NCBI GenBank assembly: GCA_021790385.1
Contig: JAJYDW010000001.1
Location: forward strand, 1 to 64,000
Origin: Planctomycetota bacterium
GTDB lineage: Bacteria; Planctomycetota; Phycisphaerae; WQYP01
Reading direction: 5' to 3'
DNA length: 64,000 nucleotides
Below the pieces are notes generated by a model. The model was not told the origin of the DNA. It searched no databases and saw only the letters and a list, made by a program, of their open reading frames with translations. The position numbers and the translations under genes are program-made. Shown here piece after piece: positions 1 to 64,000 of the stretch. The first letter of the stretch is position 1. Each line of letters opens with the position of its first letter.

Positions 1-126
1 TTGCCCTGAACCTGCTTAAACGGGAAAAGAGCGTCAAACTCGGCGTAAAGAACAAACGCCTGCTCGCCGGCTGGGACAACAATTACCTCCTGCGACTTAT
101 CTCCCAATGAGTATGCGTTCGCCCTG
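1..126 (+). mobile_element. Right end of an ISAs1-family insertion sequence (partial)
   Basis: The first 110 bases encode the last 35 residues of an ISAs1-type transposase. About 15 bases beyond its stop the sequence GCGTTCGCCCTG (115-126) occurs, which read from the other strand starts CAGGGCGAACGC. ISAs1-family terminal repeats commonly begin CAGGG, so the element probably ends near 126. The left end lies outside the window, so the inverted-repeat pairing and the target duplication cannot be verified. Confidence 0.5.
3..110 (+). CDS. ISAs1 family transposase, C-terminal fragment (cut by window start)
   Basis: Frame 3 is open from the window edge to a TGA at 108-110. The 35 visible residues contain ALNLLKREKSVKLG and KRLLAGWDNNYLLRLI, which match the conserved tail of ISAs1/H-repeat DDE transposases (ALNLLK..., K.KR..AGWD..YLL). 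The catalytic DDE residues would lie upstream of the window, so activity cannot be judged. No other transposase gene is visible in the window. Confidence 0.7.
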   Translation, partial: ALNLLKREKSVKLGVKNKRLLAGWDNNYLLRLISQ

Positions 127-155
127 CCCCGAACCCGGAGTTGCCTAGCTGTCAT

Positions 156-184
156 TTGACAGCCACTGTGCCATAAATTATTGT
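156..184 (+). promoter_or_regulatory. Candidate sigma-70-like promoter for the exported protein at 288
   Basis: TTGACA at 156-161 and TATTGT at 179-184 are separated by 17 bases. This is a perfect -35 and a 4/6 match -10, about 100 bases before the ATG at 288. The -35 overlaps a perfect inverted repeat, GCTGTCA-TT-TGACAGC (148-163), which could be an operator. The assignment is by pattern only. Confidence 0.4.
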
Positions 185-287
185 AGAAATGTGCGTTATG
201 AGCCAGTTGGAACGTTGTTGCCACTTTGCCTGTGGACGTTGCCAAAAGCCGGCATTGCTCACCTTTAATATTCTCCGGAGATTCTTT

Positions 288-1010
288 ATGTCAGTGCGTT
301 CATTTATACTCGGCATCACCGCCGTGGCCTTGCTTTGCGTTTCGGTAGTCCACGCGGCCACCAATTTGAGTACGCCGCTGGGTGCCTTGCGCACCTACGC
401 AGCCGCCATTCACGCGCAAAGTGTGCCCCATGCGATGGCGTGTGTCAGTAGCACCGGCAAACGCGAAAAAGCCGTGGTGAAATCCATGTTGACGATGATG
501 GTGGCCAATGAACATTTATCCAAAATTGCTGTGGCCAAGCTGGGGCCACCCACCAGTCGCGGCGGCAAGGAATTGGCCAGCGCTTCCAGCGGTTACAAGG
601 CCATGCAGGCCAAACTCAAAAAGGCCAAAGTAAGCATCAAGGGTACCGAGGCCACCGTCACGATGCCGGCACCAAAAGGCACCACTGCAGGTAAAACCGG
701 CATACTTTATTTTAAGAAAGTCGGCACCCATTGGAAAATTGACGGAGAAAAACTTTTTCATCTGGGCGCCGTGAAGAAAATCCCGACCAAGGAACTATCC
801 CAGAGGCTGAAAATGAGCGATCAGATGGCTGGGGCCTTTAATGCTGCGGCCGACGATATTCAAACGGGTAAGGTAAAAACATGGAAACAACTGCACGACG
901 ACATCTATATGAAAATGATGGCTGTGATGCATATGGGCGGCATGGGCGGTGCCCCGGCTAATAACGGTGGTGCGGGCAGCGGACCGGCTGGCGGCGGCAT
1001 GGGGCATTAA
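288..1010 (+). CDS. Exported protein of unknown function
   Basis: This 240-residue protein begins with a clear Sec signal peptide (MSVRSFILGITAVALLCVSV, cleavage near VHA-A). The start at 288 was chosen over the longer frame from 189 because CCGGAG lies 8-13 bases upstream and the signal peptide starts there. The mature part is lysine-rich and of mixed helix/strand character, with segments such as GILYFKKVGTHWKIDGEK that resemble the small secreted NTF2-like or DUF4878-type proteins in which a 'W.I..' strand closes the fold. The C-terminus is a flexible Met/His/Gly-rich tail (MHMGGMGG, GGGMGH) that could bind metal. It stands alone between the IS end and a convergent gene. No confident family is assigned. 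Confidence 0.75.
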   Translation: MSVRSFILGITAVALLCVSVVHAATNLSTPLGALRTYAAAIHAQSVPHAMACVSSTGKREKAVVKSMLTMMVANEHLSKIAVAKLGPPTSRGGKELASASSGYKAMQAKLKKAKVSIKGTEATVTMPAPKGTTAGKTGILYFKKVGTHWKIDGEKLFHLGAVKKIPTKELSQRLKMSDQMAGAFNAAADDIQTGKVKTWKQLHDDIYMKMMAVMHMGGMGGAPANNGGAGSGPAGGGMGH

Positions 1011-1087
1011 ATTGATCACCCCAACAGCCCCGATGACCGCTCCACGGCCTAAACCCGCCGCGCTTGGCAACGTCTCCCCCGCCACGC

Positions 1088-2071
1088 TCATTCCGGTTTC
1101 CCGGTGGTAATGGATGGCCGGAAAAGCTGGCTGCTGAAAGCCTTCTGGTATTCCGTCCAGTTGCCGTCTTCACTGGGAGCGGCCACGGCATCAAGGGCCA
1201 TTTGCGTTTTGGCATCCAGGTTATCAATCATGTTCACTAAAATAGCTTCAGGCGTTTTGGGGCGTACCACGGCACCAAATTCCGGCTCGCCATGGTGCGA
1301 AAGAATAATGTGCTCAACAACCATCAGCAGGTCCGGGCGGAAAGCTTTGCCGGTCTGCTGTGAAATTTTTTCCGCCCTTTGATGCACCCACATCGTACCG
1401 ATGGCAATATGCCCGACCAGGCGGCCGGTATCGGTGTAGTCAAAACCGGTGGAAAAGGCCAACTCCGCCGTTTTGCCGATGTCATGCAGGAACAGTCCGG
1501 CCAATACCAGATCCTGATCTATATCCGGATAGCGCGGACATATCACCAATGCCAGTTCCAGCAGACTAAGCGTATGTTCCAAAAGGCCGCCGATCCAGGC
1601 GTGGTGCATGCTTTGCGCCGCCGGGGAAAGCGAAAAACGCTTCATCAATTCCGGATCATCCACAAACGAAGCGATGAGCTGCGCCAGGTCTTTATCGTTA
1701 ATCTTGCCCAGAATCGTCTTCACCCGGGCCAGCATCTCCGGTACATTTTTCTGCGTATGCTTGAGCAGCTCCATCAGATTCAGCCGGGAAGCATCCTCAA
1801 TTTTCTGGATTCCCTCCGCCACAAGCTGCAGATGGCCCTGATAATTTTCCACCCGTCCGCGTACCTGCACGTATCCTGTACCAGGCAGCCGGTCATACAA
1901 TTCACGGGCGATATTCCACATGCGGCAATGAATTTTTCCGGTAGCATCAGAACATTCGGCTTTCAGGTACGGCTTGTTGGAAGTGGTGGTTCCCAGTTGC
2001 TTGCCACCCAGCACAAAAGCCTGATCCACAACATCTCCTTCACGGAGTTGAGCAATCGCAATGCGTGTCAT
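1088..2071 (-). CDS. 3'-5' exoribonuclease YhaM-like protein (OB fold plus HD domain)
   Basis: The protein has 327 residues. Residues 1-95 form an OB-fold nucleic-acid-binding domain (LREGDVVDQAFVLG..., VRGRVENYQGHLQLV). Residues about 140-310 form an HD phosphohydrolase domain with the metal-binding series HHAWIGGLLEHT ... GLFLHDIGKTAEL ... HIILSHHGEPEFG. This architecture is that of the YhaM/CBF1 family, which trims RNA or single-stranded DNA from the 3' end. The start at 2071 is preceded by GGAAGGAT; the upstream extension to 2152 has no ribosome site and does not look like the family. It converges with the preceding gene and diverges from the GH2 gene. Length and motif spacing are normal. 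Confidence 0.88.
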   Translation of the reverse strand: MTRIAIAQLREGDVVDQAFVLGGKQLGTTTSNKPYLKAECSDATGKIHCRMWNIARELYDRLPGTGYVQVRGRVENYQGHLQLVAEGIQKIEDASRLNLMELLKHTQKNVPEMLARVKTILGKINDKDLAQLIASFVDDPELMKRFSLSPAAQSMHHAWIGGLLEHTLSLLELALVICPRYPDIDQDLVLAGLFLHDIGKTAELAFSTGFDYTDTGRLVGHIAIGTMWVHQRAEKISQQTGKAFRPDLLMVVEHIILSHHGEPEFGAVVRPKTPEAILVNMIDNLDAKTQMALDAVAAPSEDGNWTEYQKAFSSQLFRPSITTGKPE

Positions 2072-2322
2072 GATAATCCTTCCAGTATTCACAAACCCGG
2101 CGTCTGAAACTCTACGCGAATACAACTTTTTGTACAACCGCAGCCTGCACATACAGCACCAATGGCTTCGGACGACTCCGCCATAACCAGCTGCCTTTCC
2201 GGAAAACTCGCAATTGCCTTTTTTGAACAGGTTGATAGTATAGTTTCTCTTCAGGCCCGTTGGGAGCCTGACTGACCCGCAGGCTCGGATTATCTTGTTG
2301 AACGCTGCAAGGCAAAAACGTC

Positions 2323-4164
2323 ATGTCAATTATTCCACGCCCCGAATATCCCCGTCCACAATTTTGCCGCGAAAAATGGCTGTGTCTGAATGGCTCCTGG
2401 GAATTTGAAATGGATGTCAGCGACAGCGGCCTGGAACGCGGATTGTTGCATCGTCCGCTCCATGCCAAAATCACCGTTCCCTTCTGCCCGGAATCGACTC
2501 TCTCTGGAATCGGCCATACCGATTTTATGCCCGCAGTCTGGTATCGCCGCAAGGTGGCAATTCCCGCAGATTGGAACACCGGCCGCATATTGTTGCACTT
2601 TCAGGCCGTGGATTATGACGCCACCGTGTGGGTCAACGGCCGTGAGGTCTACAGGCATCGCGGTGGCTTTACACCTTTTACGGTGGATCTGCGCAGCGGC
2701 GTGGACGCCGGAACAGAGTTGACTGTGGTACTGCGGGCACGTGATGATGCACGATCTTCACCGCAACCGCTGGGCAAGCAGTCCCGGGAGTATGCCAATC
2801 AAGCGTGTCTGTACACACGTACCACGGGTATCTGGCAAACGGTATGGATGGAGCCTGTCCCCGCCGAAGGCTATTTACATCGCCCTCGACTTACGCCGGA
2901 TGTCGCCGCAGGTATTATCCGTTTGGTGCAGCCGATCAGTCGTAACTCCACCGGCTGGAAAATTCGGGCGGTGCTTTCGGATCAACATGGCTCCGTAGCT
3001 TCGTCCGTCACCCGCGCGGATATGGATTTAAGCCCCACCGTAGACTTGCCCATTCCCGCCGACCGCCGTCGGCTGTGGTCCATCGCTGATCCGCATTTAT
3101 ATGATTTGAAAATTGAGCTTCTCAATCAGCAAAATGAAGTGATAGATGCCGCCCGCAGTTATGCCGGCTTGCGCAGTGTAAGCCTTGATGGCCATCGTCT
3201 GCTGTTGAATGGAAAACCAGTCTTCCAGCGGCTGGTGCTGGACCAGGGTTATTATCCCGACGGTATTTTGACCGCCCCGACCGATGAGGCTCTCAAGGCG
3301 GATATCACGCTGTCCCAGACGGCGGGTTTCAACGGTGCTCGGCTGCATCAGAAGGTTTTTGAAGAGCGGTTCCTTTATCACGCCGATCGGATGGGGTACC
3401 TGTGTTGGGGCGAATTTGCCGACTGGGGCGCAGCGGGGTTTGGTCCTGTCAGAGATCACCAGAGACACCCCATAACTTTTGCCGGCCAATGGCTGGAGGC
3501 GTTGCAGCGCGATTATTCCCACCCGTGTATCATTGGATGGTGTCCCCTGAATGAAACGCACCAGCCCATTGGCGACCGAATCAGCGATCTGGATGATACC
3601 ACCTGGGCTATGTTTCTGGCCACCAGGGCGATGGACCCCACCAGACCCGTGTTGGATACTTCAGGCTATTCCCATCGCGTTTATGAAGCGGATGTTTATG
3701 ATTCCCATGACTATGCAGATAACTCCGACTTCTGGAAGGGCTTTGCAGGATTTAAACTGCGGCATCAGGCAACTCCAACATTCATTCCTTTTGCTAATTG
3801 CGCCACCGACGCGCAGCCGGCCTCCATTGCCTACAACGGCCAACCCTATTTTGTAAGTGAATTCGGTGGTCTGGGCTTTCATCTGGCGACCGTGACGAAA
3901 GATAAAAATGCCGTGGAAGCGGCTGTCCCCTGGGGCTACGGCCAGATACCCACCACAGAAGAGGAATTTCTCAAGCGTTTTTCCGCACTCTGTGACGTGC
4001 TGCTGGATAATCCACGGATGTTTGGCTATTGCTATACACAGTTGACTGATGTTTTTCAGGAACAGAATGGAATTTTTACCTTTGATCGCCGCGCTAAAAT
4101 TGACCTGGTCAAAGTGCGCAACATTCAACAACGCCAGGCCGCGTTTGAGAACAACGGCGGCTAA
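2323..4164 (+). CDS. Glycoside hydrolase family 2 enzyme (beta-galactosidase/glucuronidase/mannosidase type)
   Basis: The protein has 613 residues. A jelly-roll sugar-binding domain (about 15-180, with LNGSWEFEMD and AVDYDATVWVNG), an immunoglobulin-like domain (about 185-285) and a TIM barrel (about 290-605) follow in the usual GH2 order. The acid/base glutamate is E411 in CPLNETH and the nucleophile is E513 in YFVSEFGG. There is no signal peptide, so it should act in the cytoplasm. It lacks the C-terminal domains of LacZ and resembles the shorter 'sugar-binding/TIM barrel' GH2 enzymes. The alpha-mannosidase 40 bases downstream suggests that it removes beta-linked sugars from the same oligosaccharide. 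Exact specificity cannot be read from sequence. An AAGG ribosome site precedes the ATG. Confidence 0.9.
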   Translation: MSIIPRPEYPRPQFCREKWLCLNGSWEFEMDVSDSGLERGLLHRPLHAKITVPFCPESTLSGIGHTDFMPAVWYRRKVAIPADWNTGRILLHFQAVDYDATVWVNGREVYRHRGGFTPFTVDLRSGVDAGTELTVVLRARDDARSSPQPLGKQSREYANQACLYTRTTGIWQTVWMEPVPAEGYLHRPRLTPDVAAGIIRLVQPISRNSTGWKIRAVLSDQHGSVASSVTRADMDLSPTVDLPIPADRRRLWSIADPHLYDLKIELLNQQNEVIDAARSYAGLRSVSLDGHRLLLNGKPVFQRLVLDQGYYPDGILTAPTDEALKADITLSQTAGFNGARLHQKVFEERFLYHADRMGYLCWGEFADWGAAGFGPVRDHQRHPITFAGQWLEALQRDYSHPCIIGWCPLNETHQPIGDRISDLDDTTWAMFLATRAMDPTRPVLDTSGYSHRVYEADVYDSHDYADNSDFWKGFAGFKLRHQATPTFIPFANCATDAQPASIAYNGQPYFVSEFGGLGFHLATVTKDKNAVEAAVPWGYGQIPTTEEEFLKRFSALCDVLLDNPRMFGYCYTQLTDVFQEQNGIFTFDRRAKIDLVKVRNIQQRQAAFENNGG

Positions 4165-4204
4165 ATGCCGGCGGCATCCACATAAAAGATGAAATGAAAC
4201 GTTT

Positions 4205-7200
4205 ATGAAGCTTATCGTGCATTTGATTGGTAACGCCCATCTGGATCCCGCCTGGCTGTGGACCTGGCCGGCCGGCGTGGATGAATCTATTAATACGTGC
4301 CGCACGGCCTGCGACCTGCTGGATTTATACCCGGACCTGCACATCACACGCGGCGAAGCGTGGGTGTATGATCAGGTGCGCAAGGCGGATCCGCACACAT
4401 TCAAACGTATTCAAGCCCACGTTGGTGCGGGGCGATGGCATATCGTCAATGGTTGGTGGATTCAGCCCGATTGTAATCTGCCCGGGGAAGTCTCTTTTCA
4501 AAAGCAGGCGGAAATCGGCGGCCGGTTTTTTCAGGAACATTTTGGTGTTCACGTGGATGTCGGTTATAATGTGGATTCTTTTGGCCATTGCGCCATGCTT
4601 CCCAGTTTTCTTACCCGTACCGGCATGAATGCGTATGTATTTATGCGGCCGCAAGCCACGGAAAAAACACTTCCGTCCGACCTTTTTCGCTGGCAAAGCC
4701 CTGTCGGAGATACGGTGACGGCATTTCGCATTTCCGGAGCGTATCTGGCAACCAGTGTGTCGGGGTTAATCAGCAATATCCACGCAACCGTAGCCGCGGC
4801 AGACCGCCGCGTGGGCCACACCATGTGTTTTTATGGTGTGGGCGATCACGGTGGAGGACCGACGCGGGCCCAGATCGAATGGATCCGGAAGAACCGGCAT
4901 TTCTCTGCGGATGTGGAGTTGCGCTTCAGCCATCCACGGGCATTTTTTGATGCGGTTAAGGATAAGGCCGCACAATTGCCTCTGGTGGTCGGTGAATTAC
5001 AAATGCATGCGATAGGCTGTTACACCGCGGTCCGTGCCATCAAACAGGGCGTGCGACAGGGCGAGGCGGCGTTAATACAGGCGCAGATTCTGGCCAACGA
5101 TCTGCCGGAACCACGGGCGTCCGAAACCCGGCAAAAACTGCTGGAAGCATGGCGGCGGCTGCTTTTTAATGAATTTCATGATGTGCTCGGAGGCACCTGC
5201 ATCGATAAAGCCTGTCAGCAGAGCATCGATGATCTGGGTTTTGTCCGATCGGTGGCTCACGAAATTATCGTGGATAGCACCCGCAGGAATATGGCCAGCC
5301 TTACCCCCTGCCCTCGGCAGCGTCTGGTCATCTGCAATCCTTCGGACAAACCATGGGCCGGTCTGGCCGAATTTGAACCCTATCTGCCGGCGAATGGACA
5401 ATCACCTGAATTTATATTGCGGGATGAAGATGGAGCGGTGGTGCCGTCGCAGGATATAGCGGCGGACGCAGCCGTGGATATGACCCGCAGAATCTTGTTT
5501 CCGGTACGTGTGCCGCCCAACGGACGGAAAATTTTGCAACTTTACCGCAGGCCTGAAACGCAACGTGGACCTACCCCATTTAACGTACAAGTTGACAAGC
5601 TGGCCCACCGGCAACTCCAACTCAGTGTCGGTCGCACCGGCATGGAACAATTGCATTTTCATTCCCAGTCTATGCTGGGAACGGGTGGAATTCAGATTGT
5701 CGTGCTGGAGGATTTGTCCGATACCTGGTCGCACGGCCTGGTTGGCTACCAGGGACCGCTGCTGGGGGCCTTTACCGCAGCCACACCATGGCGCGTCCGC
5801 GAGCAGGGACCACTGCGTGCGGCCCTGGAAAATTCCTTCAGCTTCCAGGGCAGCTCTTTACACTGGACTGTACTGCTGGAACAAGATTCGCCCATGATTC
5901 GGATGAAACTGCGGCTGAATTGGCATGGGCATCGCAAAATCGTGAAGCTGCTTTTGCCGGCGGGCTTTGTGGTGCAGTCGCGGCGCGACGGCACGCCAGG
6001 ATCCCTGATTGAAAGACCGTTGGACGGACGGGAATACCCGCTGCGCGATGTGGTAACGCTGCAAGGTCAGGATCGGTCATTGGCCATGGTCAGTGCGGAT
6101 ATTTCCGGCGTGGATGTACAGGCGGACGGCCTTATCCGTGCAACCCTGCTGCGCTGTCCGAGCTATGCCAACCATGATCCCTTCGTGGTGCCGCCGGGAG
6201 ACGCATTTCCGGTTACCGATCAGGGAACGCATGAATACGAAATAGCCATTTTGGCCGGTGCGACTGATCTGGCACCACAGGCCCTGGAGGTAGCCCACCG
6301 CATGAACTTTCCGCTCTGGATTTCGGAAGCCACCCAGGGCATGGCTGCAGGCTGGACCTACGACCCGACCCTGGCTGTCGCTGCCAGCCCGGACGAACCA
6401 CCGATCATGCCCTTTGAAGCCTTGGGGGCGTGGGAACTTTATGATCGATTGGCGGATTCCCGGGCTGTCAGCGTGGTACCCAGTGAAACCATCAATCCAC
6501 GGTGGCTGGGAGAAAAGCTTATTTTCACCACAGCGGCGAGCCTCGCCATCGATTGGCTCATGCCGTGCGATTCACGTTATTGTATCACCGCCGGATACGT
6601 GGAAGGCGGGGAGTTTGGTGCCCTGGATGTTTATGCAGATGAAAAACTGCTCGGGAGCCTCAAAGCTGATGGCAGCACACCGCAGACTCTCGTAACGGCG
6701 GCGGCTTTGCCCGCAGGCAAAGTGCGGCTGGAACTGCGGCGCTGTAGCGGCAGCAAAACCGCACTTGGCTTTTTGGAATGTATACCCGTGTTGCGCGATA
6801 TGGGCGGGGCGTCGTGGATGGCGATCGGTCCGTTTGCGTATGATTTGAAATCGGGCCTGGCACCGGAGCAATTGCTGGAAACCATCGTACATGAGCCGGA
6901 AACATCGCGCGATTTTCAATCCGCCGTGGTGTTAAACAAACATGCCACCGCACGCTGGACGCGCATGAGCGACTGTGATGATTATGTGGACTTTAAAAAA
7001 GTTTTCGGTGCCGGAGAAGGTTCGATTCATTATGCAGTAACGCATTTGTTTTCGCCGCGCCCCTGTCGCGTGCGACTTCGGTACGGAATGGATTATTACT
7101 TGCGGATGTGGTTGAACGGAAAACTGGTGCTGCCATTTGCCCGGGGCCATGGATCGGCATGCAAGGGGCAGTTTTTCCTCGATGTGGATTTGCCCGCTGG

Positions 7201-7324
7201 ACACAGCGAATTGCTGGTGAAAGTGGCTGCCGGTTCGGGCGGTAATGGGTTTTGGATGGCCGTGAGCAATCTGGAAAATCTGGCCGTCGAGGCGATACCG
7301 AACCGGCCCGTGCGCCCGGGGTAG
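4205..7324 (+). CDS. Glycoside hydrolase family 38 alpha-mannosidase with C-terminal extension
   Basis: The protein has 1039 residues. The GH38 catalytic domain is at the N-terminus. Zinc ligands H12 and D14 are in GNAHLDPAWLW, the nucleophile D124 is in NVDSFGH, and further conserved blocks are GVGDHGGGPT and FNEFHDVLGG. The middle and the C-terminal beta domains (LLEQDSPMIRMKLRLNWHG region) are typical of the family. The last roughly 250 residues look like an additional beta-sandwich module (KVRLELRRCSG..., KLLGSLKADG, SELLVKVAAGSGG), probably carbohydrate-binding. There is no signal peptide. It lies 40 bases after the GH2 gene and is probably co-transcribed with it. A second GH38 of different subtype occurs at 10778; the two share only the family motifs. 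Confidence 0.9.
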   Translation: MKLIVHLIGNAHLDPAWLWTWPAGVDESINTCRTACDLLDLYPDLHITRGEAWVYDQVRKADPHTFKRIQAHVGAGRWHIVNGWWIQPDCNLPGEVSFQKQAEIGGRFFQEHFGVHVDVGYNVDSFGHCAMLPSFLTRTGMNAYVFMRPQATEKTLPSDLFRWQSPVGDTVTAFRISGAYLATSVSGLISNIHATVAAADRRVGHTMCFYGVGDHGGGPTRAQIEWIRKNRHFSADVELRFSHPRAFFDAVKDKAAQLPLVVGELQMHAIGCYTAVRAIKQGVRQGEAALIQAQILANDLPEPRASETRQKLLEAWRRLLFNEFHDVLGGTCIDKACQQSIDDLGFVRSVAHEIIVDSTRRNMASLTPCPRQRLVICNPSDKPWAGLAEFEPYLPANGQSPEFILRDEDGAVVPSQDIAADAAVDMTRRILFPVRVPPNGRKILQLYRRPETQRGPTPFNVQVDKLAHRQLQLSVGRTGMEQLHFHSQSMLGTGGIQIVVLEDLSDTWSHGLVGYQGPLLGAFTAATPWRVREQGPLRAALENSFSFQGSSLHWTVLLEQDSPMIRMKLRLNWHGHRKIVKLLLPAGFVVQSRRDGTPGSLIERPLDGREYPLRDVVTLQGQDRSLAMVSADISGVDVQADGLIRATLLRCPSYANHDPFVVPPGDAFPVTDQGTHEYEIAILAGATDLAPQALEVAHRMNFPLWISEATQGMAAGWTYDPTLAVAASPDEPPIMPFEALGAWELYDRLADSRAVSVVPSETINPRWLGEKLIFTTAASLAIDWLMPCDSRYCITAGYVEGGEFGALDVYADEKLLGSLKADGSTPQTLVTAAALPAGKVRLELRRCSGSKTALGFLECIPVLRDMGGASWMAIGPFAYDLKSGLAPEQLLETIVHEPETSRDFQSAVVLNKHATARWTRMSDCDDYVDFKKVFGAGEGSIHYAVTHLFSPRPCRVRLRYGMDYYLRMWLNGKLVLPFARGHGSACKGQFFLDVDLPAGHSELLVKVAAGSGGNGFWMAVSNLENLAVEAIPNRPVRPG

Positions 7325-7404
7325 AGGGAGGGAAAGCAACCAAACTGAATTCCGCAGTCCGCTCCGCGCTTGGCATTGAAGCCGGTTTATGCTATAAGAT
7401 CGCA

Positions 7405-8118
7405 ATGGCAAAACCCACGGTCATGGCGATTGCTCATCGTGGAGCATCGGCTATTGCCCCCGAAAACACCGTTGCCGCTTTCGATGAAGCTATTCGGTTG
7501 GGATCGTCAGCGGTTGAGTTTGATGTGAGAATGTCCGCCGATGGTGTTCCCGTAGTCATCCACGATGACCGGATCGACCGAACAACCAATGGCCATGGGC
7601 GCGTGGCGGATTTTACGGCGCTGGACTTGCGCCGCTTTGATGCCGGTTCGTGGAAAGGTCATCGGTTTGCGGCAGCACGCATTCCCACGCTGGAAGAAGC
7701 CCTGCTGGCGATTGCGGATCCCGTGATTCCAGTCCTTGAAATCAAAGTCCATGTTCCGGCAGCGATGCTGGCGGAATTGCTGCTTCGCCGCAATGTGGCG
7801 GCCCGGGCGATGGTGATCAGCTACCATGCAGAACTACTGGCTCCGCTGAAGGCATTATTGCCGAAACTGAAAATCGGATTGCTGCTGGATGACTGGAACA
7901 AGGATCCGCTGCGGCCGGCGCGGGCGCTGGCTGCAACCACCGTGGTGGCAAACGTGCGGTGTCTGACGATAGAGCATGTAGCGGCGGCGCATGTCGCCGG
8001 CCTCAAAGTATGGTGCTTTACGGCCAATGATGTCGGACTGGTGGCGGCAATGGCGGCGATGGGAGTGGAAGGGATTATTACGGATTATCCCGACCTGATC
8101 CGTTCTCAACGTGGATGA
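7405..8118 (+). CDS. Glycerophosphodiester phosphodiesterase
   Basis: The 237-residue protein is a GDPD-type TIM barrel that hydrolyses glycerophosphodiesters to glycerol-3-phosphate and an alcohol. Catalytic and metal-binding residues are visible: H11-R12 in AHRGASA, E38 and D40 in VEFDV, and H53 in VVIHDDRIDRTTNG. The ELK-like metal residue is present as EIKVH. The start at 7405 is set by the family N-terminus (MAKPTVMAIAHRG); the longer frame from 7252 overlaps the mannosidase. There is no signal peptide. It lies 80 bases after the mannosidase and 35 bases before rho, on the same strand. Confidence 0.9.
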   Translation: MAKPTVMAIAHRGASAIAPENTVAAFDEAIRLGSSAVEFDVRMSADGVPVVIHDDRIDRTTNGHGRVADFTALDLRRFDAGSWKGHRFAAARIPTLEEALLAIADPVIPVLEIKVHVPAAMLAELLLRRNVAARAMVISYHAELLAPLKALLPKLKIGLLLDDWNKDPLRPARALAATTVVANVRCLTIEHVAAAHVAGLKVWCFTANDVGLVAAMAAMGVEGIITDYPDLIRSQRG

Positions 8119-8153
8119 TCGGCCAGGACAATTTAGCATAGCGAGACGATGGA

Positions 8154-9281
8154 ATGGAAAACCAAGTGACTGGTTTGCTGGAAATAACCGAAAAAGGTCA
8201 TGGACTGTTGCGCACACAGCAGCGAAAATTCAAGCCGAACCCCACAGATGTCATGGTTTCCAGTGAAATGATTGAGGCCTTGCACCTGCGGCCCGGCCTG
8301 ATACTCACGGGCACGTTGAAATCCAATGGCAAAGGATCTGTGGATCAGGTCGTGGAAATAATTTCCATCAACGGCAAAACGCCCGCGGAGTATCAGCGGA
8401 TTACGCCTTTTTCCGAATTGACGGTTATTGACCCGCGGCAGCGCATCGTGCTGGAGACCAAAGGCGGGCCGGAGTCCATGCGCATCATGGATATGCTCAC
8501 CCCGATTGGCCGCGGACAGCGGGGCTTGATTGTGGCTCCACCCAAAACCGGCAAAACCACCTTGCTCAAGCAGATCGCGGAAGCCGCCCTGATCAATCAT
8601 CCGGATATGAAGGTGTTCATTTTGCTCATTGATGAGCGCCCGGAGGAAGTAACCGATTTTCGCCGCTCGCTGTCGGCAGAAGTCTGGGCCAGCAACAATG
8701 ACGAAGATGTTCCATCCCACGTGCGCGCCGCGCGGGGCATGATAGAGCGAGCCCGGCGTCTGGTGGAATTTGGTGCCGACGTGCTGGTGGTGCTGGATTC
8801 GATTACGCGACTGGGGCGGGCGTTTAATCATTTTGTGGGGTCTAGTGGGCGCACAATGTCCGGCGGTGTGGATTCGTCGGCCCTGCTGGAACCACGCAGT
8901 ATTTTTGGGGCCGCACGTAATATCGAACATGGCGGCTCCCTGACCATTATCGCCTCCGCGCTGATTGACACCGGCAGCCGGATGGATGAGCTGATCTTTC
9001 AGGAATTCAAGGGCACGGGCAATATGGAAGTAGTCCTGTCGCGCAAGCTCGCCGAACGACGGGTGTGGCCGGCCATCGATCTACCGGTCAGCGGTACGCG
9101 CAAGGAAGAATTACTGCTCGGACCGGAAATGGCACACAAGTCCGCACTGCTGCGGCGTAATCTGATTCATCGCGATCCAGTGCAGGCTATGCAGACGCTT
9201 CTCACCGCCATGAAAAAATATCCGACCAATACGGAATTTCTCAATAGCTTCCGTGAACCCACCCCACTGCGCCGGCGGTGA
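8154..9281 (+). CDS. rho: Transcription termination factor Rho
   Basis: The 375-residue protein is a hexameric RNA helicase that ends transcription. The cold-shock-like RNA-binding domain occupies residues 1-75, followed by the RecA-like ATPase with Walker A APPKTGKTT, Walker B VLVVLDSIT, the Q-loop (GVDSSALLEPRS) and the R-loop region (IFQEFKGTGNMEV). It is shorter than E. coli Rho (419) because it begins almost directly at the RNA-binding fold, without the helical N-terminal Rho_N segment. It converges with metK, and only 5 bases separate the two stop codons. Confidence 0.97.
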   Translation: MENQVTGLLEITEKGHGLLRTQQRKFKPNPTDVMVSSEMIEALHLRPGLILTGTLKSNGKGSVDQVVEIISINGKTPAEYQRITPFSELTVIDPRQRIVLETKGGPESMRIMDMLTPIGRGQRGLIVAPPKTGKTTLLKQIAEAALINHPDMKVFILLIDERPEEVTDFRRSLSAEVWASNNDEDVPSHVRAARGMIERARRLVEFGADVLVVLDSITRLGRAFNHFVGSSGRTMSGGVDSSALLEPRSIFGAARNIEHGGSLTIIASALIDTGSRMDELIFQEFKGTGNMEVVLSRKLAERRVWPAIDLPVSGTRKEELLLGPEMAHKSALLRRNLIHRDPVQAMQTLLTAMKKYPTNTEFLNSFREPTPLRRR

Positions 9282-9286
9282 TACGC

Positions 9287-10507
9287 TTATTTACGACCAG
9301 CCGCCCGGGCGGCCAATTCCGCAGCTTTGTCGGTTTTTTCCCAGGTGAATTTTTCTCCGGTGCGGCCGAAATGACCATGCCGGGCGGTTTCCTGATAAAT
9401 GGGCCGCAGCAGGTTCAAATGTTTGATGATGCCCGCAGGGGTCAGCGGAAATACTTCCCGCACCAGATCGCTGATGAAGGCATCTTCCAGGGTGGATGTT
9501 CCTTCCGTGTCCACAGCCACGCTGACCGGTTCGGCGACGCCGATGGCATAGCCCAGTTGAATCTCACACGCGGTGGCCAGTTTCGCCGCCACAATGTTTT
9601 TGGCGATATATCGGGCCATATAACTCGCGGAGCGATCCACCTTGGAAGGATCTTTGCCTGAAAATGCGCCACCGCCGTGACAGCCCCGGCCTCCATACGT
9701 ATCAACGATAATTTTTCTGCCGGTCAGGCCGGAATCTCCATGCGGCCCGCCGACCAGAAAATTGCCGGTGGGATTGATATGAAACTTGATCTTATCGTTC
9801 CAGAGTTTCGGACATTCCGCCATGATCACCGGCTTGATGATCTGTTCGATGACGACCTTGCGGGATGCGTCGGAAAAACTCTGGCCTTTCATGGCTGCTT
9901 CCGTGTGCTGCGTGGAAAGTACAACGGTATGAATTCGCAACGGCAATCCATGCGCATCGTATTCCACGGTAACCTGACTTTTAGCATCCGGGCGAAGCCA
10001 TTTAATTTTGCCCGTTTGACGCATCGCGGCATGGCGCTCCATAAGGCGATGGCTCAGATAAATCGGCAGCGGCATGTAGGCTCTGGTTTCGTTACAGGCG
10101 AAACCGAACATAATGCCCTGATCGCCGGCCCCCTGCTCCCTGGTTTTGGTGGCGGTAACGCCACGGGAAATATCCGGCGACTGGCCATGAATGACCCTTA
10201 GCACCGCGCAACTGCGCGCATCAAAACCGGTAGCCGGATCGTTATAGCCGATCTCGGCGATGGTTTTTCTCGCCACCTGATCCACTTCATTGAGCGCCTT
10301 GATCCCTGCCTCATTAACCGTCACCTCGCCCGCCAAAACCACCAAGCCTGTGGTAACCAGCGTTTCGCAGGCCACACGGGCGTGAGGGTCCGCACTCAAA
10401 AGCAGATCCAGGATGGCATCGGAAATTTGATCGGCCACCTTGTCCGGGTGGCCCATGCTTACTGACTCGCTGGTAAATAACTGCGTTCCCTGATTCATTT
10501 TTACCAT
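9287..10507 (-). CDS. metK: S-adenosylmethionine synthase (methionine adenosyltransferase)
   Basis: The 406-residue protein makes S-adenosylmethionine from methionine and ATP. Signature blocks are [19 protein letters not shown] at the N-terminus, [13 protein letters not shown], and [16 protein letters not shown] near residue 270. The ATG at 10507 was chosen because GAGG lies 9 bases upstream; an ATG at 10519 is in frame but lacks a ribosome site. No SAM-I, SAM-II or SAM-IV riboswitch core could be recognised in the leader. A TATACT at 10564-10569 (read on the - strand) may be the -10 element. Confidence 0.97.
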
Positions 10508-10777
10508 GAAAAACCTCACTACAGCAACGTAAAAAATATTCCATCAAAAGCCACAATCACCAAAGTATACGGTATTCATCGATGGTTGGAAAGCAATTTT
10601 GGCGTACCCTGTTGTTTTGGTTGTTTTTTGTTTTGTTGTTTTTATATGTGCTCTACACAAGCTGGCAGCAAGAAGCTCCATGGCATTAAAACTTCGTTTG
10701 CCATACCATAATCAATCGACGTCGCCTTCCAAGGGTCGGCCATCGAAGGACGGGCATCGCTTAAAAGGAATTGCAAC
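10508..10777. other. Divergent intergenic region between metK and the second GH38 gene
   Basis: The 270 bases separate two divergent genes and must hold both promoters. A - strand TATACT lies at 10564-10569. The stretch around 10600-10660 is T/G-rich (runs of TTGTTTT) with no stable hairpin. A 60-codon open frame here (10599-10781) has no ribosome site and no coding character, and is not called. AAAGGAATTGCAAC immediately before 10778 is the ribosome site of the mannosidase. Confidence 0.4.
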
Positions 10778-13672
10778 ATGAATCCGGTGAGTCTGCAATC
10801 GGTTGTGCGCCAGGCGGCGCAGCAAAGTCAACATCTGGTGGAGCGGGTGGAGGCCCAGTTAAAATTTGCCGGTCAACTCTGCCAGCTTTTTCCCAGCCAT
10901 GCCGCCACCTGGCAGCCGCTGATTCAAAAAGCCCAGGCCCAACTTATGCCGGTTCTGCAATCCGGTCAGCCGGAGGCCATCGCCGTGGCGGTAACGGCGG
11001 CTGAAACGTTGCTCGAGCCTATGGCCAAAACGGCCAAATCTTACACCATTCACTGCGTGGGTCACGCCCATATCGACATGAATTGGATGTGGTCCTGGCC
11101 GGAAACCGTGGCCATTATCGTCGATACCTTTACAACCGTGCTTAAACTCATGGACCAATACCCGGACTTTAAGTTATCGCAAAGTCAGGCCAGCACGTAC
11201 GCCGTGATTGAGGAACATCGACCGGACCTGCTTAAACAAATCGCCCGGCGGGTTCAGGAAGGACGCTGGGAAGTAACGGCAAGTCATTGGGTCGAAGGCG
11301 ATAAGAATCTCTCCAGCGGTGAAAGTTTGTGTCGCCATCTGCTTTACACCCGCGACTACATGCACCGGCTCTTTAACCTGCGTCCGGAAGATGTACCCAT
11401 AGACTGGGCACCGGATACTTTTGGTCATGCGGCCAGCATGCCCATGTACCTGACACGGGGCGCGGTAAAATATCTTTACCTGCATCGGCCCGGTATCCAC
11501 ACCGCACAAAAACCAGGGGCCTTCTGGTGGCAGGGGCCGGATGGTTCGCGGGTACTGGTACGCAATGATATGGAGCAGGGTTATAACGGCCAGATAACCC
11601 CCGATTTCATGGGCCAGTTCTTCAAGTTTGTGCAGTTCACCGGCGGACGGGATTTCATGTTCGTCTACGGCGTAGGCGACCATGGTGGCGGACCGACCCG
11701 CCGCGATATTCTCCGGGCCATGGATATGGCCGCCTGGCCGGTTTTCCCCGCGGTACAATTTTCCACAGCACGGGCGTTTTTTCAACAGTTGGAAAAGCAG
11801 GGGGATAAACTTCCGGTCATCCATGGCGAACTCAACACCGAATTCACGGGGTGCTACACCACACAAACCCTCATTAAAAAAGCCAACCGATTGGCTGAAA
11901 ATCGCCTTCTGGATGTTGAACTGGCAGGCACGCTGGCTTACCTGGTGGACTCTCAAGGCTATCCGGATGCGGCCCTGCTGCAAGCCTGGCGAGATACGCT
12001 GTTTTCCCAATTTCATGATATTTTGCCCGGCTCAGGCGTGCACGATACCCGCACTTATACCCATGGACTTTTTCAAAAGACCATGGCCACTACCAGCCAA
12101 GCGGAACTGCTGGCGTGGCGCCATTTGGCCGCGATGATCAACACCTCTACCAACGACACCGGCTCCATTGCTTCGAAGGTGCCGCCATCCAGCATGACCG
12201 ATGGACTGGGGGCGGGCGTCGGCTATCAGGCCGCGGATGGACACTTACCGCTCTCTGAACAAAGCGGTGGCAGCGGCCCGCGACCTTTTGTACTCTTTAA
12301 CCCCACCAGCCACGCCCGCAGCGAAATTGTGGAAGCGGTAATCTGGGATAACGCCCCGGCCGGCGGCACAGCTTTGAAGGCCAAATCGTTTACCGTCCGC
12401 GGGCCACATGGCCAGCATCTGGCCACGCAGGTGGTGAAAACCGGTACCTACTGGGGACATGAATTTGTTACCCTGGCGTTTCCGGCTACGGTGCCGGGAC
12501 TGGGCTATGCGCAATACACCATCATCGAGGCAGCAGCCGAATCACCAGCACCTCTGGCCCGGCAAATTGGCATGGTTCATCATTGTCCGTATGCCGTTGT
12601 GGAACGCAGCATTGAAGGGCTGGAAAGCGATCTTCTGCGTGTGGAAATTGATCCTGCCACCGGAGCAATTCTGTCGTTGTTGGATAAAGTCAGCGGCCAC
12701 GCCATCATCAACCAGAATCCCGGTTCCGCCACGCTGGAATATGCCGTCGAACGGCCGCATGGTATGACCGCCTGGTGCATAGACCACACCGGTCCGGTGG
12801 AAACTCCGGCGGTCACGGCAGTGCGGCGCGGCCTGACCGGGCCGTACAAGGCCACCATAGAAGTGGACTGGCAGGTGCGAGAATCCACCGGCACGCTTAC
12901 CTATGAACTGCGGGCCGGAGACCCCAGATTGTATCTGCACTGGAGTACGGTGTGGTTTCAGCGCGGCACGCCACAAACCGGTGTGCCCACGCTGCGGCTG
13001 GCTTTTCCGCTGGCCATTGACAACCCCGCCGCCCGTTATGAAATTCCGTTTGGCGCGGTGGACCGCACCCTCAACCAGGGTCAGGAAGTACCCGCGCTGC
13101 AGTGGGCTTCGGTGCACGGTTCATACGGCAAGGCCACCGGCGGCGGCCTTTTGCTCAACGATTGTAAATATGGCCATTCACTTAATGCCAATACCCTGCG
13201 TCTTACGTTGATCCGCAGCAGTTATGACCCGGATATTCTGCCGGAAATCGGAGCGCATGAAGCCCATGTCGCCCTGCAACCGTTTCTCGGTGATATGCCC
13301 GTGGCCAGGGCCATTATGATCGGCCGGGAATTCAACCATCCCCTTCGTGTGATCAGCACCGATGTGCACGAAGGCACCCTGCCTCCAATAAGTGCCTTTG
13401 TTGAGGTGCAGCCGGAAACTGTCGTACTTTCCTGCATAAAAAAGGCCCAGGCCGGAGAGGCTGTCATCGTGCGACTGCTCAATCCTGGCGACAAAACCCA
13501 GACCGCTCGTATCCAATGTCCCGTGGATTTGCTGGGGCAGGTAAAACAGGTTCAGGAAGTGGATTTACTGGAAAGACCCGTGGCAAAATCTGCGGTGGCT
13601 CACAGCAATAACACCGTCCAGGTCGACATTCCGGCCCATGCCCTTGCCACCCTCAAAATCACCATACTCTAA
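10778..13672 (+). CDS. Glycoside hydrolase family 38 alpha-mannosidase (long N-terminal helical domain)
   Basis: The protein has 964 residues. About 85 N-terminal residues form a helical lead-in rich in Gln and Ala. The catalytic domain starts with H98 and D100 (VGHAHIDMNWMWSW) and has nucleophile D213 in APDTFGHAAS, followed by YGVGDHGGGPT and FSQFHDILPGSGV. The C-terminal beta domains carry FVLFNPTSH and DLLRVEIDPATG. It is of the bacterial cytosolic alpha-mannosidase type, without a signal peptide, and has a good ribosome site (AAAGGAATTGCAAC). It heads a + strand run with GH35 (30 bases on) and a GH5-like enzyme, which suggests joint breakdown of mannose-containing glycans. Confidence 0.92.
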   Translation: MNPVSLQSVVRQAAQQSQHLVERVEAQLKFAGQLCQLFPSHAATWQPLIQKAQAQLMPVLQSGQPEAIAVAVTAAETLLEPMAKTAKSYTIHCVGHAHIDMNWMWSWPETVAIIVDTFTTVLKLMDQYPDFKLSQSQASTYAVIEEHRPDLLKQIARRVQEGRWEVTASHWVEGDKNLSSGESLCRHLLYTRDYMHRLFNLRPEDVPIDWAPDTFGHAASMPMYLTRGAVKYLYLHRPGIHTAQKPGAFWWQGPDGSRVLVRNDMEQGYNGQITPDFMGQFFKFVQFTGGRDFMFVYGVGDHGGGPTRRDILRAMDMAAWPVFPAVQFSTARAFFQQLEKQGDKLPVIHGELNTEFTGCYTTQTLIKKANRLAENRLLDVELAGTLAYLVDSQGYPDAALLQAWRDTLFSQFHDILPGSGVHDTRTYTHGLFQKTMATTSQAELLAWRHLAAMINTSTNDTGSIASKVPPSSMTDGLGAGVGYQAADGHLPLSEQSGGSGPRPFVLFNPTSHARSEIVEAVIWDNAPAGGTALKAKSFTVRGPHGQHLATQVVKTGTYWGHEFVTLAFPATVPGLGYAQYTIIEAAAESPAPLARQIGMVHHCPYAVVERSIEGLESDLLRVEIDPATGAILSLLDKVSGHAIINQNPGSATLEYAVERPHGMTAWCIDHTGPVETPAVTAVRRGLTGPYKATIEVDWQVRESTGTLTYELRAGDPRLYLHWSTVWFQRGTPQTGVPTLRLAFPLAIDNPAARYEIPFGAVDRTLNQGQEVPALQWASVHGSYGKATGGGLLLNDCKYGHSLNANTLRLTLIRSSYDPDILPEIGAHEAHVALQPFLGDMPVARAIMIGREFNHPLRVISTDVHEGTLPPISAFVEVQPETVVLSCIKKAQAGEAVIVRLLNPGDKTQTARIQCPVDLLGQVKQVQEVDLLERPVAKSAVAHSNNTVQVDIPAHALATLKITIL

Positions 13673-13702
13673 CCGATACGAACTTTTAACATAGGACCAT
13701 TT

Positions 13703-15805
13703 ATGGCCAAAGTATCTTACAATTCCAACGCTATTCTCATTGACAACAAGCCGGAGATGATCATTTCCGGCGCGGTGCATTACCCGCGGGCTACACCCGC
13801 CATGTGGCCCGCGATTTTGCGCGAATCGAAAAATGCCGGGCTTAATACCATTGAAACCTACGTGTTCTGGAATCTGCATGAACATCAGCGGGGGCATTAT
13901 GATTTTACCGGTCGGCTGGATTTGCCGCGCTTTCTGGATTTATGCCACCAGCAGAAACTCCACGTGATTCTGCGCATCGGTCCGTATATCTGTGCGGAAA
14001 CGAATTTCGGCGGTCTGCCACCCTGGTTGCTGGATGTCAAAGGCCTGGTGTCGCGTACCAACAACGAGCCGTTCAAGCAGCACATGCTGGAATGGTGCAA
14101 GGTGCTGATGGCAAAAGTCGGTGATTACCAGGCCACGCGAGGTGGGCCGATTATTCTGGCCCAGATTGAAAATGAATATAACAATGTCGCTGCCCGCTAC
14201 GGCCGGGAAGGGCAGGCCTACGTGGAATGGTGCGCCTCCCTGGCTCCGATACTCGGCCTCACCGTTCCAATGATCATGTGCGAAGGTCAGGCCAAAGGAG
14301 TCATTTCCACCCTTAACGGTTTTCTGGTGGCTAAATCCGTAGCCAGGCACCGCCAGCACCATCCAAATCAGCCGATCCTGTGGACGGAAAATTGGCCGGG
14401 TTGGTACGACACCTTCGGCTATCGCCACCATACCCGAGATCGCCGTGAAATTGCGTATAACGTTTTACGGTTTTTTGCCGTTGGCGGCACCGGCGTGAAT
14501 TATTACATGTGGTTCGGCGGCACCAATTTCGCACGCGAAGCCATGTACCTGCAAACCACCTCCTACGATTTTGACGCTCCACTGGATGAATATGGCTTGC
14601 CCACCAGCAAATCACGGCACCTGGGCCATCTGCATCAGGCTATTCTGGCCAACAAGGCCTTTTTGCTCACGGGCCGTGATCCCAAGATTAATGTGGTGGT
14701 GCCCCCGATGGAAGGACAGACTTTGCCACAACTGGCCGTGTACACCTTCAAGCATGGCAATGAATCACTGCTGTTTGCCATCAACAGCCAGAAGACACCA
14801 GCCAATATTACCGCGGGCCACAAAACCCTGCATCTGGAACCGCAATCGGCCCAGTTGCTCAAGCAGGCCGCCGGCCAGACCCGGGTTATTTTTTCCTCAC
14901 ATGAAAAGCCCATGCAGCTTATCAGCCGCTGCTGGAAGCCATTGACACTCGATCTGCAGTGGCAGGAATTTACCGAGCCATTGCACCGGCCGGAACTGTC
15001 CGGTGTAACGCTAGATCGCCCCGCTTCCATGCTGCCCCATACCCATGATCTTACCGATTACGCCTTCTACAACACAGAACTTACCAGTGCCGCGGCCCGC
15101 ACCGTGACCCTCACGTTGCCGATGGTGCGCGATTTTTCCACGGTGTTTCTCAACGGTGTATGCCTGGGCAGTCAACCGGCACGCCTGCTGGAAAACAATA
15201 CGGGAGAACATTGGAAACATACCTACACGCTGCCGCTGCGCCAGGGGCAAAATTCCCTTCAGATTCTGGTTTCCGCCCTGGGCCTGATCAAAGGCGACTG
15301 GATGATTGATGCCCCCATGACCGAAGAAAAAAAGGGATTGATCGGGCACATTTCTATCAACGGCCGACAAGTCCGGATGACTTGGCAACTGTCCGTGGGG
15401 TTGATGGGAGAATACCTGCGGTGTTTTCAGGAGCTTCCCGGCCAATTGGTCCCCTGGCGCAGGCTTTCAGCGCGCACCACGGCCCCATTGCGCTGGTTCC
15501 GCACCACCTTCGGCCCCCTGTCGCCCACGGCATTGGGGTACGCTATTCATCCCGGTTCGCTTTACAAAGGCATGTTCTACCTCAACGGCCACCACCTGGG
15601 TCGCTACTGGCAGGTGCCGGCGTTGGACAAGAAGGAGGCCGGTGACGAAAACGTTCTTATCGCCGGCAGCCCTGCCGGAGAGCCGGTGCAGTGCTACTAT
15701 CATCTGCCCAAGGAATTGCTCCAAAAAGTCAACAGCCTGGTGGTCTTCGAGGAAACCACCGCCAGCCCGGCCGGTCTACGTGTGCATGAGCGCACCACCG
15801 GGTAA
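13703..15805 (+). CDS. Glycoside hydrolase family 35 beta-galactosidase
   Basis: The protein has 700 residues. The N-terminal TIM barrel (residues about 10-330) carries the GH35 signature GPYICAETNFGGLP, acid/base E158 in QIENEYNN and nucleophile E229 in WTENWPGW. Galactose-binding jelly-roll domains follow (VFLNGVCLGSQPA about 485; GMFYLNGHHLGRYW about 620), as in family members that remove terminal beta-galactose. There is no signal peptide. It starts 30 bases after the GH38 gene with AGGA as ribosome site, and its TAA is followed closely by the GH5-like gene. Confidence 0.93.
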   Translation: MAKVSYNSNAILIDNKPEMIISGAVHYPRATPAMWPAILRESKNAGLNTIETYVFWNLHEHQRGHYDFTGRLDLPRFLDLCHQQKLHVILRIGPYICAETNFGGLPPWLLDVKGLVSRTNNEPFKQHMLEWCKVLMAKVGDYQATRGGPIILAQIENEYNNVAARYGREGQAYVEWCASLAPILGLTVPMIMCEGQAKGVISTLNGFLVAKSVARHRQHHPNQPILWTENWPGWYDTFGYRHHTRDRREIAYNVLRFFAVGGTGVNYYMWFGGTNFAREAMYLQTTSYDFDAPLDEYGLPTSKSRHLGHLHQAILANKAFLLTGRDPKINVVVPPMEGQTLPQLAVYTFKHGNESLLFAINSQKTPANITAGHKTLHLEPQSAQLLKQAAGQTRVIFSSHEKPMQLISRCWKPLTLDLQWQEFTEPLHRPELSGVTLDRPASMLPHTHDLTDYAFYNTELTSAAARTVTLTLPMVRDFSTVFLNGVCLGSQPARLLENNTGEHWKHTYTLPLRQGQNSLQILVSALGLIKGDWMIDAPMTEEKKGLIGHISINGRQVRMTWQLSVGLMGEYLRCFQELPGQLVPWRRLSARTTAPLRWFRTTFGPLSPTALGYAIHPGSLYKGMFYLNGHHLGRYWQVPALDKKEAGDENVLIAGSPAGEPVQCYYHLPKELLQKVNSLVVFEETTASPAGLRVHERTTG

Positions 15806-15856
15806 GTGGATTTGCAACGGCATGATTCCTGTTGCTTTCCTTACCGGACTGGTAAC

Positions 15857-17071
15857 ATGGGCGGTAAGAGAACAATTTTGACCATAACCCATTTAACATT
15901 TTTGAGCTTCAGGCAATTCCGGAATGTGGGAATCAGGTTGAGCGGAACGGCATTGCTGCTCGGGTGTGCCGTGGTCGCCCCGCGGCCGAGCCGGGCTGAG
16001 GCAGCGACACCGGCGATGCAGAGAATTGTGGTGGCTCCGAATTTGCATGGATTTATGCTGGCTCACTCGCACCGCCCTTTTCATCCGTGGGGATTTAATT
16101 ACGGTCGATCGCACCTGATTGAACACTATTGGATCAGTCAATGGCCTACGGTGGTGCAGGACTTTCATAACATGAAGACCATGGGGGCCAATGTCGTGCG
16201 GGTCCATTTGCAATATGGCCGATTCATGCGTGGGCCAGATCGACCCCACCGGCGAGAGTTCAAAGCTTTGGCAAAACTGCTGGCCCTGGCCCAGCGCACC
16301 GGTCTGTACCTGGACATCACCGGGCTGGGTTGTTACCGACGTGCCGCCACCCCCCAATGGTACAACGCCATGGGCCAGCGGCGACGCTGGGCGGCCCAGG
16401 AAACATTTTGGCGGCTCGTGGCCGCAGACTGTGCTTCCAGCCCGGCAGTGTTTTGCTACGACCTGGTCAATGAGCCACTCTCACCGGCCGGCAATCGGCC
16501 GCTAGGTGCATGGCAGCCCAACAGTTCCTTTGGCGGATATGATTTTCTGCAATACATTGCCCTCAAGCCCGGCCCGGATGGGCGCGAAAAACTGGCGGTG
16601 CGCTGGATTCAGGCCATGACCAGGGCCATTCGCTCACAGGATAAACATACCTTGATTACGGTGGGGCTTTTACCCTGGGTAAAGCGGTGGGGATGGCTGT
16701 CAGGCTTTGTGCCGAAGATTATCGCACCGCATCTGAATTTTATCAGCGTGCATATTTATCCTAATTCAAAAGATCTCTCCCAGGCCATGATTGGCCTGCG
16801 CAAGTGCGCTGTGGGCAAGCCGGTGGTCATTGAAGAAACATTTCCGCTTTCATGCAGCCCACAACAGGAGCAGACTTTTCTCCTGCAATCCCGGGCCATA
16901 GCCTGCGGCTGGTTGGGGCATTATGCCGGTAAGACCATCGCCCAATACAAGGCTCTGGCTCGACAAGGGAAGCTGTCCATTGCCCAGGCCTTGTATCTGG
17001 CCTGGCAACGCATGTTCGTCAGACTTGAGCCGCGCTTTATAAATGCACAACTCAAGCCGGTCAAGCATTGA
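15857..17071 (+). CDS. Exported GH5-like cellulase-superfamily glycosidase
   Basis: The 404-residue protein has an N-terminal export signal (hydrophobic LSGTALLLGCAVVA, about residues 28-41) and a (beta/alpha)8 barrel. The acid/base is E206 in CYDLVNEP, and the nucleophile is probably E326 in GKPVVIEETFP. GANVVRVHLQYGRFM and HLNFISVHIYP are further clan-A blocks. A GTG at 15806, directly after the GH35 stop, is an alternative start; the ATG at 15857 fits the signal peptide better, though its ribosome site is weak. It is the only glycosidase in this block with an export signal and may make the first cut outside the cytoplasm. Mannanase, glucanase and galactanase activities cannot be told apart. 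Confidence 0.8.
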   Translation: MGGKRTILTITHLTFLSFRQFRNVGIRLSGTALLLGCAVVAPRPSRAEAATPAMQRIVVAPNLHGFMLAHSHRPFHPWGFNYGRSHLIEHYWISQWPTVVQDFHNMKTMGANVVRVHLQYGRFMRGPDRPHRREFKALAKLLALAQRTGLYLDITGLGCYRRAATPQWYNAMGQRRRWAAQETFWRLVAADCASSPAVFCYDLVNEPLSPAGNRPLGAWQPNSSFGGYDFLQYIALKPGPDGREKLAVRWIQAMTRAIRSQDKHTLITVGLLPWVKRWGWLSGFVPKIIAPHLNFISVHIYPNSKDLSQAMIGLRKCAVGKPVVIEETFPLSCSPQQEQTFLLQSRAIACGWLGHYAGKTIAQYKALARQGKLSIAQALYLAWQRMFVRLEPRFINAQLKPVKH

Positions 17072-17105
17072 TTCCAGGTGCCCGTGCTCTTCGGGTGGGT
17101 GGGCC

Positions 17106-17687
17106 TTATCTCCCATAAAGTCCCACCATGTGGCCCCAGGCCACCAGATGTCCCTCCATGGTCAGAATCAACCTTTTGGCCGTAGCACCTGCCGGTACGT
17201 GCGGCATGTTATTCAAGGCGTAAACCAGAATGTGGTAATGATGGACCTTGCCGGGTGGTGGAGCGGGGCCGCCGTAGCCAATGTTGCCAAAGCTGTTTTT
17301 GCCCTGCAAACTTCCCCGCGGCACCGTGGGGCGGAGAACGGTTTTCACCCCGGTGGGCAGACCGCGGGCGGTTGCAGGGATATCCCAGATGATCCAATGG
17401 ATGAAGGCTCGGGGGCCGGGAGCGTTAGTATCTTCCACGATAACGGCAAAAGATTTTACAAGGTGCGGCACGTGGCTCCATTGAACTGGCGGGGAAATAT
17501 CTTGGCCATCCGCGGTGAATTGCCGGGGCCACCGGGCCCCCGGCTTAAACGCCGGGCTGCGCACGGATAATTTCCGAATGCCCACCGGGTGCGGTGATAT
17601 GGTGCTGGCCCGCGGCCGGTGCGGCACGTACAAAATTACCACCAGTCCTATCAAAAAAATCATTACCGCCAGAAGAATTTTGCGCAT
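17106..17687 (-). CDS. PEBP / YbhB-YbcL family protein with N-terminal membrane anchor
   Basis: The 193-residue protein starts with one hydrophobic segment (ILLAVMIFLIGLVVILYV), followed by a phosphatidylethanolamine-binding fold. Family marks are FTADGQDISPPVQW, the ligand-site motif EDTNAPG (usually D.DAP), FIHWIIWDIP and GYGGPAPPPGKVHHYH. Bacterial members bind anionic ligands, and their role is poorly defined. The gene lies 15 bases downstream of the desaturase fusion stop and is probably in its operon, which may hint at a lipid-related substrate (inference). It converges with the GH5-like gene. Confidence 0.88.
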   Translation of the reverse strand: MRKILLAVMIFLIGLVVILYVPHRPRASTISPHPVGIRKLSVRSPAFKPGARWPRQFTADGQDISPPVQWSHVPHLVKSFAVIVEDTNAPGPRAFIHWIIWDIPATARGLPTGVKTVLRPTVPRGSLQGKNSFGNIGYGGPAPPPGKVHHYHILVYALNNMPHVPAGATAKRLILTMEGHLVAWGHMVGLYGR

Positions 17688-17701
17688 GAGTCACCGTTAG
17701 A

Positions 17702-19975
17702 TCAACTGAATTCGTCGTACGAAATCTGTGCAGGTGTAATACCGGCTCCAGCCAGCATTTGTAAGGATGCCTGAATCATCAGCGGCGGACCGCACAGGTA
17801 AAATTCAATTCCCGCCGGATTATTATGGCTGTTGAGACATTGCTGCCGGAACACCTCGTGGACCAGGCCTGTGGGGCCGGTCCATCGGTCTTGCGGTTGT
17901 GGCTCGGAGAGAACTACGTGGAAGCTGAAATTGGGAAATTCGGCCGCCAAAGCGTTGAAGTAGTCCTGATAGAACAATTCCCTGAGCGAACGCGCCCCGT
18001 ACCAGAAACTGACTTTGCGGGTGGTGTGCAGGGTGGCAAATAAATAAGAAATGTGGGCCCGCAACGGAGCCATGCCCGAACCTCCGCCCAGGTAAACCAT
18101 TTCCTGCCGGGTATTCTTGATATGGAATTGACCAAACGGTCCGACCGCCGTGATACGATCACCAGGATTCCGGCTAAACATATATGCCGATCCGGTTCCT
18201 GCCAGACAGTCCTGGCCACGTGGCGGAGTGGCGATGCTCACGTTGAACCGAAATTGCGGCTCCAGAGCAGGGTTGGTAGCCAGCGAATAGTTGCGCCGAA
18301 CTGGGCTGGTGCATCGGGCCTGCAGATCAAACACGTGCTGGGCCTTCCAGGTAGCCGCGTACGGATCCTGCACCACCATGTCGGCAAAGTGAATTTCACC
18401 ATACGCAGGGATATTAAACTGAAGATAATCGCCGGGTTGGTACTGTAATATCGGCGATGAAGCCTCCAGTTCCAGCACCAGCTCCTTGATGTACGTGGCC
18501 ACATTATCGTTGCGGATCACCTTGAAGGAATAAGTGGTCTGTCGGTTGGCAAGGCCGCAGCCGCCGGCGGAGGTGATATCCAGCAGTAAAGTGCCATCGG
18601 CTATCCGCACCTGGTAAGTTTTGAGAGCCACGCAGGCAGGGGCTCGGCGCGGAGAACCATCGGTAACATCAAAACGGCCGTTGTGCTTGGCACATTCAAT
18701 CAAGTTACCCTTCAACATGCCGCCCGCAAGATGTGTGTTACCGTGGGTGCATATTCCGTCGGTAGCAAAATAGCGGTCATCGGCGGTGTGGTAGATGGCA
18801 TACGTCTGGCCGGCGTGGTCGAAGCGGATAACATCTTCCCGACGCAGCAGAGTTACCGGACCGACTTCAATCCAGCCGTTCACCGCCATCTGATTCGCGG
18901 CAGTAATAATCGGCGCGGTGATCGGGGCTGCGGCCGGATGGGTGGGGGTGGGAAGTGTGCGTTTTACATAGTAACCTGGATCTTTTACTTGCCGCAGAAC
19001 CGCAGGAATGATTTCACGGAAGGCGGCCGCAATGCTGTGGTAAGGCGTAGGCATATCCGCTTTGACCAGTTCGTGCAGCCTGGGCAATGCATGGTACGGT
19101 ACCAGCGGAAACATGTGATGTTCCACATGATAATTCATGTTCCAGTAGAGGTAGCGATGAATCGGGTTCATGTACACAGTCCGGCAGTTGAGCCGGTGAT
19201 CCAGCACATCCTCCGCCAGACCCGCGTGCTGGGTCAAACCATAAATCGGCATCAACCAACTGCCGTAAATATTCGGCAGACCAATGTACATCAGCGGAAG
19301 AATGGACCGGGTATAAATGGCCAGGGCGCTGACCAGAACATAAATGAGCAGCACAATGCGGGCTTTAACGAAAACCTTCTCGTATTCGTCGATGGGAATA
19401 TAGGTTTGTTCTTCTGCGGTGAGCTTGCCGGTGCTGTGCAGTACCAGTTTATACAGATAACGCGGCATCACATTAAGATCAATAAAGCTCAGCAAAATCT
19501 GGCCGATATTCGGCGGCCGGGGTACGGCGATTTCCGGATCACGTCCGACGATGATGGTGTCGCTGTGGTGGCGGGTATGACTCCAACGCCACGGGGTGGA
19601 TTCGCGCATTACCATGAAAGAGGCTATTTCATACAGGGCGTTGTTCATCCAGTCTGTCTTGAAGGCCGTGCCATGCAGGGATTCATGCCAGCGGGAATCG
19701 GATGTAGACCCGTAGATGACCCCGTAGATGGCAAACGGAAGAATTGCCCACCACGTGCCCCACAAAAGGTAGCCGGAGATTCCGGAACCAATCAGCAGGG
19801 CAAACCACAACAGGGTATCGCGCAGGGCAGGCCCGTTGCGGCGCTCCAGCAGTTGTCGCATCTGATCTTTGGCGACCGGCGAGGTATACCAGGCCGCACC
19901 CGCCAGGCCAAGGTCTACGGCGTGGGCTGAATCTTTTCCCACCAGACTGTAATCACGAACGGAAATCTGGCCCAT
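17702..19975 (-). CDS. Fatty-acid desaturase / Rieske ferredoxin / NqrF-like reductase triple fusion
   Basis: The 757-residue protein joins three redox parts. Residues about 45-330 are a membrane fatty-acid desaturase/hydroxylase with hydrophobic pairs around 55-90 and 205-250 and the diiron histidine boxes HESLH (97-101), HTRHH (133-137) and HVEHH (283-287). Residues about 365-468 are a Rieske [2Fe-2S] domain with CTH (409-411) and CAKH (428-431). Residues about 480-757 are a ferredoxin-NADP reductase-fold domain closest by eye to the C-terminal half of NqrF, with RNYSLAT (FAD), GGGSGMAPLRAH (NADH), SFWYGARSLRELFYQDYF and LCGPPLM. The electron path NAD(P)H to FAD to Rieske to diiron would be complete in one chain. 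The same three parts are separate proteins in the rhizobial MocD/MocE/MocF set. The substrate is unknown. Confidence 0.93.
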   Translation of the reverse strand: MGQISVRDYSLVGKDSAHAVDLGLAGAAWYTSPVAKDQMRQLLERRNGPALRDTLLWFALLIGSGISGYLLWGTWWAILPFAIYGVIYGSTSDSRWHESLHGTAFKTDWMNNALYEIASFMVMRESTPWRWSHTRHHSDTIIVGRDPEIAVPRPPNIGQILLSFIDLNVMPRYLYKLVLHSTGKLTAEEQTYIPIDEYEKVFVKARIVLLIYVLVSALAIYTRSILPLMYIGLPNIYGSWLMPIYGLTQHAGLAEDVLDHRLNCRTVYMNPIHRYLYWNMNYHVEHHMFPLVPYHALPRLHELVKADMPTPYHSIAAAFREIIPAVLRQVKDPGYYVKRTLPTPTHPAAAPITAPIITAANQMAVNGWIEVGPVTLLRREDVIRFDHAGQTYAIYHTADDRYFATDGICTHGNTHLAGGMLKGNLIECAKHNGRFDVTDGSPRRAPACVALKTYQVRIADGTLLLDITSAGGCGLANRQTTYSFKVIRNDNVATYIKELVLELEASSPILQYQPGDYLQFNIPAYGEIHFADMVVQDPYAATWKAQHVFDLQARCTSPVRRNYSLATNPALEPQFRFNVSIATPPRGQDCLAGTGSAYMFSRNPGDRITAVGPFGQFHIKNTRQEMVYLGGGSGMAPLRAHISYLFATLHTTRKVSFWYGARSLRELFYQDYFNALAAEFPNFSFHVVLSEPQPQDRWTGPTGLVHEVFRQQCLNSHNNPAGIEFYLCGPPLMIQASLQMLAGAGITPAQISYDEFS

Positions 19976-20725
19976 CGTTTGCGATTCCTGTCATCCAGAT
20001 AACTTCGCGCCGGCCCACCAGACCATGCGAAGACGAATTATCTAAGGCCATTATAGCTTAGAATGTCGGGCTTCATAAAGTTGGGCTGGATTGAAAACTG
20101 TTCAACTGCTCCAATAACAGAATTCTGGAAGCTACACCTCCGCCGAAAACTCGGAGATGGGCTATTCCAATTTATGCCGCGACTATTGGCCTAAAAGTCA
20201 TGCCAGCCAAGGTCTTCAATTTGCCGGAAATCTTAGAATCAGACAGATGAACTACAGCCCCGGCCAGCGAGGTGCAGTTTCCGCTGTTGGACGCTGTCCG
20301 CCGCCGAAGGAGCGACCCCGCGTTGGCGGTTAGCTGCAAAGGGGAATCTGTCGGCGCATTATTATTGGGTAAAACGCACGGGTTTGGATTCCAAATTCAG
20401 TATGTTGGGCGGGAATAAACTGCTGCGTAACGCCCGCACGGGCACCCGTGAAATGACAGTGTTGCTGCGCCAACTATCAGGCTCTCCGTTCGAACAGCTC
20501 CACAACGGCGCCTCTGGCGAGCACCACACGCTAACCACGGCCCGTTGGCGAGCGCGTGGATCTGTATATAATTGACTTCAGAACCGAGGCGCTGGCCGTT
20601 CAGCCAAAAGGCCTTGCATGTTTCTTCATGACCACGCTGTTGCCAAGGTTCTAGGAGTGTCACAGCCCCCCCCCGCAAACGGATGAATTTACTGTGGTGC
20701 CGGCGATAAATCAGGGTGTGCCGAA
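19976..20725. other. Gene-free stretch upstream of the restriction-gene remnants
   Basis: These 750 bases contain no open frame with a ribosome site or recognisable protein. The base composition is less GC-rich than in the flanking genes, and stops occur in all frames. The first roughly 60 bases are the desaturase leader. The rest is probably decayed DNA of the same accessory segment that holds the pseudogenes at 20726-22478. Confidence 0.5.
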
Positions 20726-21652
20726 ATGCCAAATACCCAGAAGGTCCAGTTGCTTCAAGAAATCTTCAGATCGCGTAGGCCAATTGCGCAAACTGCCGGG
20801 GAGCAATTCCCTTTTTAGCGTCGGGCAGGATTCCGCCCGGCTTTACCTGCGTTATTCAAAGAAACACGCGCAGGGAGGAACATATTTCGGCTTGCGAGAA
20901 ACAGATCTCAGGCAGCTTGTCGGGCATAATGGATTCATCTGTTTCTTCTTCGACGATACAACTCAGCCACTTTTTGTTCCGTACGCCGATTTCGAAGAAA
21001 TCTTCCACAGTGCGGCAGTAGCTAGCGACGGGCCGTATAAAGGTTCGGATCATTTGTGGTAATAAGATACACGAGCTCTACGTGCCGCGAAGAGGGCGTT
21101 TTAACTTAGACGGATTTGCGGGGCTGGAAACCTTCGTCCACAGCGTCAACCCCCAGCTCATCCAGCATCTCGCTCACCCATTCAGACATACAGGCCCTGC
21201 TTGCGGGGATCGGTCATGCAAAAGGTTTTGATATTTATATTCAATCGAATAACGTGGAGCAATTGAATTGGTCACTCACGCCGACGTTTGACCTTCGCGA
21301 GGTTATTCCAAGCGGCTTTGAGAGTGTATCGGCGATACTCTCAGAGATTGATGTTCTGTGGATTGCGGCCGGCCGTAATTCGGTTGAGAGTTTATTTGCT
21401 GTGGAACATTCAACCTCCATCTACTCGGGGTTGCTCCGATTCAACGACGTTTTGTTGACGGACCTGCGAGCCTCACGGTTTTATATTGTTTCAGACGAAA
21501 AACGATGCGATCTTTTCTCACAGCAGGCGTATCGCCCCACTTTCCGCCAAAGCGGACTCTCGGAGCGGGCCAGCTTCCTTGAGTACGCCAACGTCTTCGA
21601 CTGGCATTGTCGCTTGATTAATGAGAAACACCATGATCCAACAAAACTGTGA
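20726..21652 (+). pseudogene. Frameshifted gene of a conserved protein, possibly a restriction-type nuclease
   Basis: One protein can be followed through four pieces in shifting frames. It starts MPNTQKVQLLQEIFRSRRP at 20726 and shifts near 20790 into KLPGSNSLFSVGQ...LYLRYSKK...GLRETDLRQL...PLFVPYADFEE. It shifts again near 21042 into VRIICGNKIHELYVPRRGRF, and near 21178 into SDIQALLAGIGHAKGFDIYI ... SEIDVLWIAAGRNS ... FAVEHSTSIYSGLLRFND, ending at 21652. Each junction needs a net one-base change, so the gene is dead or the assembly has errors. I recall intact homologues with this block order, often beside restriction systems. The D..WI / VEHS region could be a PD-(D/E)XK-type site, but that is a guess. 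Confidence 0.6.
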
Positions 21653-21664
21653 TTGAATCCTGTA

Positions 21665-22074
21665 TATTCTCGTGCAGATGCGGTGGAATTGGCGGATAGC
21701 GTGATGTCCCTCACCGACTTGCCACCGCAAGTCGGTATGCCAATCGCCTCGCCAAGGGCGTTGACCTTCGCGCGGATGATGGACAGAGTTTTGCGCCGAG
21801 TTACGGTGTACCAGCTACTCATGGCCAGCCCCAATGTGGCGACAGACTAAGAAGCGTAGGTCGGAGCCGCCTGACAAGCTACCGCAGTAAACCGAGCTCG
21901 TACCGGAATTCGTACCTCATATTGCCTGCAGCCACCCGCCCCCGGAATCCAACGAAACAACCATAGCGGCACCATTAAAGAAGGTGGTGGTTCTTTGTAA
22001 AAAACGAAAACTGACTACATCTGAAAAACGCGCTCACGAATGGTGGCGCAGGGAATATAGCGACTGCCAAAAAT
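21665..22074 (+). pseudogene. Decayed coding remnant of unknown family
   Basis: A coding-like reading continues through two frames. The first is ADSVMSLTDLPPQVGMPI...RVTVYQLLMASPNVATD up to 21850. From about 21840, in the next frame, comes QTKKRRSEPPDKLPQ, one TAA, then ETTIAAPLKKVVVL and EKRAHEWWRREYSDCQK up to 22074. The amino-acid sense and the near absence of stops suggest a former gene between two other remnants, perhaps the missing methyltransferase or the N-terminal part of the nuclease that follows. I do not recognise the family. A perfect 9-bp hairpin (CCGACTTGC-cacc-GCAAGTCGG, 21714-21735) lies inside it. Confidence 0.35.
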
Positions 22075-22478
22075 AAATCACACATAAACTTGCACGATCA
22101 GGAATCATATGATGAACGTACCCGAGATGATCTGCCTGTGAACGAGCGTCTTCCAAGAATCGCGTGGCTATCGAGGTACAGTTCGGAAAGTACAGCTTTC
22201 TTGCATACGATCTATTCGTGAAGCACATGGCGTTTTTTGTAAGCGATGTCATTGACGTGGGCGTCGAGATACTGTCGATGAAAGAGCTTCAGGAGCAAAT
22301 GTCGTCCGGACCGCAGTACTACCAGACCGCCCTCTATGACCTTATTCGTCAAGGTCGCTCTACCCCCGCGGTGCCAATGGCCTGGCGGGTGTGGCAGAAT
22401 AGAAACCCGTCATTGTCAACTGCCGCCGCACGTCTGGGAGTCCGGCTGCTTAACCAAAAGCCACCGTGGTACTGTTAA
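22075..22478 (+). pseudogene. Remnant of a BglII/BstYI-like type II restriction endonuclease
   Basis: The reading SHINLHDQESYDERTRDDL PVNERLPRIA (about 22078-22160) shifts by one base near 22160 into VAIEVQFGKYSFLAYDLFVKH ... IDVGVEILSMKELQEQMSSG ... LYDLIRQGRSTPAVP. The run E-V-Q-F-G-K-Y-x-F with a following VGVEI...MSSG block is the core of BstYI/BglII-type endonucleases that cut GATC-centred sites; IEVQFGK supplies the (E/Q)xK-like catalytic residues. After AVP the homology stops, so the end is also lost. No methyltransferase partner is intact nearby. Confidence 0.6.
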
Positions 22479-22965
22479 TCGGCGTGTCGCTTGAAGAGTA
22501 GCTTTCGTTGAATTTGGTCAGCATGACGCTGTTACCGACAGAATTGAATACCACGTTATTCATATACGCGCGCATCAACAAAACACCGCGGCCACAGGCT
22601 CTCTCAAGGTTCTGGTCCGCGGTGGGATCAGGCAGGACTGCGGGGTCAAACCCACTGCCTTCATCTTCCACCATTACATCGATTCGCTCACGTGTAATAC
22701 GATACTTGACGCGCACATGTTTATTGGGAGTGGATTTGTTACCGTGCCGAATGGCATTGCAGATGGCTTCTTCCAAAGCCAGCTTTAAAGCAAAAAGGTC
22801 GCGCTGGCCGTAGGCATACTTGCGACATTGAGAGAGGATTTTTTCTTCAACCCGGCGGCCTTCCGCCATTTGACTTGGAAATTCTTCAGAGCACCAGAGG
22901 CCGACGGATTTTTCACGGGATTCCCGCCGCCCGCGCGACCCGGCTTGTAACTTTAAGTGTTTCAT
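22450..22965 (-). CDS. Anti-sigma factor serine kinase (RsbW/SpoIIAB-like, HATPase_c_2)
   Basis: The 171-residue protein carries a GHKL ATPase domain. It has an N-box LEEAICNAIRHGNK (residues 65-78), a G1 box VEDEGSGFDP (99-108) and a G2 box CGRGVLLMRAYMN (124-136). Such proteins bind a sigma factor or other target and phosphorylate a STAS antagonist. The STAS gene lies about 200 bases upstream on the same strand, so the two probably form a partner-switching pair. The ATG at 22965 gives a family-like length; an in-frame ATG at 23004 is also possible, and neither has a strong ribosome site. The stop overlaps the decayed nuclease on the other strand. Confidence 0.85.
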   Translation of the reverse strand: MKHLKLQAGSRGRRESREKSVGLWCSEEFPSQMAEGRRVEEKILSQCRKYAYGQRDLFALKLALEEAICNAIRHGNKSTPNKHVRVKYRITRERIDVMVEDEGSGFDPAVLPDPTADQNLERACGRGVLLMRAYMNNVVFNSVGNSVMLTKFNESYSSSDTPINSTTVAFG

Positions 22966-23162
22966 AAGCGTGCCTGTAACTACCCGCGCGAACACCGGCC
23001 GCATCCTTGGGCACTCACTGGAGATTCCTTACTCCTGAATTAGACATCGCTGCTTGCGTTGCCCCGCGTTTGGGTTAAGCCCTTTATTAAACAACCATCA
23101 ACAACCGCCGTCCGCCCTGGTTATGCGGTCTTATAAAATACGCAAATCCACAGGGTCGGCGG

Positions 23163-23576
23163 CTATTGCAGCCGGCCCGTCTGCGCTCCGCTGCGCAGGC
23201 TTTCCAAGGCCTCCTTTATTGTCGGATAAATATGGAACAGCGTATTAAGTTTTGTGATTAGAAAAACTTCAAAAATCTGCGGGTTGATGTTGCACAGTCG
23301 CAACTGCCCATCCCGATTTTTGACTTTGTTGTTGATGGTGATTAACGTCCCAAGAGCCGCAGAAGAAAGATGGTCCACCCCGGCAAAAGAAATGACCAGC
23401 CGGGGGCGATGTTCGGCTTCCACCAAGGCTGAAAGTTGATCCCCAATTTCAGCAATGTTGGCTTCATCGAGGATTTTGCGGCTGGTGAATTCCACCTGAA
23501 CGATGTCGCCTTCGTGCGTTACCTTCAGACGGGCAGCGTCCTGTTGCATGGTTGAATCTCCAAAAGACGCACTCAT
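23163..23576 (-). CDS. STAS-domain anti-sigma factor antagonist
   Basis: The 137-residue protein is a STAS domain of the SpoIIAA/RsbV type: VTHEGDIVQVEFTSRKILDE, then GVDHLSSAALGTLITINNKVK, where the first or second serine of LSSAALG matches the phosphorylated site (D-S-S-G-L-G in SpoIIAA), then LRLCNINPQIFEVFLITKLN. It should release the partner of the anti-sigma kinase when unphosphorylated. The start at 23576 has CCGGGAGT 5-12 bases upstream. It is transcribed towards the kinase gene. No sigma factor or PP2C phosphatase is encoded next to the pair. Confidence 0.88.
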   Translation of the reverse strand: MSASFGDSTMQQDAARLKVTHEGDIVQVEFTSRKILDEANIAEIGDQLSALVEAEHRPRLVISFAGVDHLSSAALGTLITINNKVKNRDGQLRLCNINPQIFEVFLITKLNTLFHIYPTIKEALESLRSGAQTGRLQ

Positions 23577-23649
23577 CACAACTCCCGGCATACACCGACT
23601 GACTTCGCCCGCACATACACGGCGACACTACTATTATCTTAATCCATTA

Positions 23650-24639
23650 TTAGCTATTGTCAATCAAAAACTTTTCCAACAGAGGGCCAACCGCATCCGG
23701 AGCTTCTTCGTGCGGCAGGTGCGATAGTTGCGGAAATTCATAATAAATGAGGTTGGGCAAGTCACTTTTGAGCTTGTCACCGGTACCCGGTGCCAGCAGC
23801 GTATCAAGCTGGCCCCAAATGACCAGAACCGGCTGTGTTAACCGCCGGGCCTGAGCCAGAAATCCCTTGATTTCTGCGGGCCGCGTGGGCAACGCCCGAA
23901 TAGCATCCATCAGCCGCAGCCGATTGGCCTGCGGCCGCATATTTCGGCGGTACATGTGCAGCAGTTCATGGTTCATCGCCTCCGGATGATCATAGCCAAC
24001 GGTGGCAATACCGCACACCAATTGTTCGGGTTTCATGGCCAATATCACCAATTCACCCAGAATCGGTACCCGTAGAATGCGATAAAACATTGGCAATTCC
24101 TGTGGATAATAAGCCGGGTTAAAAAGCGCCACCGCCGAGACCCGCTGTGGAAAATCCAGAGCCGCCATCAGGCTCATACCACCGCCCAAACTGGATCCAC
24201 CAACCGCCAAACGCGGTATCTGCAGTGCCGCGGGCACCCGCATGGCATCGGCTACCATTTCCCGCAGGCTCACGCCGCCCGCAGGCCAACCTTCGCCCAC
24301 CGCATAGCTGTTGTAATCCACCAGGAGCAGGTCATGTGTGCGCAGTACATATCCAGCAATGCCATAAAAAGAGGCAATATGCAGGCCCATGCCGTGCAGC
24401 AGCATCAGCACAGGTCGTCGGACCGACACGCCGGCAGCCCGCAGCAGTCGAAACGCAATGTACCGCTGCTGGGCTTGAATGAAATAAGTCTGTGCATTGG
24501 TGTGCTCCGGTGGGTCCTGCCACGCAAACCGGGCCGCAGGAATCATCGGGGAGGACAGCTCAAAATAGGCCATCGGCAGCCGCGGTAACTTTTGCCCGGC
24601 ATTTTGAGGAATCAATACAGTCTCAATCACTTTTTTCAT
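23650..24639 (-). CDS. Alpha/beta-hydrolase fold protein
   Basis: The 329-residue protein is an alpha/beta hydrolase. The oxyanion strand is LMLLHGMGLH, the nucleophile elbow GGSSLGGG carries the catalytic serine, the acid is probably the aspartate of VIWGQLDTLLAPG, and the histidine lies in QLSHLPHEE. The substrate cannot be predicted. The start at 24639 is the first ATG; a GTG at 24648 is in frame. It lies between the MoxR-cluster genes and the STAS gene on the same strand, about 55 bases after the small cluster gene, and could be read through from that operon. Confidence 0.85.
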   Translation of the reverse strand: MKKVIETVLIPQNAGQKLPRLPMAYFELSSPMIPAARFAWQDPPEHTNAQTYFIQAQQRYIAFRLLRAAGVSVRRPVLMLLHGMGLHIASFYGIAGYVLRTHDLLLVDYNSYAVGEGWPAGGVSLREMVADAMRVPAALQIPRLAVGGSSLGGGMSLMAALDFPQRVSAVALFNPAYYPQELPMFYRILRVPILGELVILAMKPEQLVCGIATVGYDHPEAMNHELLHMYRRNMRPQANRLRLMDAIRALPTRPAEIKGFLAQARRLTQPVLVIWGQLDTLLAPGTGDKLKSDLPNLIYYEFPQLSHLPHEEAPDAVGPLLEKFLIDNS

Positions 24640-24693
24640 CAGCGCCACAATTTATTGTCATGGTGTGGTGTGAAAATGTGTGGTTGCTCACTT

Positions 24694-25359
24694 TTAATGC
24701 CCATGGGAACCAAGCTTACCCAGCGATTCATAGTAGGAATTCACCAGGGATTGATAACCCGGCAGTGTGCTTTTGCGAATGCCGTTAAGAATTAAATTGC
24801 GCTCCCGCGCGGGCAAATTTCCCCATTGATGTTTATGGGAAAGAAACGGTTTTCCCGTCTGCGGATTCATCGGACCACCGCTGGGATTGTAAGAATGCGG
24901 GGCCGGGGCCGATGGTGAATTGGTCGTCTGATTGGAAGGCGACCTGGTGTTGGAGGACATTTGTTGGCTTTTGTTCTTTTTTTTACTTTTGCCGCTGCCA
25001 CTCGGAGGTGGGCTTTTCTTGGCGATCGCGATGAGTTGATCCAGATCTGAAATGATCTTCTTTTGTATCGTTTGCGTAGCGTTTCCCGCATGGTAGGAAT
25101 AAAGGTGTTTGGCGCTTTGGCCCATACCCTGAAGCATATCTTTGAGCATCCGGCCAATCTGCTGTGGATTGGGTGCCGGCGTTTTGGCCGTTTTGGGCTG
25201 GACCAGCTTCGGCGTTAAATTTGGCCAGGCCAGGCCGCGCTGCAGCCACTGCGGCGGTGCCACACTGTCAGCAGGCGAACTGGCCCTAGTGTGCGCCTGA
25301 CTGATACCCAGCATCACCATAACCACCAACCATGTTTGCCGGCAGATTTTTGTATTCAT
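24694..25359 (-). CDS. Exported linker-rich protein, last gene of the MoxR cluster
   Basis: The 221-residue protein has a signal peptide (LVVMVMLGISQAHTRA). A helical part (about 65-115), a Ser/Pro/Lys/Asn-rich low-complexity linker (about 116-165) and a compact C-terminal motif WGNLPARERNLILNGIRK...YQSLVNSYYESL follow. That 'WG.LP.R.R..I' tail with a closing Y...YY..L is what I associate with small proteins at the end of planctomycete MoxR/DUF58 operons. The ATG lies one base past the stop of the 1206-residue gene, with GGGAGG as ribosome site, so the two are translationally linked. Function unknown. Confidence 0.75.
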   Translation of the reverse strand: MNTKICRQTWLVVMVMLGISQAHTRASSPADSVAPPQWLQRGLAWPNLTPKLVQPKTAKTPAPNPQQIGRMLKDMLQGMGQSAKHLYSYHAGNATQTIQKKIISDLDQLIAIAKKSPPPSGSGKSKKKNKSQQMSSNTRSPSNQTTNSPSAPAPHSYNPSGGPMNPQTGKPFLSHKHQWGNLPARERNLILNGIRKSTLPGYQSLVNSYYESLGKLGSHGH

Positions 25360-25360
25360 G

Positions 25361-28300
25361 TTAGAGCCTCCCTTTCGGCGGTTGTGTATTGGGAATATTT
25401 TCCATGGGGCCGGGCTGCTTAGGCCCGGATTGCATGGATTTTATGGTTTTAATAGCCTGATGTTGCAGCGCTGCTTGTAAATTGCCCAACCGCCGCACCT
25501 CCTGTTGGATCGCCTTTTGGGCTGCCGCCGGGGCCTGCTGAAGTTGGCGGTTCATATCCTGGGTATCGGCGTTGATTTGACGCTGCATGGATCGCAGCAG
25601 TTTAAGCTGAGCCAGCGGCGGCACCAGCTTGGGTTTTTGTCCGCCGCCGCCGCCGCCACCGCCGCCACCACCGCCGCCCTTCTTTTTAAGCTTCTGCTGT
25701 TCTTTTTTCAAAGCGCGGATAATCATGTTCAATTTTTCCAGGGCGTGCTGCTGAATATCCGTTGTTACCAGGCCGGGATGAGCGGAATTCATCAGGATGC
25801 GGGCGATGGCCATATCGGCAATAATTCGTTTGTTGATCCAGACAATAATCGGAGCCTGCTGGTTGATGCGCGCGCTTAAGGCCAGCAATTTTTGAATCAG
25901 TGTGGCTTCCTGCCGCCCTCCCATGGCCAGGCGCAGTATGTCGGGCCGCATCAATTGCCCACGCGTCTTTTTCTCCCGCTGAATAGCCATCGTGGCAACC
26001 TCAATTTGGGTTTGGGTTCGGGCGATACGCTGGTAGGCGTGGCGAAGACTCGCCAGCTTCTGCTGCTGAAGCTGGTTGTTCACTTTGTGCAGTTGCTTTT
26101 GCAGATCGCGAAGCGCTTTGTCCAGTGCTGACAGGGCTGCTTTCTGCTGGGGCGGCGCGCCCGGCTGATTATGCCGCAAAAGATCCCCCGTGGCAGCTCC
26201 CATATCGTGCGAGCCTGCCTGAATTTCCCGTCCTGCGGGGTGCGCTCCAGAAACGGACATACAACGCTGGCTCAAATCAACAGCCTGTAATTGCAGTCGC
26301 CCCTGCTTGTCGGCCAGGTTATTGAGCACCACCCGGCCAGCCTTGGATCCGGCGCTGACGGTGGAAGCCTTCACTGCCGTCTGGCGTTGGATTAGCCTCT
26401 TGAGCCGGGCGATCAGAGCCGCGAGCTGCTGAGCCAGTCGTTTGAGGGCCTGATGATTTTCGTGATTCAGCGCTTTGAGCATCTTTTGCAGGCCGCTTTT
26501 GGCACCCGCCTGAGCCTGGCCCGCCGACGACATGTGGTTGTGGGACGCCGCGCCCGACGCCTGATTCATTTTTCCAGGCACTTGGTCCTGGCTGGAAATG
26601 GCTGCAGCCTTGGCCATGGCCGCGGCCATTGCCGGATTGCTTTTGGCCAGGCTTTTAGCCGCCTTGGAAAGCTGCCCCTCCAGCGATCGGGCCTGCGATG
26701 CCAGCTTTTGCTGCTGCTGGGTCAGTGACTGCAATTGATTTTTGAGATTTTGCGGCAATTGTGACATCTTCAGACCGATGGTTTGGGCCGCGAGTTTCTG
26801 GAGTTGCCGTTGCAGTTTCTCCTGCTTGGATAATATCTGTTCTGTTTTATGCAACAGCCTGCGGAACTGCCCGGCGGCCCCGAGTTTGTTGAGCAGATGT
26901 TGCATGATATTAATCGCCCGCTGCTGGTGCTCGGCCGCGGCGTGACCGTTGACGGCAGCTTTGGCCAGACCGCTTTTACTTAAACTGTTGCGCCGGGCCT
27001 GCGAAAGTCGTGTGGCCGCCTTGGGCATGCTGACGTGGCCCACGTGCTTCATGCCGCTGTGGGCCAGCTTGGCCAGTTTGCCCAGCGAAGATGCTTTCAG
27101 GCCGTTGCGCTGGGCCAGATGCTGGATACGGCTGAGCATGTGCTCAATGGCCGTGGCGCGCTGGGCCTCGGCAATTTGCCGCTGGGCCAGGCTACCCAGC
27201 GCCATCTGCTGCCCGGCAGTAATATGGCCGCTCTGGTGAATGGAGGTGGTAATAGCCTGGGTTTGTTTTTGCGTGCGGATCTGCTGCTTAAGCAATCGAC
27301 CGATGGCCGCCCTTGCCGCCCGAAGCTCGTTACGAATTTCATGGCGAATTTCTGCAGGACTGCGAATGACCACCAGCAGAGGCCGTGACTGCACCAGCGG
27401 ATGGCGCTGAATTTTCCCATTCTTGAGGGTAACGCGGTAATCGTCGCGAACCAGCGCGTAAACATTGAGCCGATCGCCCGCTTTGAGTTTCAGCGGGGCC
27501 AGTTTCCAGGAATCTAGCGCCCGGCCCAACGCACCGGTGTTGGGGTCAAAGGTGCGGGAAGACCACGTTAGCGGCATTTTGAACAGCCAGGGAGCCTTGG
27601 CGTTGGCATCAAACGCCCGACCGGCCAGATACAGGGAGGTCAAGCCCAGATCGTCGCGGGCGCGAATATGCAACCGGATCAGGCCATTGGCCGTGATATT
27701 GACCAGGTGTCGGGGGCGGGTAATGCGCACCTGCGGCAAGCCATCGGGCACTACCTTAATCGTAAAATCGCTGCGGGTGTTATTGGCCAGACCATCGGTA
27801 TCACGGAAACGCACGCGAAATGTCATGCTCTTTTTGGCTGGGATGGTCAGGGTTAGAGTCCGGGGCGTTTGGCGCACGGCACGTACACTTATCGGCAGCG
27901 GTTGACCGGTTTTGGAGCTTAGCAAGGTTAATTCCGGCCGGCCATGCGCCTCCACGGCCACCGGCTGGCTGGAGGCAAACTTCAGCGTCATAAACGAACC
28001 CTGCACCACCCGCACGGAATGCGCCAGCATGTCAACAATCCGCACCGGTACTCCCTTGGCATACGGGGGCGCTGTAATCGCCGCGGTTAAGGACTCCAGC
28101 ATGGGCCGCGGCACCACCCGAATGCGGGTAAAAGGAGTTTGCGTATCATCGCCGGCGGTTACGCGCAGGTCATAAAACGGCCCCTCCGGTTGAACCACTT
28201 TGGCAAATAAAGAATGTCCGCCGACGGTACCGGGCTGCAGTGTCATCAGATAGTGCCGACGGGGTCGGTGGTCCGACCGCGTGGTCAGCCAAACGTGCAT

Positions 28301-28981
28301 GGCCGGATAAAAGCCCCGGCTCACCGTGGCCTGCACCGTCAACGGTTTACCCTGCGGCCAGATCGCCGGCGGCCGGCCGTTGGCCCAATGGAGTTTGACC
28401 AGGGTATGCAGCGGCCAGGGATGATTGCCGAAAGGGTCGGTCCAGCGCTGCCAGGCAATGACGGCTCCGGTCGGGTGGGTAAAACCCAGCAGCAAAGCCA
28501 GCAGTACCATCCCTCCCGCTGCCAGCAGCGCCCGCGCGGTCGGTTTGTGTCGCACCACGGCGGAAAAATCCACCTGTTTACAAAGCTCTTCGGCCTGCTC
28601 AACACTCAACGCCGCCAAAGCATTGCGCTGGGCCGCGTGGGCTTCAATAAAGGCCACCGCGGTGCGCAATTCGTCATTATAAATCGGATGGACGCTTTCA
28701 ATGCGCCCGGCCAGAAAGTGATTGGTCAACGGAGCCTGCAACGGAGCCACTAGAAATCGCCAGATCACGGCAATCGCTTCCAGTCCCAGGACCACCAGCA
28801 ACACCACACGCACCACGGACGGCAAATGCAACAGATAATCCGCCAGTACCACGGCCAGCACCGTGGCGACCAAGGCCGCCACCAGGTTGGCGGCACCATG
28901 CAACATCAGCAACCGACGCAGACGCCCGCGCAAGGCGGAAAGACGCTGGGGGAGCATCGAAGGTCGTTCAAGCACATCCAT
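25361..28981 (-). CDS. DUF4175-like giant membrane/coiled-coil protein of the MoxR cluster
   Basis: The protein has 1206 residues. Two N-terminal transmembrane segments (about 30-50 and 58-80) precede a third near 155-170. A periplasmic beta-rich region follows to about residue 530 (VVQPEGPFYDLRVTAGDD, SMTFRVRFRDTDGLANNT). The C-terminal half is a long Gln/Lys/Ala-rich coiled coil (about 540-1190) with many QQ and LA repeats, broken by about a dozen consecutive glycines (25640-25675). The layout matches DUF4175-type proteins found downstream of BatA-like genes. The ATG at 28981 has GGGAGAA 9 bases upstream. It probably forms an envelope scaffold with the two VWA-like proteins (inference). Confidence 0.8.
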   Translation of the reverse strand: MDVLERPSMLPQRLSALRGRLRRLLMLHGAANLVAALVATVLAVVLADYLLHLPSVVRVVLLVVLGLEAIAVIWRFLVAPLQAPLTNHFLAGRIESVHPIYNDELRTAVAFIEAHAAQRNALAALSVEQAEELCKQVDFSAVVRHKPTARALLAAGGMVLLALLLGFTHPTGAVIAWQRWTDPFGNHPWPLHTLVKLHWANGRPPAIWPQGKPLTVQATVSRGFYPAMHVWLTTRSDHRPRRHYLMTLQPGTVGGHSLFAKVVQPEGPFYDLRVTAGDDTQTPFTRIRVVPRPMLESLTAAITAPPYAKGVPVRIVDMLAHSVRVVQGSFMTLKFASSQPVAVEAHGRPELTLLSSKTGQPLPISVRAVRQTPRTLTLTIPAKKSMTFRVRFRDTDGLANNTRSDFTIKVVPDGLPQVRITRPRHLVNITANGLIRLHIRARDDLGLTSLYLAGRAFDANAKAPWLFKMPLTWSSRTFDPNTGALGRALDSWKLAPLKLKAGDRLNVYALVRDDYRVTLKNGKIQRHPLVQSRPLLVVIRSPAEIRHEIRNELRAARAAIGRLLKQQIRTQKQTQAITTSIHQSGHITAGQQMALGSLAQRQIAEAQRATAIEHMLSRIQHLAQRNGLKASSLGKLAKLAHSGMKHVGHVSMPKAATRLSQARRNSLSKSGLAKAAVNGHAAAEHQQRAINIMQHLLNKLGAAGQFRRLLHKTEQILSKQEKLQRQLQKLAAQTIGLKMSQLPQNLKNQLQSLTQQQQKLASQARSLEGQLSKAAKSLAKSNPAMAAAMAKAAAISSQDQVPGKMNQASGAASHNHMSSAGQAQAGAKSGLQKMLKALNHENHQALKRLAQQLAALIARLKRLIQRQTAVKASTVSAGSKAGRVVLNNLADKQGRLQLQAVDLSQRCMSVSGAHPAGREIQAGSHDMGAATGDLLRHNQPGAPPQQKAALSALDKALRDLQKQLHKVNNQLQQQKLASLRHAYQRIARTQTQIEVATMAIQREKKTRGQLMRPDILRLAMGGRQEATLIQKLLALSARINQQAPIIVWINKRIIADMAIARILMNSAHPGLVTTDIQQHALEKLNMIIRALKKEQQKLKKKGGGGGGGGGGGGGQKPKLVPPLAQLKLLRSMQRQINADTQDMNRQLQQAPAAAQKAIQQEVRRLGNLQAALQHQAIKTIKSMQSGPKQPGPMENIPNTQPPKGRL
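25640..25675 (-). repeat. Polyglycine-coding GGN repeat in the DUF4175-like gene
   Basis: Twelve consecutive glycine codons (mostly GGC, with some GGT and one GGA) sit between a KLKKK stretch and QKPKL. Mixed codons suggest selection for glycine rather than pure slippage. The tract would act as a flexible hinge between two coiled-coil parts and is a likely site of length variation. Confidence 0.8.
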
Positions 28982-29023
28982 AGTTAAATTCTCCCGGCAT
29001 GTCTGCGTCCCGGCGACCAGCGG

Positions 29024-31447
29024 TTATATGAGACCGGCTCGCTTGCGTAAAATCCATTCGGCCGTCAACAGCACCACAATCAGCAACAATGCAATTGGCT
29101 TGTTCCATATCTGCTGCGATTGCCGAAAGACCGTTTCCAGGCTGCGGTCCGGAACCAATCCGGCCAACCTGGTCGCATGGACCGGTGTAAGCACCTGACC
29201 ACCGGTTTTCAGCACCAGCCGCCGGAGAGCCGCCGGATCCGCCGACAGATTCAAAAATTCCCGGTCCGGTTGCTGTGCCACCAGGGCCAGTGGTTGTACG
29301 TTTGCGGGCAGTTCGCCGGGGGCAGCGGATATGCGTATGGTACCGGCGCTCTGCGGCGTGAAGGTGCCTTCAAACACATTGCCTTTCCCTTGGACGCGTG
29401 AAAGGATAAGCGGTTCCATGGATTCGCCGGTGGTCGCCTGCAGTCTGACCTGCCGAGGCATTTGCGCCAGCAGCAGTGAATCGTTCACCCGCAGCCGAAC
29501 CTGCACGCTGGACCCTACATCCACGTGTGTAGCGGCAGTGTTAAGCTCAAGCGGTTGGCGGAGGCCAAAGGCCCGTGACCTGGCCAGCATGCGTACCATT
29601 TCCAGCCAGTAGCTCTTGTATTCGGGTGCGCCATGATAGTAACGCCACCGCCAGGTATCACAAATGGCCGAAAACATCGTGCGTCCAGCCCCGTATCTGC
29701 CCGTTACCAGCAGCGGTGCCGGGCGGCCATTGATCAAACGTGAAGGTAAATCCGCCAGTACCACTGCACTGGGCTGCAACCCGAGCACCGGCATGTACCA
29801 GTAAAGCGGGGGCAGATGCTCGGCCTGCCAGAGATTTTTTTTCGCACTAGGAAAAAAATCAAACAGCGGACTTTGCCGCCCGGCCTCGGTCAAGTGCAGT
29901 TCAAACGGAGCGTTCGGCGGCGCGGCTAATGCGGAGTTGCCGGGCTGGTCTGCAATAATCGGTAAAATCGCGGCCAGTGGCGTATTGCTGTAGGCATTCG
30001 GTGAGTACCGGGGACCGGCGATCATTCCAAAGCCGCCGCCGTATTGGCCGACAAACTTGACTATCATTTTCTGCTGGGCTGCCGAAAAATAATCTGGATC
30101 AACATCTCCAAGCACCAGCACATCGTACATGTTCATCTGTTTTTGCGTTGCGGGGAAATGATTGATCGGCATCGACCCCTGCTGGGCAAAATTGTTATCT
30201 GCGGAAAGCAGCAGACAACTTACGAGCAGGGTTTTTTCACGCGCCAGGTCATTTTTAAGGTAACGATATTCCCACCGTGGATATCCATCCACAAAAAGCA
30301 CGCGAATTCGGGTTTTGACGACATGGGTGAGAATTCCGGTGGCGGTGTTGGCCCGCGTGGTCATTTCACCGGCAATCGGATCCACCCGTAACATGAGGTG
30401 GTATTGGCCCGGTTGCCGCGGATGAAAAATCATGCGAATGGCGACACGCGACTCGCCGGGTCGGATGGTAAAGGTTTTTTCGGCGACCTGCCGCCCCTGT
30501 CCGCCCGTGGAGGTTTGCCGGTATAAGCGTACCTTTGCCCGTACTGGCCGCTGTGCCCCCATGACGTGCAACTCTGCGTCCACAGGCACGGGATCCTGTA
30601 CGAAGGCGTGGCGTGGTGCCCGCGCCTGCCGCAGGGCCACATCAAATGGGGTATGCTCCTGTCCAACACGAATGGCAAAAACCGGCGTGGCGCTGGCTTG
30701 GGCCAGCCGCCGTGCCGGCTGCATGGAACTGCCGGGCGTAGACCGCCCGCTGGTCACCAGGATCACCGCGCTGACGGGCCGGCCCTGCAGCCGCCGCAAA
30801 ATACCGGCCGCCACCCGTGGCACATCAGTGTTGGTTGCCGCAGGCTTTTGTTTGGCCAGTCTGGCCAGGAGCAATCGAAGCTGAAGTGGATTGTCCGCCT
30901 CACCGAAAAGTTTTGCCCGGCTTCCACCGGTATAGAGCATAATTTTTTGCCTGCGGGCCAAATCGGAAAGCCAATTATGCTTCGGCTGTGAGAGCGAGTG
31001 CAAGGCGGTGGCAAAGCGGGTTGGTCGCCGGCCCGGCGAGCCGGGGGGTTGCTGGCTGCCCGCCTTTTGCTGTTCGTTGATCTGCCGGATATAGGCCTGC
31101 ATCGCCGGATTGATATATTCATCGCGCAGAGTCATGGCCAGGGAAGAATCCACCCATATCGCCACTACCGCCGGCGTCCGTACGGTATTTTCGCTGACCA
31201 GCATGGGCCGGCAAAACAGCAGCGCCACCAGCAGCAGCACCAGTCCGCGCAACATTCCCATCCATATCCGGGCCCGGCGCGATGCCGACTGGGCGCGATA
31301 GGTCCACCAGCCCAGCACCGCCACCGCCAGCATCACCAGCACCATCCACCATGGATGACGAATGCCCAAAGACAGGTGCATGGTTGCATGCGTTCCCACA
31401 GGCGGAGCATGGATACCAAAAATAAAGTAAAAAAAATGTTCAATCAT
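29024..31447 (-). CDS. Membrane protein with VWA-like and glutamine-amidotransferase-like domains
   Basis: The protein has 807 residues. Two transmembrane helices lie at about 30-50 and 65-85. A VWA-like domain follows with a modified MIDAS (IWVDSSLAMTLRD, about 95-107) and SAVILVTSGRSTPG. A beta domain leads to a class I amidotransferase-like fold at about 400-560 (VLFVDGYPRWEYRYLKND, DVLVLGDVDPDYFS, GGGFGMIAGP). No catalytic cysteine elbow is seen, so the fold is probably structural. A final transmembrane helix lies near 790 (IALLLIVVLLTAEWIL). The ATG overlaps the stop of the upstream BatA-like gene by four bases (ATGA). Homologues sit in the same position in planctomycete MoxR clusters. 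Confidence 0.82.
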   Translation of the reverse strand: MIEHFFYFIFGIHAPPVGTHATMHLSLGIRHPWWMVLVMLAVAVLGWWTYRAQSASRRARIWMGMLRGLVLLLVALLFCRPMLVSENTVRTPAVVAIWVDSSLAMTLRDEYINPAMQAYIRQINEQQKAGSQQPPGSPGRRPTRFATALHSLSQPKHNWLSDLARRQKIMLYTGGSRAKLFGEADNPLQLRLLLARLAKQKPAATNTDVPRVAAGILRRLQGRPVSAVILVTSGRSTPGSSMQPARRLAQASATPVFAIRVGQEHTPFDVALRQARAPRHAFVQDPVPVDAELHVMGAQRPVRAKVRLYRQTSTGGQGRQVAEKTFTIRPGESRVAIRMIFHPRQPGQYHLMLRVDPIAGEMTTRANTATGILTHVVKTRIRVLFVDGYPRWEYRYLKNDLAREKTLLVSCLLLSADNNFAQQGSMPINHFPATQKQMNMYDVLVLGDVDPDYFSAAQQKMIVKFVGQYGGGFGMIAGPRYSPNAYSNTPLAAILPIIADQPGNSALAAPPNAPFELHLTEAGRQSPLFDFFPSAKKNLWQAEHLPPLYWYMPVLGLQPSAVVLADLPSRLINGRPAPLLVTGRYGAGRTMFSAICDTWRWRYYHGAPEYKSYWLEMVRMLARSRAFGLRQPLELNTAATHVDVGSSVQVRLRVNDSLLLAQMPRQVRLQATTGESMEPLILSRVQGKGNVFEGTFTPQSAGTIRISAAPGELPANVQPLALVAQQPDREFLNLSADPAALRRLVLKTGGQVLTPVHATRLAGLVPDRSLETVFRQSQQIWNKPIALLLIVVLLTAEWILRKRAGLI

Positions 31448-33726
31448 ACGGTCGCTCCGGTGCGTGTCCCCGCCGCGCCAGCCGGCCGCGATTCGGCGGC
31501 CCGCTGATATCGGGAAAAGGCGCGGGCCAGCAAAGCCTCCGCAATCAGCACCAGCAGTGCCGCCAGCAACAGGTTATGCCCGGCATTGCCGGCCTGGCTG
31601 ATGCCAGTTTTTGACCGCCGCGCCAGGGTCGCTGGATTCTCAATGATATCCTGCGGCTTAAGACCCAAAATGGCCGCCACCCGCACGGGCGAAAGATGCC
31701 GGATGTTGGCATCTGCAGGGTCTACGTTGGCCGCCACCATGGGCAATTCACTGCTGGCCGGACCATACAGCCCCGCATAGCGCAGGGGACCGCCTGCCAA
31801 TCGCTGGCGTTTGCCCAACGTGAGAACCTGTGGATTGAGCGTGGTTTTACCCGGGCCAAACCATGGCCCGGCACACTGCGGTTTCACCGCCAGCTCAAAT
31901 GTGCGCCCCACCAGCAGGTTGCGGGACATATCTTTCCGCGGCAACGTATGAAACAACAATTCGTAATTGAAAGGCAGCCAGGATGGCTCGGCGGGAAAAT
32001 CGGTCCAGCGCGTATTGGCCGTGGTGGCCCACAACACCACCGCACCCTGGCCCTTTCGCCGCACGACCACCGCCGGTCGGCCGGAAGTGAATTGCAGCAG
32101 CACCCTTGTCCCCACACCTTTCAGCGGCGTCAGCGAGACATATCGCCGGGTCCGCACCGACGCCAATCCCACATGCAAACCGCTGTGCTGGGCTGCCAAA
32201 AAAGGAGCTGTGATGGTATTAAGACTTTGCGTTAAGTCAAAATTGACCACGCCGGTGTGGCCGTGCGTCACGGATCCGCGCCGCGGCCCCATCACTTGGC
32301 CAAGACCGGCCGGCAACAAGCCCGTCGGCGAGACCCCGAGTGCCGCATTCCAATGCTGCGGGTCTGTGCGCGGGCCTGGAAATATGATCAACAAGCCACC
32401 TGCGCCAACCCAGGCCGCAAGCCTCCGGGCTGTGGCCTTGCGCGGTGCCGCGGTGTCGCTGAGCACCACCACGCGGTACCGGCGCAGCGCCGTGGTGGAA
32501 AGCTCCAGTTCACCGATTACCTCCGGCGCGAAAAAGCTATCCGCGCCGCTGGGGGCCAGGGCCGCAGCCAGCCACGTGGTGGACCCCAGTTTTTCCAGTG
32601 AAGGTTCCGCCGGTGAACCGTCCACCAGCAGAACGGGTACATGATGAATGGCATTGACGATCAAGTGCCGGGTGTTATCCACAGGCAACATATCCGCCGG
32701 TATCCGCGCGGTAATCAGGTGGGTGCCCGGCACGGAAATCCGGCTGGTGAGGGTAAAGGTGAAGCGGCGTCGCCGGCCCGAACCCAGATGCGGCACCACT
32801 TCTTTTCCGGCACGTACATTGTCCAGATAGAATTGCACCGGAATCTGGGCCTGCGCCTGTGGCCCACTGTTGTACAGCGTGCATTCAACGTCTATGGGTT
32901 TATCCACCAGCGTTACAGGACGCGTAGTTTTTAAGGCCACAATAGCCGTATTGGACTGTCCCGGCCGGCCCACATCCGCCACACGCACATGCACTCCGGC
33001 CGACCGGAGCTGGCGCACCAGATCGGCGAGTTGATGGTTTATTTCCGGCGGCGCGCCCGGTGCGGATTGATAGAAATCGGCTGCGGCACAATCGGTCAGC
33101 AGCACCACCCGGCTGGAGGTCGTCCGGTGGGACATCGATTTCAGGGCTTGCAGCGCCTGTTGCAGACCTCCGACAAGGTCGACAGCCGCATCTGATAATT
33201 TTCGCCCCCGAACCAGTCGAATTAACAGCGACTGGTCCAGCGTCGGCTTGGAAACCAGGGGGCGGCCCAGCACCGAGGCCGGCACAATTGCCACCCGGTT
33301 ACCGCCCGATAAACCTTTCAGCCAGGTTAGCAAGGCCCGCCGTGAGCGATGAAAATTGGACCCGCCCTGCCGCGGCTGAAAGCCCATCGGATAAGCATCG
33401 TCCCACACCACAACGGTGCTGCGGCCGGATGCCCCCAGGACATGAGCCAACAGCGAACTGTTAAAGGTAAATTGGGCGATCGCCGCCGCCAGCAGCAGTA
33501 GGGCCAGGCAACGCAGCAGCAGCAGCAACCAGCGCTGAAATTTCAGACGGCGGGCGTTGCGCCGCATGGCCGCCAGCAAAAACTCCATCGCCGCCCAGCG
33601 ATGAATGCGGAATTTCCGCCGGTTTAACAGATGTATCACAATCGGCACAGATGTGGCCGCGGCACCCGCGGCAAAGAGCCACGGCGTGACAAATGGTAAA
33701 AATGCCAGAGTTAATTGCATTGCCAT
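31444..33726 (-). CDS. BatA-like (N-terminal aerotolerance type) VWA membrane protein
   Basis: The protein has 760 residues. It opens with the BatA N-terminal domain: a transmembrane helix (FVTPWLFAAGAAATSVPIVI), the hallmark HLLNRRKFR.HRWAAMEFLL, and a second helix (LLLLLRCLALLLLAAAIA). A VWA-like domain follows, but its MIDAS reads VVWDDAYPMG instead of DxSxS, so metal binding may be lost. Beta domains and a C-terminal helix (LLLAALLVLIAEALLA) close it. The ATG at 33726 has GGGGAAATT directly upstream; the frame runs on to 33849 but without a ribosome site. It is coupled to the next gene by ATGA. Confidence 0.85.
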   Translation of the reverse strand: MAMQLTLAFLPFVTPWLFAAGAAATSVPIVIHLLNRRKFRIHRWAAMEFLLAAMRRNARRLKFQRWLLLLLRCLALLLLAAAIAQFTFNSSLLAHVLGASGRSTVVVWDDAYPMGFQPRQGGSNFHRSRRALLTWLKGLSGGNRVAIVPASVLGRPLVSKPTLDQSLLIRLVRGRKLSDAAVDLVGGLQQALQALKSMSHRTTSSRVVLLTDCAAADFYQSAPGAPPEINHQLADLVRQLRSAGVHVRVADVGRPGQSNTAIVALKTTRPVTLVDKPIDVECTLYNSGPQAQAQIPVQFYLDNVRAGKEVVPHLGSGRRRRFTFTLTSRISVPGTHLITARIPADMLPVDNTRHLIVNAIHHVPVLLVDGSPAEPSLEKLGSTTWLAAALAPSGADSFFAPEVIGELELSTTALRRYRVVVLSDTAAPRKATARRLAAWVGAGGLLIIFPGPRTDPQHWNAALGVSPTGLLPAGLGQVMGPRRGSVTHGHTGVVNFDLTQSLNTITAPFLAAQHSGLHVGLASVRTRRYVSLTPLKGVGTRVLLQFTSGRPAVVVRRKGQGAVVLWATTANTRWTDFPAEPSWLPFNYELLFHTLPRKDMSRNLLVGRTFELAVKPQCAGPWFGPGKTTLNPQVLTLGKRQRLAGGPLRYAGLYGPASSELPMVAANVDPADANIRHLSPVRVAAILGLKPQDIIENPATLARRSKTGISQAGNAGHNLLLAALLVLIAEALLARAFSRYQRAAESRPAGAAGTRTGATV

Positions 33727-33858
33727 AATTTCCCCATGCCGCAAGCCCGCATGCCCTGTCGCCAACTGCGGCTCCCTCCAGCCGCGGCCAACACCCACTG
33801 CCCAACACGCCCCGCTTTCCACTTTGGCTTCGCCGCCGTTGTCCTTCAACCCGGCCGC

Positions 33859-34809
33859 CTATTTCATGCGCGCCGCCCGCGTGGCTAAAAAGCCCGGCAG
33901 CGATACATCCAGCGGAACACTGGTATCCACCTGTACAAAATCCACGCGCAATTTGTGGCACGCCTCGCGGATCATCGCCGTGTGTTTCGTAAACTCCTCC
34001 AGATATGCCTGCCGCAATGCCTGCGGCTCCACCACCAGCTCCGCGGGCACTTCCATGCCCCGGAACATCGTCGTGGTTTCAAAGGGAAACGTGATTTCAT
34101 CGTGATCCAGCACCTGCAGTACAATTAAATCGTGCCGCCGGTAGGACAAATGCCGCAGGCCCCGGATAATGCCCGTTGCATCGTCAAACAAATCGCTGAT
34201 TAAAATAATCAGGCTGCGATGGCGCAGTTCCTCGGCCACAGCATCCAGCACGCGGCCTGTATCCGTTTTCACGTCGCGTGTAGTTGCCGTAAGTTCGTCA
34301 ATAATCGTGCGCCACTGCCGCGGTCGGTTGGACGGACGAATCAACCGCCGAATCCGCTGGTCAAAAACCGCCAACCCCGCGGAATCTTGCTGGTGCAGGG
34401 CCACGTAGGCCAGGCTCGCGGCTATGCTCACGGCGTGGTCAAATTTTCGCCAGTTCGGGTTCAGTGTGCCGGCGTAAGACATCGATTCCGAAGCGTCCAC
34501 CACCAGCATGACCTGCAGGTTGGTTTCTTCTTCATATTGCTTGATATAATGCCGATCGGTACGCCCGAACACCTTCCAGTCAATAAATTTGATATCATCG
34601 CCGCTTACGTATGGCCGATGCTGGGCAAATTCAATGGAGAAGCCCTTGTATGGGGACCGGTGCATACCGGTAATAAACCCTTCCACTATCAGGCGAGCGC
34701 GCAGATCCAATGCTTGAATCTTGGCCAGGGCCCGTGGATCCAGATATTTGCGATAATCCGTTGCTTCGCTGGCACGGGCGGATTGATCTGTCTGCACTGT
34801 ATCGGGCAC
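33859..34809 (-). CDS. DUF58 domain-containing protein
   Basis: The 316-residue protein is a DUF58 member: KGFSIEFAQHRPYVSGDD (about 55-72), IDWKVFGRTDRHYIKQYEEE, then a VWA-like segment with VVDASESM (intact DxSxS) and LIILISDLFDD. Proteins of this family act with MoxR ATPases, probably in maturing or inserting metal or cofactor into partner proteins. The start is GTG at 34809. It lies 62 bases after moxR and 132 bases before the BatA-like gene. Confidence 0.93.
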   Translation of the reverse strand: MPDTVQTDQSARASEATDYRKYLDPRALAKIQALDLRARLIVEGFITGMHRSPYKGFSIEFAQHRPYVSGDDIKFIDWKVFGRTDRHYIKQYEEETNLQVMLVVDASESMSYAGTLNPNWRKFDHAVSIAASLAYVALHQQDSAGLAVFDQRIRRLIRPSNRPRQWRTIIDELTATTRDVKTDTGRVLDAVAEELRHRSLIILISDLFDDATGIIRGLRHLSYRRHDLIVLQVLDHDEITFPFETTTMFRGMEVPAELVVEPQALRQAYLEEFTKHTAMIREACHKLRVDFVQVDTSVPLDVSLPGFLATRAARMK

Positions 34810-34871
34810 GCCATCTCACTTTTTAGAAACCTGGGACAGTTTACACCGTCGAAAATCCGCCTTGACGGCGC

Positions 34872-35951
34872 TCAGGATGCCTGCGCAAAAACCTTCGGCA
34901 ATCCCGCCGCCGTCTGCTCTGCCGCCGCATCCCGCGGAGTCTGTTCAATGAGCATCCGGATGATGTCGTCCGGCTTGATGCCTTCCGCCTCGGCATTGAA
35001 GTTGGTTAAAACCCGGTGACGCAGCGTTGGATAGGCCACGCTGCGAATATCCTCTGTGCTGACATGGTACCGCCCCTGCAACAGTGCCCGCGCTTTGCCC
35101 GCCAAAATCAGATATTGCGACGCCCGCGGACCGGCACCCCAGGCCACGTAATCCTTGATGAACTTGGGAACGTCCGGCTGGCTCACCCGGGTCTGCCGCG
35201 TCAACCGCAGGGCGTAGCGAATGACATGATCCGCCACCGGCACTTTGCGCACCAGTTCCTGGAGTCTTAGAACCTCCGCTGCATCCAGCACCTGCTGAAT
35301 CTGCACATTGCGCGTGGCTGTGGTCAGCCGAACAATGTCAAATTCTTCCTGCTCGGTAGGATAATTTACCAGGACATTGAACATGAAGCGATCCAACTGG
35401 GCTTCCGGCAAGGGATAAGTTCCTTCCTGTTCAATGGGGTTTTGCGTCGCCATCACAAAAAATGGCTCCGGCAGCCGCCGCTGCACACCGCCGGCGGTCA
35501 CCTGATGTTCCTGCATGGCCTCCAGCAGTGCTGCCTGGGTTTTAGGCGGAGTGCGGTTGATTTCGTCCGCGAGCAGGGCATTGGCAAAAATCGGCCCTTT
35601 CACGTACCGCAGCCCGCGCTGGCCTGTGGTTTTGTCCTCTTCAATGACTTCCGTGCCGGTGATGTCGGACGGCATCAGATCGGGTGTAAACTGGATGCGT
35701 GTGAATGTCAGGTTTAACGCCCGCGACAAGGTAGACACCAGCAGGGTTTTCGCCAGCCCCGGCACGCCGACCAGCAGGCAGTGCCCCCGGCAAAACAGCA
35801 CGATCAACAGTTCCTCCATCACCTGTGACTGTCCCACAATCACTTTGCCCAGTTCCTGCTTCAGGCCGGCATAGCTTGACTGAAGTTTTTTAACCGTTGC
35901 CAGTTCTTCGGGGGTAATTTGAGGCATCGCCTCGCTGACAGTATCACTCAC
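34872..35951 (-). CDS. MoxR family AAA+ ATPase
   Basis: The 359-residue protein is a MoxR-type chaperone ATPase. Walker A is GVPGLAKT (62-69), Walker B LLADEIN (126-131), sensor 1 VMATQNP, and the arginine-finger block PEAQLDRF is present. A C-terminal helical lid carries RASQYLILAGKARALLQGR. The GTG at 35951 was chosen because AGGAG sits exactly 9 bases upstream; a TTG farther out at 35978 is the only other start and is poorer. It is the first gene of the six-gene operon running to 24694. Confidence 0.94.
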   Translation of the reverse strand: MSDTVSEAMPQITPEELATVKKLQSSYAGLKQELGKVIVGQSQVMEELLIVLFCRGHCLLVGVPGLAKTLLVSTLSRALNLTFTRIQFTPDLMPSDITGTEVIEEDKTTGQRGLRYVKGPIFANALLADEINRTPPKTQAALLEAMQEHQVTAGGVQRRLPEPFFVMATQNPIEQEGTYPLPEAQLDRFMFNVLVNYPTEQEEFDIVRLTTATRNVQIQQVLDAAEVLRLQELVRKVPVADHVIRYALRLTRQTRVSQPDVPKFIKDYVAWGAGPRASQYLILAGKARALLQGRYHVSTEDIRSVAYPTLRHRVLTNFNAEAEGIKPDDIIRMLIEQTPRDAAAEQTAAGLPKVFAQAS

Positions 35952-36195
35952 GATGGGGTACTCCTGCAAACAGGACAATCGATCGGGCGAAACATATCGT
36001 CCGACAGGGAATCACGCATTATACACTTGCGTCTATTGGTGCAACGCCAATCTTCAGACCGATGTTGCCTTTCTCCATAACATCACGGAACCCCTTGGTA
36101 AATCCGGTGGCTCCAGCCCCCGCGGTTTTCCAGCGCCAGGATCGACCCGCCAATTCTAGCGGCGGGCCACACTTTTGCATCGCCTGGTCGGACGC

Positions 36196-36612
36196 TCATT
36201 GGCTGAACACCGCGCACTTGATGGTGCGAACATTGACACAGGCCGGGGACGCCGTAACGTTTATAGGCTTCCGCAACCGGCCTTCCCCACCGCCATAACG
36301 CGTCTTAAACCGCACCGCGATTCTATAGATGCCCAGGGGAATCCTGCCGATGGTAAACTGGCCCGTGGCTTTAGTTTTAGTGTGAACGATGATCGGTGTC
36401 GGCGCTACGTTGCGGCTTTTGTTCGGCATTGCATAAAGGTAAATGGCCACCGCGCCGACGAAGGGTTTTCTGTTATAGGCGCAAATTATTTTGCCGGTGA
36501 TCCCGCCCCGCGCCGGACGACTTGCCGCCGCCGCGTTGGCCGCAGGCACCGTCGATCTTGAGAGCAGTGCGGCGAAAGCCAGGGTCAATACCACTAGTAC
36601 CATTATTTTCAT
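36196..36612 (-). CDS. Secreted small beta-sandwich protein (carboxypeptidase-regulatory-like)
   Basis: The 138-residue protein has a signal peptide (IMVLVVLTLAFAALL, cleavage near ANA-A) and a single Ig-like regulatory domain of the CarboxypepD_reg type: GGITGKIICAYNRKPFVGAVAIYLY...TKTKATGQFTIGRIPLGIYRIAVRF. The motif G.I......P..GA.V......T...G.F....L..G.Y.... is complete. The role of such single-domain proteins is unknown. The ATG at 36612 has AAGGAT 7-12 bases upstream. No operon partner is adjacent. Confidence 0.72.
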   Translation of the reverse strand: MKIMVLVVLTLAFAALLSRSTVPAANAAAASRPARGGITGKIICAYNRKPFVGAVAIYLYAMPNKSRNVAPTPIIVHTKTKATGQFTIGRIPLGIYRIAVRFKTRYGGGEGRLRKPINVTASPACVNVRTIKCAVFSQ

Positions 36613-36891
36613 AGGTTTATCCTTAGCCGGCAGCCCATTTTCTATCAAGGACCATCTACTCTGACCGCGCTGACCAGTCGATTAGACGCGCCAACGGGCT
36701 CGGTGGTTCCCTTTTTAGTTCCCAAAACCTTGAAAACTTGCCGCTGGAAGCCTGTGCCTAACCAGGCGGTCCGGCCAGGGCCTTTGTTGGCTAAGCGGAT
36801 AGAACGGCTGGGCTTGCACGCGTTGCACTGCCGTGGCGGATCCGCTGCCCACTGGATCACGGTTATCGGGAGCGGAGGCTTGTTGAGCCAG

Positions 36892-37887
36892 TTATGCCGT
36901 CGGCACCGTTACCACGGTCTCTTTTTCCCAGGATTCAATGGCCGCTTCAATCACCAGTTGGGCCTTAAGTGCGTCCTCGGCCTTACCATCAATGTTTTCC
37001 GGGGGTGTTTTTTTCAGCAGATCATCCACCCAGGTGTCAATACGCACTTGAAACGTACCATCGGCGTTGGTCATGCCGTCGAGATTGTCAAAAACCTGTG
37101 CCTCTTTGGAATGGCGGTGATGAAATCTCAGGCGCTGGCAAGCTTCTTCAATCACCACGCGTCCGTTGGATCCCACCAGCTCGCAGTTTTCCAGGCCATA
37201 GCCGATACCGGCATCGTAACTGCCGGTGAGATGTCCGATGGTGCCGTTGGCAAATTGTACGTTCACCAGCACATTGGACCAGATATTTCGGCCCGGCCCT
37301 TTTTTGAAAAAAGCCTGTACTTTGGCGATGTCACCGCCAAAATAGCGCATCACATCGATGGAATGGGGATGCAAAGCCCGAATATGAAAATAAGGACTGC
37401 TTTCATTGGGATTGCTGATCCACATGGTCATCTTAATGATGTTAATGTCGCCCAATCGTCCCTCGTCGAGCCAAAGTTTGGCCCGGCGGGCGGCGGGGGT
37501 AAAGCGGTGGTTCAGATTGATGGCGTAAGGCACATGTTTGAATTGGCCCAGGGCTACCATTTCCCTGGCCTGCGGGATTTCATTGGAAATGGGTTTTTCA
37601 CCCAGCACGGGTATACCCGCGGCCAGCAATTCGACGGTGGCCTGATAATGGTCGCCGCCATTTTCTTTCCCGCCCGTGGTCATGCTTACCGCGTCGATGG
37701 GTACACCTGCAGAGAGCATGTCCCGGATGGAACCAAAAGAGCGGCAGTCAAAAGCCTTGGCGGCGGCATCCAACCTTTCTTGGTTGATGTCGCATACAGC
37801 AAAGAGCTTGACGTTCTTATTTTTTTGATAACATCGGGCATGGGCATGACCAATATGGCCCATTCCAACAACCGCAACATTGAGCAT
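36892..37887 (-). CDS. Gfo/Idh/MocA family oxidoreductase
   Basis: The 331-residue protein has an N-terminal Rossmann fold with VAVVGMGHIGHAHARC (glycine motif) and a C-terminal Gfo/Idh/MocA alpha/beta domain. The lysine of the GEKPISN motif (residue about 95) is the family's catalytic or NAD-contacting residue. Substrates are usually sugars, inositols or their derivatives, and the exact one cannot be read. The ATG at 37887 has AAGGAG six bases upstream. It diverges from an AraC-type regulator 143 bases away, which probably controls it. Confidence 0.92.
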   Translation of the reverse strand: MLNVAVVGMGHIGHAHARCYQKNKNVKLFAVCDINQERLDAAAKAFDCRSFGSIRDMLSAGVPIDAVSMTTGGKENGGDHYQATVELLAAGIPVLGEKPISNEIPQAREMVALGQFKHVPYAINLNHRFTPAARRAKLWLDEGRLGDINIIKMTMWISNPNESSPYFHIRALHPHSIDVMRYFGGDIAKVQAFFKKGPGRNIWSNVLVNVQFANGTIGHLTGSYDAGIGYGLENCELVGSNGRVVIEEACQRLRFHHRHSKEAQVFDNLDGMTNADGTFQVRIDTWVDDLLKKTPPENIDGKAEDALKAQLVIEAAIESWEKETVVTVPTA

Positions 37888-38030
37888 GAAAGCTCCTTTT
37901 ATCTGCATTCCTGATTTCTGAACCGGCCCCGCACCGCCGCCGGCAGACTCCATATTATGCTGATCCATGGGATCATTGCCAACCGAACAGCCGCGGGCTA
38001 ACATTACTGTGAATTTGGATTTTTTTGTGT

Positions 38031-38954
38031 ATGGACAAAACTAAACTCAGAACCTTGGGCTGGGCAGAATCGGCACAGCCGCTCACCGGCAGCGTGAGTG
38101 TGGTCCGTGTCAACAATCACAACAGCACTACGTTGCACGATCATTTGTTTCACGAAATTGTTTTTATCGAGGCTGGGGCCGCAGACCATCTGACGGTCGA
38201 CGGCACCCGACTGCTGCGGCCCGGCGACATCATCCTGATTCGTCCGTGGCAATGGCACGGCTACCAGAACACGCATCAGTTGAAATTGATCAACTGTCTT
38301 ATTGACCGCCGGCTGATGAACCAGTTGGCGGTTATCCTGCGCCATGATGAAAGGGCTTTTCAATTGTTTGCCCGGCCGTTGTCCCGGCCCCGTGAATCGG
38401 CCCCGCTGGTGCTGCACGCCGGACCAGCGGAAGGTCGGCATTGCCTGGCGCTGCTGGAGCGAATTATGACGGAAACCCTTTGCCGCCTGGCGGGGTGGGA
38501 ACCGATGGCCACCGGAGCACTGCTGGAATTTTTGGCGATGGCAGTGCGCTTTGACCCTCACATTCGCCCGGTGGAAGATCTGGATATTACCGATCGGGCA
38601 CAAAAGGCGGTTTTCGATACTGCCGTGTGGCTGGAGCAAAATGCTGTGGCCAAACATTCGCTGGAACAACTGGCCCGACGGGTAGCCCTGAGCCCCACGC
38701 ATTTGTCGCATGTTTTTTCGCAGCGCATGGGCATGGGCATTGTGGCCTATCGCAACCGTATTCGCATCGAAGAAGCCTGCCGTCTGCTGGCCCATACGGA
38801 TTTATCCATTACCGAGGTGGCAGCGCGGCTGGGCTATGAAGAAATTGCTTTTTTTTCACGCATGTTTCACCAATTGACCGGACAGTCGCCGCGGCAATAC
38901 CGGCAGGCCCGGAATCATCCCGCAGGGGCGCAACTGCCCGCGGTGAAACCTTAG
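38031..38954 (+). CDS. AraC family transcriptional regulator with N-terminal cupin
   Basis: The 307-residue protein has an N-terminal cupin sugar-sensing domain (NSTTLHDHLFHEIVFIEAG, LRPGDIILIRPWQWHGY) and a C-terminal pair of HTH motifs (LEQLARRVALSPTHLSHVF; SITEVAARLGYEEIAFFSRM; GQSPRQYRQ). It is a likely sugar-responsive activator for the divergent Gfo/Idh/MocA gene. The ATG at 38031 is used; a GTG at 38025 is two codons upstream. Its stop overlaps the mreC stop on the opposite strand by four bases. Confidence 0.92.
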   Translation: MDKTKLRTLGWAESAQPLTGSVSVVRVNNHNSTTLHDHLFHEIVFIEAGAADHLTVDGTRLLRPGDIILIRPWQWHGYQNTHQLKLINCLIDRRLMNQLAVILRHDERAFQLFARPLSRPRESAPLVLHAGPAEGRHCLALLERIMTETLCRLAGWEPMATGALLEFLAMAVRFDPHIRPVEDLDITDRAQKAVFDTAVWLEQNAVAKHSLEQLARRVALSPTHLSHVFSQRMGMGIVAYRNRIRIEEACRLLAHTDLSITEVAARLGYEEIAFFSRMFHQLTGQSPRQYRQARNHPAGAQLPAVKP

Positions 38955-39802
38955 CGCCCCAGCACAATGACCGCGTGGCGGGCTTGCTGCATGTTTACAC
39001 GTGGCCGAATATGCACATCCCATCGCAGGTTGCCATGCCGCGACTGGGTTACGGCCGTCACCACTCCGATAACGGCACCGCTAACCTCCGCCGGCCAATC
39101 TTGATCGTTGAGCAACACCAGATCGCCGCGCTGCGGTGGAATCGCCCCAAGATTCTGCTCCAGCATGCAACGCATGCGCCCGCGGCCCATTCCCCGCGCC
39201 AGGCATAATCCGGCGATCAGGGTCTGGCCATCGCGCGTGGGCCGCACGATACTGGCGGTTACCGGGGCCATCCGCCGGGATGTCAGCAGTCGAACCACGC
39301 TCGTGGCTGCGCCCGCCTGGACAATTCTTCCGACCACGGAAAGCTGCGCCATCACCACACATCCGCGCCGGATGCGTTTGTCATCGCTCCAGCCCTGATC
39401 CAAAATGCACGTATCGCTGGAGTCGGAGGCAAAGCCATCAATATTGGCGGCCCGCAACTGCTGGCTGGAAATGCCGGGAAAACCGCGATGAATGAGCTGC
39501 GATTCACGCAGCAGACGCTCCAGCGTGCTGTTGCGGGCCAGCAGCATGGCAATTTCGTTCTGGTAGTGCTCCTGTATCCTGGTATCGGTGGGATTGGCGG
39601 AGGTGGGAGGGTGGATTGCGCGGTTAAAGGCGATTTGCACGCGGGTAAAGGTCCACGATGCCGGCGTGAGCACCCAGCGAATGGACTGGCCGGCAACATT
39701 GCGAACCCAGTTTACGGCACCGGGCCGATGTAAGCCCGTAATGATCGCAATGAGCATAATAAAATTGAGCAGCCAGAACCAGCGCCGCATGGTCATCCGC
39801 AT
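38951..39802 (-). CDS. mreC: Rod shape-determining protein MreC
   Basis: The 283-residue protein has a single N-terminal membrane helix (FWLLNFIMLIAIITGL), a coiled-coil dimerisation segment (about 75-105, IQEHYQNEIAMLLARNSTLERLL) and the two-barrel MreC core (VVMAQLSVVGRIVQAGAATSVVRLLTS; GDLVLLNDQDWPAEVSGAVIGVV). It scaffolds the elongasome in the periplasm. It lies 263 bases downstream of mreB on the same strand. mreD and a PBP2 gene do not follow; the gene ends convergently with the AraC regulator. Confidence 0.9.
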   Translation of the reverse strand: MRMTMRRWFWLLNFIMLIAIITGLHRPGAVNWVRNVAGQSIRWVLTPASWTFTRVQIAFNRAIHPPTSANPTDTRIQEHYQNEIAMLLARNSTLERLLRESQLIHRGFPGISSQQLRAANIDGFASDSSDTCILDQGWSDDKRIRRGCVVMAQLSVVGRIVQAGAATSVVRLLTSRRMAPVTASIVRPTRDGQTLIAGLCLARGMGRGRMRCMLEQNLGAIPPQRGDLVLLNDQDWPAEVSGAVIGVVTAVTQSRHGNLRWDVHIRPRVNMQQARHAVIVLGR

Positions 39803-40065
39803 CTTGGACCTTCCGTGAAAAGGCGGTGGCGGGCTGCGGCCTATGCAAGACCGGCTGGGCTAAAAAGTCCACCGTTTTTCAGCCGGTTGCGGTTGGGCTG
39901 GCGTTTGGCCCGGCCCCTGTCCGGCCGGGGCCAAGTGCGCACCAGCCGTGCCACAAAATGCCGTGAATTCCCAGCACGTTATCCATACCACTGCAGCACC
40001 CGCTGCGCCGTAGCCTGAATTCTCGCGATTGCGGCCAAATGGCCAAGGTTTGCAGCCGGCTGCCA

Positions 40066-41118
40066 CTAGGCCCCGTCGTCAATGGTTTCCATTGCATCTT
40101 TGGCCTGCTCCAGATTTTCCAGGTAGACATTGGTGCCCCGGGCTACGCAGGTGAGAGGATCTTCGGCAACTTTCACCGGCAAACCGGTAGCCTGATTGAT
40201 CACCTTGTCGATCCCGCGCAGCAGGCTGCCGCCGCCGGCCAGCATAATGCCCGTTTCCACCAGGTCCGCCGCCAGTTCCGGTTCCGCCCGCTCCAGGGTG
40301 TGCGTGACGGCATCAATGATTTTGCCGACCGGCTCCTGCAGTGTTTCCCGGATCTCTTCGCTGGTAACAATGCACTTGCGCGGTAAGCCGCTGATCATGT
40401 CGCGCCCGCGCACCTCCATGGTGCTTTCGGGATTGATGGCACTGGCGGAACCAATTTCTATCTTGATTTTTTCCGCGAACTGTTCGCCGATCATCAAGTT
40501 GTAGGTTTTTTTCATATGGCTGATGATGGCTTCATCAAAATTATCGCCGGCCGTGCGGATGGATTCCGATACCGCGATGTCGCCCAGGCTGATGATCGCC
40601 ACTTCCGTGGTTCCCCCGCCCACATCCACAATCATGCTGCCACGCGGATCTAAAATCGGCAATCCCGCACCGATGGCAGAGGCCAGCGGTTCCTTCACCA
40701 GGTATACCTTGCGGGCATGCGCCTGCAGGGCCGATTGTACCACGGCCTGTTTTTCCACCGCGGTGATCCCGCTGGGTATGGCAATAACCACCCGCGGCTT
40801 GATCAGCCATCGGCGGCCGTGTACCCGGCGGATAAAGTACGTGAGCATGGCCTCGGTGATTTCAAAATCGCTGATGACACCGTCTTTGAGCGGACGGATC
40901 GCGGTCATGTTGCCCGGCGTTTTACCCAGCATCTCCTTGGCTTTCAGGCCAACGGCAGTGCCGCCCAGCAGCACCTCGCTGGTGCCCTTGCGCACCGCGA
41001 CAACGGACGGTTCATTGAGCACAATGCCCTGACCGCGCACACACACCAGGGTGTTGCACGTACCCAAGTCAATGCCCATGTCGAGCGAAAACCAGCCTAA
41101 AAAGGAATCAAAAAACAA
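40066..41118 (-). CDS. mreB: Rod shape-determining protein MreB (bacterial actin)
   Basis: The 350-residue protein carries the actin-fold nucleotide motifs: phosphate-1 MGIDLGTCNTLVCVRGQG, phosphate-2 MIVDVGGGTTEVAIISLG, and adenosine LAGGGSLLRGID. It also has the MreB-specific IPSGITAVEKQAV. It polymerises under the membrane and guides cell-wall synthesis. Length is normal for MreB. The presence of mreBC implies elongasome-dependent shape and a peptidoglycan wall in this organism. Confidence 0.96.
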   Translation of the reverse strand: MFFDSFLGWFSLDMGIDLGTCNTLVCVRGQGIVLNEPSVVAVRKGTSEVLLGGTAVGLKAKEMLGKTPGNMTAIRPLKDGVISDFEITEAMLTYFIRRVHGRRWLIKPRVVIAIPSGITAVEKQAVVQSALQAHARKVYLVKEPLASAIGAGLPILDPRGSMIVDVGGGTTEVAIISLGDIAVSESIRTAGDNFDEAIISHMKKTYNLMIGEQFAEKIKIEIGSASAINPESTMEVRGRDMISGLPRKCIVTSEEIRETLQEPVGKIIDAVTHTLERAEPELAADLVETGIMLAGGGSLLRGIDKVINQATGLPVKVAEDPLTCVARGTNVYLENLEQAKDAMETIDDGA

Positions 41119-41461
41119 ATGTCAATCGCTCCGAACAACCATTGGCGGACAATTCGTCTTAAAACTCCGCCAAACCCGCCATACCCTGTCCTGTGGATAT
41201 GGCCACCCCGACGCCACCACTTCCGTTATTATCGGAATTCGGAGGCGGTGGCCACCAGCCCTCTCTGAATCTTTCCTGCGGCAGTCTACCAGAACGGCAA
41301 AATTTTACAAATTAGTTCTTGAACATGAAAATTAGCGATGAGATGGCAATTCATCACCCGGATCGTATTGATCCCCCGCCTTAAGCCGATCATCCAGACG
41401 GCCACAGTTTTGGCACGTATTCCATGGGACGTGCAGTGGTTACCCGGCAAGGCCAGTCATT
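41119..41461. other. Intergenic region upstream of mreB with a compound stem-loop
   Basis: 343 bases without a gene. At 41201-41253 GGCCACC pairs with GGTGGCC, enclosing a second stem TTCCG-ttattat-CGGAA (41221-41237). It lies about 85 bases before the mreB start and could be a leader structure or a dispersed repeat. No T-run follows on either strand, so a factor-independent terminator is unlikely. Confidence 0.4.
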
Positions 41462-41602
41462 CTAGCCCACCAGGGCCTTGTATTGCAGAAACACGTACAC
41501 CAGTGCGGCCAGCGTAGCCCCCATGGATATAAATGCCAACGCTGTATACACGTTGGGCTGCGGCTTGACGGTAATGCGTGCTGGTCCATCGATTCGCGAC
41601 AT
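41462..41602 (-). CDS. 46-residue single-pass membrane microprotein
   Basis: The short frame has a polar N-terminal part (MSRIDGPARITVKPQPN) and one strong transmembrane helix (YTALAFISMGATLAALVYVF), ending QYKALVG. A clear ribosome site, GGAGAACAAT, precedes the ATG. It lies 58 bases after the coiled-coil envelope protein on the same strand and is probably co-transcribed with it. The N-terminal part should face the cytoplasm. No family is recognised; it could be a small subunit or stabiliser of the coiled-coil protein. Confidence 0.65.
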   Translation of the reverse strand: MSRIDGPARITVKPQPNVYTALAFISMGATLAALVYVFLQYKALVG

Positions 41603-41660
41603 ATTGTTCTCCAAAACCAGAGACCGGAGCTTTTAACCGGGCGGTTCGCCTCACCAGGTT

Positions 41661-42530
41661 TCAGATGCCCGGACCGCTCATCACCAGATCATTGACCATG
41701 ACCTTGGCACTGGGACTGGCCAACGTTACCACCCCCACGCAGGTCGTGGGGTCTACACTGCGAACGACCACATCGGCAACATATTGGCCGCTCTTATAAA
41801 CCGTCAGACGTGTGCCCTTAGACACCCCGTCACGTGCACCCAGGTTCACACTCACATAAACCCGGTTGTTGTACGACTGCACCTGCTGAATTTTGCCGTT
41901 CACCGCCACCGCCGTTGGTACGCCAATAACCGCATTGACAGCATTCGGTGCAGAGGCCACCTGGTGCTGCAAGGCCGCGGCCCGGGCCAGGCGGGTGTTC
42001 AAGGCCACAATGCTTTCCTGGAGAGTTTGAATCTGCTTTTGGGCTTCGTTGCGTTCGTTGGTAAGCTGGGTGTTGTGACGATTGAGCTGGGCGTTTTCAT
42101 TGATGTAGCGCAGCACCACCGGGCGCAGCTTGGTGAGTTCCTTGCTGTCGGCGGCAAGCTGATCCTGTTGCGAGCGGTTGGCCGCGGAAAGCAGGCTGGT
42201 GCTGTTGACCAGGCTTTGTTTGTTGGCCTTAAGCTGGGCAACTTCACTTTGCGCACTGGAGAGTTTTCCCTGCAGGTTCAGTATTTTGTCATTGAGATTG
42301 CCCAGTGTATTAATGTTGGCGCGGGCGGCCTGAGCCAATTGCGCACTGAGCCGGCTGACCGTCGCCCGTGTGTTAAGCAAAGCCGCCTGCGACGCAATCA
42401 TCGCATTCTGATCGGTTAATACCTGCTTTTTATAGTTTTGCTGTCCATGTGCAAATAGCACTACCAGCACCGCAAGGACCAGGGCAAACACCAGTTGCAG
42501 CAACACAAAGATTTTGGTCAGGATACTCAA
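41661..42530 (-). CDS. Membrane-anchored coiled-coil protein with C-terminal beta domain
   Basis: The 289-residue protein has an N-terminal membrane helix (IFVLLQLVFALVLAVLVVLFA), a long coiled coil (about 35-195, with heptads such as LNDKILNLQGKLSSAQSEVAQL) and a small beta-barrel-like end (VYVSVNLGARDGVSKGTRLTVYKSG...VVRSVDP). That end resembles the FlgT C-terminal or MreC-like barrel that senses or stacks in the periplasm. The start codon is TTG at 42530, preceded by CCGGAGG at ideal distance; no ATG fits. The next genes are a microprotein and, 540 bases on, mreB. An envelope role is inferred. Confidence 0.75.
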   Translation of the reverse strand: MSILTKIFVLLQLVFALVLAVLVVLFAHGQQNYKKQVLTDQNAMIASQAALLNTRATVSRLSAQLAQAARANINTLGNLNDKILNLQGKLSSAQSEVAQLKANKQSLVNSTSLLSAANRSQQDQLAADSKELTKLRPVVLRYINENAQLNRHNTQLTNERNEAQKQIQTLQESIVALNTRLARAAALQHQVASAPNAVNAVIGVPTAVAVNGKIQQVQSYNNRVYVSVNLGARDGVSKGTRLTVYKSGQYVADVVVRSVDPTTCVGVVTLASPSAKVMVNDLVMSGPGI

Positions 42531-42968
42531 GGTACGCCTCCGGTTGATAAATAAAAGAAACCGTTACAACACTCACAACAACTTAGCAACCCAAGCCGCA
42601 AAATTCAGTCGGCCGTTCGTCGCATCCGCATCCTGCAAATGCCTATTTTAATTTCTATTCGCGGGAAGCTCAACTTCCGCATGAATTTTATCCAGCCACA
42701 TTCTTAGTTTGCGGCCAGGCTTCCGCCACATGCCCCCACCCGCCCTTAATGATCAGCAAAGTTTAATCGCCGGCGAAATCCTGTCAAGGGCAAAATTCCC
42801 GTAAGCCCCCCCCGCACCATCGACCGCTCGCCTGGACCGGGTGAAGCTCCTTTACGGCCGGCGCTCAATAGCATACATTAACGGCCAGCGCATGCGCTTA
42901 AACGGCCTGGGAAAAGGGGCTAATTTACAGGTTATTTTAAGCGACCGGCAGGTTTTTGGAGCGGCACG
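42531..42968. other. Divergent intergenic region, nothing recognised
   Basis: 438 bases between the TTG-started coiled-coil gene and the second Gfo/Idh/MocA gene. A C-run (about 42808-42817) and A/T-rich blocks near 42590-42670 are the only notable composition. The reverse frame overlapping 42852-43580 is a shadow of the oxidoreductase. Promoters for both sides must lie here, but no strong -35/-10 pair stands out. Confidence 0.35.
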
Positions 42969-44138
42969 ATGACTGACACAGGCCTTAACTCTCGCGTTTC
43001 TTCTCCCATCCGCATGGGGCAAATCGGGCTGGGCGGCGGCATCGCTCCCATGCACCTGACGGAAATGGAAAAAAATCCGAATTTTCAGGTCGTAGCAGGC
43101 TGCGACGTCAAACTCGAAGATCCCAACGTTGCCAAACAGGCGGCCCGCGTTACCGCCTCTGGCGGGAAAATTTATCCTGATTACCAAACCTTGCTCCAGG
43201 ATCCCGCGGTGGAAGCGGTGTGCATTGCCGTACCCCACTTTCTGCACCGGCCGGTAACCGTGGCCGCGTTTAAGGCCGGAAAGCACGTGCTGTGTGAAAA
43301 ACCGATGGCGACCCATCCGGACGAATGCCGCATGATGCTTGAAGCACAAAAGGCTTCGGGCCGGGTCGGGGCGGTGCAGATGCAACATGTGGGGCGCAGT
43401 TCCATGCTGGAGCTGCGCCAGGCGATTCACGGCGGAGCCATTGGTAAAATCCGCGAGATTTTTCTTTCCAGCCTCTGGTGGCGCGAAGAATCTTACTATG
43501 GCCGGGCGGCCTGGGCCGGCAAAAAAATGATGGCGAGCCAATGGAATCTCGATGGGGTGATGTTCAACCAGGCGGTACACTTTATCAATCAGGCTCTCAT
43601 TCTGGCATCGCCGGGGGATTTACCTGCCGTCGCCCACGCGGAAAATATCCGCACCGCTTTGTACCGCTTCCATGATTCTCCGGAGCTGGAAATGGAAGAC
43701 ACCGCCATCACCCAGGCGACTCTCACCACCCCCGATCGCCCGCGCCTGACCATGGTGGCCACCACCTGCTCCCGGCAGGAGAGGCACATGATTGAGATTC
43801 TTGGTGATGCCGGCCGGGCCATTTGGAACGGCATGGGTTACTTGCTAAGTCATGGCCAGCCATCCACCGAATTTCACGATGACGCCCGCGACTTTGAAGG
43901 CAATATGCGAACCTTTAATAGCTTTGCCCGGGCCATTCGCACCGGATCCATGCCCATCACCGATTTTGCCCAGATCATTAAAACCACGGACTTTATATTC
44001 TCCTGTTACCAGGCGGCGGCCTGGAACATTAAAAAGGCACCGTGGTCCGCGACGGAAAACCTTGCCGCAGTTTTCGGCCAGATCGCCCGGCAACGCGCGT
44101 TGCCAACGGAATTGAACCCACGGCCGCAGTGGGCCTGA
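42969..44138 (+). CDS. Gfo/Idh/MocA family oxidoreductase
   Basis: The 389-residue protein has the Rossmann start RMGQIGLGGGIAPMHL, in which the usual GxGxxG is slightly altered (GLGGGI). GKHVLCEKPMATHPDECRMM carries the EKP motif, and a C-terminal domain has MFNQAVHFINQALI and MIEILGDAGRAIWNG. It probably oxidises or isomerises a sugar-type substrate with NAD(P). GGAGCGGCACG precedes the ATG. The exported protein at 44156 follows after 17 bases and may be in the same transcript. It shares little with the first family member at 36892 beyond the family motifs. Confidence 0.9.
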   Translation: MTDTGLNSRVSSPIRMGQIGLGGGIAPMHLTEMEKNPNFQVVAGCDVKLEDPNVAKQAARVTASGGKIYPDYQTLLQDPAVEAVCIAVPHFLHRPVTVAAFKAGKHVLCEKPMATHPDECRMMLEAQKASGRVGAVQMQHVGRSSMLELRQAIHGGAIGKIREIFLSSLWWREESYYGRAAWAGKKMMASQWNLDGVMFNQAVHFINQALILASPGDLPAVAHAENIRTALYRFHDSPELEMEDTAITQATLTTPDRPRLTMVATTCSRQERHMIEILGDAGRAIWNGMGYLLSHGQPSTEFHDDARDFEGNMRTFNSFARAIRTGSMPITDFAQIIKTTDFIFSCYQAAAWNIKKAPWSATENLAAVFGQIARQRALPTELNPRPQWA

Positions 44139-44155
44139 CCGCAGGGAAATGCCCG

Positions 44156-45337
44156 ATGAAACCAAAATCGCCCAGTTTGATCTTGTTGCTGACGGCGGCG
44201 ATGTGCTTGGCGTGGCCGCAATCCAGCCAGGCCCAGACCCGCCCCCATTCCACCGGCCAGACCGCCGCGGCGCTGCGGCAGTTTCAACAGGGGCTAAGCA
44301 AGCTCGCGCAGCCGCAGTATGCCGTCCGCCAGGCCGGTAGTGCCGAACTGCGACAGGCGCTGGCCCGCCTGACCGCCCGCATGATTCGCGGGGGCGGTCC
44401 GGAACAGCAGGCACGCATCGATCATTTGCTGCGGTACCAAGGTGATCTGATGCGGTGGGCCAGAGCTTTATTGCACCTGCCTCTCCAGCAACGCATGAAA
44501 ATGCTGCGCTGGGGCATGGCACCGAAACTGCTGCCGCTGGTAGCGGGCGCATTTTCCCACCACCCACAGCGCCGGGCTGACGTGGCCCATCCGCTGGCCA
44601 AAATTCCGGGCCGCAACGCCGATTGGCTGCTGAATCGTCTGCTTCGAGATCCGCATCGCCTGGTTTACCTGACTACCATGGATGCCCTGTGGAATCGGCA
44701 ACCCACGCCGACCATGGTCAAAAGTGTCTTGAGCCGGGCCGTCATCCTGGGATTTGGTGGACAGCAAACTCTGCAGCACATGGTCATCTTTCACGGCCAG
44801 AAAATACCAATTTTTACCTATGTTAACAACTACTGGATACAAGTACAAAACGGCCAATACGCCACCGAATTGCTGCTGCACTGGAAGCCGGCCAATCTCT
44901 CCAATCTGCTGGTGAACTTATTAGATCAAATGTGCCGCCAACCGCCCATGGAAAGTCTTTTCAATACGCCATATACCATGCCCGTTAAAGATCTTGCCAA
45001 ACTGCTTCCATTGGCCAAACCCGCTGATTTAGAACCATACCTCCTCTTTTTGATTCATCGGCCCATATCCCAGAATTTCGTATTCAATTTTAATAACAAG
45101 CCGGGATTCATTTCCAATCGCACCATGCCGCTGTACCTGCTGATAAAATTTGCGGAAAAAAATCCCGCGGACTATCACCTTTTTCACACCTCGTTTTACG
45201 GTGGCACCTGGGCCGTGGACACCGCCCCGCAGGAAAATGCGGCCATTACAAAAATCACCGCCTGGTATGCCAGACGCAAAATCACTGCATGGACCCCGAC
45301 CCCACCCCACAAGCCCCCCCAACCGCTAAGAAAATGA
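44156..45337 (+). CDS. Exported protein of unknown function
   Basis: The 393-residue protein has a signal peptide (SLILLLTAAMCLAWP, cleavage near SQA-Q). The mature part is mostly helical with repeated Leu/Arg/Pro patterns (LLNRLLRDPHRLVYLTTMDALW, LLVNLLDQMCRQPPMESLF), suggestive of HEAT-like repeats of the kind found in planctomycete exported proteins. The region QQTLQHMVIFHGQKIPIF...VNNYWIQVQNGQY is beta-rich. The ATG at 44156 has AGGGAAAT upstream; the longer frame overlaps the preceding oxidoreductase. No family recognised. Confidence 0.7.
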   Translation: MKPKSPSLILLLTAAMCLAWPQSSQAQTRPHSTGQTAAALRQFQQGLSKLAQPQYAVRQAGSAELRQALARLTARMIRGGGPEQQARIDHLLRYQGDLMRWARALLHLPLQQRMKMLRWGMAPKLLPLVAGAFSHHPQRRADVAHPLAKIPGRNADWLLNRLLRDPHRLVYLTTMDALWNRQPTPTMVKSVLSRAVILGFGGQQTLQHMVIFHGQKIPIFTYVNNYWIQVQNGQYATELLLHWKPANLSNLLVNLLDQMCRQPPMESLFNTPYTMPVKDLAKLLPLAKPADLEPYLLFLIHRPISQNFVFNFNNKPGFISNRTMPLYLLIKFAEKNPADYHLFHTSFYGGTWAVDTAPQENAAITKITAWYARRKITAWTPTPPHKPPQPLRK

Positions 45338-45474
45338 TGCCGCTCTACCCGCACGAACCATGGCCAAACACGCCAAGGCCATGCGGCTGCGCGCGATCCT
45401 GAAAAAAAAAGAACCCGCGTCAGGTGCCGCAGGTTCCGGGGCATCGTTACAACGTTTCCGTATGACGGAAAAAA

Positions 45475-45852
45475 TCAGTGGATGGCAATTTTGGTGTATT
45501 TGCCATGCTCGTCCACCAGAATTTCTGATGGGATCACGACATTGGTTTTGGCATTGGCCACCCCAATGACTCGGGCTTTAAGGCCGATGTAATGGGCCAG
45601 CAGCCGGGAATTGACCACCAGCGTCCAGGCATGGCCTTTCACCAGAATACCCGCCGGCAGACCCTTCATCATGCAGGCCATTCCGCAGGTTTTACCATGA
45701 GCCCGACTCATCAGGCCATGCGCGGAATAACAATTCATGTCCAGCAGAATCCCCTTGACATTGACCTTCACCGTGGTGGCGGCAAACGATGTACCTACCA
45801 GCATGCACACTGCGGCCAATGCCGCAAAACCAAAAACAATGGATCGCTTCAT
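45475..45852 (-). CDS. Small exported Cys/His-motif protein
   Basis: The 125-residue protein has a signal peptide (IVFGFAALAAVCMLVGTSFAA). A motif LDMNCYSAHGLMSRAHGK-TCGMACMMKGLPAGIL follows, in the pattern D..C.....H....H...C...C...G.P.G.L seen in small secreted proteins whose Cys/His set probably binds metal or haem. A compact beta domain ends it (GLKARVIGVANAKTNVVIPSEI). The ATG at 45852 has CAGGAG upstream. It is monocistronic. Function unknown; a redox or metal role is inferred. Confidence 0.75.
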   Translation of the reverse strand: MKRSIVFGFAALAAVCMLVGTSFAATTVKVNVKGILLDMNCYSAHGLMSRAHGKTCGMACMMKGLPAGILVKGHAWTLVVNSRLLAHYIGLKARVIGVANAKTNVVIPSEILVDEHGKYTKIAIH

Positions 45853-46562
45853 AATATTTCTCCTGACTTTGAAGCCGACTTTCGATGGAATCCATCCACG
45901 CGACGCACGTGGGCGAAAGGCCATCGAGCACCACAACCATTATAGCCCAACCGTAGCAGAAGCGTCGTCCTGGCCTCAAGGTGTAAGTTTATTTTTGTGG
46001 GGGCGGGCAAGATTCTCAAGATCAACAATTTCATCACATAATTTTAAGCAGGAGACAAAATACAGGAGTAAGGAGACAGGGCGCGGGCGGCGGCTCGTAA
46101 GACGGGAGTCGGGGGACGGGAGTAGGGAGTTTGACGATTCAACACGATATATTTCCTGCAAACAAGGCACGAAGCGGGCAGCAATCAGCGGTGCACGTAT
46201 TTACTTGTCAATGATCGCTGGCATTTTTAGGGATGCCCGCGGTCGGGCGGAACAGGCTGGCCTGCACAAGGCAGGCGAGCCGTTTACTGTAGTTCCGTTG
46301 CAGAGTAGTAGGCGGGGCATGAAAGGGGATAACGGAGAGAGGAGAAAGTAGAAAATAGAGAGCAGTGGAACAGTTGAGATCAATGAACTTTTGGTAGTAA
46401 TCGGTATCGTGTATCCCGAAATATTATTATCTGGTTTGGATGGCGAAGGTGACCGCGGGGATAACCCCAGCGACTCGCGTGGAAAGCAGGCGCAGCGGAG
46501 GGGCGCTTTTATTTGCCGCGGCGATGAGGGCATTGCCGGTTACGGTGCCGTAAAATATAGAT
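45853..46562. other. 710-base intergenic region with dispersed-repeat character
   Basis: There is no plausible gene. Purine-rich degenerate tracts (GGAGTAAGGAGACAGG near 46062; GACGGGAGTCGGGGGACGGG near 46100; GAGAGGAGAAAGTAGAAAAT near 46335) and a CAGCAATCAGCGGTGC segment near 46180 resemble pieces seen again at 49430-49640 and 57210-57380. Short open frames here lack ribosome sites. The region is probably made of old mobile or repetitive intergenic DNA. Confidence 0.5.
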
Positions 46563-48032
46563 TTATTTTTGCGCGGCCCCTATGAGCGGGGAGGACGGAG
46601 CCAGAATGAAGTCCAGCACATCGTCGGCGGAATAAGAGGTACTGCCGGGGCGCAAGTAGCGGGAGATTTGGGCGACATCATCACCGGCGGTGACAATGGG
46701 AGGTTCGCCCACGCCTGCCGCATCAGTCTGGCCGAGTCCGACGGTCGCAAACAAGGCGTTGCAGAGGCACTTACGGCCGATGGTACGGCTTTGCAGGCCA
46801 CCCTTATTTACATACATATCTACCGGTTCCGCGGCACAGCGATATCCAACCAACCCATCGTGGCGACGGTAAATTTCGCGTAAATAACCCAGATCGCAGC
46901 GGCGCGTACGATGGACATACGTATCGGCAGAAGAAAGTGATTGAGGAAGCTGCAGCACTTTAAAGGGAAATCCGGTGGGCGAAGCCAGGGGATCGGTAAA
47001 GACCACTGCCCGACCAGCCAGGGCTGATTGTAGAACCTGATTTTTGAGATCATTGCGAATGCCGGATTCCCGGCAGAAAGCAAAGGCGGTTCCCACCTGA
47101 ATGCCTGCGGCACCGAGCTGCCGCGCGGCCGAGAGTTGATCGGGAGTGGAAAATCCCCCGGCAAGGTAAAACGGCAGGCCGATCTCGGCGATTTTCTGCA
47201 GATCTACGATATCACGCTGGCCATAGATCGGTTCGCCGCCTGAGGAGAGCTGCAACGGCCCGCGCGGCGGAGCATTGTGGCCGCCGGCAACAGGTCCTTC
47301 AACAATAAAACCATCCACTCGGCCTGTGGATTTGCGGGCCAGGGTGAGGGCCAGCGTAGCCGACGAAACAATCGCCAGGAAGGCCGGTCGTTGCAGTGCC
47401 GGGGGAGGAACAGCGGAATCAGGGTTATCGGCCCAAAAGGCGGCTGGATCAAAGCGACTGGAATAGTCATCTTCCGCGGTGGCGTTTTGAACATCTACCC
47501 GCAAATCGGCGGTGTGGCCGCGGGCCAGCGCGTCGAGCACTCCGGGAATGAATCGGGGAATGCCGGCTCCCATGAGTACGTAATTTACGTTGGCGAGCAT
47601 GGCTCCAAACAGGGAGGGCAGCGTGGTGGTTTGCACTTTTTCCAGAAGGTTGATACCGACGGGGCCGCTGTGCCCCTCTTTGGCCAGAAAAACTTCGATA
47701 AATGCCGCAAGTATGGTGAGTTCCAGGAGGGGCCGGCCGAAATTAATGGTGGGTACCGGGTTGGATTTGAAAGACATTCCCGGGGCAAGGCCGCCGGCAA
47801 CGTAATAACAATTCCATACGCGGCGCACCAGGGCCTGGGCTGGAAATGCCGCCGCGGCCCGGGCCATATGCCCTCCGATGTCTCCCTGCTGCAGGCGGCG
47901 GGCCAGGATGGTGGCAATGCCGGTGCCGGACACCACACCGAGTTGTCCGCGTTGGGCGACCGCGCGGGCTAGAACCCAATTGGAAACTCCCACACCCATT
48001 CCACCTTGAATAATCTGAAAATTGAAAGCCAT
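46563..48032 (-). CDS. Nitronate monooxygenase (PfaD-like, long form)
   Basis: The 489-residue protein is an FMN TIM barrel of the 2-nitropropane dioxygenase family: IIQGGMGVGVSNW, GFIVEGPVAGGHN, LPFYLAGGFSTPDQLSAARQLGAAGIQVGTAF. Compared with the usual 320-370-residue enzymes it has an extra C-terminal part with RRCDLGYLREIY..., GYRCAAEPVD and RKCLCNALFATVGL. These features mark the longer subtype related to PfaD enoyl-reductase-like proteins, so the substrate may be other than nitronate. No ribosome site is obvious. It is flanked by intergenic DNA on its 3' side. Confidence 0.88.
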   Translation of the reverse strand: MAFNFQIIQGGMGVGVSNWVLARAVAQRGQLGVVSGTGIATILARRLQQGDIGGHMARAAAAFPAQALVRRVWNCYYVAGGLAPGMSFKSNPVPTINFGRPLLELTILAAFIEVFLAKEGHSGPVGINLLEKVQTTTLPSLFGAMLANVNYVLMGAGIPRFIPGVLDALARGHTADLRVDVQNATAEDDYSSRFDPAAFWADNPDSAVPPPALQRPAFLAIVSSATLALTLARKSTGRVDGFIVEGPVAGGHNAPPRGPLQLSSGGEPIYGQRDIVDLQKIAEIGLPFYLAGGFSTPDQLSAARQLGAAGIQVGTAFAFCRESGIRNDLKNQVLQSALAGRAVVFTDPLASPTGFPFKVLQLPQSLSSADTYVHRTRRCDLGYLREIYRRHDGLVGYRCAAEPVDMYVNKGGLQSRTIGRKCLCNALFATVGLGQTDAAGVGEPPIVTAGDDVAQISRYLRPGSTSYSADDVLDFILAPSSPLIGAAQK

Positions 48033-48248
48033 TACGCATAGGTTCCACAGGGGCCGCCGGTAACCTAACCATGATAGTGCATTTCAGCGGAAAAACATAA
48101 TCTGATGATCCAGATATCCAGTGTCGACGGATAGCCCACGCGGCTGGAGGGGTTTCAGCTCTGGCATGCAGCCTTACCCCGCCGCGAGCTTGGGCCCCAG
48201 CGCACGCCATGCTGATCATCGGTAGTTTTTTCCAGATTTGCCGGACTG

Positions 48249-49307
48249 TTAATTTTTTGTCCGCAGCGACGCCATGTCAATGACAAAGCGATAGCGAACA
48301 TCGTTTTTCAGCAGGCGGTCGAAGGCTTTGTTGACGTCCTGTATCGCAATGACTTCCACATCGCTGACGATTTTGTGCTGGGCACAAAAATCAAGCATGG
48401 CCTGAGTTTCCGCCATGCCGCCAATGGCTGAGCCGGCCACACTCCGGCGACCGTGAATGACGCTGGCCCCCATCAGCGGCGGTGTGAGGGCAGTTAATGC
48501 GCCTACCAGCACCATCGTACCGTCAAGCTTTAACAAGTTGACATAGGGATTAAGATCATGGGCGTTGGGAATGGTATTGAGCAGAAAATGAAAACTATTG
48601 CCATGGCGTGCCATGGCCGTGGGATCACGGGAAATCAGAACCTGATCGGCCCCCAGACGCAGCGCATCTTTGGCTTTATCCGGCGAGGTGGTAATCATGA
48701 CGACCTGCGCGCCCATGGCTTTGGCAAACTTAATGCCCATGTGCCCCAGGCCGCCCAGGCCAATAACGCCCACCTTCTGCCCCTGGCCGACTTTCCAATG
48801 CCGAAGCGGAGAATACGTGGTAATGCCAGCGCAGAGCAGCGGGGCCGTAGCCTTCAGATCCAGCGCGGAGGGTACCTTCACCACAAAGCGTTCTTCCACC
48901 ACAATCTGCTCACTGTATCCACCATAGGTGGGCTGCTGATTCTGGTATTCTTTGGAATTGTAAGTCCAGACCGGGCCTTTTTCACAATATTGTTCCAGAT
49001 CAGCACGGCAGGAGGCACATTGACGGCAGGAATCCACCATGCAGCCGACACCCGCAAAATCGCCGACCTTGAATCTGGTAACATGTGCGCCTGCCGCCTT
49101 CACCCGGCCAATAATTTCATGGCCCGGAACCATGGGATAGGTGGAACCAGCCCAGTCATTGCGGCACTGATGCAAGTCTGTATGGCAAATGCCGCAATAG
49201 AGTATTTCAATGTGCACATCATGGGGTCCCGGTGCGCGGCGCGAAAAAACAAAGGGTGCCAACGGAGAAGAGGCATTCTGTACGGCATAACCATGCGTCT
49301 GAATCAT
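48249..49307 (-). CDS. Zinc-dependent alcohol dehydrogenase, cinnamyl-alcohol/YahK type
   Basis: The 352-residue protein is a medium-chain dehydrogenase. The catalytic zinc site is CGICHTDLH with PGHEIIGRV, the structural zinc cysteines are in MVDSCRQCASCRADLEQYC, and the cofactor motif is GLGGLGHMGIKFAKAMGA. The residues after the glycine motif (MITTSPDK) suggest NADP preference. It probably reduces a broad range of aldehydes. AAGGATAAGG lies upstream of the ATG. It stands alone, 216 bases from the nitronate monooxygenase gene on the same strand. Confidence 0.93.
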   Translation of the reverse strand: MIQTHGYAVQNASSPLAPFVFSRRAPGPHDVHIEILYCGICHTDLHQCRNDWAGSTYPMVPGHEIIGRVKAAGAHVTRFKVGDFAGVGCMVDSCRQCASCRADLEQYCEKGPVWTYNSKEYQNQQPTYGGYSEQIVVEERFVVKVPSALDLKATAPLLCAGITTYSPLRHWKVGQGQKVGVIGLGGLGHMGIKFAKAMGAQVVMITTSPDKAKDALRLGADQVLISRDPTAMARHGNSFHFLLNTIPNAHDLNPYVNLLKLDGTMVLVGALTALTPPLMGASVIHGRRSVAGSAIGGMAETQAMLDFCAQHKIVSDVEVIAIQDVNKAFDRLLKNDVRYRFVIDMASLRTKN

Positions 49308-49790
49308 AAAACCTTATCCTTGCAGTAAGAGTTCACCAACGCTGCGTGATATTGTAGGCACCAGATTGGTTAAAACCAAACTGATGGGTTTTTCAACCGC
49401 TGGCTACGGTGTGGCGAGAAATTGTGGCGAGGGAATCGGGAGTTCGGCGGTTAAACACCAGGATGCGAAATGGCGCGGGTGGCGTCCCGCCGACGCGACG
49501 ATGAGCATTAGACTTTATAGAACGTTTCTTGTCCATTATTTTCAACATACAAGAAACGAAGACCCAATGAAGCGTGCAGCGATCAGCGGTCAGCCATCAG
49601 GAAATGGTTTTTCACCGCAAAGGTCGTCCCATGACCGAATATTGTTATAGGCAACCGGGATAAACTCCGAAACGCGGAGGACGATTGAATTGAACCACAC
49701 GGGACGCAAAGGTCCACAAAGGATGGGGCGCGGGTTGGTTTGGCACGGTGGGCTGGGTTTTTGATAACATAATGGGCATGTTCATAGTTG
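49308..49790. other. Intergenic region with dispersed-repeat pieces
   Basis: About 480 bases with no gene. It contains CAGCGATCAGCGGTCAGCCATCAG (part of a dispersed motif, about 49578-49600) and GAACCACACGGGACGCAAAGGTCCACAAAGG (about 49691-49720). Both are of the kind that recur between genes in repeat-rich bacterial genomes. Open frames here are short and without ribosome sites. Confidence 0.45.
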
Positions 49791-49966
49791 CGGAAGGTAG
49801 TTCGGCCAGCGGGTGGCGGCGGATAAGACCGCATGGTGGAAGCGGAGGCTCGCCGTTTGCGGCCAATGATCCGGTAACGGGGTTGTATTATGAGCGGGCA
49901 CGGTGGTATTCCGCGAGTGCGGCTGGGTGGCGATGTTGCCGCGGTTGGAGCGAATGGAGATTCGCG
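49791..49966 (+). pseudogene. Remnant of an Rhs-type repeat core
   Basis: The frame containing GGSPFAANDPVTGLYYERAR WYSAS matches the strongly conserved C-terminal core of Rhs/YD-repeat proteins (DP.TGLYY.RAR.Y...LGR). Upstream the rest of the Rhs protein is missing. Just after WYSAS the expected LGRW continues in a different frame (RLGGD...). It is a 3' scrap of an Rhs gene at the point where variable toxin tips normally begin, and membrane-protein genes follow immediately. Confidence 0.55.
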
Positions 49967-50275
49967 GTGATTGGAAAAGAAATAATTCGGCGGCGATGGA
50001 CTGACTTTTTCTGGGCATATTTGGCAGCAGCACCGCTGCTGGGGCGGGTGGTTTGTCTGCTGCCCGTCGGATCCACCGGCCGCCAGATTGCTGGCATCGC
50101 TTGGTGGGCGTTGTTGGTACCTGCGGTATTGTTTTTGATGCTTCGGATGAGGTTGGATACGCGCCGGGCCGGCAGGTTGGAAAAGCCAGCACCGCCGCGT
50201 GGTGATGTGGAAGATTTGCCCTGGGTGCTCGCCCTTTTGGTCTGCCCAACGCAGCGTTGTGGTGTCTTGTCATGA
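49967..50275 (+). CDS. Small two-helix membrane protein next to the Rhs remnant
   Basis: The 102-residue protein starts with GTG at 49967 (GGAG seven bases upstream). It has a basic N-terminus (IGKEIIRRRW) and two likely transmembrane helices (DFFWAYLAAAPLLGRVVCLLP; IAGIAWWALLVPAVLFLMLRM), then a polar tail. Its stop overlaps the next ATG (ATGA at 50272-50275), a sign of translational coupling. No family recognised. Its place after an Rhs core remnant would suit an immunity protein (inference). Confidence 0.5.
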   Translation: MIGKEIIRRRWTDFFWAYLAAAPLLGRVVCLLPVGSTGRQIAGIAWWALLVPAVLFLMLRMRLDTRRAGRLEKPAPPRGDVEDLPWVLALLVCPTQRCGVLS

Positions 50276-50922
50276 CGCTGCATCCACTGCCGGTGCTGAA
50301 AACTTGGTATTATCTGTCGGCGCTTGTTTAAGTGGTTGTGGCGTTCCCACCTGGCTTGGCCGGCGCTGCGGCCCTGTTGGCAAGGACCCGTGGAGCGGCG
50401 AGAATCGGTCGTGTTAGCTTTCTTTACTGGCTGCTGGCCGTTTCTGGCATATCGGCCGTCCCAGCATCACTTGTGGCCCTTAGCGGCGGGCTGGCGTTGG
50501 GGCTGCTGCCCGACAGGCAATGGCTTGCGGGCTTGGTTCCGCTCTGGTGCGCCACCGGAATTATGTTGCCGGTCGGATTGCGTAACGTTAGCAGGCTTTT
50601 GCGGCTGGCGCGGCGCTAGCCATTGTGGGGGCCAGAGCGCTCGCCGAGCGGTGTTGTCGGCGAGTGTCTGTGGGTTCTTTGTGCCTTCGGGCTTCTTTGC
50701 GGTCCTTTGCTATCGCTCGGCTTTGCGTTGCCTCGGTTCGGGGATGCCGTTATTGTACTGTGCCTTGCGGCGACGGTGTGCGTCCCAATCGGACTGTTGT
50801 TGTTGGCCTGGCGGGAGGCTCGCGCCGGCGGTCGGTTGTTGGCTTACCTGCCCGCCCGCCTCGCGGTCGAGGGCCTGCTGATATCCTGGTGCACGTTCCT
50901 CCTATACGTGCTTTTCTACTAA
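50272..50922 (+). pseudogene. Multi-helix membrane protein gene interrupted by two in-frame stops
   Basis: One frame runs from the ATG at 50272 to the TAA at 50920-50922 and encodes about six hydrophobic helices. It is broken by TAA at 50329-50331, inside the first helix (YYLSALV-stop-VVVAFPPGLAG), and by TAG at 50617-50619 (LLRLARR-stop-PLWGPERS). Restarts are possible at GTG 50332 and TTG 50623. Helices include FLYWLLAVSGISAVPASLVAL, LVPLWCATGIMLPVGL, LWVLCAFGLLCGPLLSLGF and IVLCLAATVCVPIGLLLLAW. Either it is a nonsense pseudogene or three short proteins. Recoding is possible but unsupported. Confidence 0.5.
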
Positions 50923-51127
50923 GCGCAGACGCTCTCTGCCGTTTTTGTTTTCGTCCAGTAAACCCGTGCTACCATAACCGCGCCGGGAACCGGTGTTGAT
51001 GGTAACGTGCAGCGGATTGAGACTGCTTATAACCATCAGAGCCTGGCTTTTCTGTTAACCAACTGTGATCCTGCCCCTGCCGCAACAATCATCAGTGAAA
51101 ATACCGCGCGGCCTTTCTTGAATCTCT

Positions 51128-51904
51128 TCAGCGGTGCTGGTGAGCGTTGATGTGGTTAAGGCAATAGCACAAAGCCCCCGTACATCTGGTGCAATAGCGG
51201 AATTCCGTCTGGGGGTGGCTGCGGTCGGTAATACCGCACAAAGTGCACCGGTGCGTGATGGGTTGGGCCGCTGCGGCAGCGGCCTTGCGTGCCATGTGGT
51301 GATGGCCGTGGCGAATACGTTGCCAGATTTCCCTGCGAAAAAACAGTAAAAAATTCAGAACCGCAGCCAGAATCAGCACCCGTGTCATCCATGCACCCTT
51401 CATGAACAGCAGAATATAAATGCCCCAGGTTACCCAGGCCAGGTATTTCACGCGCACGGGCAGCACAAAAAACAGATAAAAAAGAAAATCCGGATAGATA
51501 AAGGCAAAAGCCAGAAAGGTAGACCCGTAGAGAAATCCGTTGCCGGCAACGCCATAGGGAACGATAAAGGCCGCCGCGGCTGTAGCTACGTATCCAATCA
51601 GCAAAAACAGATTATATCGCGGAGCGCCCCAGGTATTTTCCAGGGCAGTACCGATCAGCCAGAACACATAAATATCCAGCAGCAGCCACAGCGGGTGCAG
51701 TGACATCGGAATGAATAGAAAGGTTAAAAGCCGCCACCATTGCCCCGCCAGCACTGCGGATGGAATCAACACCAGAGCATCAACAACTCGCGGATCGCTG
51801 TAATGCAGAGCGAACATCAGCAGTTGCCCGCCGATCAACCACAGGGTCAGTCGCGGAATGGCCATGCGGGCCAGATTATTTTTAATTTGCCGTGTCAGCC
51901 ACAT
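51128..51904 (-). CDS. Rhomboid-like membrane protein with C-terminal Cys motif
   Basis: The 258-residue protein has six or so transmembrane helices in rhomboid style (LTLWLIGGQLLMFAL; QWWRLLTFLFIPMSLHPLWLLLDIYVFWLIG; TWGAPRYNLFLLIGYV). QWWRLLTFLF and the loop LENTWG are rhomboid marks. The catalytic GxSG is absent (GNGFLYGSTFLAFAF stands in its place), so it is probably not a protease of the usual kind. After residue 200 come a His-rich linker (HGHHH) and a putative zinc motif CTLCGITDR...YCTRCTGALCYC. It could act as a Derlin-like or quality-control protein (inference). Confidence 0.75.
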   Translation of the reverse strand: MWLTRQIKNNLARMAIPRLTLWLIGGQLLMFALHYSDPRVVDALVLIPSAVLAGQWWRLLTFLFIPMSLHPLWLLLDIYVFWLIGTALENTWGAPRYNLFLLIGYVATAAAAFIVPYGVAGNGFLYGSTFLAFAFIYPDFLFYLFFVLPVRVKYLAWVTWGIYILLFMKGAWMTRVLILAAVLNFLLFFRREIWQRIRHGHHHMARKAAAAAAQPITHRCTLCGITDRSHPQTEFRYCTRCTGALCYCLNHINAHQHR

Positions 51905-51949
51905 TCATGAAATCCCTGGTGCCCTGGCCAAAGCGGTTCTGGCCGCCGG

Positions 51950-52825
51950 TTATTCCCGTCCCACCACCACGATGCCCAGTTCATCCGCCAGTTTCAGCAG
52001 CGCCGGTTTTTCCAGCATAATGGTTTTTTCCGCCTGCAGAATCAGGGCCGATGCTCCAGATCGTTTGAGATTTTCAATGGTCGCCGGACCCACCGTGGGC
52101 AAATCGAAACGCACATCCTGATTCGGATTGCTGGCCTTGCACAAAATCCAGCCGCCCCGCGGGCACAGCGTGTGGGTGCGTTCAATCATGCGGTCGGTGC
52201 CTTCCACCGCTTCCACAGCAATAATTTCCCGGTTCAGGCAGCTTACACATTGCCCGATCAACAGCTCGTTGATGCGCTGCAGCAACGGCCAGGCAAATTC
52301 GGTATCGGCCATAATTTCGGCAGTGGGGCGGCGCCGCGTCATCACACCGATATTAGCCAGCAATTCGGGAATATGATCTCTAGCGTCAATAAGCATTACT
52401 CCACCACGGGCCAGTTCATCCGCGACAGCCCGGAGCAAATTGGCACTGCGTTTGTCGTGCCGCAGGCGACCAAAATAAACCCGCAAAGACCGCCAATCCG
52501 GAATATACCGCAGTAGATGAAATGGTGCATACAGCCTTTCCTTGGCCACGCGGCCCACCATAATGGCCCGGGTGGCACCATGCCGCCGCAATACCCGTAT
52601 CCACTGGTTAATACGGATCAGCCCCACACGCGAAAAATGATCGCACAGCGGCCGCAGCAAGTCTTCCCGGCTTTGCCCGTGCAGCCCTGCGCACACCACC
52701 CGATGTCCCGCCGCCTTGAGGTTCCGCACCACCGCTACGGGCAACATTCCTTCACCGGCAATCACGCCGATAACTCCCTTGTCTTCCTGCTGCGTCATGC
52801 CTGTCGCCTCATCCGCCGCCATCAA
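51950..52825 (-). CDS. lpxI: UDP-2,3-diacylglucosamine pyrophosphatase LpxI
   Basis: The 291-residue protein matches LpxI: GVIAGEGMLPVAVVRNLKAAG at the N-terminus and the C-terminal block IIAVEAVEGTDRMI...GGWILCKASNPNQDVRFDLPTVGPATI. It hydrolyses UDP-2,3-diacylglucosamine to lipid X in lipid A synthesis, so the cell should make an LPS-type outer membrane. The ATG overlaps the hisD stop by four bases, so the two are co-translated. LpxI replaces LpxH in many non-enteric bacteria. Confidence 0.92.
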   Translation of the reverse strand: MMAADEATGMTQQEDKGVIGVIAGEGMLPVAVVRNLKAAGHRVVCAGLHGQSREDLLRPLCDHFSRVGLIRINQWIRVLRRHGATRAIMVGRVAKERLYAPFHLLRYIPDWRSLRVYFGRLRHDKRSANLLRAVADELARGGVMLIDARDHIPELLANIGVMTRRRPTAEIMADTEFAWPLLQRINELLIGQCVSCLNREIIAVEAVEGTDRMIERTHTLCPRGGWILCKASNPNQDVRFDLPTVGPATIENLKRSGASALILQAEKTIMLEKPALLKLADELGIVVVGRE

Positions 52826-54165
52826 CTGCGATTTCTTACTGCCACGGACCGGGCGTGTCCGTCAAAGCCTTCCACCATGGCCAACGTTTCAATGGCCGGG
52901 GCACAGGCGGCCAGTGCGGCGGCGTCGAATTCCACCACGCTGATGCGCTTGCGGAAACTTTCCGCCGAAAGGCCGCTGAAAAATCGCGCCGTTCCCGATG
53001 TCGGCAGTACGTGCGATGGACCCGCCAGATAATCGCCCGCGGCCACCGGCGTAGCGATGCCAATAAAAATTGCCCCGGCATGACGAATTTTCGCCGCATC
53101 TCCGGCGCCGTCGCGCGTCATGATCTGCAGGTGCTCCGGGGCCAGGGCGTTGACCATCTCAATAGCCGCAGATGGACTTTCTACCACAATTACCGCGCTG
53201 GCAAATTCCAGGGCCTTGATGGTAATGGCGCAGCGTGAAAGAAGCGCCAACTGCCGATCTACCTGCGCCTGCACCGCGCGGGCCAGCGGTTCTGAACTTG
53301 TTACCAGCAGACAACTGCCTGGCGCGTGTTCGGCCTGGGCCAGCAGTTCCGCGGCGGCTATCTCCGGATTCGCCGTTTCATCCGCCAGCACCACCACTTC
53401 GCTTGGCCCGGCGAAGCTGTCAATATCCACAATGCCAAACAGCTCTTTTTTTGCCAGTTGCACCCACGTATTGCCCGGCCCGACAATTTTATCCACCGCG
53501 GGAATGCTTGCGGTTCCCAGGGCCAAAGCGGCAATGGCCTGCGCTCCGCCTATGGTATAAATTTCGTCAATACCCACCAGTGCTGCCGCAGTCAGCACCG
53601 CCGCTGAAACCTTCCCTTCCCGCAATGGCGTAGTCATGCAGATGCTTTTAACCCCGGCAACCTGGGCCGGCACTGCCGTCATAATCACACTCGACGGATA
53701 CGCCGCCGCTCCGCCCGGAATATACAAACCAACGCGGTCCAGCGGCACATAACGTACCGCCAGGCGGCCGCAGCCGTCTATGGATTCCACCGGTGTTAAC
53801 GCCGCGGGGGCTACCGGCAACATGGCCTGTTGATAGCGGCGGACATTGGCAATGGCCTTGGTCATTGCCGCAACAAACGCCGGATCTGCCTGGGCGCGGG
53901 CGGCAGCAATATGCTCTGCCGGCACGCGCAGTTGCTCGGCCTTGAGCGCCACGTCTTCAAAACGCCGGATGCAGTCCACCACCCCGGCGTCCCCCTCACG
54001 CAAAACCTGGCGGATTATTTGCCGCACCTGCCCGGCCCTGGACTCTCCACCTTCCGCCTGCGCATCTTCCAGCAGCATTGGACGCAGCGAGAGCCGCTGC
54101 TTAATTTGCGCCAGGCGAAGCTGGTCTGCCGGACGGTTGGTATAAAGAATCGGTAACGCTGTCAT
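52822..54165 (-). CDS. hisD: Histidinol dehydrogenase
   Basis: The 447-residue protein catalyses the last two steps of histidine synthesis. Conserved blocks are VGLYIPGGAAAYPSSV, FAGPSEVVVLADETANP, LLAQAEHAPGS (zinc and substrate ligands), LAPEHLQIM and GPSHVLPTSGTARFFSG. Length and motif order are normal. AAGGACAAC precedes the ATG. It is the first gene of a hisD-lpxI pair; other his genes are not adjacent. Confidence 0.97.
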   Translation of the reverse strand: MTALPILYTNRPADQLRLAQIKQRLSLRPMLLEDAQAEGGESRAGQVRQIIRQVLREGDAGVVDCIRRFEDVALKAEQLRVPAEHIAAARAQADPAFVAAMTKAIANVRRYQQAMLPVAPAALTPVESIDGCGRLAVRYVPLDRVGLYIPGGAAAYPSSVIMTAVPAQVAGVKSICMTTPLREGKVSAAVLTAAALVGIDEIYTIGGAQAIAALALGTASIPAVDKIVGPGNTWVQLAKKELFGIVDIDSFAGPSEVVVLADETANPEIAAAELLAQAEHAPGSCLLVTSSEPLARAVQAQVDRQLALLSRCAITIKALEFASAVIVVESPSAAIEMVNALAPEHLQIMTRDGAGDAAKIRHAGAIFIGIATPVAAGDYLAGPSHVLPTSGTARFFSGLSAESFRKRISVVEFDAAALAACAPAIETLAMVEGFDGHARSVAVRNRS

Positions 54166-54363
54166 GTTGTCCTTACCCGGCTGCAGCCGCAGCGGTCAAC
54201 TTCAGTGTGTTTCCCGCCCGCCGCAAAGCCTTTATTATCTTAGTCGCAAGAACGGCCTTGCGAAACTGTGGCTCACCGCCGCCGGTGGGACAAAAACCGG
54301 TGCGAAAATCACCGCGGCTGACCAAGAGGCTTCGGGCCAAACGTATTCAGGAGATTCCAACGC

Positions 54364-55620
54364 ATGTCCGCCATCATTTTATCCATCGGCGATGAATTGG
54401 TTTCCGGTCTTACCGTAAACACCAACGCCACCTGGCTTAGTCGGCAGCTTTCAAGCATCGGCATTTCCACCCTGCGGCAGGTAACCGTTGGGGACGATCA
54501 AAATGCCATTGCCGCAGCCATCCGCGAAGCGTGCAGCCAATGCCCGCTGGTGCTGATTTCCGGCGGACTCGGGCCAACACTCGACGATGTTACCCGCGAG
54601 GCTCTGGCGGCAGCTCTGGGTACAACCCTGGTGGAAGACCCGGCGGCCCTTGGCCAGTTGGAAGCGTTTTTTCAGCGGATTCATCGGCCCATGGCTCCCA
54701 GCAATCGCCGCCAGGCGCAGCGCCCGCTAACCGGGCAGTGCCTGCCCAATTCCTGCGGCACCGCACCGGGCCTATTCGCTTCCACCGGATCAACGGATAT
54801 TTTCGTAGTGCCCGGGGTTCCCTCTGAAATGCAGGCCATGTTTTCCGAATCCATTTTGCCCCGCCTGGGCCGGCACAGCAAAGACATGGTAACACGCACG
54901 TATCGGCTTAACACCTTTGGCATCGGGGAATCGGTCATCGGCCAGCGCATTGCTGATCTGATGGTGCGCGGATCTAACCCATCCATCGGCACCACCGTGC
55001 ATGAAGGTGTGGTTTCCGTGCGGATTTACGCCCGTGGCCCGGCGGTCCTGGCCGATGCGATGGTCCACGAAGCGCGGGAAAAAATTATCAACCGCCTTGG
55101 CAAGGCCATCTTTTCCCAGCAGGATCAATCCCTGGAACAAGCCCTGGCCGCGCTTCTCAACCAATATGGTGCCACCATTGCCGTGGCCGAAAGCTGCACC
55201 GGTGGCCTGCTGGCCCAGATGCTCACCAGCGTGCCGGGCGCATCGCGTTACTTTCAGCGCGGCTGGGTTACCTACAGCGATCGCAGCAAAATTGACGAAT
55301 TAGGTGTTTCGCAGGAGCTTTTACAAACGCATGGAGCGGTGAGCGAACCGGTGGCCGCAGCCATGGCCCAGGGGGCCTTGCCCAAAGCCGCCAGCCAATG
55401 GGCCTTATCCATTACCGGCATCGCCGGGCCGGACGGTGGTACCGCCGAAAAACCCGTGGGGCTGGTTTATATAGGTTTGGCCGGGCCAAAGGGCATCTTT
55501 GTCCGGCGAAATGTTTTTACCGGCGATCGCGGTGGTATCCGCCGCCGCAGCGCCCAAATGGCCATGACCATGCTGCGTCTGCACCTGCAGGGTCTGGACC
55601 CGGATACCGTACTGGCTTAG
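54364..55620 (+). CDS. cinA: CinA-like protein (MoCF domain plus nicotinamide-nucleotide amidase)
   Basis: The 418-residue protein has an N-terminal molybdopterin-binding-like domain (ILSIGDELVSGLTVNTN; LISGGLGPTLDDVTREALA; VPGVPSEMQAMF) and a C-terminal CinA/PncC amidase domain (AVAESCTGGLLAQMLTSVPGAS; SITGIAGPDGGTAEKPVG). It recycles pyridine nucleotides by deamidating NMN and hydrolysing ADP-ribose-like substrates. Catalytic serine, lysine and tyrosine positions appear intact. CAGGAG lies 11 bases before the ATG. It diverges from hisD. Confidence 0.94.
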   Translation: MSAIILSIGDELVSGLTVNTNATWLSRQLSSIGISTLRQVTVGDDQNAIAAAIREACSQCPLVLISGGLGPTLDDVTREALAAALGTTLVEDPAALGQLEAFFQRIHRPMAPSNRRQAQRPLTGQCLPNSCGTAPGLFASTGSTDIFVVPGVPSEMQAMFSESILPRLGRHSKDMVTRTYRLNTFGIGESVIGQRIADLMVRGSNPSIGTTVHEGVVSVRIYARGPAVLADAMVHEAREKIINRLGKAIFSQQDQSLEQALAALLNQYGATIAVAESCTGGLLAQMLTSVPGASRYFQRGWVTYSDRSKIDELGVSQELLQTHGAVSEPVAAAMAQGALPKAASQWALSITGIAGPDGGTAEKPVGLVYIGLAGPKGIFVRRNVFTGDRGGIRRRSAQMAMTMLRLHLQGLDPDTVLA

Positions 55621-55727
55621 GCACAGTACGTATAAACCTTCCACCGTATCCAACATGCAATGCCTTGGGCCCTGATGACCACAGCCACCACCCCTTGGTG
55701 CCGCTGCGATCCAGGCCAGATACACCT

Positions 55728-57146
55728 CTATTGCAGTAGCGCCAGACCGTCATCCAGGCTGCGGCAAATATGCACTTCCATGCCGGCTTTTTGGGCATCG
55801 GCCACCGCCTGTCGGTCGGCAGAACTGTTGGGCCCCGCTATCAGCACGCGCTTAAAACCCAGCCGGGCCGCTTCGCCCAGCCGTTGCGGCAGATAGCTGA
55901 TGGCTCGAAATTCTCCCAGCAAACCCAGTTCACCCATTACCAGGCTGCGTGCCGGCAGGCCGCGTCTGGTATGCGAACCGGCAATGGCCAAAGCAATGGC
56001 AGCATCTGCGGATGGGTCGGCAATCTTGATTCCGCCAACCACGTTGGCAAACACATCGCGATCCACCAGCCGCAGGCCCGCACGTTTTTCCAGCACCGCA
56101 ATAATCATGGCCACGCGGTTGGCATCGCACCCGCTTACCTTTCGCCGCGCCGCCCCCAGCATGCTTTCCGCGGTAAGGGCCTGAATTTCCACCGGCAGCA
56201 CCCGTGTACCCTGCAATGCCGCCGTAACCACGCTGCCGCACGCCAGGCCCGAATGAGATTCCAGAAATAGCAGGGCTGCATTTTCAATGGGGTCCAGTCC
56301 GCGCAGGCCCATGCGGAACAGTCCCACTTCCAGGGTGTTGCCGTAACGATTTTTTACGCAGCGTACGATCCGATGGTCATGGTGCGTGTCCCCTTCAAAG
56401 TACAGTACGGTATCTACCACGTGTTCCAGCAATTTCGGCCCGGCCAGCATTCCCTGTTTGGTAACATGTCCCACCAGGCACACCGCGCTGCCGCCGGCTT
56501 TGGCCAGGGCCACCATTTCTGTGCAGCAGTCTTTGAGCTGGGAAATAGATCCGGGGGCGGATAAATTCGACGGTTCATAAATCATCTGCACTGAATCGAT
56601 GATGCACAAATGCGGCCGATGTTTTTGAATGGCCCGGCTGATGTGTTCCAGATTGCTTTGCGCCAGAATCAGCAGGTTGCCGTGGCCGGCACCCAGCCGC
56701 CTGGCCCGCAGTTGAATCTGCTGGGCGGATTCCTCGCTGGTTACGTACAGCACCAACCGCCCCTGGCGGGCCATCTGATCGCCGGCCTGAATCATCAACG
56801 TGGATTTTCCAATGCCCGGATTCCCGCCCAGCAATATCGCCGATCCGGGTACCACCCCGCCGCCCAGCACCCGGTCAAACTCCGCCATGCCGGTGGGCAT
56901 GCGGGCCACTTCCAGTTCCGGTATCTGATCCACCGGCAATGCCTGCGCATCCTGATCGCCGGCATTAGTACCCCAGGTGGATTTTCCAGATGAATTGACC
57001 ACGCCCCGCGGTCGATGCGGGTCCTGGGCAGCTTCGGTGATTTGTTCCAGAGAATCCCAGGAATCGCAATCCGGACATTTGCCCATCCATTTGGGCTGCA
57101 TGGCGCCACAAGATCGGCACACAAAATAAGTTTTAGGTTTGGCCAT
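55728..57146 (-). CDS. radA: DNA repair protein RadA/Sms
   Basis: The 472-residue protein has an N-terminal C4 zinc finger (CRSCGAMQPKWMGKCPDC), a RecA-like ATPase with Walker A GGNPGIGKST and the RadA-specific VKNRYGNTLEVGLF, and a C-terminal Lon-protease-like domain without active site. It promotes branch migration during recombination. The start at 57146 matches the family N-terminus MAKPKTYFVC; an in-frame extension to 57203 is not supported. It converges with cinA. Confidence 0.96.
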   Translation of the reverse strand: MAKPKTYFVCRSCGAMQPKWMGKCPDCDSWDSLEQITEAAQDPHRPRGVVNSSGKSTWGTNAGDQDAQALPVDQIPELEVARMPTGMAEFDRVLGGGVVPGSAILLGGNPGIGKSTLMIQAGDQMARQGRLVLYVTSEESAQQIQLRARRLGAGHGNLLILAQSNLEHISRAIQKHRPHLCIIDSVQMIYEPSNLSAPGSISQLKDCCTEMVALAKAGGSAVCLVGHVTKQGMLAGPKLLEHVVDTVLYFEGDTHHDHRIVRCVKNRYGNTLEVGLFRMGLRGLDPIENAALLFLESHSGLACGSVVTAALQGTRVLPVEIQALTAESMLGAARRKVSGCDANRVAMIIAVLEKRAGLRLVDRDVFANVVGGIKIADPSADAAIALAIAGSHTRRGLPARSLVMGELGLLGEFRAISYLPQRLGEAARLGFKRVLIAGPNSSADRQAVADAQKAGMEVHICRSLDDGLALLQ

Positions 57147-57378
57147 GGCCCGGATTATACTGTTTTTGTCCCCTGCCGTGCCCAACTCCAACTCCAATCG
57201 CATGAGTGTAGCACAGATATTCTAGTCTGTGGTCGTGAAGCGCTACTCTTACCTGACGCGATCTTTTTTTGGGAGGGGGCGGACATCTTGTTCGCCATGG
57301 GAGCAAGGCCAGTCTCATCCACAAAATTATCCCCTGGGACCGCAGGCATACTGACCGCTGAAAGCTGACCGCTGATAG
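57147..57378. other. Intergenic region with dispersed inverted and direct repeats
   Basis: 232 bases between radA and the cold-shock gene on the same strand. CACAGA-tattctag-TCTGTG (57212-57231) is an inverted repeat with an 8-base loop. CTGACCGCTGAAAGCTGACC followed by GCTGATAG (57351-57377) is a tandem-like motif that also occurs in part near 46180 and 49578. No promoter is obvious. Confidence 0.45.
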
Positions 57379-57591
57379 TCAATCCGGCACTCGCCGCACG
57401 TTGGCGGCCTTGATGCCTTTAGGGCCGGCCTGGGATTCAAACTCTACCACATCGCCCGCCCGTAACGATCGATACCCTTCCGCAAGTATGGAGGAATGAT
57501 GGACGAAGATATCCTGGTTATTTTTGTCACGGATAAAGCCAAACCCCTTGCGGCTGTTGAACCATTTGACTATTCCTGTGCTACTGCTCAT
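57379..57591 (-). CDS. Cold-shock domain protein
   Basis: The 70-residue protein is a single cold-shock domain with RNP1 (KGFGFIRD) and RNP2 (DIFVHHS). It binds single-stranded RNA or DNA and acts as an RNA chaperone. GAGGTGCGTT precedes the ATG at 57591; an ATG at 57603 is in frame but has no ribosome site of its own. It diverges from purB. Confidence 0.94.
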
Positions 57592-57910
57592 AACGCACCT
57601 CATTTACAATCACAAAGCGATGCATGAGAGTTCGCCGGCCCCCGCCGCCAGCATACTAACCTCCGCGGAGTCCGACTGCATACAACCCAAAATCTGGCCG
57701 ATCACACACAGATATGTGTATCTGCAACCCATAAATTACAAGATGGCTCTGGTCGAGTCAAGCCCCTTGGAAATCCGCAGACGTCGCCGACGGGGCCTCG
57801 TCTCCAGCGGGGAATCCTCTGCGGCAGCACTTGCGGACAATTCAAGTCCGCGGGATTTTATGCTATTATTCATCCAGTTTCAGGTCGGAGCATTTTTTAA
57901 GGATATGCCG
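57592..57910. other. Divergent intergenic region between the cold-shock gene and purB
   Basis: 319 bases. A perfect hairpin GCGGAC-aattcaa-GTCCGC (57833-57851), followed by GGGATTTTAT, lies about 60 bases before purB; it could be a leader element or a weak terminator. The + strand frame is open from 57524 through this region into purB, but the residues are not adenylosuccinate-lyase-like and no ribosome site supports an early start. Confidence 0.4.
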
Positions 57911-59350
57911 ATGTCACCAACCAATTCCCCTCATGTCTACGAAAATCCACTGGTCTCCCGCAATGCTTCCGCCGAGATGCTGGAAGTATTTTCGCCCCAG
58001 CGCAAATTTTCAACTTGGCGCAGAATCTGGCTGGCCCTGGCGGAAGCGGAAAAAGAGTTGGGGCTGCCCATTACGGAAGAACAGCTTCAGCAGATGCGCG
58101 CCCACTTGGATGACATTGACTATCATGAAGCCGCCCGGCAGGAGCAACGGCTTCGCCATGACCTGATGGCCCATCTGCAGACATTTGCCAAGGCGGCCCC
58201 GTTGGCCAAACCGATTCTTCATCTGGGCGCGACCTCCATGGATGTGGTGGACAACACCGATGTGCTGCTGCTGCGCGACGGACTGCAAATTATCCGCCTG
58301 AAGCTGGCCAATCTCATTGACAGCCTGGCCCGCTTTGCCCAGCAGTGGAAAGACCTGCCTTCGCTCTCCTACACCCATTTGCAGCCGGCCCAGCCCAGCA
58401 CCATGGGCAAGCGGGCCGTTTTATGGTGCTATGACTTTGTGCTGGCTTTGGCAGATATTGAATTGCGGATGGAAACGCTGATGCTGCGCGGCATTAAAGG
58501 CACCACCGGCACGCAGGCATCTTTTCTGGAATTATTTGATGGCGACCATGAGAAGGTCAAACGGCTGGAAAAACTGGTGGCCGAGCGGCTGGGGTTTCAG
58601 CGCGTTCATCCGGTAACCGGCCAGACCTACCCACGAGTGATGGATGCCCAGATTCTGGCCAGTTTGGCGGTCGTGGCCGCCGCAGCGCAGAAAATGGCCC
58701 AGGATATCCGCATACTTGCGGCATTTAAGGAACTGGATGAACCGATGGAAGATGAGCAGGTGGGTTCGTCGGCCATGGCCTACAAACGCAATCCGGTTTT
58801 AAGCGAACGCGTCACCGGGTTGGCCCGCTGGCTTATGGGAATGGCCCTGCAACCCATGCTGACTGCGGGGCAGCAGATGTTTGAACGCAGCCTGGACGAT
58901 TCCTCGAACAAGCGATTGTCGGTGCCGGAGGCGTTTCTATCCGCGGATGCCATTTTGGATATTTTAATCTATGTCGTTCGTGGCATGGTGGTCCATGTTC
59001 GCGTTATTAACCAGCGGCTGATGGCGGAACTGCCGTTCATGGCTACCGAAAATATTCTTATGGCGGCCACCAAGGCCGGTGGAGACCGCCAAGACCTGCA
59101 CGAAAAAATTCGCAAGCATTCGCTCTCTGCGGCTCGCCACGTGAAGGATATGGGGTTAGAAAATGATCTGCTGTTGCGACTGCGGCAGGATCCGGCCTTT
59201 GCCGGGGTGGAACTTGATAAAATCATGGAACCGCGACATTACATCGGGCGCTCGGTGGAGCAGGTGGACGAGTTTATCGCCCACACCGTGCAACCGATCC
59301 GCGATCGTTACGTAGGTAGATTGGAGCATCAGGTGGCATTGAAGGTGTAA
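57911..59350 (+). CDS. purB: Adenylosuccinate lyase
   Basis: The 479-residue protein belongs to the fumarase/aspartase superfamily and cleaves SAICAR and adenylosuccinate in purine synthesis. Family marks are LGATSMDVVDNTD, SYTHLQPAQPSTMGKRA and the signature GSSAMAYKRNP, in which alanine replaces the usual proline before YK. The ATG at 57911 follows AAGGA with seven-base spacing; another ATG at 57905 is too close to that site. It resembles the longer (eukaryote-like) adenylosuccinate lyases. It is followed after 31 bases by an exported protein. Confidence 0.93.
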   Translation: MSPTNSPHVYENPLVSRNASAEMLEVFSPQRKFSTWRRIWLALAEAEKELGLPITEEQLQQMRAHLDDIDYHEAARQEQRLRHDLMAHLQTFAKAAPLAKPILHLGATSMDVVDNTDVLLLRDGLQIIRLKLANLIDSLARFAQQWKDLPSLSYTHLQPAQPSTMGKRAVLWCYDFVLALADIELRMETLMLRGIKGTTGTQASFLELFDGDHEKVKRLEKLVAERLGFQRVHPVTGQTYPRVMDAQILASLAVVAAAAQKMAQDIRILAAFKELDEPMEDEQVGSSAMAYKRNPVLSERVTGLARWLMGMALQPMLTAGQQMFERSLDDSSNKRLSVPEAFLSADAILDILIYVVRGMVVHVRVINQRLMAELPFMATENILMAATKAGGDRQDLHEKIRKHSLSAARHVKDMGLENDLLLRLRQDPAFAGVELDKIMEPRHYIGRSVEQVDEFIAHTVQPIRDRYVGRLEHQVALKV

Positions 59351-59381
59351 TGCCGCGCAGGCCGGATTCCGGAGAAAGTCG

Positions 59382-60530
59382 ATGACGCATCAATCGCGAA
59401 TGGTGTTGGGCGTGATGTTGGCAGTGGTGGCGCTGGGTGTGCGCCCGGATTGGGCGGCGGCACCCGCTGCGGCCAGGTCAGACCGTGCCATATATTTGCA
59501 GCGGATGCTCGCCCAGCGCATCAGCTTGAATCTCAAAACCTGTACACTGCGGCGGGCCTTTTCAACGCTGGCCGATACGGCTCGCATCTCCATTGACGTG
59601 CAGCAGCGCGTCTACCAGCTTTTGCCGCTCGGTGGCCGTACCCGGATCAGCGCCCGATTCAAAAATGTTTCGGTACAGGCGGCCATGGAGTCCATTGTCG
59701 GCCAACTGGCGTTGCGCATTCGTCCGGTGGGCGGGCGGCTGGTGGTCATGCCGTCCCGGGCCTTGCGGCGCACGGGACGCCGGGCCACCTGGATGGAACT
59801 GAAACTGCTGCGTGCCTTGCATGGATTAACCATAACGAATATGGGCAGAAATTGGCCGGCGGATTTGTCGGCGCAGCTTCACCAGCCGCTGTCCGCGCCA
59901 CGGTTGCCGATGGTGTCCGCGGCATTGCAGAGCACGGCTCTGGCGGCGGTGCGCCGAGAATTGCCGGAATCCGCGGCGGCGGCATTGAATACGTATGCCA
60001 GAGCTTTGCACCGCATATGGTATATCCACCATAATCGCATTTTTGTAACCAGCACCACCCGGTGGGTCCGCCACCAGTTGCATCGGCCGGTATTTCTTCA
60101 CGTCGCCGATGCTCCTCTGCAGGTCGTGCTTTCCGATCTTGCCCGGACGACGGGCGTATGGTGTGCCCCGGCCCCCGGCTTATACCTGGCCATTCCGACG
60201 GTGAATGTGAGTTCCAATGGCGGCAGTGCCGAACAGACCCTGGCGGCCATCAGCGGAGCCACCGGCATGATCTGGCGGATTCGCAGAGAACATCTGGTGA
60301 TCGCGCCGCCCCGGCCATTGACTGCCGCGGAGCCGCGGGGACGCGATCCGATCGTGGGAATGATTCGCATTCCTCTGGCGGATGGAATTCACCTGAATTT
60401 ATTTGTCAGGAAATCACAATTGTCTGTCGACGTGCGCAAGCGTCTGGGAGCCAGATTACAGCACGACCTGGTTCTGCTGGGCACACAACTTATTCCGACC
60501 ACAAAGCCGTCGCCGGAAAAACGCCCCTGA
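59382..60530 (+). CDS. Exported protein with two secretin/TonB short N-terminal (STN)-like repeats
   Basis: The 382-residue protein has a signal peptide (MVLGVMLAVVALGV, cleavage near WAA-A). Two similar segments follow. The first (about 45-125) reads ISLNLKTCTLRRAFSTLADTARISI...VSVQAAMESIVGQLALRIRPVGGRLVV. The second (about 235-305) reads RPVFLHVADAPLQVVLSDLARTTGVWCAPAPG...GSAEQTLAAISGATGMIWRIRREHLVI. Both match the STN/AMIN-like pattern (aL..la..tg......l.......) of secretin N-terminal domains, without the secretin barrel. GGAGAAAGTCG precedes the ATG. Role unknown; planctomycetes carry many such stand-alone proteins. Confidence 0.65.
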   Translation: MTHQSRMVLGVMLAVVALGVRPDWAAAPAAARSDRAIYLQRMLAQRISLNLKTCTLRRAFSTLADTARISIDVQQRVYQLLPLGGRTRISARFKNVSVQAAMESIVGQLALRIRPVGGRLVVMPSRALRRTGRRATWMELKLLRALHGLTITNMGRNWPADLSAQLHQPLSAPRLPMVSAALQSTALAAVRRELPESAAAALNTYARALHRIWYIHHNRIFVTSTTRWVRHQLHRPVFLHVADAPLQVVLSDLARTTGVWCAPAPGLYLAIPTVNVSSNGGSAEQTLAAISGATGMIWRIRREHLVIAPPRPLTAAEPRGRDPIVGMIRIPLADGIHLNLFVRKSQLSVDVRKRLGARLQHDLVLLGTQLIPTTKPSPEKRP

Positions 60531-60647
60531 CCGCCCCGGCCACTGCACGGCCATGCAAGGCTCTGTCAACCTATGAGGCCCATATCTGGGGTCTGGTAGG
60601 TTTGAGGGGACGTGCTTTTTTGGATACACGTAGTCAGGAGGTTATTT

Positions 60648-62075
60648 CTGTCCATTTACCTGCACTGGTTCAGACGCGATTTTCGAGTGCATGACAACAC
60701 GGCCTTGGCGGCGGCGGCGCGGCTGGCGGATGCCGTGGTGGGGGTTTTTGTTGTTGATACCCGCTGGTTTCCCGCCACTGCCGGGTGTATGGGGCCATTT
60801 CAGGCGGGTTTCTGGCTCGCGGCGCTGACCGAATTGCGACAGGGATTGCTCGCTTTAAATATCCCATTGAAAATTGTGACCACTGCGGACCCCGCTGCTG
60901 CTCTTGTCGCCATGGCCAGGCAACTTGGTGCGGACGGCATTACCTTCAACAAAGAGTATGAGCCTCGCCAATTGGCGCTGGATCGACGGCTGACGCGGTT
61001 GGCCCAGGACGCAGGCGTCAAGGTGCGGGCGTGCAAAGATGGCGTCATTTTCGAGGAATTTGAACTGCTGACAGGGTCGGAAAGTGTGTACCACGTGTTT
61101 TCACCGTACAAGCGGGCCTGGCTGGCGGCCCTGGAGCACAACCCGGTGCAGTCTACCAGACTGCCGAGCAAAAGCGCCACGTTACGGTGCGCCGCGGATA
61201 CGGTGCCCGCGCCCCGTGCTTTAGGTTATGGTGATGTGAAAAATACCTTGCCCACCGGCGAATCTGGTGCAGCCGCGATGCTGGCCAACTTTATCGCACA
61301 GCCCATTCGGGAGTATGCCACGCAGCGAAATTTTCCTGCGGCGGATGGTAGTTCGCGGCTTTCGGCGCATCTCAACGCCGGCACTATTTCCATCCGGCAG
61401 TGCGTCCTGGCAGCCTTGCACGCCGGAGCCGCTGATGACAAATACAGCGACGCAGCCACCTGGCTGGCAGAATTAATCTGGCGCGAATTCTATCGCATGA
61501 TTCTGTTTCATTATCCGCATACAGTAACCGCAGCGTTTCAGCGGCGATACGCCACGCTGGCCTGGCCCGCACGACCGGATCGTGTAACCGCCTGGAGTCG
61601 TGGTGAAACTGGATATCCCATTGTAGATGCCGCTATGCGCTCTCTGGTTGCCACCGGCTGGATGCACAATCGGCTGCGCATGATTGCGGCCATGTTTCTG
61701 GTGAAGGATTTGGATGTCGATTGGCGCGTGGGCGAAAACTTTTTTCGCCAATGGCTCTGCGATTATGACCAGGCCAGTAACGTGGGAGGATGGCAATGGA
61801 GCGCCGGCACCGGCACCGATGCGGCACCCTACTTTCGAGTGATGAATCCGATCTTGCAGGGCCGGCGTTTTGATCCGCACGCTATTTTCGTCCGGCGCTG
61901 GTTGCCCGAACTTGGCCAGGTCCCTGGCCAAAGTATCCATCAGCCGTGGCTCATGCCTCCGTCTTTACAAAAGCAGGCGGGGTGTATCATAGGCCGCAAC
62001 TATCCGGCACCGGTAGTGGATCATGGGCAGGCTCGGCAGGCGGCTATTGCCCGGTTTAAGAATTTATCTCCCTGA
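60648..62075 (+). CDS. phr: Deoxyribodipyrimidine photolyase (CPD class I type), apparent CTG start
   Basis: The protein has about 475 residues. The N-terminal Rossmann-like antenna domain starts IYLHWFRRDFRVHDNTAL. The C-terminal FAD domain carries WLAELIWREFYRMIL, GYPIVDAAMRSLVATGWMHN RLRM, and ASNVGGWQWSAGTGTDAAPYFRVMNP. It repairs UV-induced pyrimidine dimers with blue light. AGGAGG (60636-60641) is followed six bases later by CTG at 60648, exactly before SIYLHWFRRD; no ATG, GTG or TTG lies at a usable place. A GTG at 60612 is in frame but far upstream of the ribosome site. A CTG start is therefore the best reading. Confidence 0.9.
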   Translation: MSIYLHWFRRDFRVHDNTALAAAARLADAVVGVFVVDTRWFPATAGCMGPFQAGFWLAALTELRQGLLALNIPLKIVTTADPAAALVAMARQLGADGITFNKEYEPRQLALDRRLTRLAQDAGVKVRACKDGVIFEEFELLTGSESVYHVFSPYKRAWLAALEHNPVQSTRLPSKSATLRCAADTVPAPRALGYGDVKNTLPTGESGAAAMLANFIAQPIREYATQRNFPAADGSSRLSAHLNAGTISIRQCVLAALHAGAADDKYSDAATWLAELIWREFYRMILFHYPHTVTAAFQRRYATLAWPARPDRVTAWSRGETGYPIVDAAMRSLVATGWMHNRLRMIAAMFLVKDLDVDWRVGENFFRQWLCDYDQASNVGGWQWSAGTGTDAAPYFRVMNPILQGRRFDPHAIFVRRWLPELGQVPGQSIHQPWLMPPSLQKQAGCIIGRNYPAPVVDHGQARQAAIARFKNLSP

Positions 62076-62177
62076 AGGCGGCCCGGCGGCCGGAGTTTCA
62101 GCAGGTTCAGCCGGTGCGGCGCCAAAGAAGTTGTGAATGGTTCGCTGGTGGCAATCTGCTAAGGTTGGAATCGATTC

Positions 62178-63110
62178 ATGAAGACAATGGCGATACAGCG
62201 AGCGGTACCGTTTGGCAAATTAGGCCCGGTATATTCCGTGGTGGTACCGCTGCAGCGCGTGAATCCGGTTATTCGCATAGCGCATCAGCTTGCCGGGCCA
62301 TTGCATGTGGACTGGCGAATTATTTTCGATTATGAATTTGTGCTGCTGCTTAGTGGTAAAGGACAGTTTGAAACCTTCGCTGGTGTGGTGGATTTTGGAC
62401 CGGGATCGTTATTTTTAATTCCCCCGTTTCAACCCCACCGGTTGCATTCGGCGAATAATGATACCTGCGAACACATTGCGGTTCATTTTGATTTTGGCCG
62501 ACACGCATACCCCGGTGGGCCGCGCATTGACCGGCGCAAGCCGTATGAAGTGCTGCTGGAGGGTGGTTTGACTTTGCCCCGGGAAATCCGGCTGTCTATG
62601 GTGAATCCATTAATTAAATTGTTTGCACGTCTGGTGCTGGCCCAGACCGCACGCACACCATTGAACCTGCTGGAAGCCCGGATGTTGCTGTTGGATATTT
62701 TATGGCGGCTTTTAGCCAGACCAGGCTCCGGCACTACACGCCCTGACCCGGTCTTGGCGGCGCGCATGCAGCCCGTACTGGCCTGGCTGGACCGCCACCT
62801 GCCGGAGCGGGCGGACCTCAATGCTTTGGCGGCCCTGTCCGGCCTCTCGCGGGCCCATTTTAACCGTGTGTTTCGGCGGTGGACCGGCTATTCTCCCCGG
62901 GAATATCAGCAGCAGCGCCGGATCGAAAAAGCCCGGCTATTGCTCGTAAATATGAATAAGTCCGTCAAACAGGTGGCCATGGAGTTGGGCTTTGCCGATG
63001 TCTTTCAGTTTTCGCGGACCTTCACGCGGCTTGATGGTCTGCCTCCGACGGAATATCGGCGCATGGCGCTGGCGGGCCGTCAGGGTGCCATATCGCCCGC
63101 CCGGCCGTGA
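62178..63110 (+). CDS. AraC family transcriptional regulator with cupin sensor domain
   Basis: The 310-residue protein has an N-terminal cupin (YEFVLLLSGKGQFETFAG, FGPGSLFLIPPFQPHRLH) and a C-terminal AraC double HTH (LNALAALSGLSRAHFNRVF; VKQVAMELGFADVFQFSRTF; GLPPTEYRRM). It probably senses a sugar or related small molecule. It lies 170 bases before the phytanoyl-CoA dioxygenase-like gene on the same strand and is its most likely regulator. A second in-frame ATG (62187) is nearby; the ribosome site is weak. Confidence 0.92.
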   Translation: MKTMAIQRAVPFGKLGPVYSVVVPLQRVNPVIRIAHQLAGPLHVDWRIIFDYEFVLLLSGKGQFETFAGVVDFGPGSLFLIPPFQPHRLHSANNDTCEHIAVHFDFGRHAYPGGPRIDRRKPYEVLLEGGLTLPREIRLSMVNPLIKLFARLVLAQTARTPLNLLEARMLLLDILWRLLARPGSGTTRPDPVLAARMQPVLAWLDRHLPERADLNALAALSGLSRAHFNRVFRRWTGYSPREYQQQRRIEKARLLLVNMNKSVKQVAMELGFADVFQFSRTFTRLDGLPPTEYRRMALAGRQGAISPARP

Positions 63111-63248
63111 TCCGCCCGGCCAACAGATGATTCTCCCGGCTATGGGATCGCCCCGCCCAAACGGGCACAATAAGTAACGTGGTGCGGCGGCGATTTTTTA
63201 CGTCGGCAGTTGATGCCGGCGGTCCCGTCCGTACCGACAAAAAAACCA

Positions 63249-63262
63249 AGGCCCACGGGCCT
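63249..63262. promoter_or_regulatory. Short inverted repeat before the dioxygenase gene
   Basis: AGGCCC-AC-GGGCCT is a perfect six-base inverted repeat with two-base spacer, 20 bases before the dioxygenase ATG and just upstream of its ribosome site. It could be an operator or a small hairpin affecting translation. AraC proteins usually bind direct repeats, so a different regulator or chance is equally possible. Confidence 0.25.
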
Positions 63263-63281
63263 GGAACAAGGAGTACTCTTC

Positions 63282-64000
63282 ATGCTTACCTTGCAGCAGG
63301 TACAGGATTTTCGCAGCAATGGGTTCGTCAATGGTGGTAAAGTTATTTCCGAATCGCACGCCGATGCACTGGCCCAGGAAGTGCTGCGTGTGCTGGCGGA
63401 TAAGGACAAACCCGGTACGCCGCAACCCGTCAGCATCAGCAACTTAAATAAACCGGAGGCCCCGGTGTGGCAGATGGTCAATATCTGGGAAGCCTCGGAC
63501 TTATTCCGTGAGCTGCTCTTTCATCCGCCCGTGGTGGAAGCGGTGAAGCAGGTGCTGGAAGGTAAGCAGTTGCGGCTATGGCATGACCAGATTCAATACA
63601 AACCGGTCAGCACTGGCGGTGTGAATATGTGGCATCAGGACAGCCCGTACTGGCCCTGCTTAACTCCGAAAGACCAGCAGGTAACCTGCTGGATTGCGCT
63701 GGATGATGCGGACGTGGATAACGGATGTATGTCCATGATTCCAGGTTCCCACCAATGGGGCAACACTATTGATTTTCTCCATCAGATTAAATCCTTTGAG
63801 GCCATGCCCAAAACTTTTCAGGGCCACACCCTGGAAGTGCGGCTGTGTCCTGTTAAAAAGGGGAATATGCACCTCCACCATTCGTTGACCTGGCACGGCT
63901 CCCATGCCAACCGCAGCGGACGGCCCCGGCGCGCCATTGCCCTGCATTATATGAATGAACGCACCGTGTACTGCAAGGTGGTCAACCATCCGATGGAGCC
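63282..64000 (+). CDS. Phytanoyl-CoA dioxygenase family protein (cut by window end)
   Basis: 239 residues are visible. It is an Fe(II)/2-oxoglutarate oxygenase of the PhyH type: the metal-binding HxD is in WHQDSPYW, the region CWIALDDADVDNGCMSMIPGSH is the family's core, and the distal histidine is in HHSLTWHGSHANRSGRPRRA with the 2-oxoglutarate-binding arginine. Planctomycetes often keep such genes beside sugar-catabolic regulators; the substrate is unknown. AAGGAG lies eight bases before the ATG. The stop is outside the window, probably near. Confidence 0.9.
   Translation, partial: MLTLQQVQDFRSNGFVNGGKVISESHADALAQEVLRVLADKDKPGTPQPVSISNLNKPEAPVWQMVNIWEASDLFRELLFHPPVVEAVKQVLEGKQLRLWHDQIQYKPVSTGGVNMWHQDSPYWPCLTPKDQQVTCWIALDDADVDNGCMSMIPGSHQWGNTIDFLHQIKSFEAMPKTFQGHTLEVRLCPVKKGNMHLHHSLTWHGSHANRSGRPRRAIALHYMNERTVYCKVVNHPME

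Follow-up and report, generated by a model that had tools for sequence, protein, structure and literature searches.

In enterobacteria, displaced tip and immunity modules known as orphan rhs-CT/rhsI and cdiA-CT/cdiI retain some of the core, occur in arrays and are viewed as reservoirs; in the available portions of the papers that describe them, most of these orphan tips are without signals for the initiation of translation (PMC3150448, PMC3967940). In Salmonella, the accessible part of one report describes Rhs tips that are expressed internally, from promoters near the core end that lie within the rhs reading frame (PMC7043789). Caspase-like domains (Tox-Caspase) are a known class of C-terminal polymorphic-toxin tips with a His and a Cys, and the available text pairs them with the immunity proteins Imm36 and Imm57, which it describes as alpha+beta and mostly alpha, respectively, rather than as membrane proteins (PMC3482391).

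Here we describe a locus whose components are of this already known kind. It lies in a stretch of 64,000 nucleotides, G000:C105:1-64000 (the window), from a genome of 3.6 Mb assembled into 106 contigs. We consider it very likely that the locus is what decay has left of one or two Rhs polymorphic-toxin modules, the toxin having been lost. As far as the available text of those papers goes, it resembles an orphan rhs-CT/rhsI or cdiA-CT/cdiI module after decay. Its intact relatives, unlike most enterobacterial orphans as described there, have an ATG and a common leader and, within the genus, usually a -10-like box.

The original prediction placed a conserved Rhs core end in this patch, and the core end is present: DPVTGLYYERARWYSAS at 49868-49918 on the forward strand, which breaks off after WYSAS and lacks the subsequent core residues. 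DNA from 49780-49970 matched five further sites in the genome with E-values of 2e-24 to 5e-8, which are not those of chance. A 54-residue core query found 16 places in the genome, 15 besides the window scrap with its core-end motif DPVTGLYYERARWYS (49868-49912); the original prediction had called for a search for Rhs genes with the same core, and they do exist elsewhere in the genome. At least 14 matches to the curated Rhs_assc_core model were found in the source genome, and a related gene on contig C25 matched this model at 52.2 bits (cut-off 32.5). The frame of the window scrap itself (P0001) gave no match in NCBIfam, the scrap being too short for the curated model.

Ahead of the core lies a degenerate copy of an orphan leader, MFIVAEGSSASGWRRIRPHGGSGGSPFAAN, at 49778-49867 (forward strand), with its ATG at 49778. 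The 30 residues before the core correspond to a leader that recurs in full in six further copies, located in G000, G003 and G004 (E 2e-22 to 1e-16), and leader and core together match these copies at 79% identity over 43 residues (E 6e-18). Just 5' of the leader start, CATAAT (49768-49773, forward strand) forms a putative -10-like box in the position that TATGAT or TAAAAT occupies ahead of related leaders. A perfect inverted repeat, AAGCGGCG-TCT-CGCCGCTT, is visible by eye in the leader DNA of L043, L044, L045 and L046; the corresponding repeat at 49815-49850 of the window copy is, again by eye, degenerate. A mobile repeat as the sole account of the leader is disfavoured, because in the six other full copies the leader, the core and a stretch of tip length share one open frame (138 to 295 residues).

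Further downstream is a scrap of an Rhs gene body that was absent from the original prediction, GVDGNVQRIETAYNHQSLAFLLTN at 50960-51047 (forward strand). Its DNA is 70% identical to the Rhs body on contig C83 over 88 bases and 74% identical to that on C22 over 78 bases, and a protein match extends over 50971-51144 (E 7e-8, or 1e-7 with composition correction). The leader and short core would suit an orphan rhs-CT/rhsI module; the missing tip and the Rhs-body scrap downstream would not. On the same contig, outside the window, a further Rhs core scrap, also decayed, lies at G000:C105:118302-118400 (L021); its open frame contains a TAG.

Hydrophobic reading frames follow immediately after the core (49973-50275, 50332-50619 and 50623-50922). 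The original prediction had seen these membrane-type frames correctly, and had read them as separate modules, the first two coupled by ATGA. That part did not hold, since the ATGA near 50272-50275 falls inside what was one ancestral gene. Judged by colinearity with the intact membrane protein encoded on C83, the three frames are fragments of a single broken gene. Its first hydrophobic frame begins with GTG at 49973 and runs to 50238 (forward strand), with a frame change to the next piece at about 50200-50240; no relative was detected for most of this frame, its first hairpin (49973-50200) included. The remainder, a putative immunity-type gene at 50239-50922 (forward strand), contains an internal TAA at 50329 and TAG at 50617 and ends in a TAA at 50920-50922. 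Positions 50239-50916 are colinear with the 279-residue C83 protein (G000:C83:62262-61426) across the two in-frame stops.

It is hardly credible that these breaks are assembly or sequencing errors in an intact membrane gene. The source genome is fragmented, and the related genomes that can be named are uncultured, metagenome-assembled Planctomycetota, which speaks for such errors; however, about 400 bases contain a frame change and two stops, whereas the genes on either side are open, and the sister species G004 has an even shorter remnant at the corresponding place.

The match to the C83 protein has an E-value of 1e-17 in tblastn without composition correction; with the correction, tblastn kept nothing but its final third (E 5e-9). 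Against shuffles that preserve local composition, the first two thirds reached z 5.8-5.9, the last third 13.8-16.3 and the whole alignment 19.3-19.8, and none of 1000 shuffles reached the alignment score in any section tested. These values bear on the idea that the frames derive from some housekeeping or transporter gene, unrelated to the Rhs scrap and beside it by chance. Hydrophobic proteins do readily align to one another, and weak transporter lines were seen (NCBIfam PRK11021, E 0.031 for the C83 protein), but the similarity to a protein encoded after an Rhs tip withstands the shuffles, the frames are flanked on both sides by Rhs scraps, and no curated family exceeded its cut-off. In the profile search proposed by the original prediction, which had named a housekeeping transporter as the outcome that would count against it, the membrane frames had no convincing match in Pfam or NCBIfam (DUF5516 reached E 0.029, below its cut-off). 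We regard such a chance neighbour as very improbable, and retain the reading of one broken gene related to the C83 membrane gene. A structure prediction for the C83 membrane protein had a pLDDT of 56 and a pTM of 0.33. The idea, formed by eye, that the protein is built of tandem two-helix repeats was mostly unsupported by shuffles; the exceptions were the comparisons of the last window piece with the N part of the C83 protein (z 5.1) and with the second window piece (z 3.2).

The final 157 bases of the last piece are shared with G004:C214. When this piece was searched in 61 genomes at E ≤0.01, it found itself, a 51-residue scrap in G004 (82% identity), the 281-codon ORF of G000:C83 (44%), G003:C99 (E 6e-4) and three marginal matches (E 0.004 to 0.007). 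Over the 51 codons common to G004, the changes number 7, 2 and 14 at the first, second and third codon positions, and 11 codons differ synonymously and 9 non-synonymously. This third-position excess suggests that coding constraint persisted over part of the divergence, a part that would predate the decay.

The same excess could be taken to mean that the last piece (50623-50922) is still made, as a shortened orphan immunity protein against the toxins of relatives. It is open over 99 codons and hydrophobic, the membrane partner in G003:C99 is of similar size (131 residues), and expressed orphan immunity is known from other systems, according to the accessible text of PMC3150448. However, the piece forms the end of a longer gene that is broken further upstream, it would have to start at a TTG, G004 retains only 51 aligned codons, and the piece diverges faster than the adjacent genes. 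We therefore consider continued expression improbable, and a locus without present function is the most likely case.

The C83 membrane gene is the closest relative of the membrane frames outside the locus among 150 genomes, and it lies directly after an Rhs tip: its 281-codon ORF begins where an 838-codon Rhs ORF ends. As a query against the 150 genomes, the C83 membrane protein found itself, the window and G004 alone. The C83 tip recurs in G003:C99 at 49% identity, again with a membrane ORF downstream. The 131-residue product of that ORF is related to the last window piece (E 2e-7 without composition correction), and shows hardly any similarity to the C83 membrane protein in a direct comparison (E 0.049).

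Tips of the C83 type occur at 10 places among the 150 genomes, with a membrane ORF downstream in seven; at two of the other three the contig runs out, and the third (G007:C62, L105) was left out of this comparison. Within the genus, a membrane ORF lies downstream at all five testable loci with a C83-type tip, compared with 33 of 108 other tips, a difference that by our own arithmetic, which ignores relatedness, has a probability of about 0.004. This count includes 113 of 132 ORFs, those with fewer than 130 residues or fewer than 400 bases downstream having been dropped. Neither the C83 tip nor its membrane partner is covered by a Pfam or NCBIfam family. A membrane protein that belongs to no family in these collections is tied to a caspase-like Rhs tip.

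The caspase-like character of the tip itself is predicted. His149 and Cys184 are invariant in eight sequences. The tip model is of middling confidence (pLDDT 70.5), and nearly all of its VIA rows belong to clan CD peptidases, the best with a Z of 8.1 over 137 residues at an rmsd of 3.8. A Foldseek search with the same model returned nothing at E 0.001, and a PDB sequence search with the tips gave no matches. A caspase-like fold is likely and not proven, because the VIA comparison supports it while Foldseek alone gave nothing. As a predicted C-terminal caspase-like domain with a His and a Cys, the C83 tip resembles Tox-Caspase; it differs from Tox-Caspase with Imm36 or Imm57, as the available text of that study describes them, in being followed by a multi-helix membrane ORF.

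In the window, the place that would follow a tip is occupied by the broken relative of the C83 membrane gene, a putative immunity gene. Two caspase-like tips used as queries revealed no tip directly after the core and no tip remnant anywhere in the window, the best lines being those of chance (E 0.26 and above). Because these queries found no tip after the core, we regard the locus as a relic rather than a module, and because no tip remnant is visible, the single link between the relic and a caspase-like tip is its C83 relative. The original prediction of toxin and immunity leftovers is therefore supported overall: the remnant of an immunity-type gene was borne out, and no displaced tip was found in the window with the two tip queries.

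The relic forms an island at about 49405-51125, with no strand assigned, between two blocks that are not adjacent in related genomes, and so marks a rearrangement junction. Matches to the left block stop at 49364 in G002 and 49404 in G003, and matches to the right block start at 51126 in G003, 51128 in G001 and 50766 in G004. The two blocks are on different contigs in G003 and are separated in G002 too. The relic thus fills the junction. G004 retains a shorter remnant at the corresponding place; the relic scraps are 85.4% and 87.1% identical to those of G004, compared with 93.2-95.7% for the adjacent genes. Several observations concern the borders of the relic. Its right edge is marked by a gene for a rhomboid-like membrane protein (51128-51904, reverse strand), relatives of which turned up in 11 of the 31 genomes covered, and the relic-adjacent rhomboid-like gene of G004 (G004:C214:23035-23807, L051) is split over two frames with a TGA between them. 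To the left, the intergenic stretch 49614-49683 matches an intergenic stretch of G000:C100 (71 bases, 76%), and 49724-49756 matches one of G004:C19 (33 bases, 97%).

Present at the junction are the scrap of leader and core, the broken gene related to the C83 membrane gene and the second scrap, from an Rhs body; an intact parallel exists elsewhere in the genome. We propose that the locus probably goes back to a short orphan gene, consisting of leader, Rhs core end and toxin tip, with a membrane immunity gene after it, the latter probably of the family that accompanies the caspase-like tip. In the best supported course of events, this core-tip-immunity module would have arisen or arrived at the locus, and a deletion between core and membrane gene would then have taken out the tip. 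The intact membrane protein may have acted as an immunity protein that let the cell tolerate a caspase-like toxin from its kin or from itself, and its gene would have decayed after the tip was lost. The Rhs repeats may have served as the recombination points at which the two chromosome blocks were joined. An odd patch of the window would thereby be explained as the wreck of a toxin-immunity module, with Rhs scraps at a rearrangement junction.

In five genomes of the genus there are 136 core matches (16, 2, 28, 86 and 4) in 132 distinct ORFs, which are mostly short, and 79 of the 132 have an MVAxNE-like start by pattern. Seven of these starts lie inside Rhs bodies and were dropped, leaving 72 leaders. 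A -10-like box is found within 50 bases upstream of 57 of the 72 (shuffle mean 9.07; ordinary window genes 4 of 37), and upstream of 19 of 26 when one leader is taken from each upstream cluster (shuffle mean 3.0); these counts are not independent events, as the leader copies are related. Outside the genus, where the motif was tried on fresh data, the matches listed include 44 short core ORFs (up to about 400 residues) from other genera of the family, of which eight run off their stretch and were dropped. The motif is present in 31 of the remaining 36, several of which are near copies, and in 2.2% of shuffled N-termini. The -10-like box precedes only 7 of these 31, among the matches listed, so the pattern of the genus is not carried over.

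Ten giant Rhs ORFs were also retrieved, two of which run off their stretch; none of the eight with a visible start has an MVAxNE-like motif in its first 200 residues. Four giant ORFs (L262, L263, L264 and L266; 3192 to 4308 residues) share an N-terminal stretch that ends in motifs like LEALEPRILLS or LEVLEQRIYMS, which we presume may be an export signal.

Codon changes in the leaders were compared as synonymous/non-synonymous single changes, which number 350/263 for type A, 118/90 for type S and 221/503 for type E, a mixed result; with more than twice as many non-synonymous changes, translation of the type E leader is unsupported by this test. Codon variation within the motif is conditioned by the search pattern and was excluded as evidence.

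Two arrangements illustrate where leader-core units occur. L107 (G000:C22:13419-13649) is a unit directly after an Rhs body, in frame up to a stop, where it takes the place of the body's usual continuation; the large ORF downstream looks like a glutamine amidotransferase. L042 is a 4.9-kb contig (G003:C99:1-4894) with three consecutive orphan starts (91, 3080 and 4619), each with an MVAINE-type leader and a core and with differing sequence past the core.

In Salmonella, so far as the accessible part of that report goes, and by prediction here as well, Rhs tips are produced intracellularly, driven by promoters close to the end of the core; the two differ in that the promoters there are internal to rhs, whereas here many separate short genes have a common leader (PMC7043789). 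A search of titles and the beginnings of abstracts found no report of the leader pattern, which is no proof of absence; of what is described here, the pattern has the best chance of being new, and it may be a by-product more novel than the relic itself. We tentatively suggest, at somewhat below an even chance, that the orphan tips of this family are stand-alone mini-genes, each with a start codon, an MVAxNE-like leader, a short core and a tip and, in the genus, a promoter, present in up to dozens per genome and made together with their immunity proteins inside the cell. Delivery would fall to a small number of giant Rhs proteins whose N-terminal regions differ, the leader would serve specifically as a signal for expressing or handling toxins that are not delivered, and the cassettes would mark rearrangement junctions. 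The short core-and-tip genes of the family do have a common start motif that is absent from the giant Rhs genes examined. If these mini-genes are expressed, the enterobacterial view, in which orphan tips are reservoirs that mostly go untranslated, would fail here.
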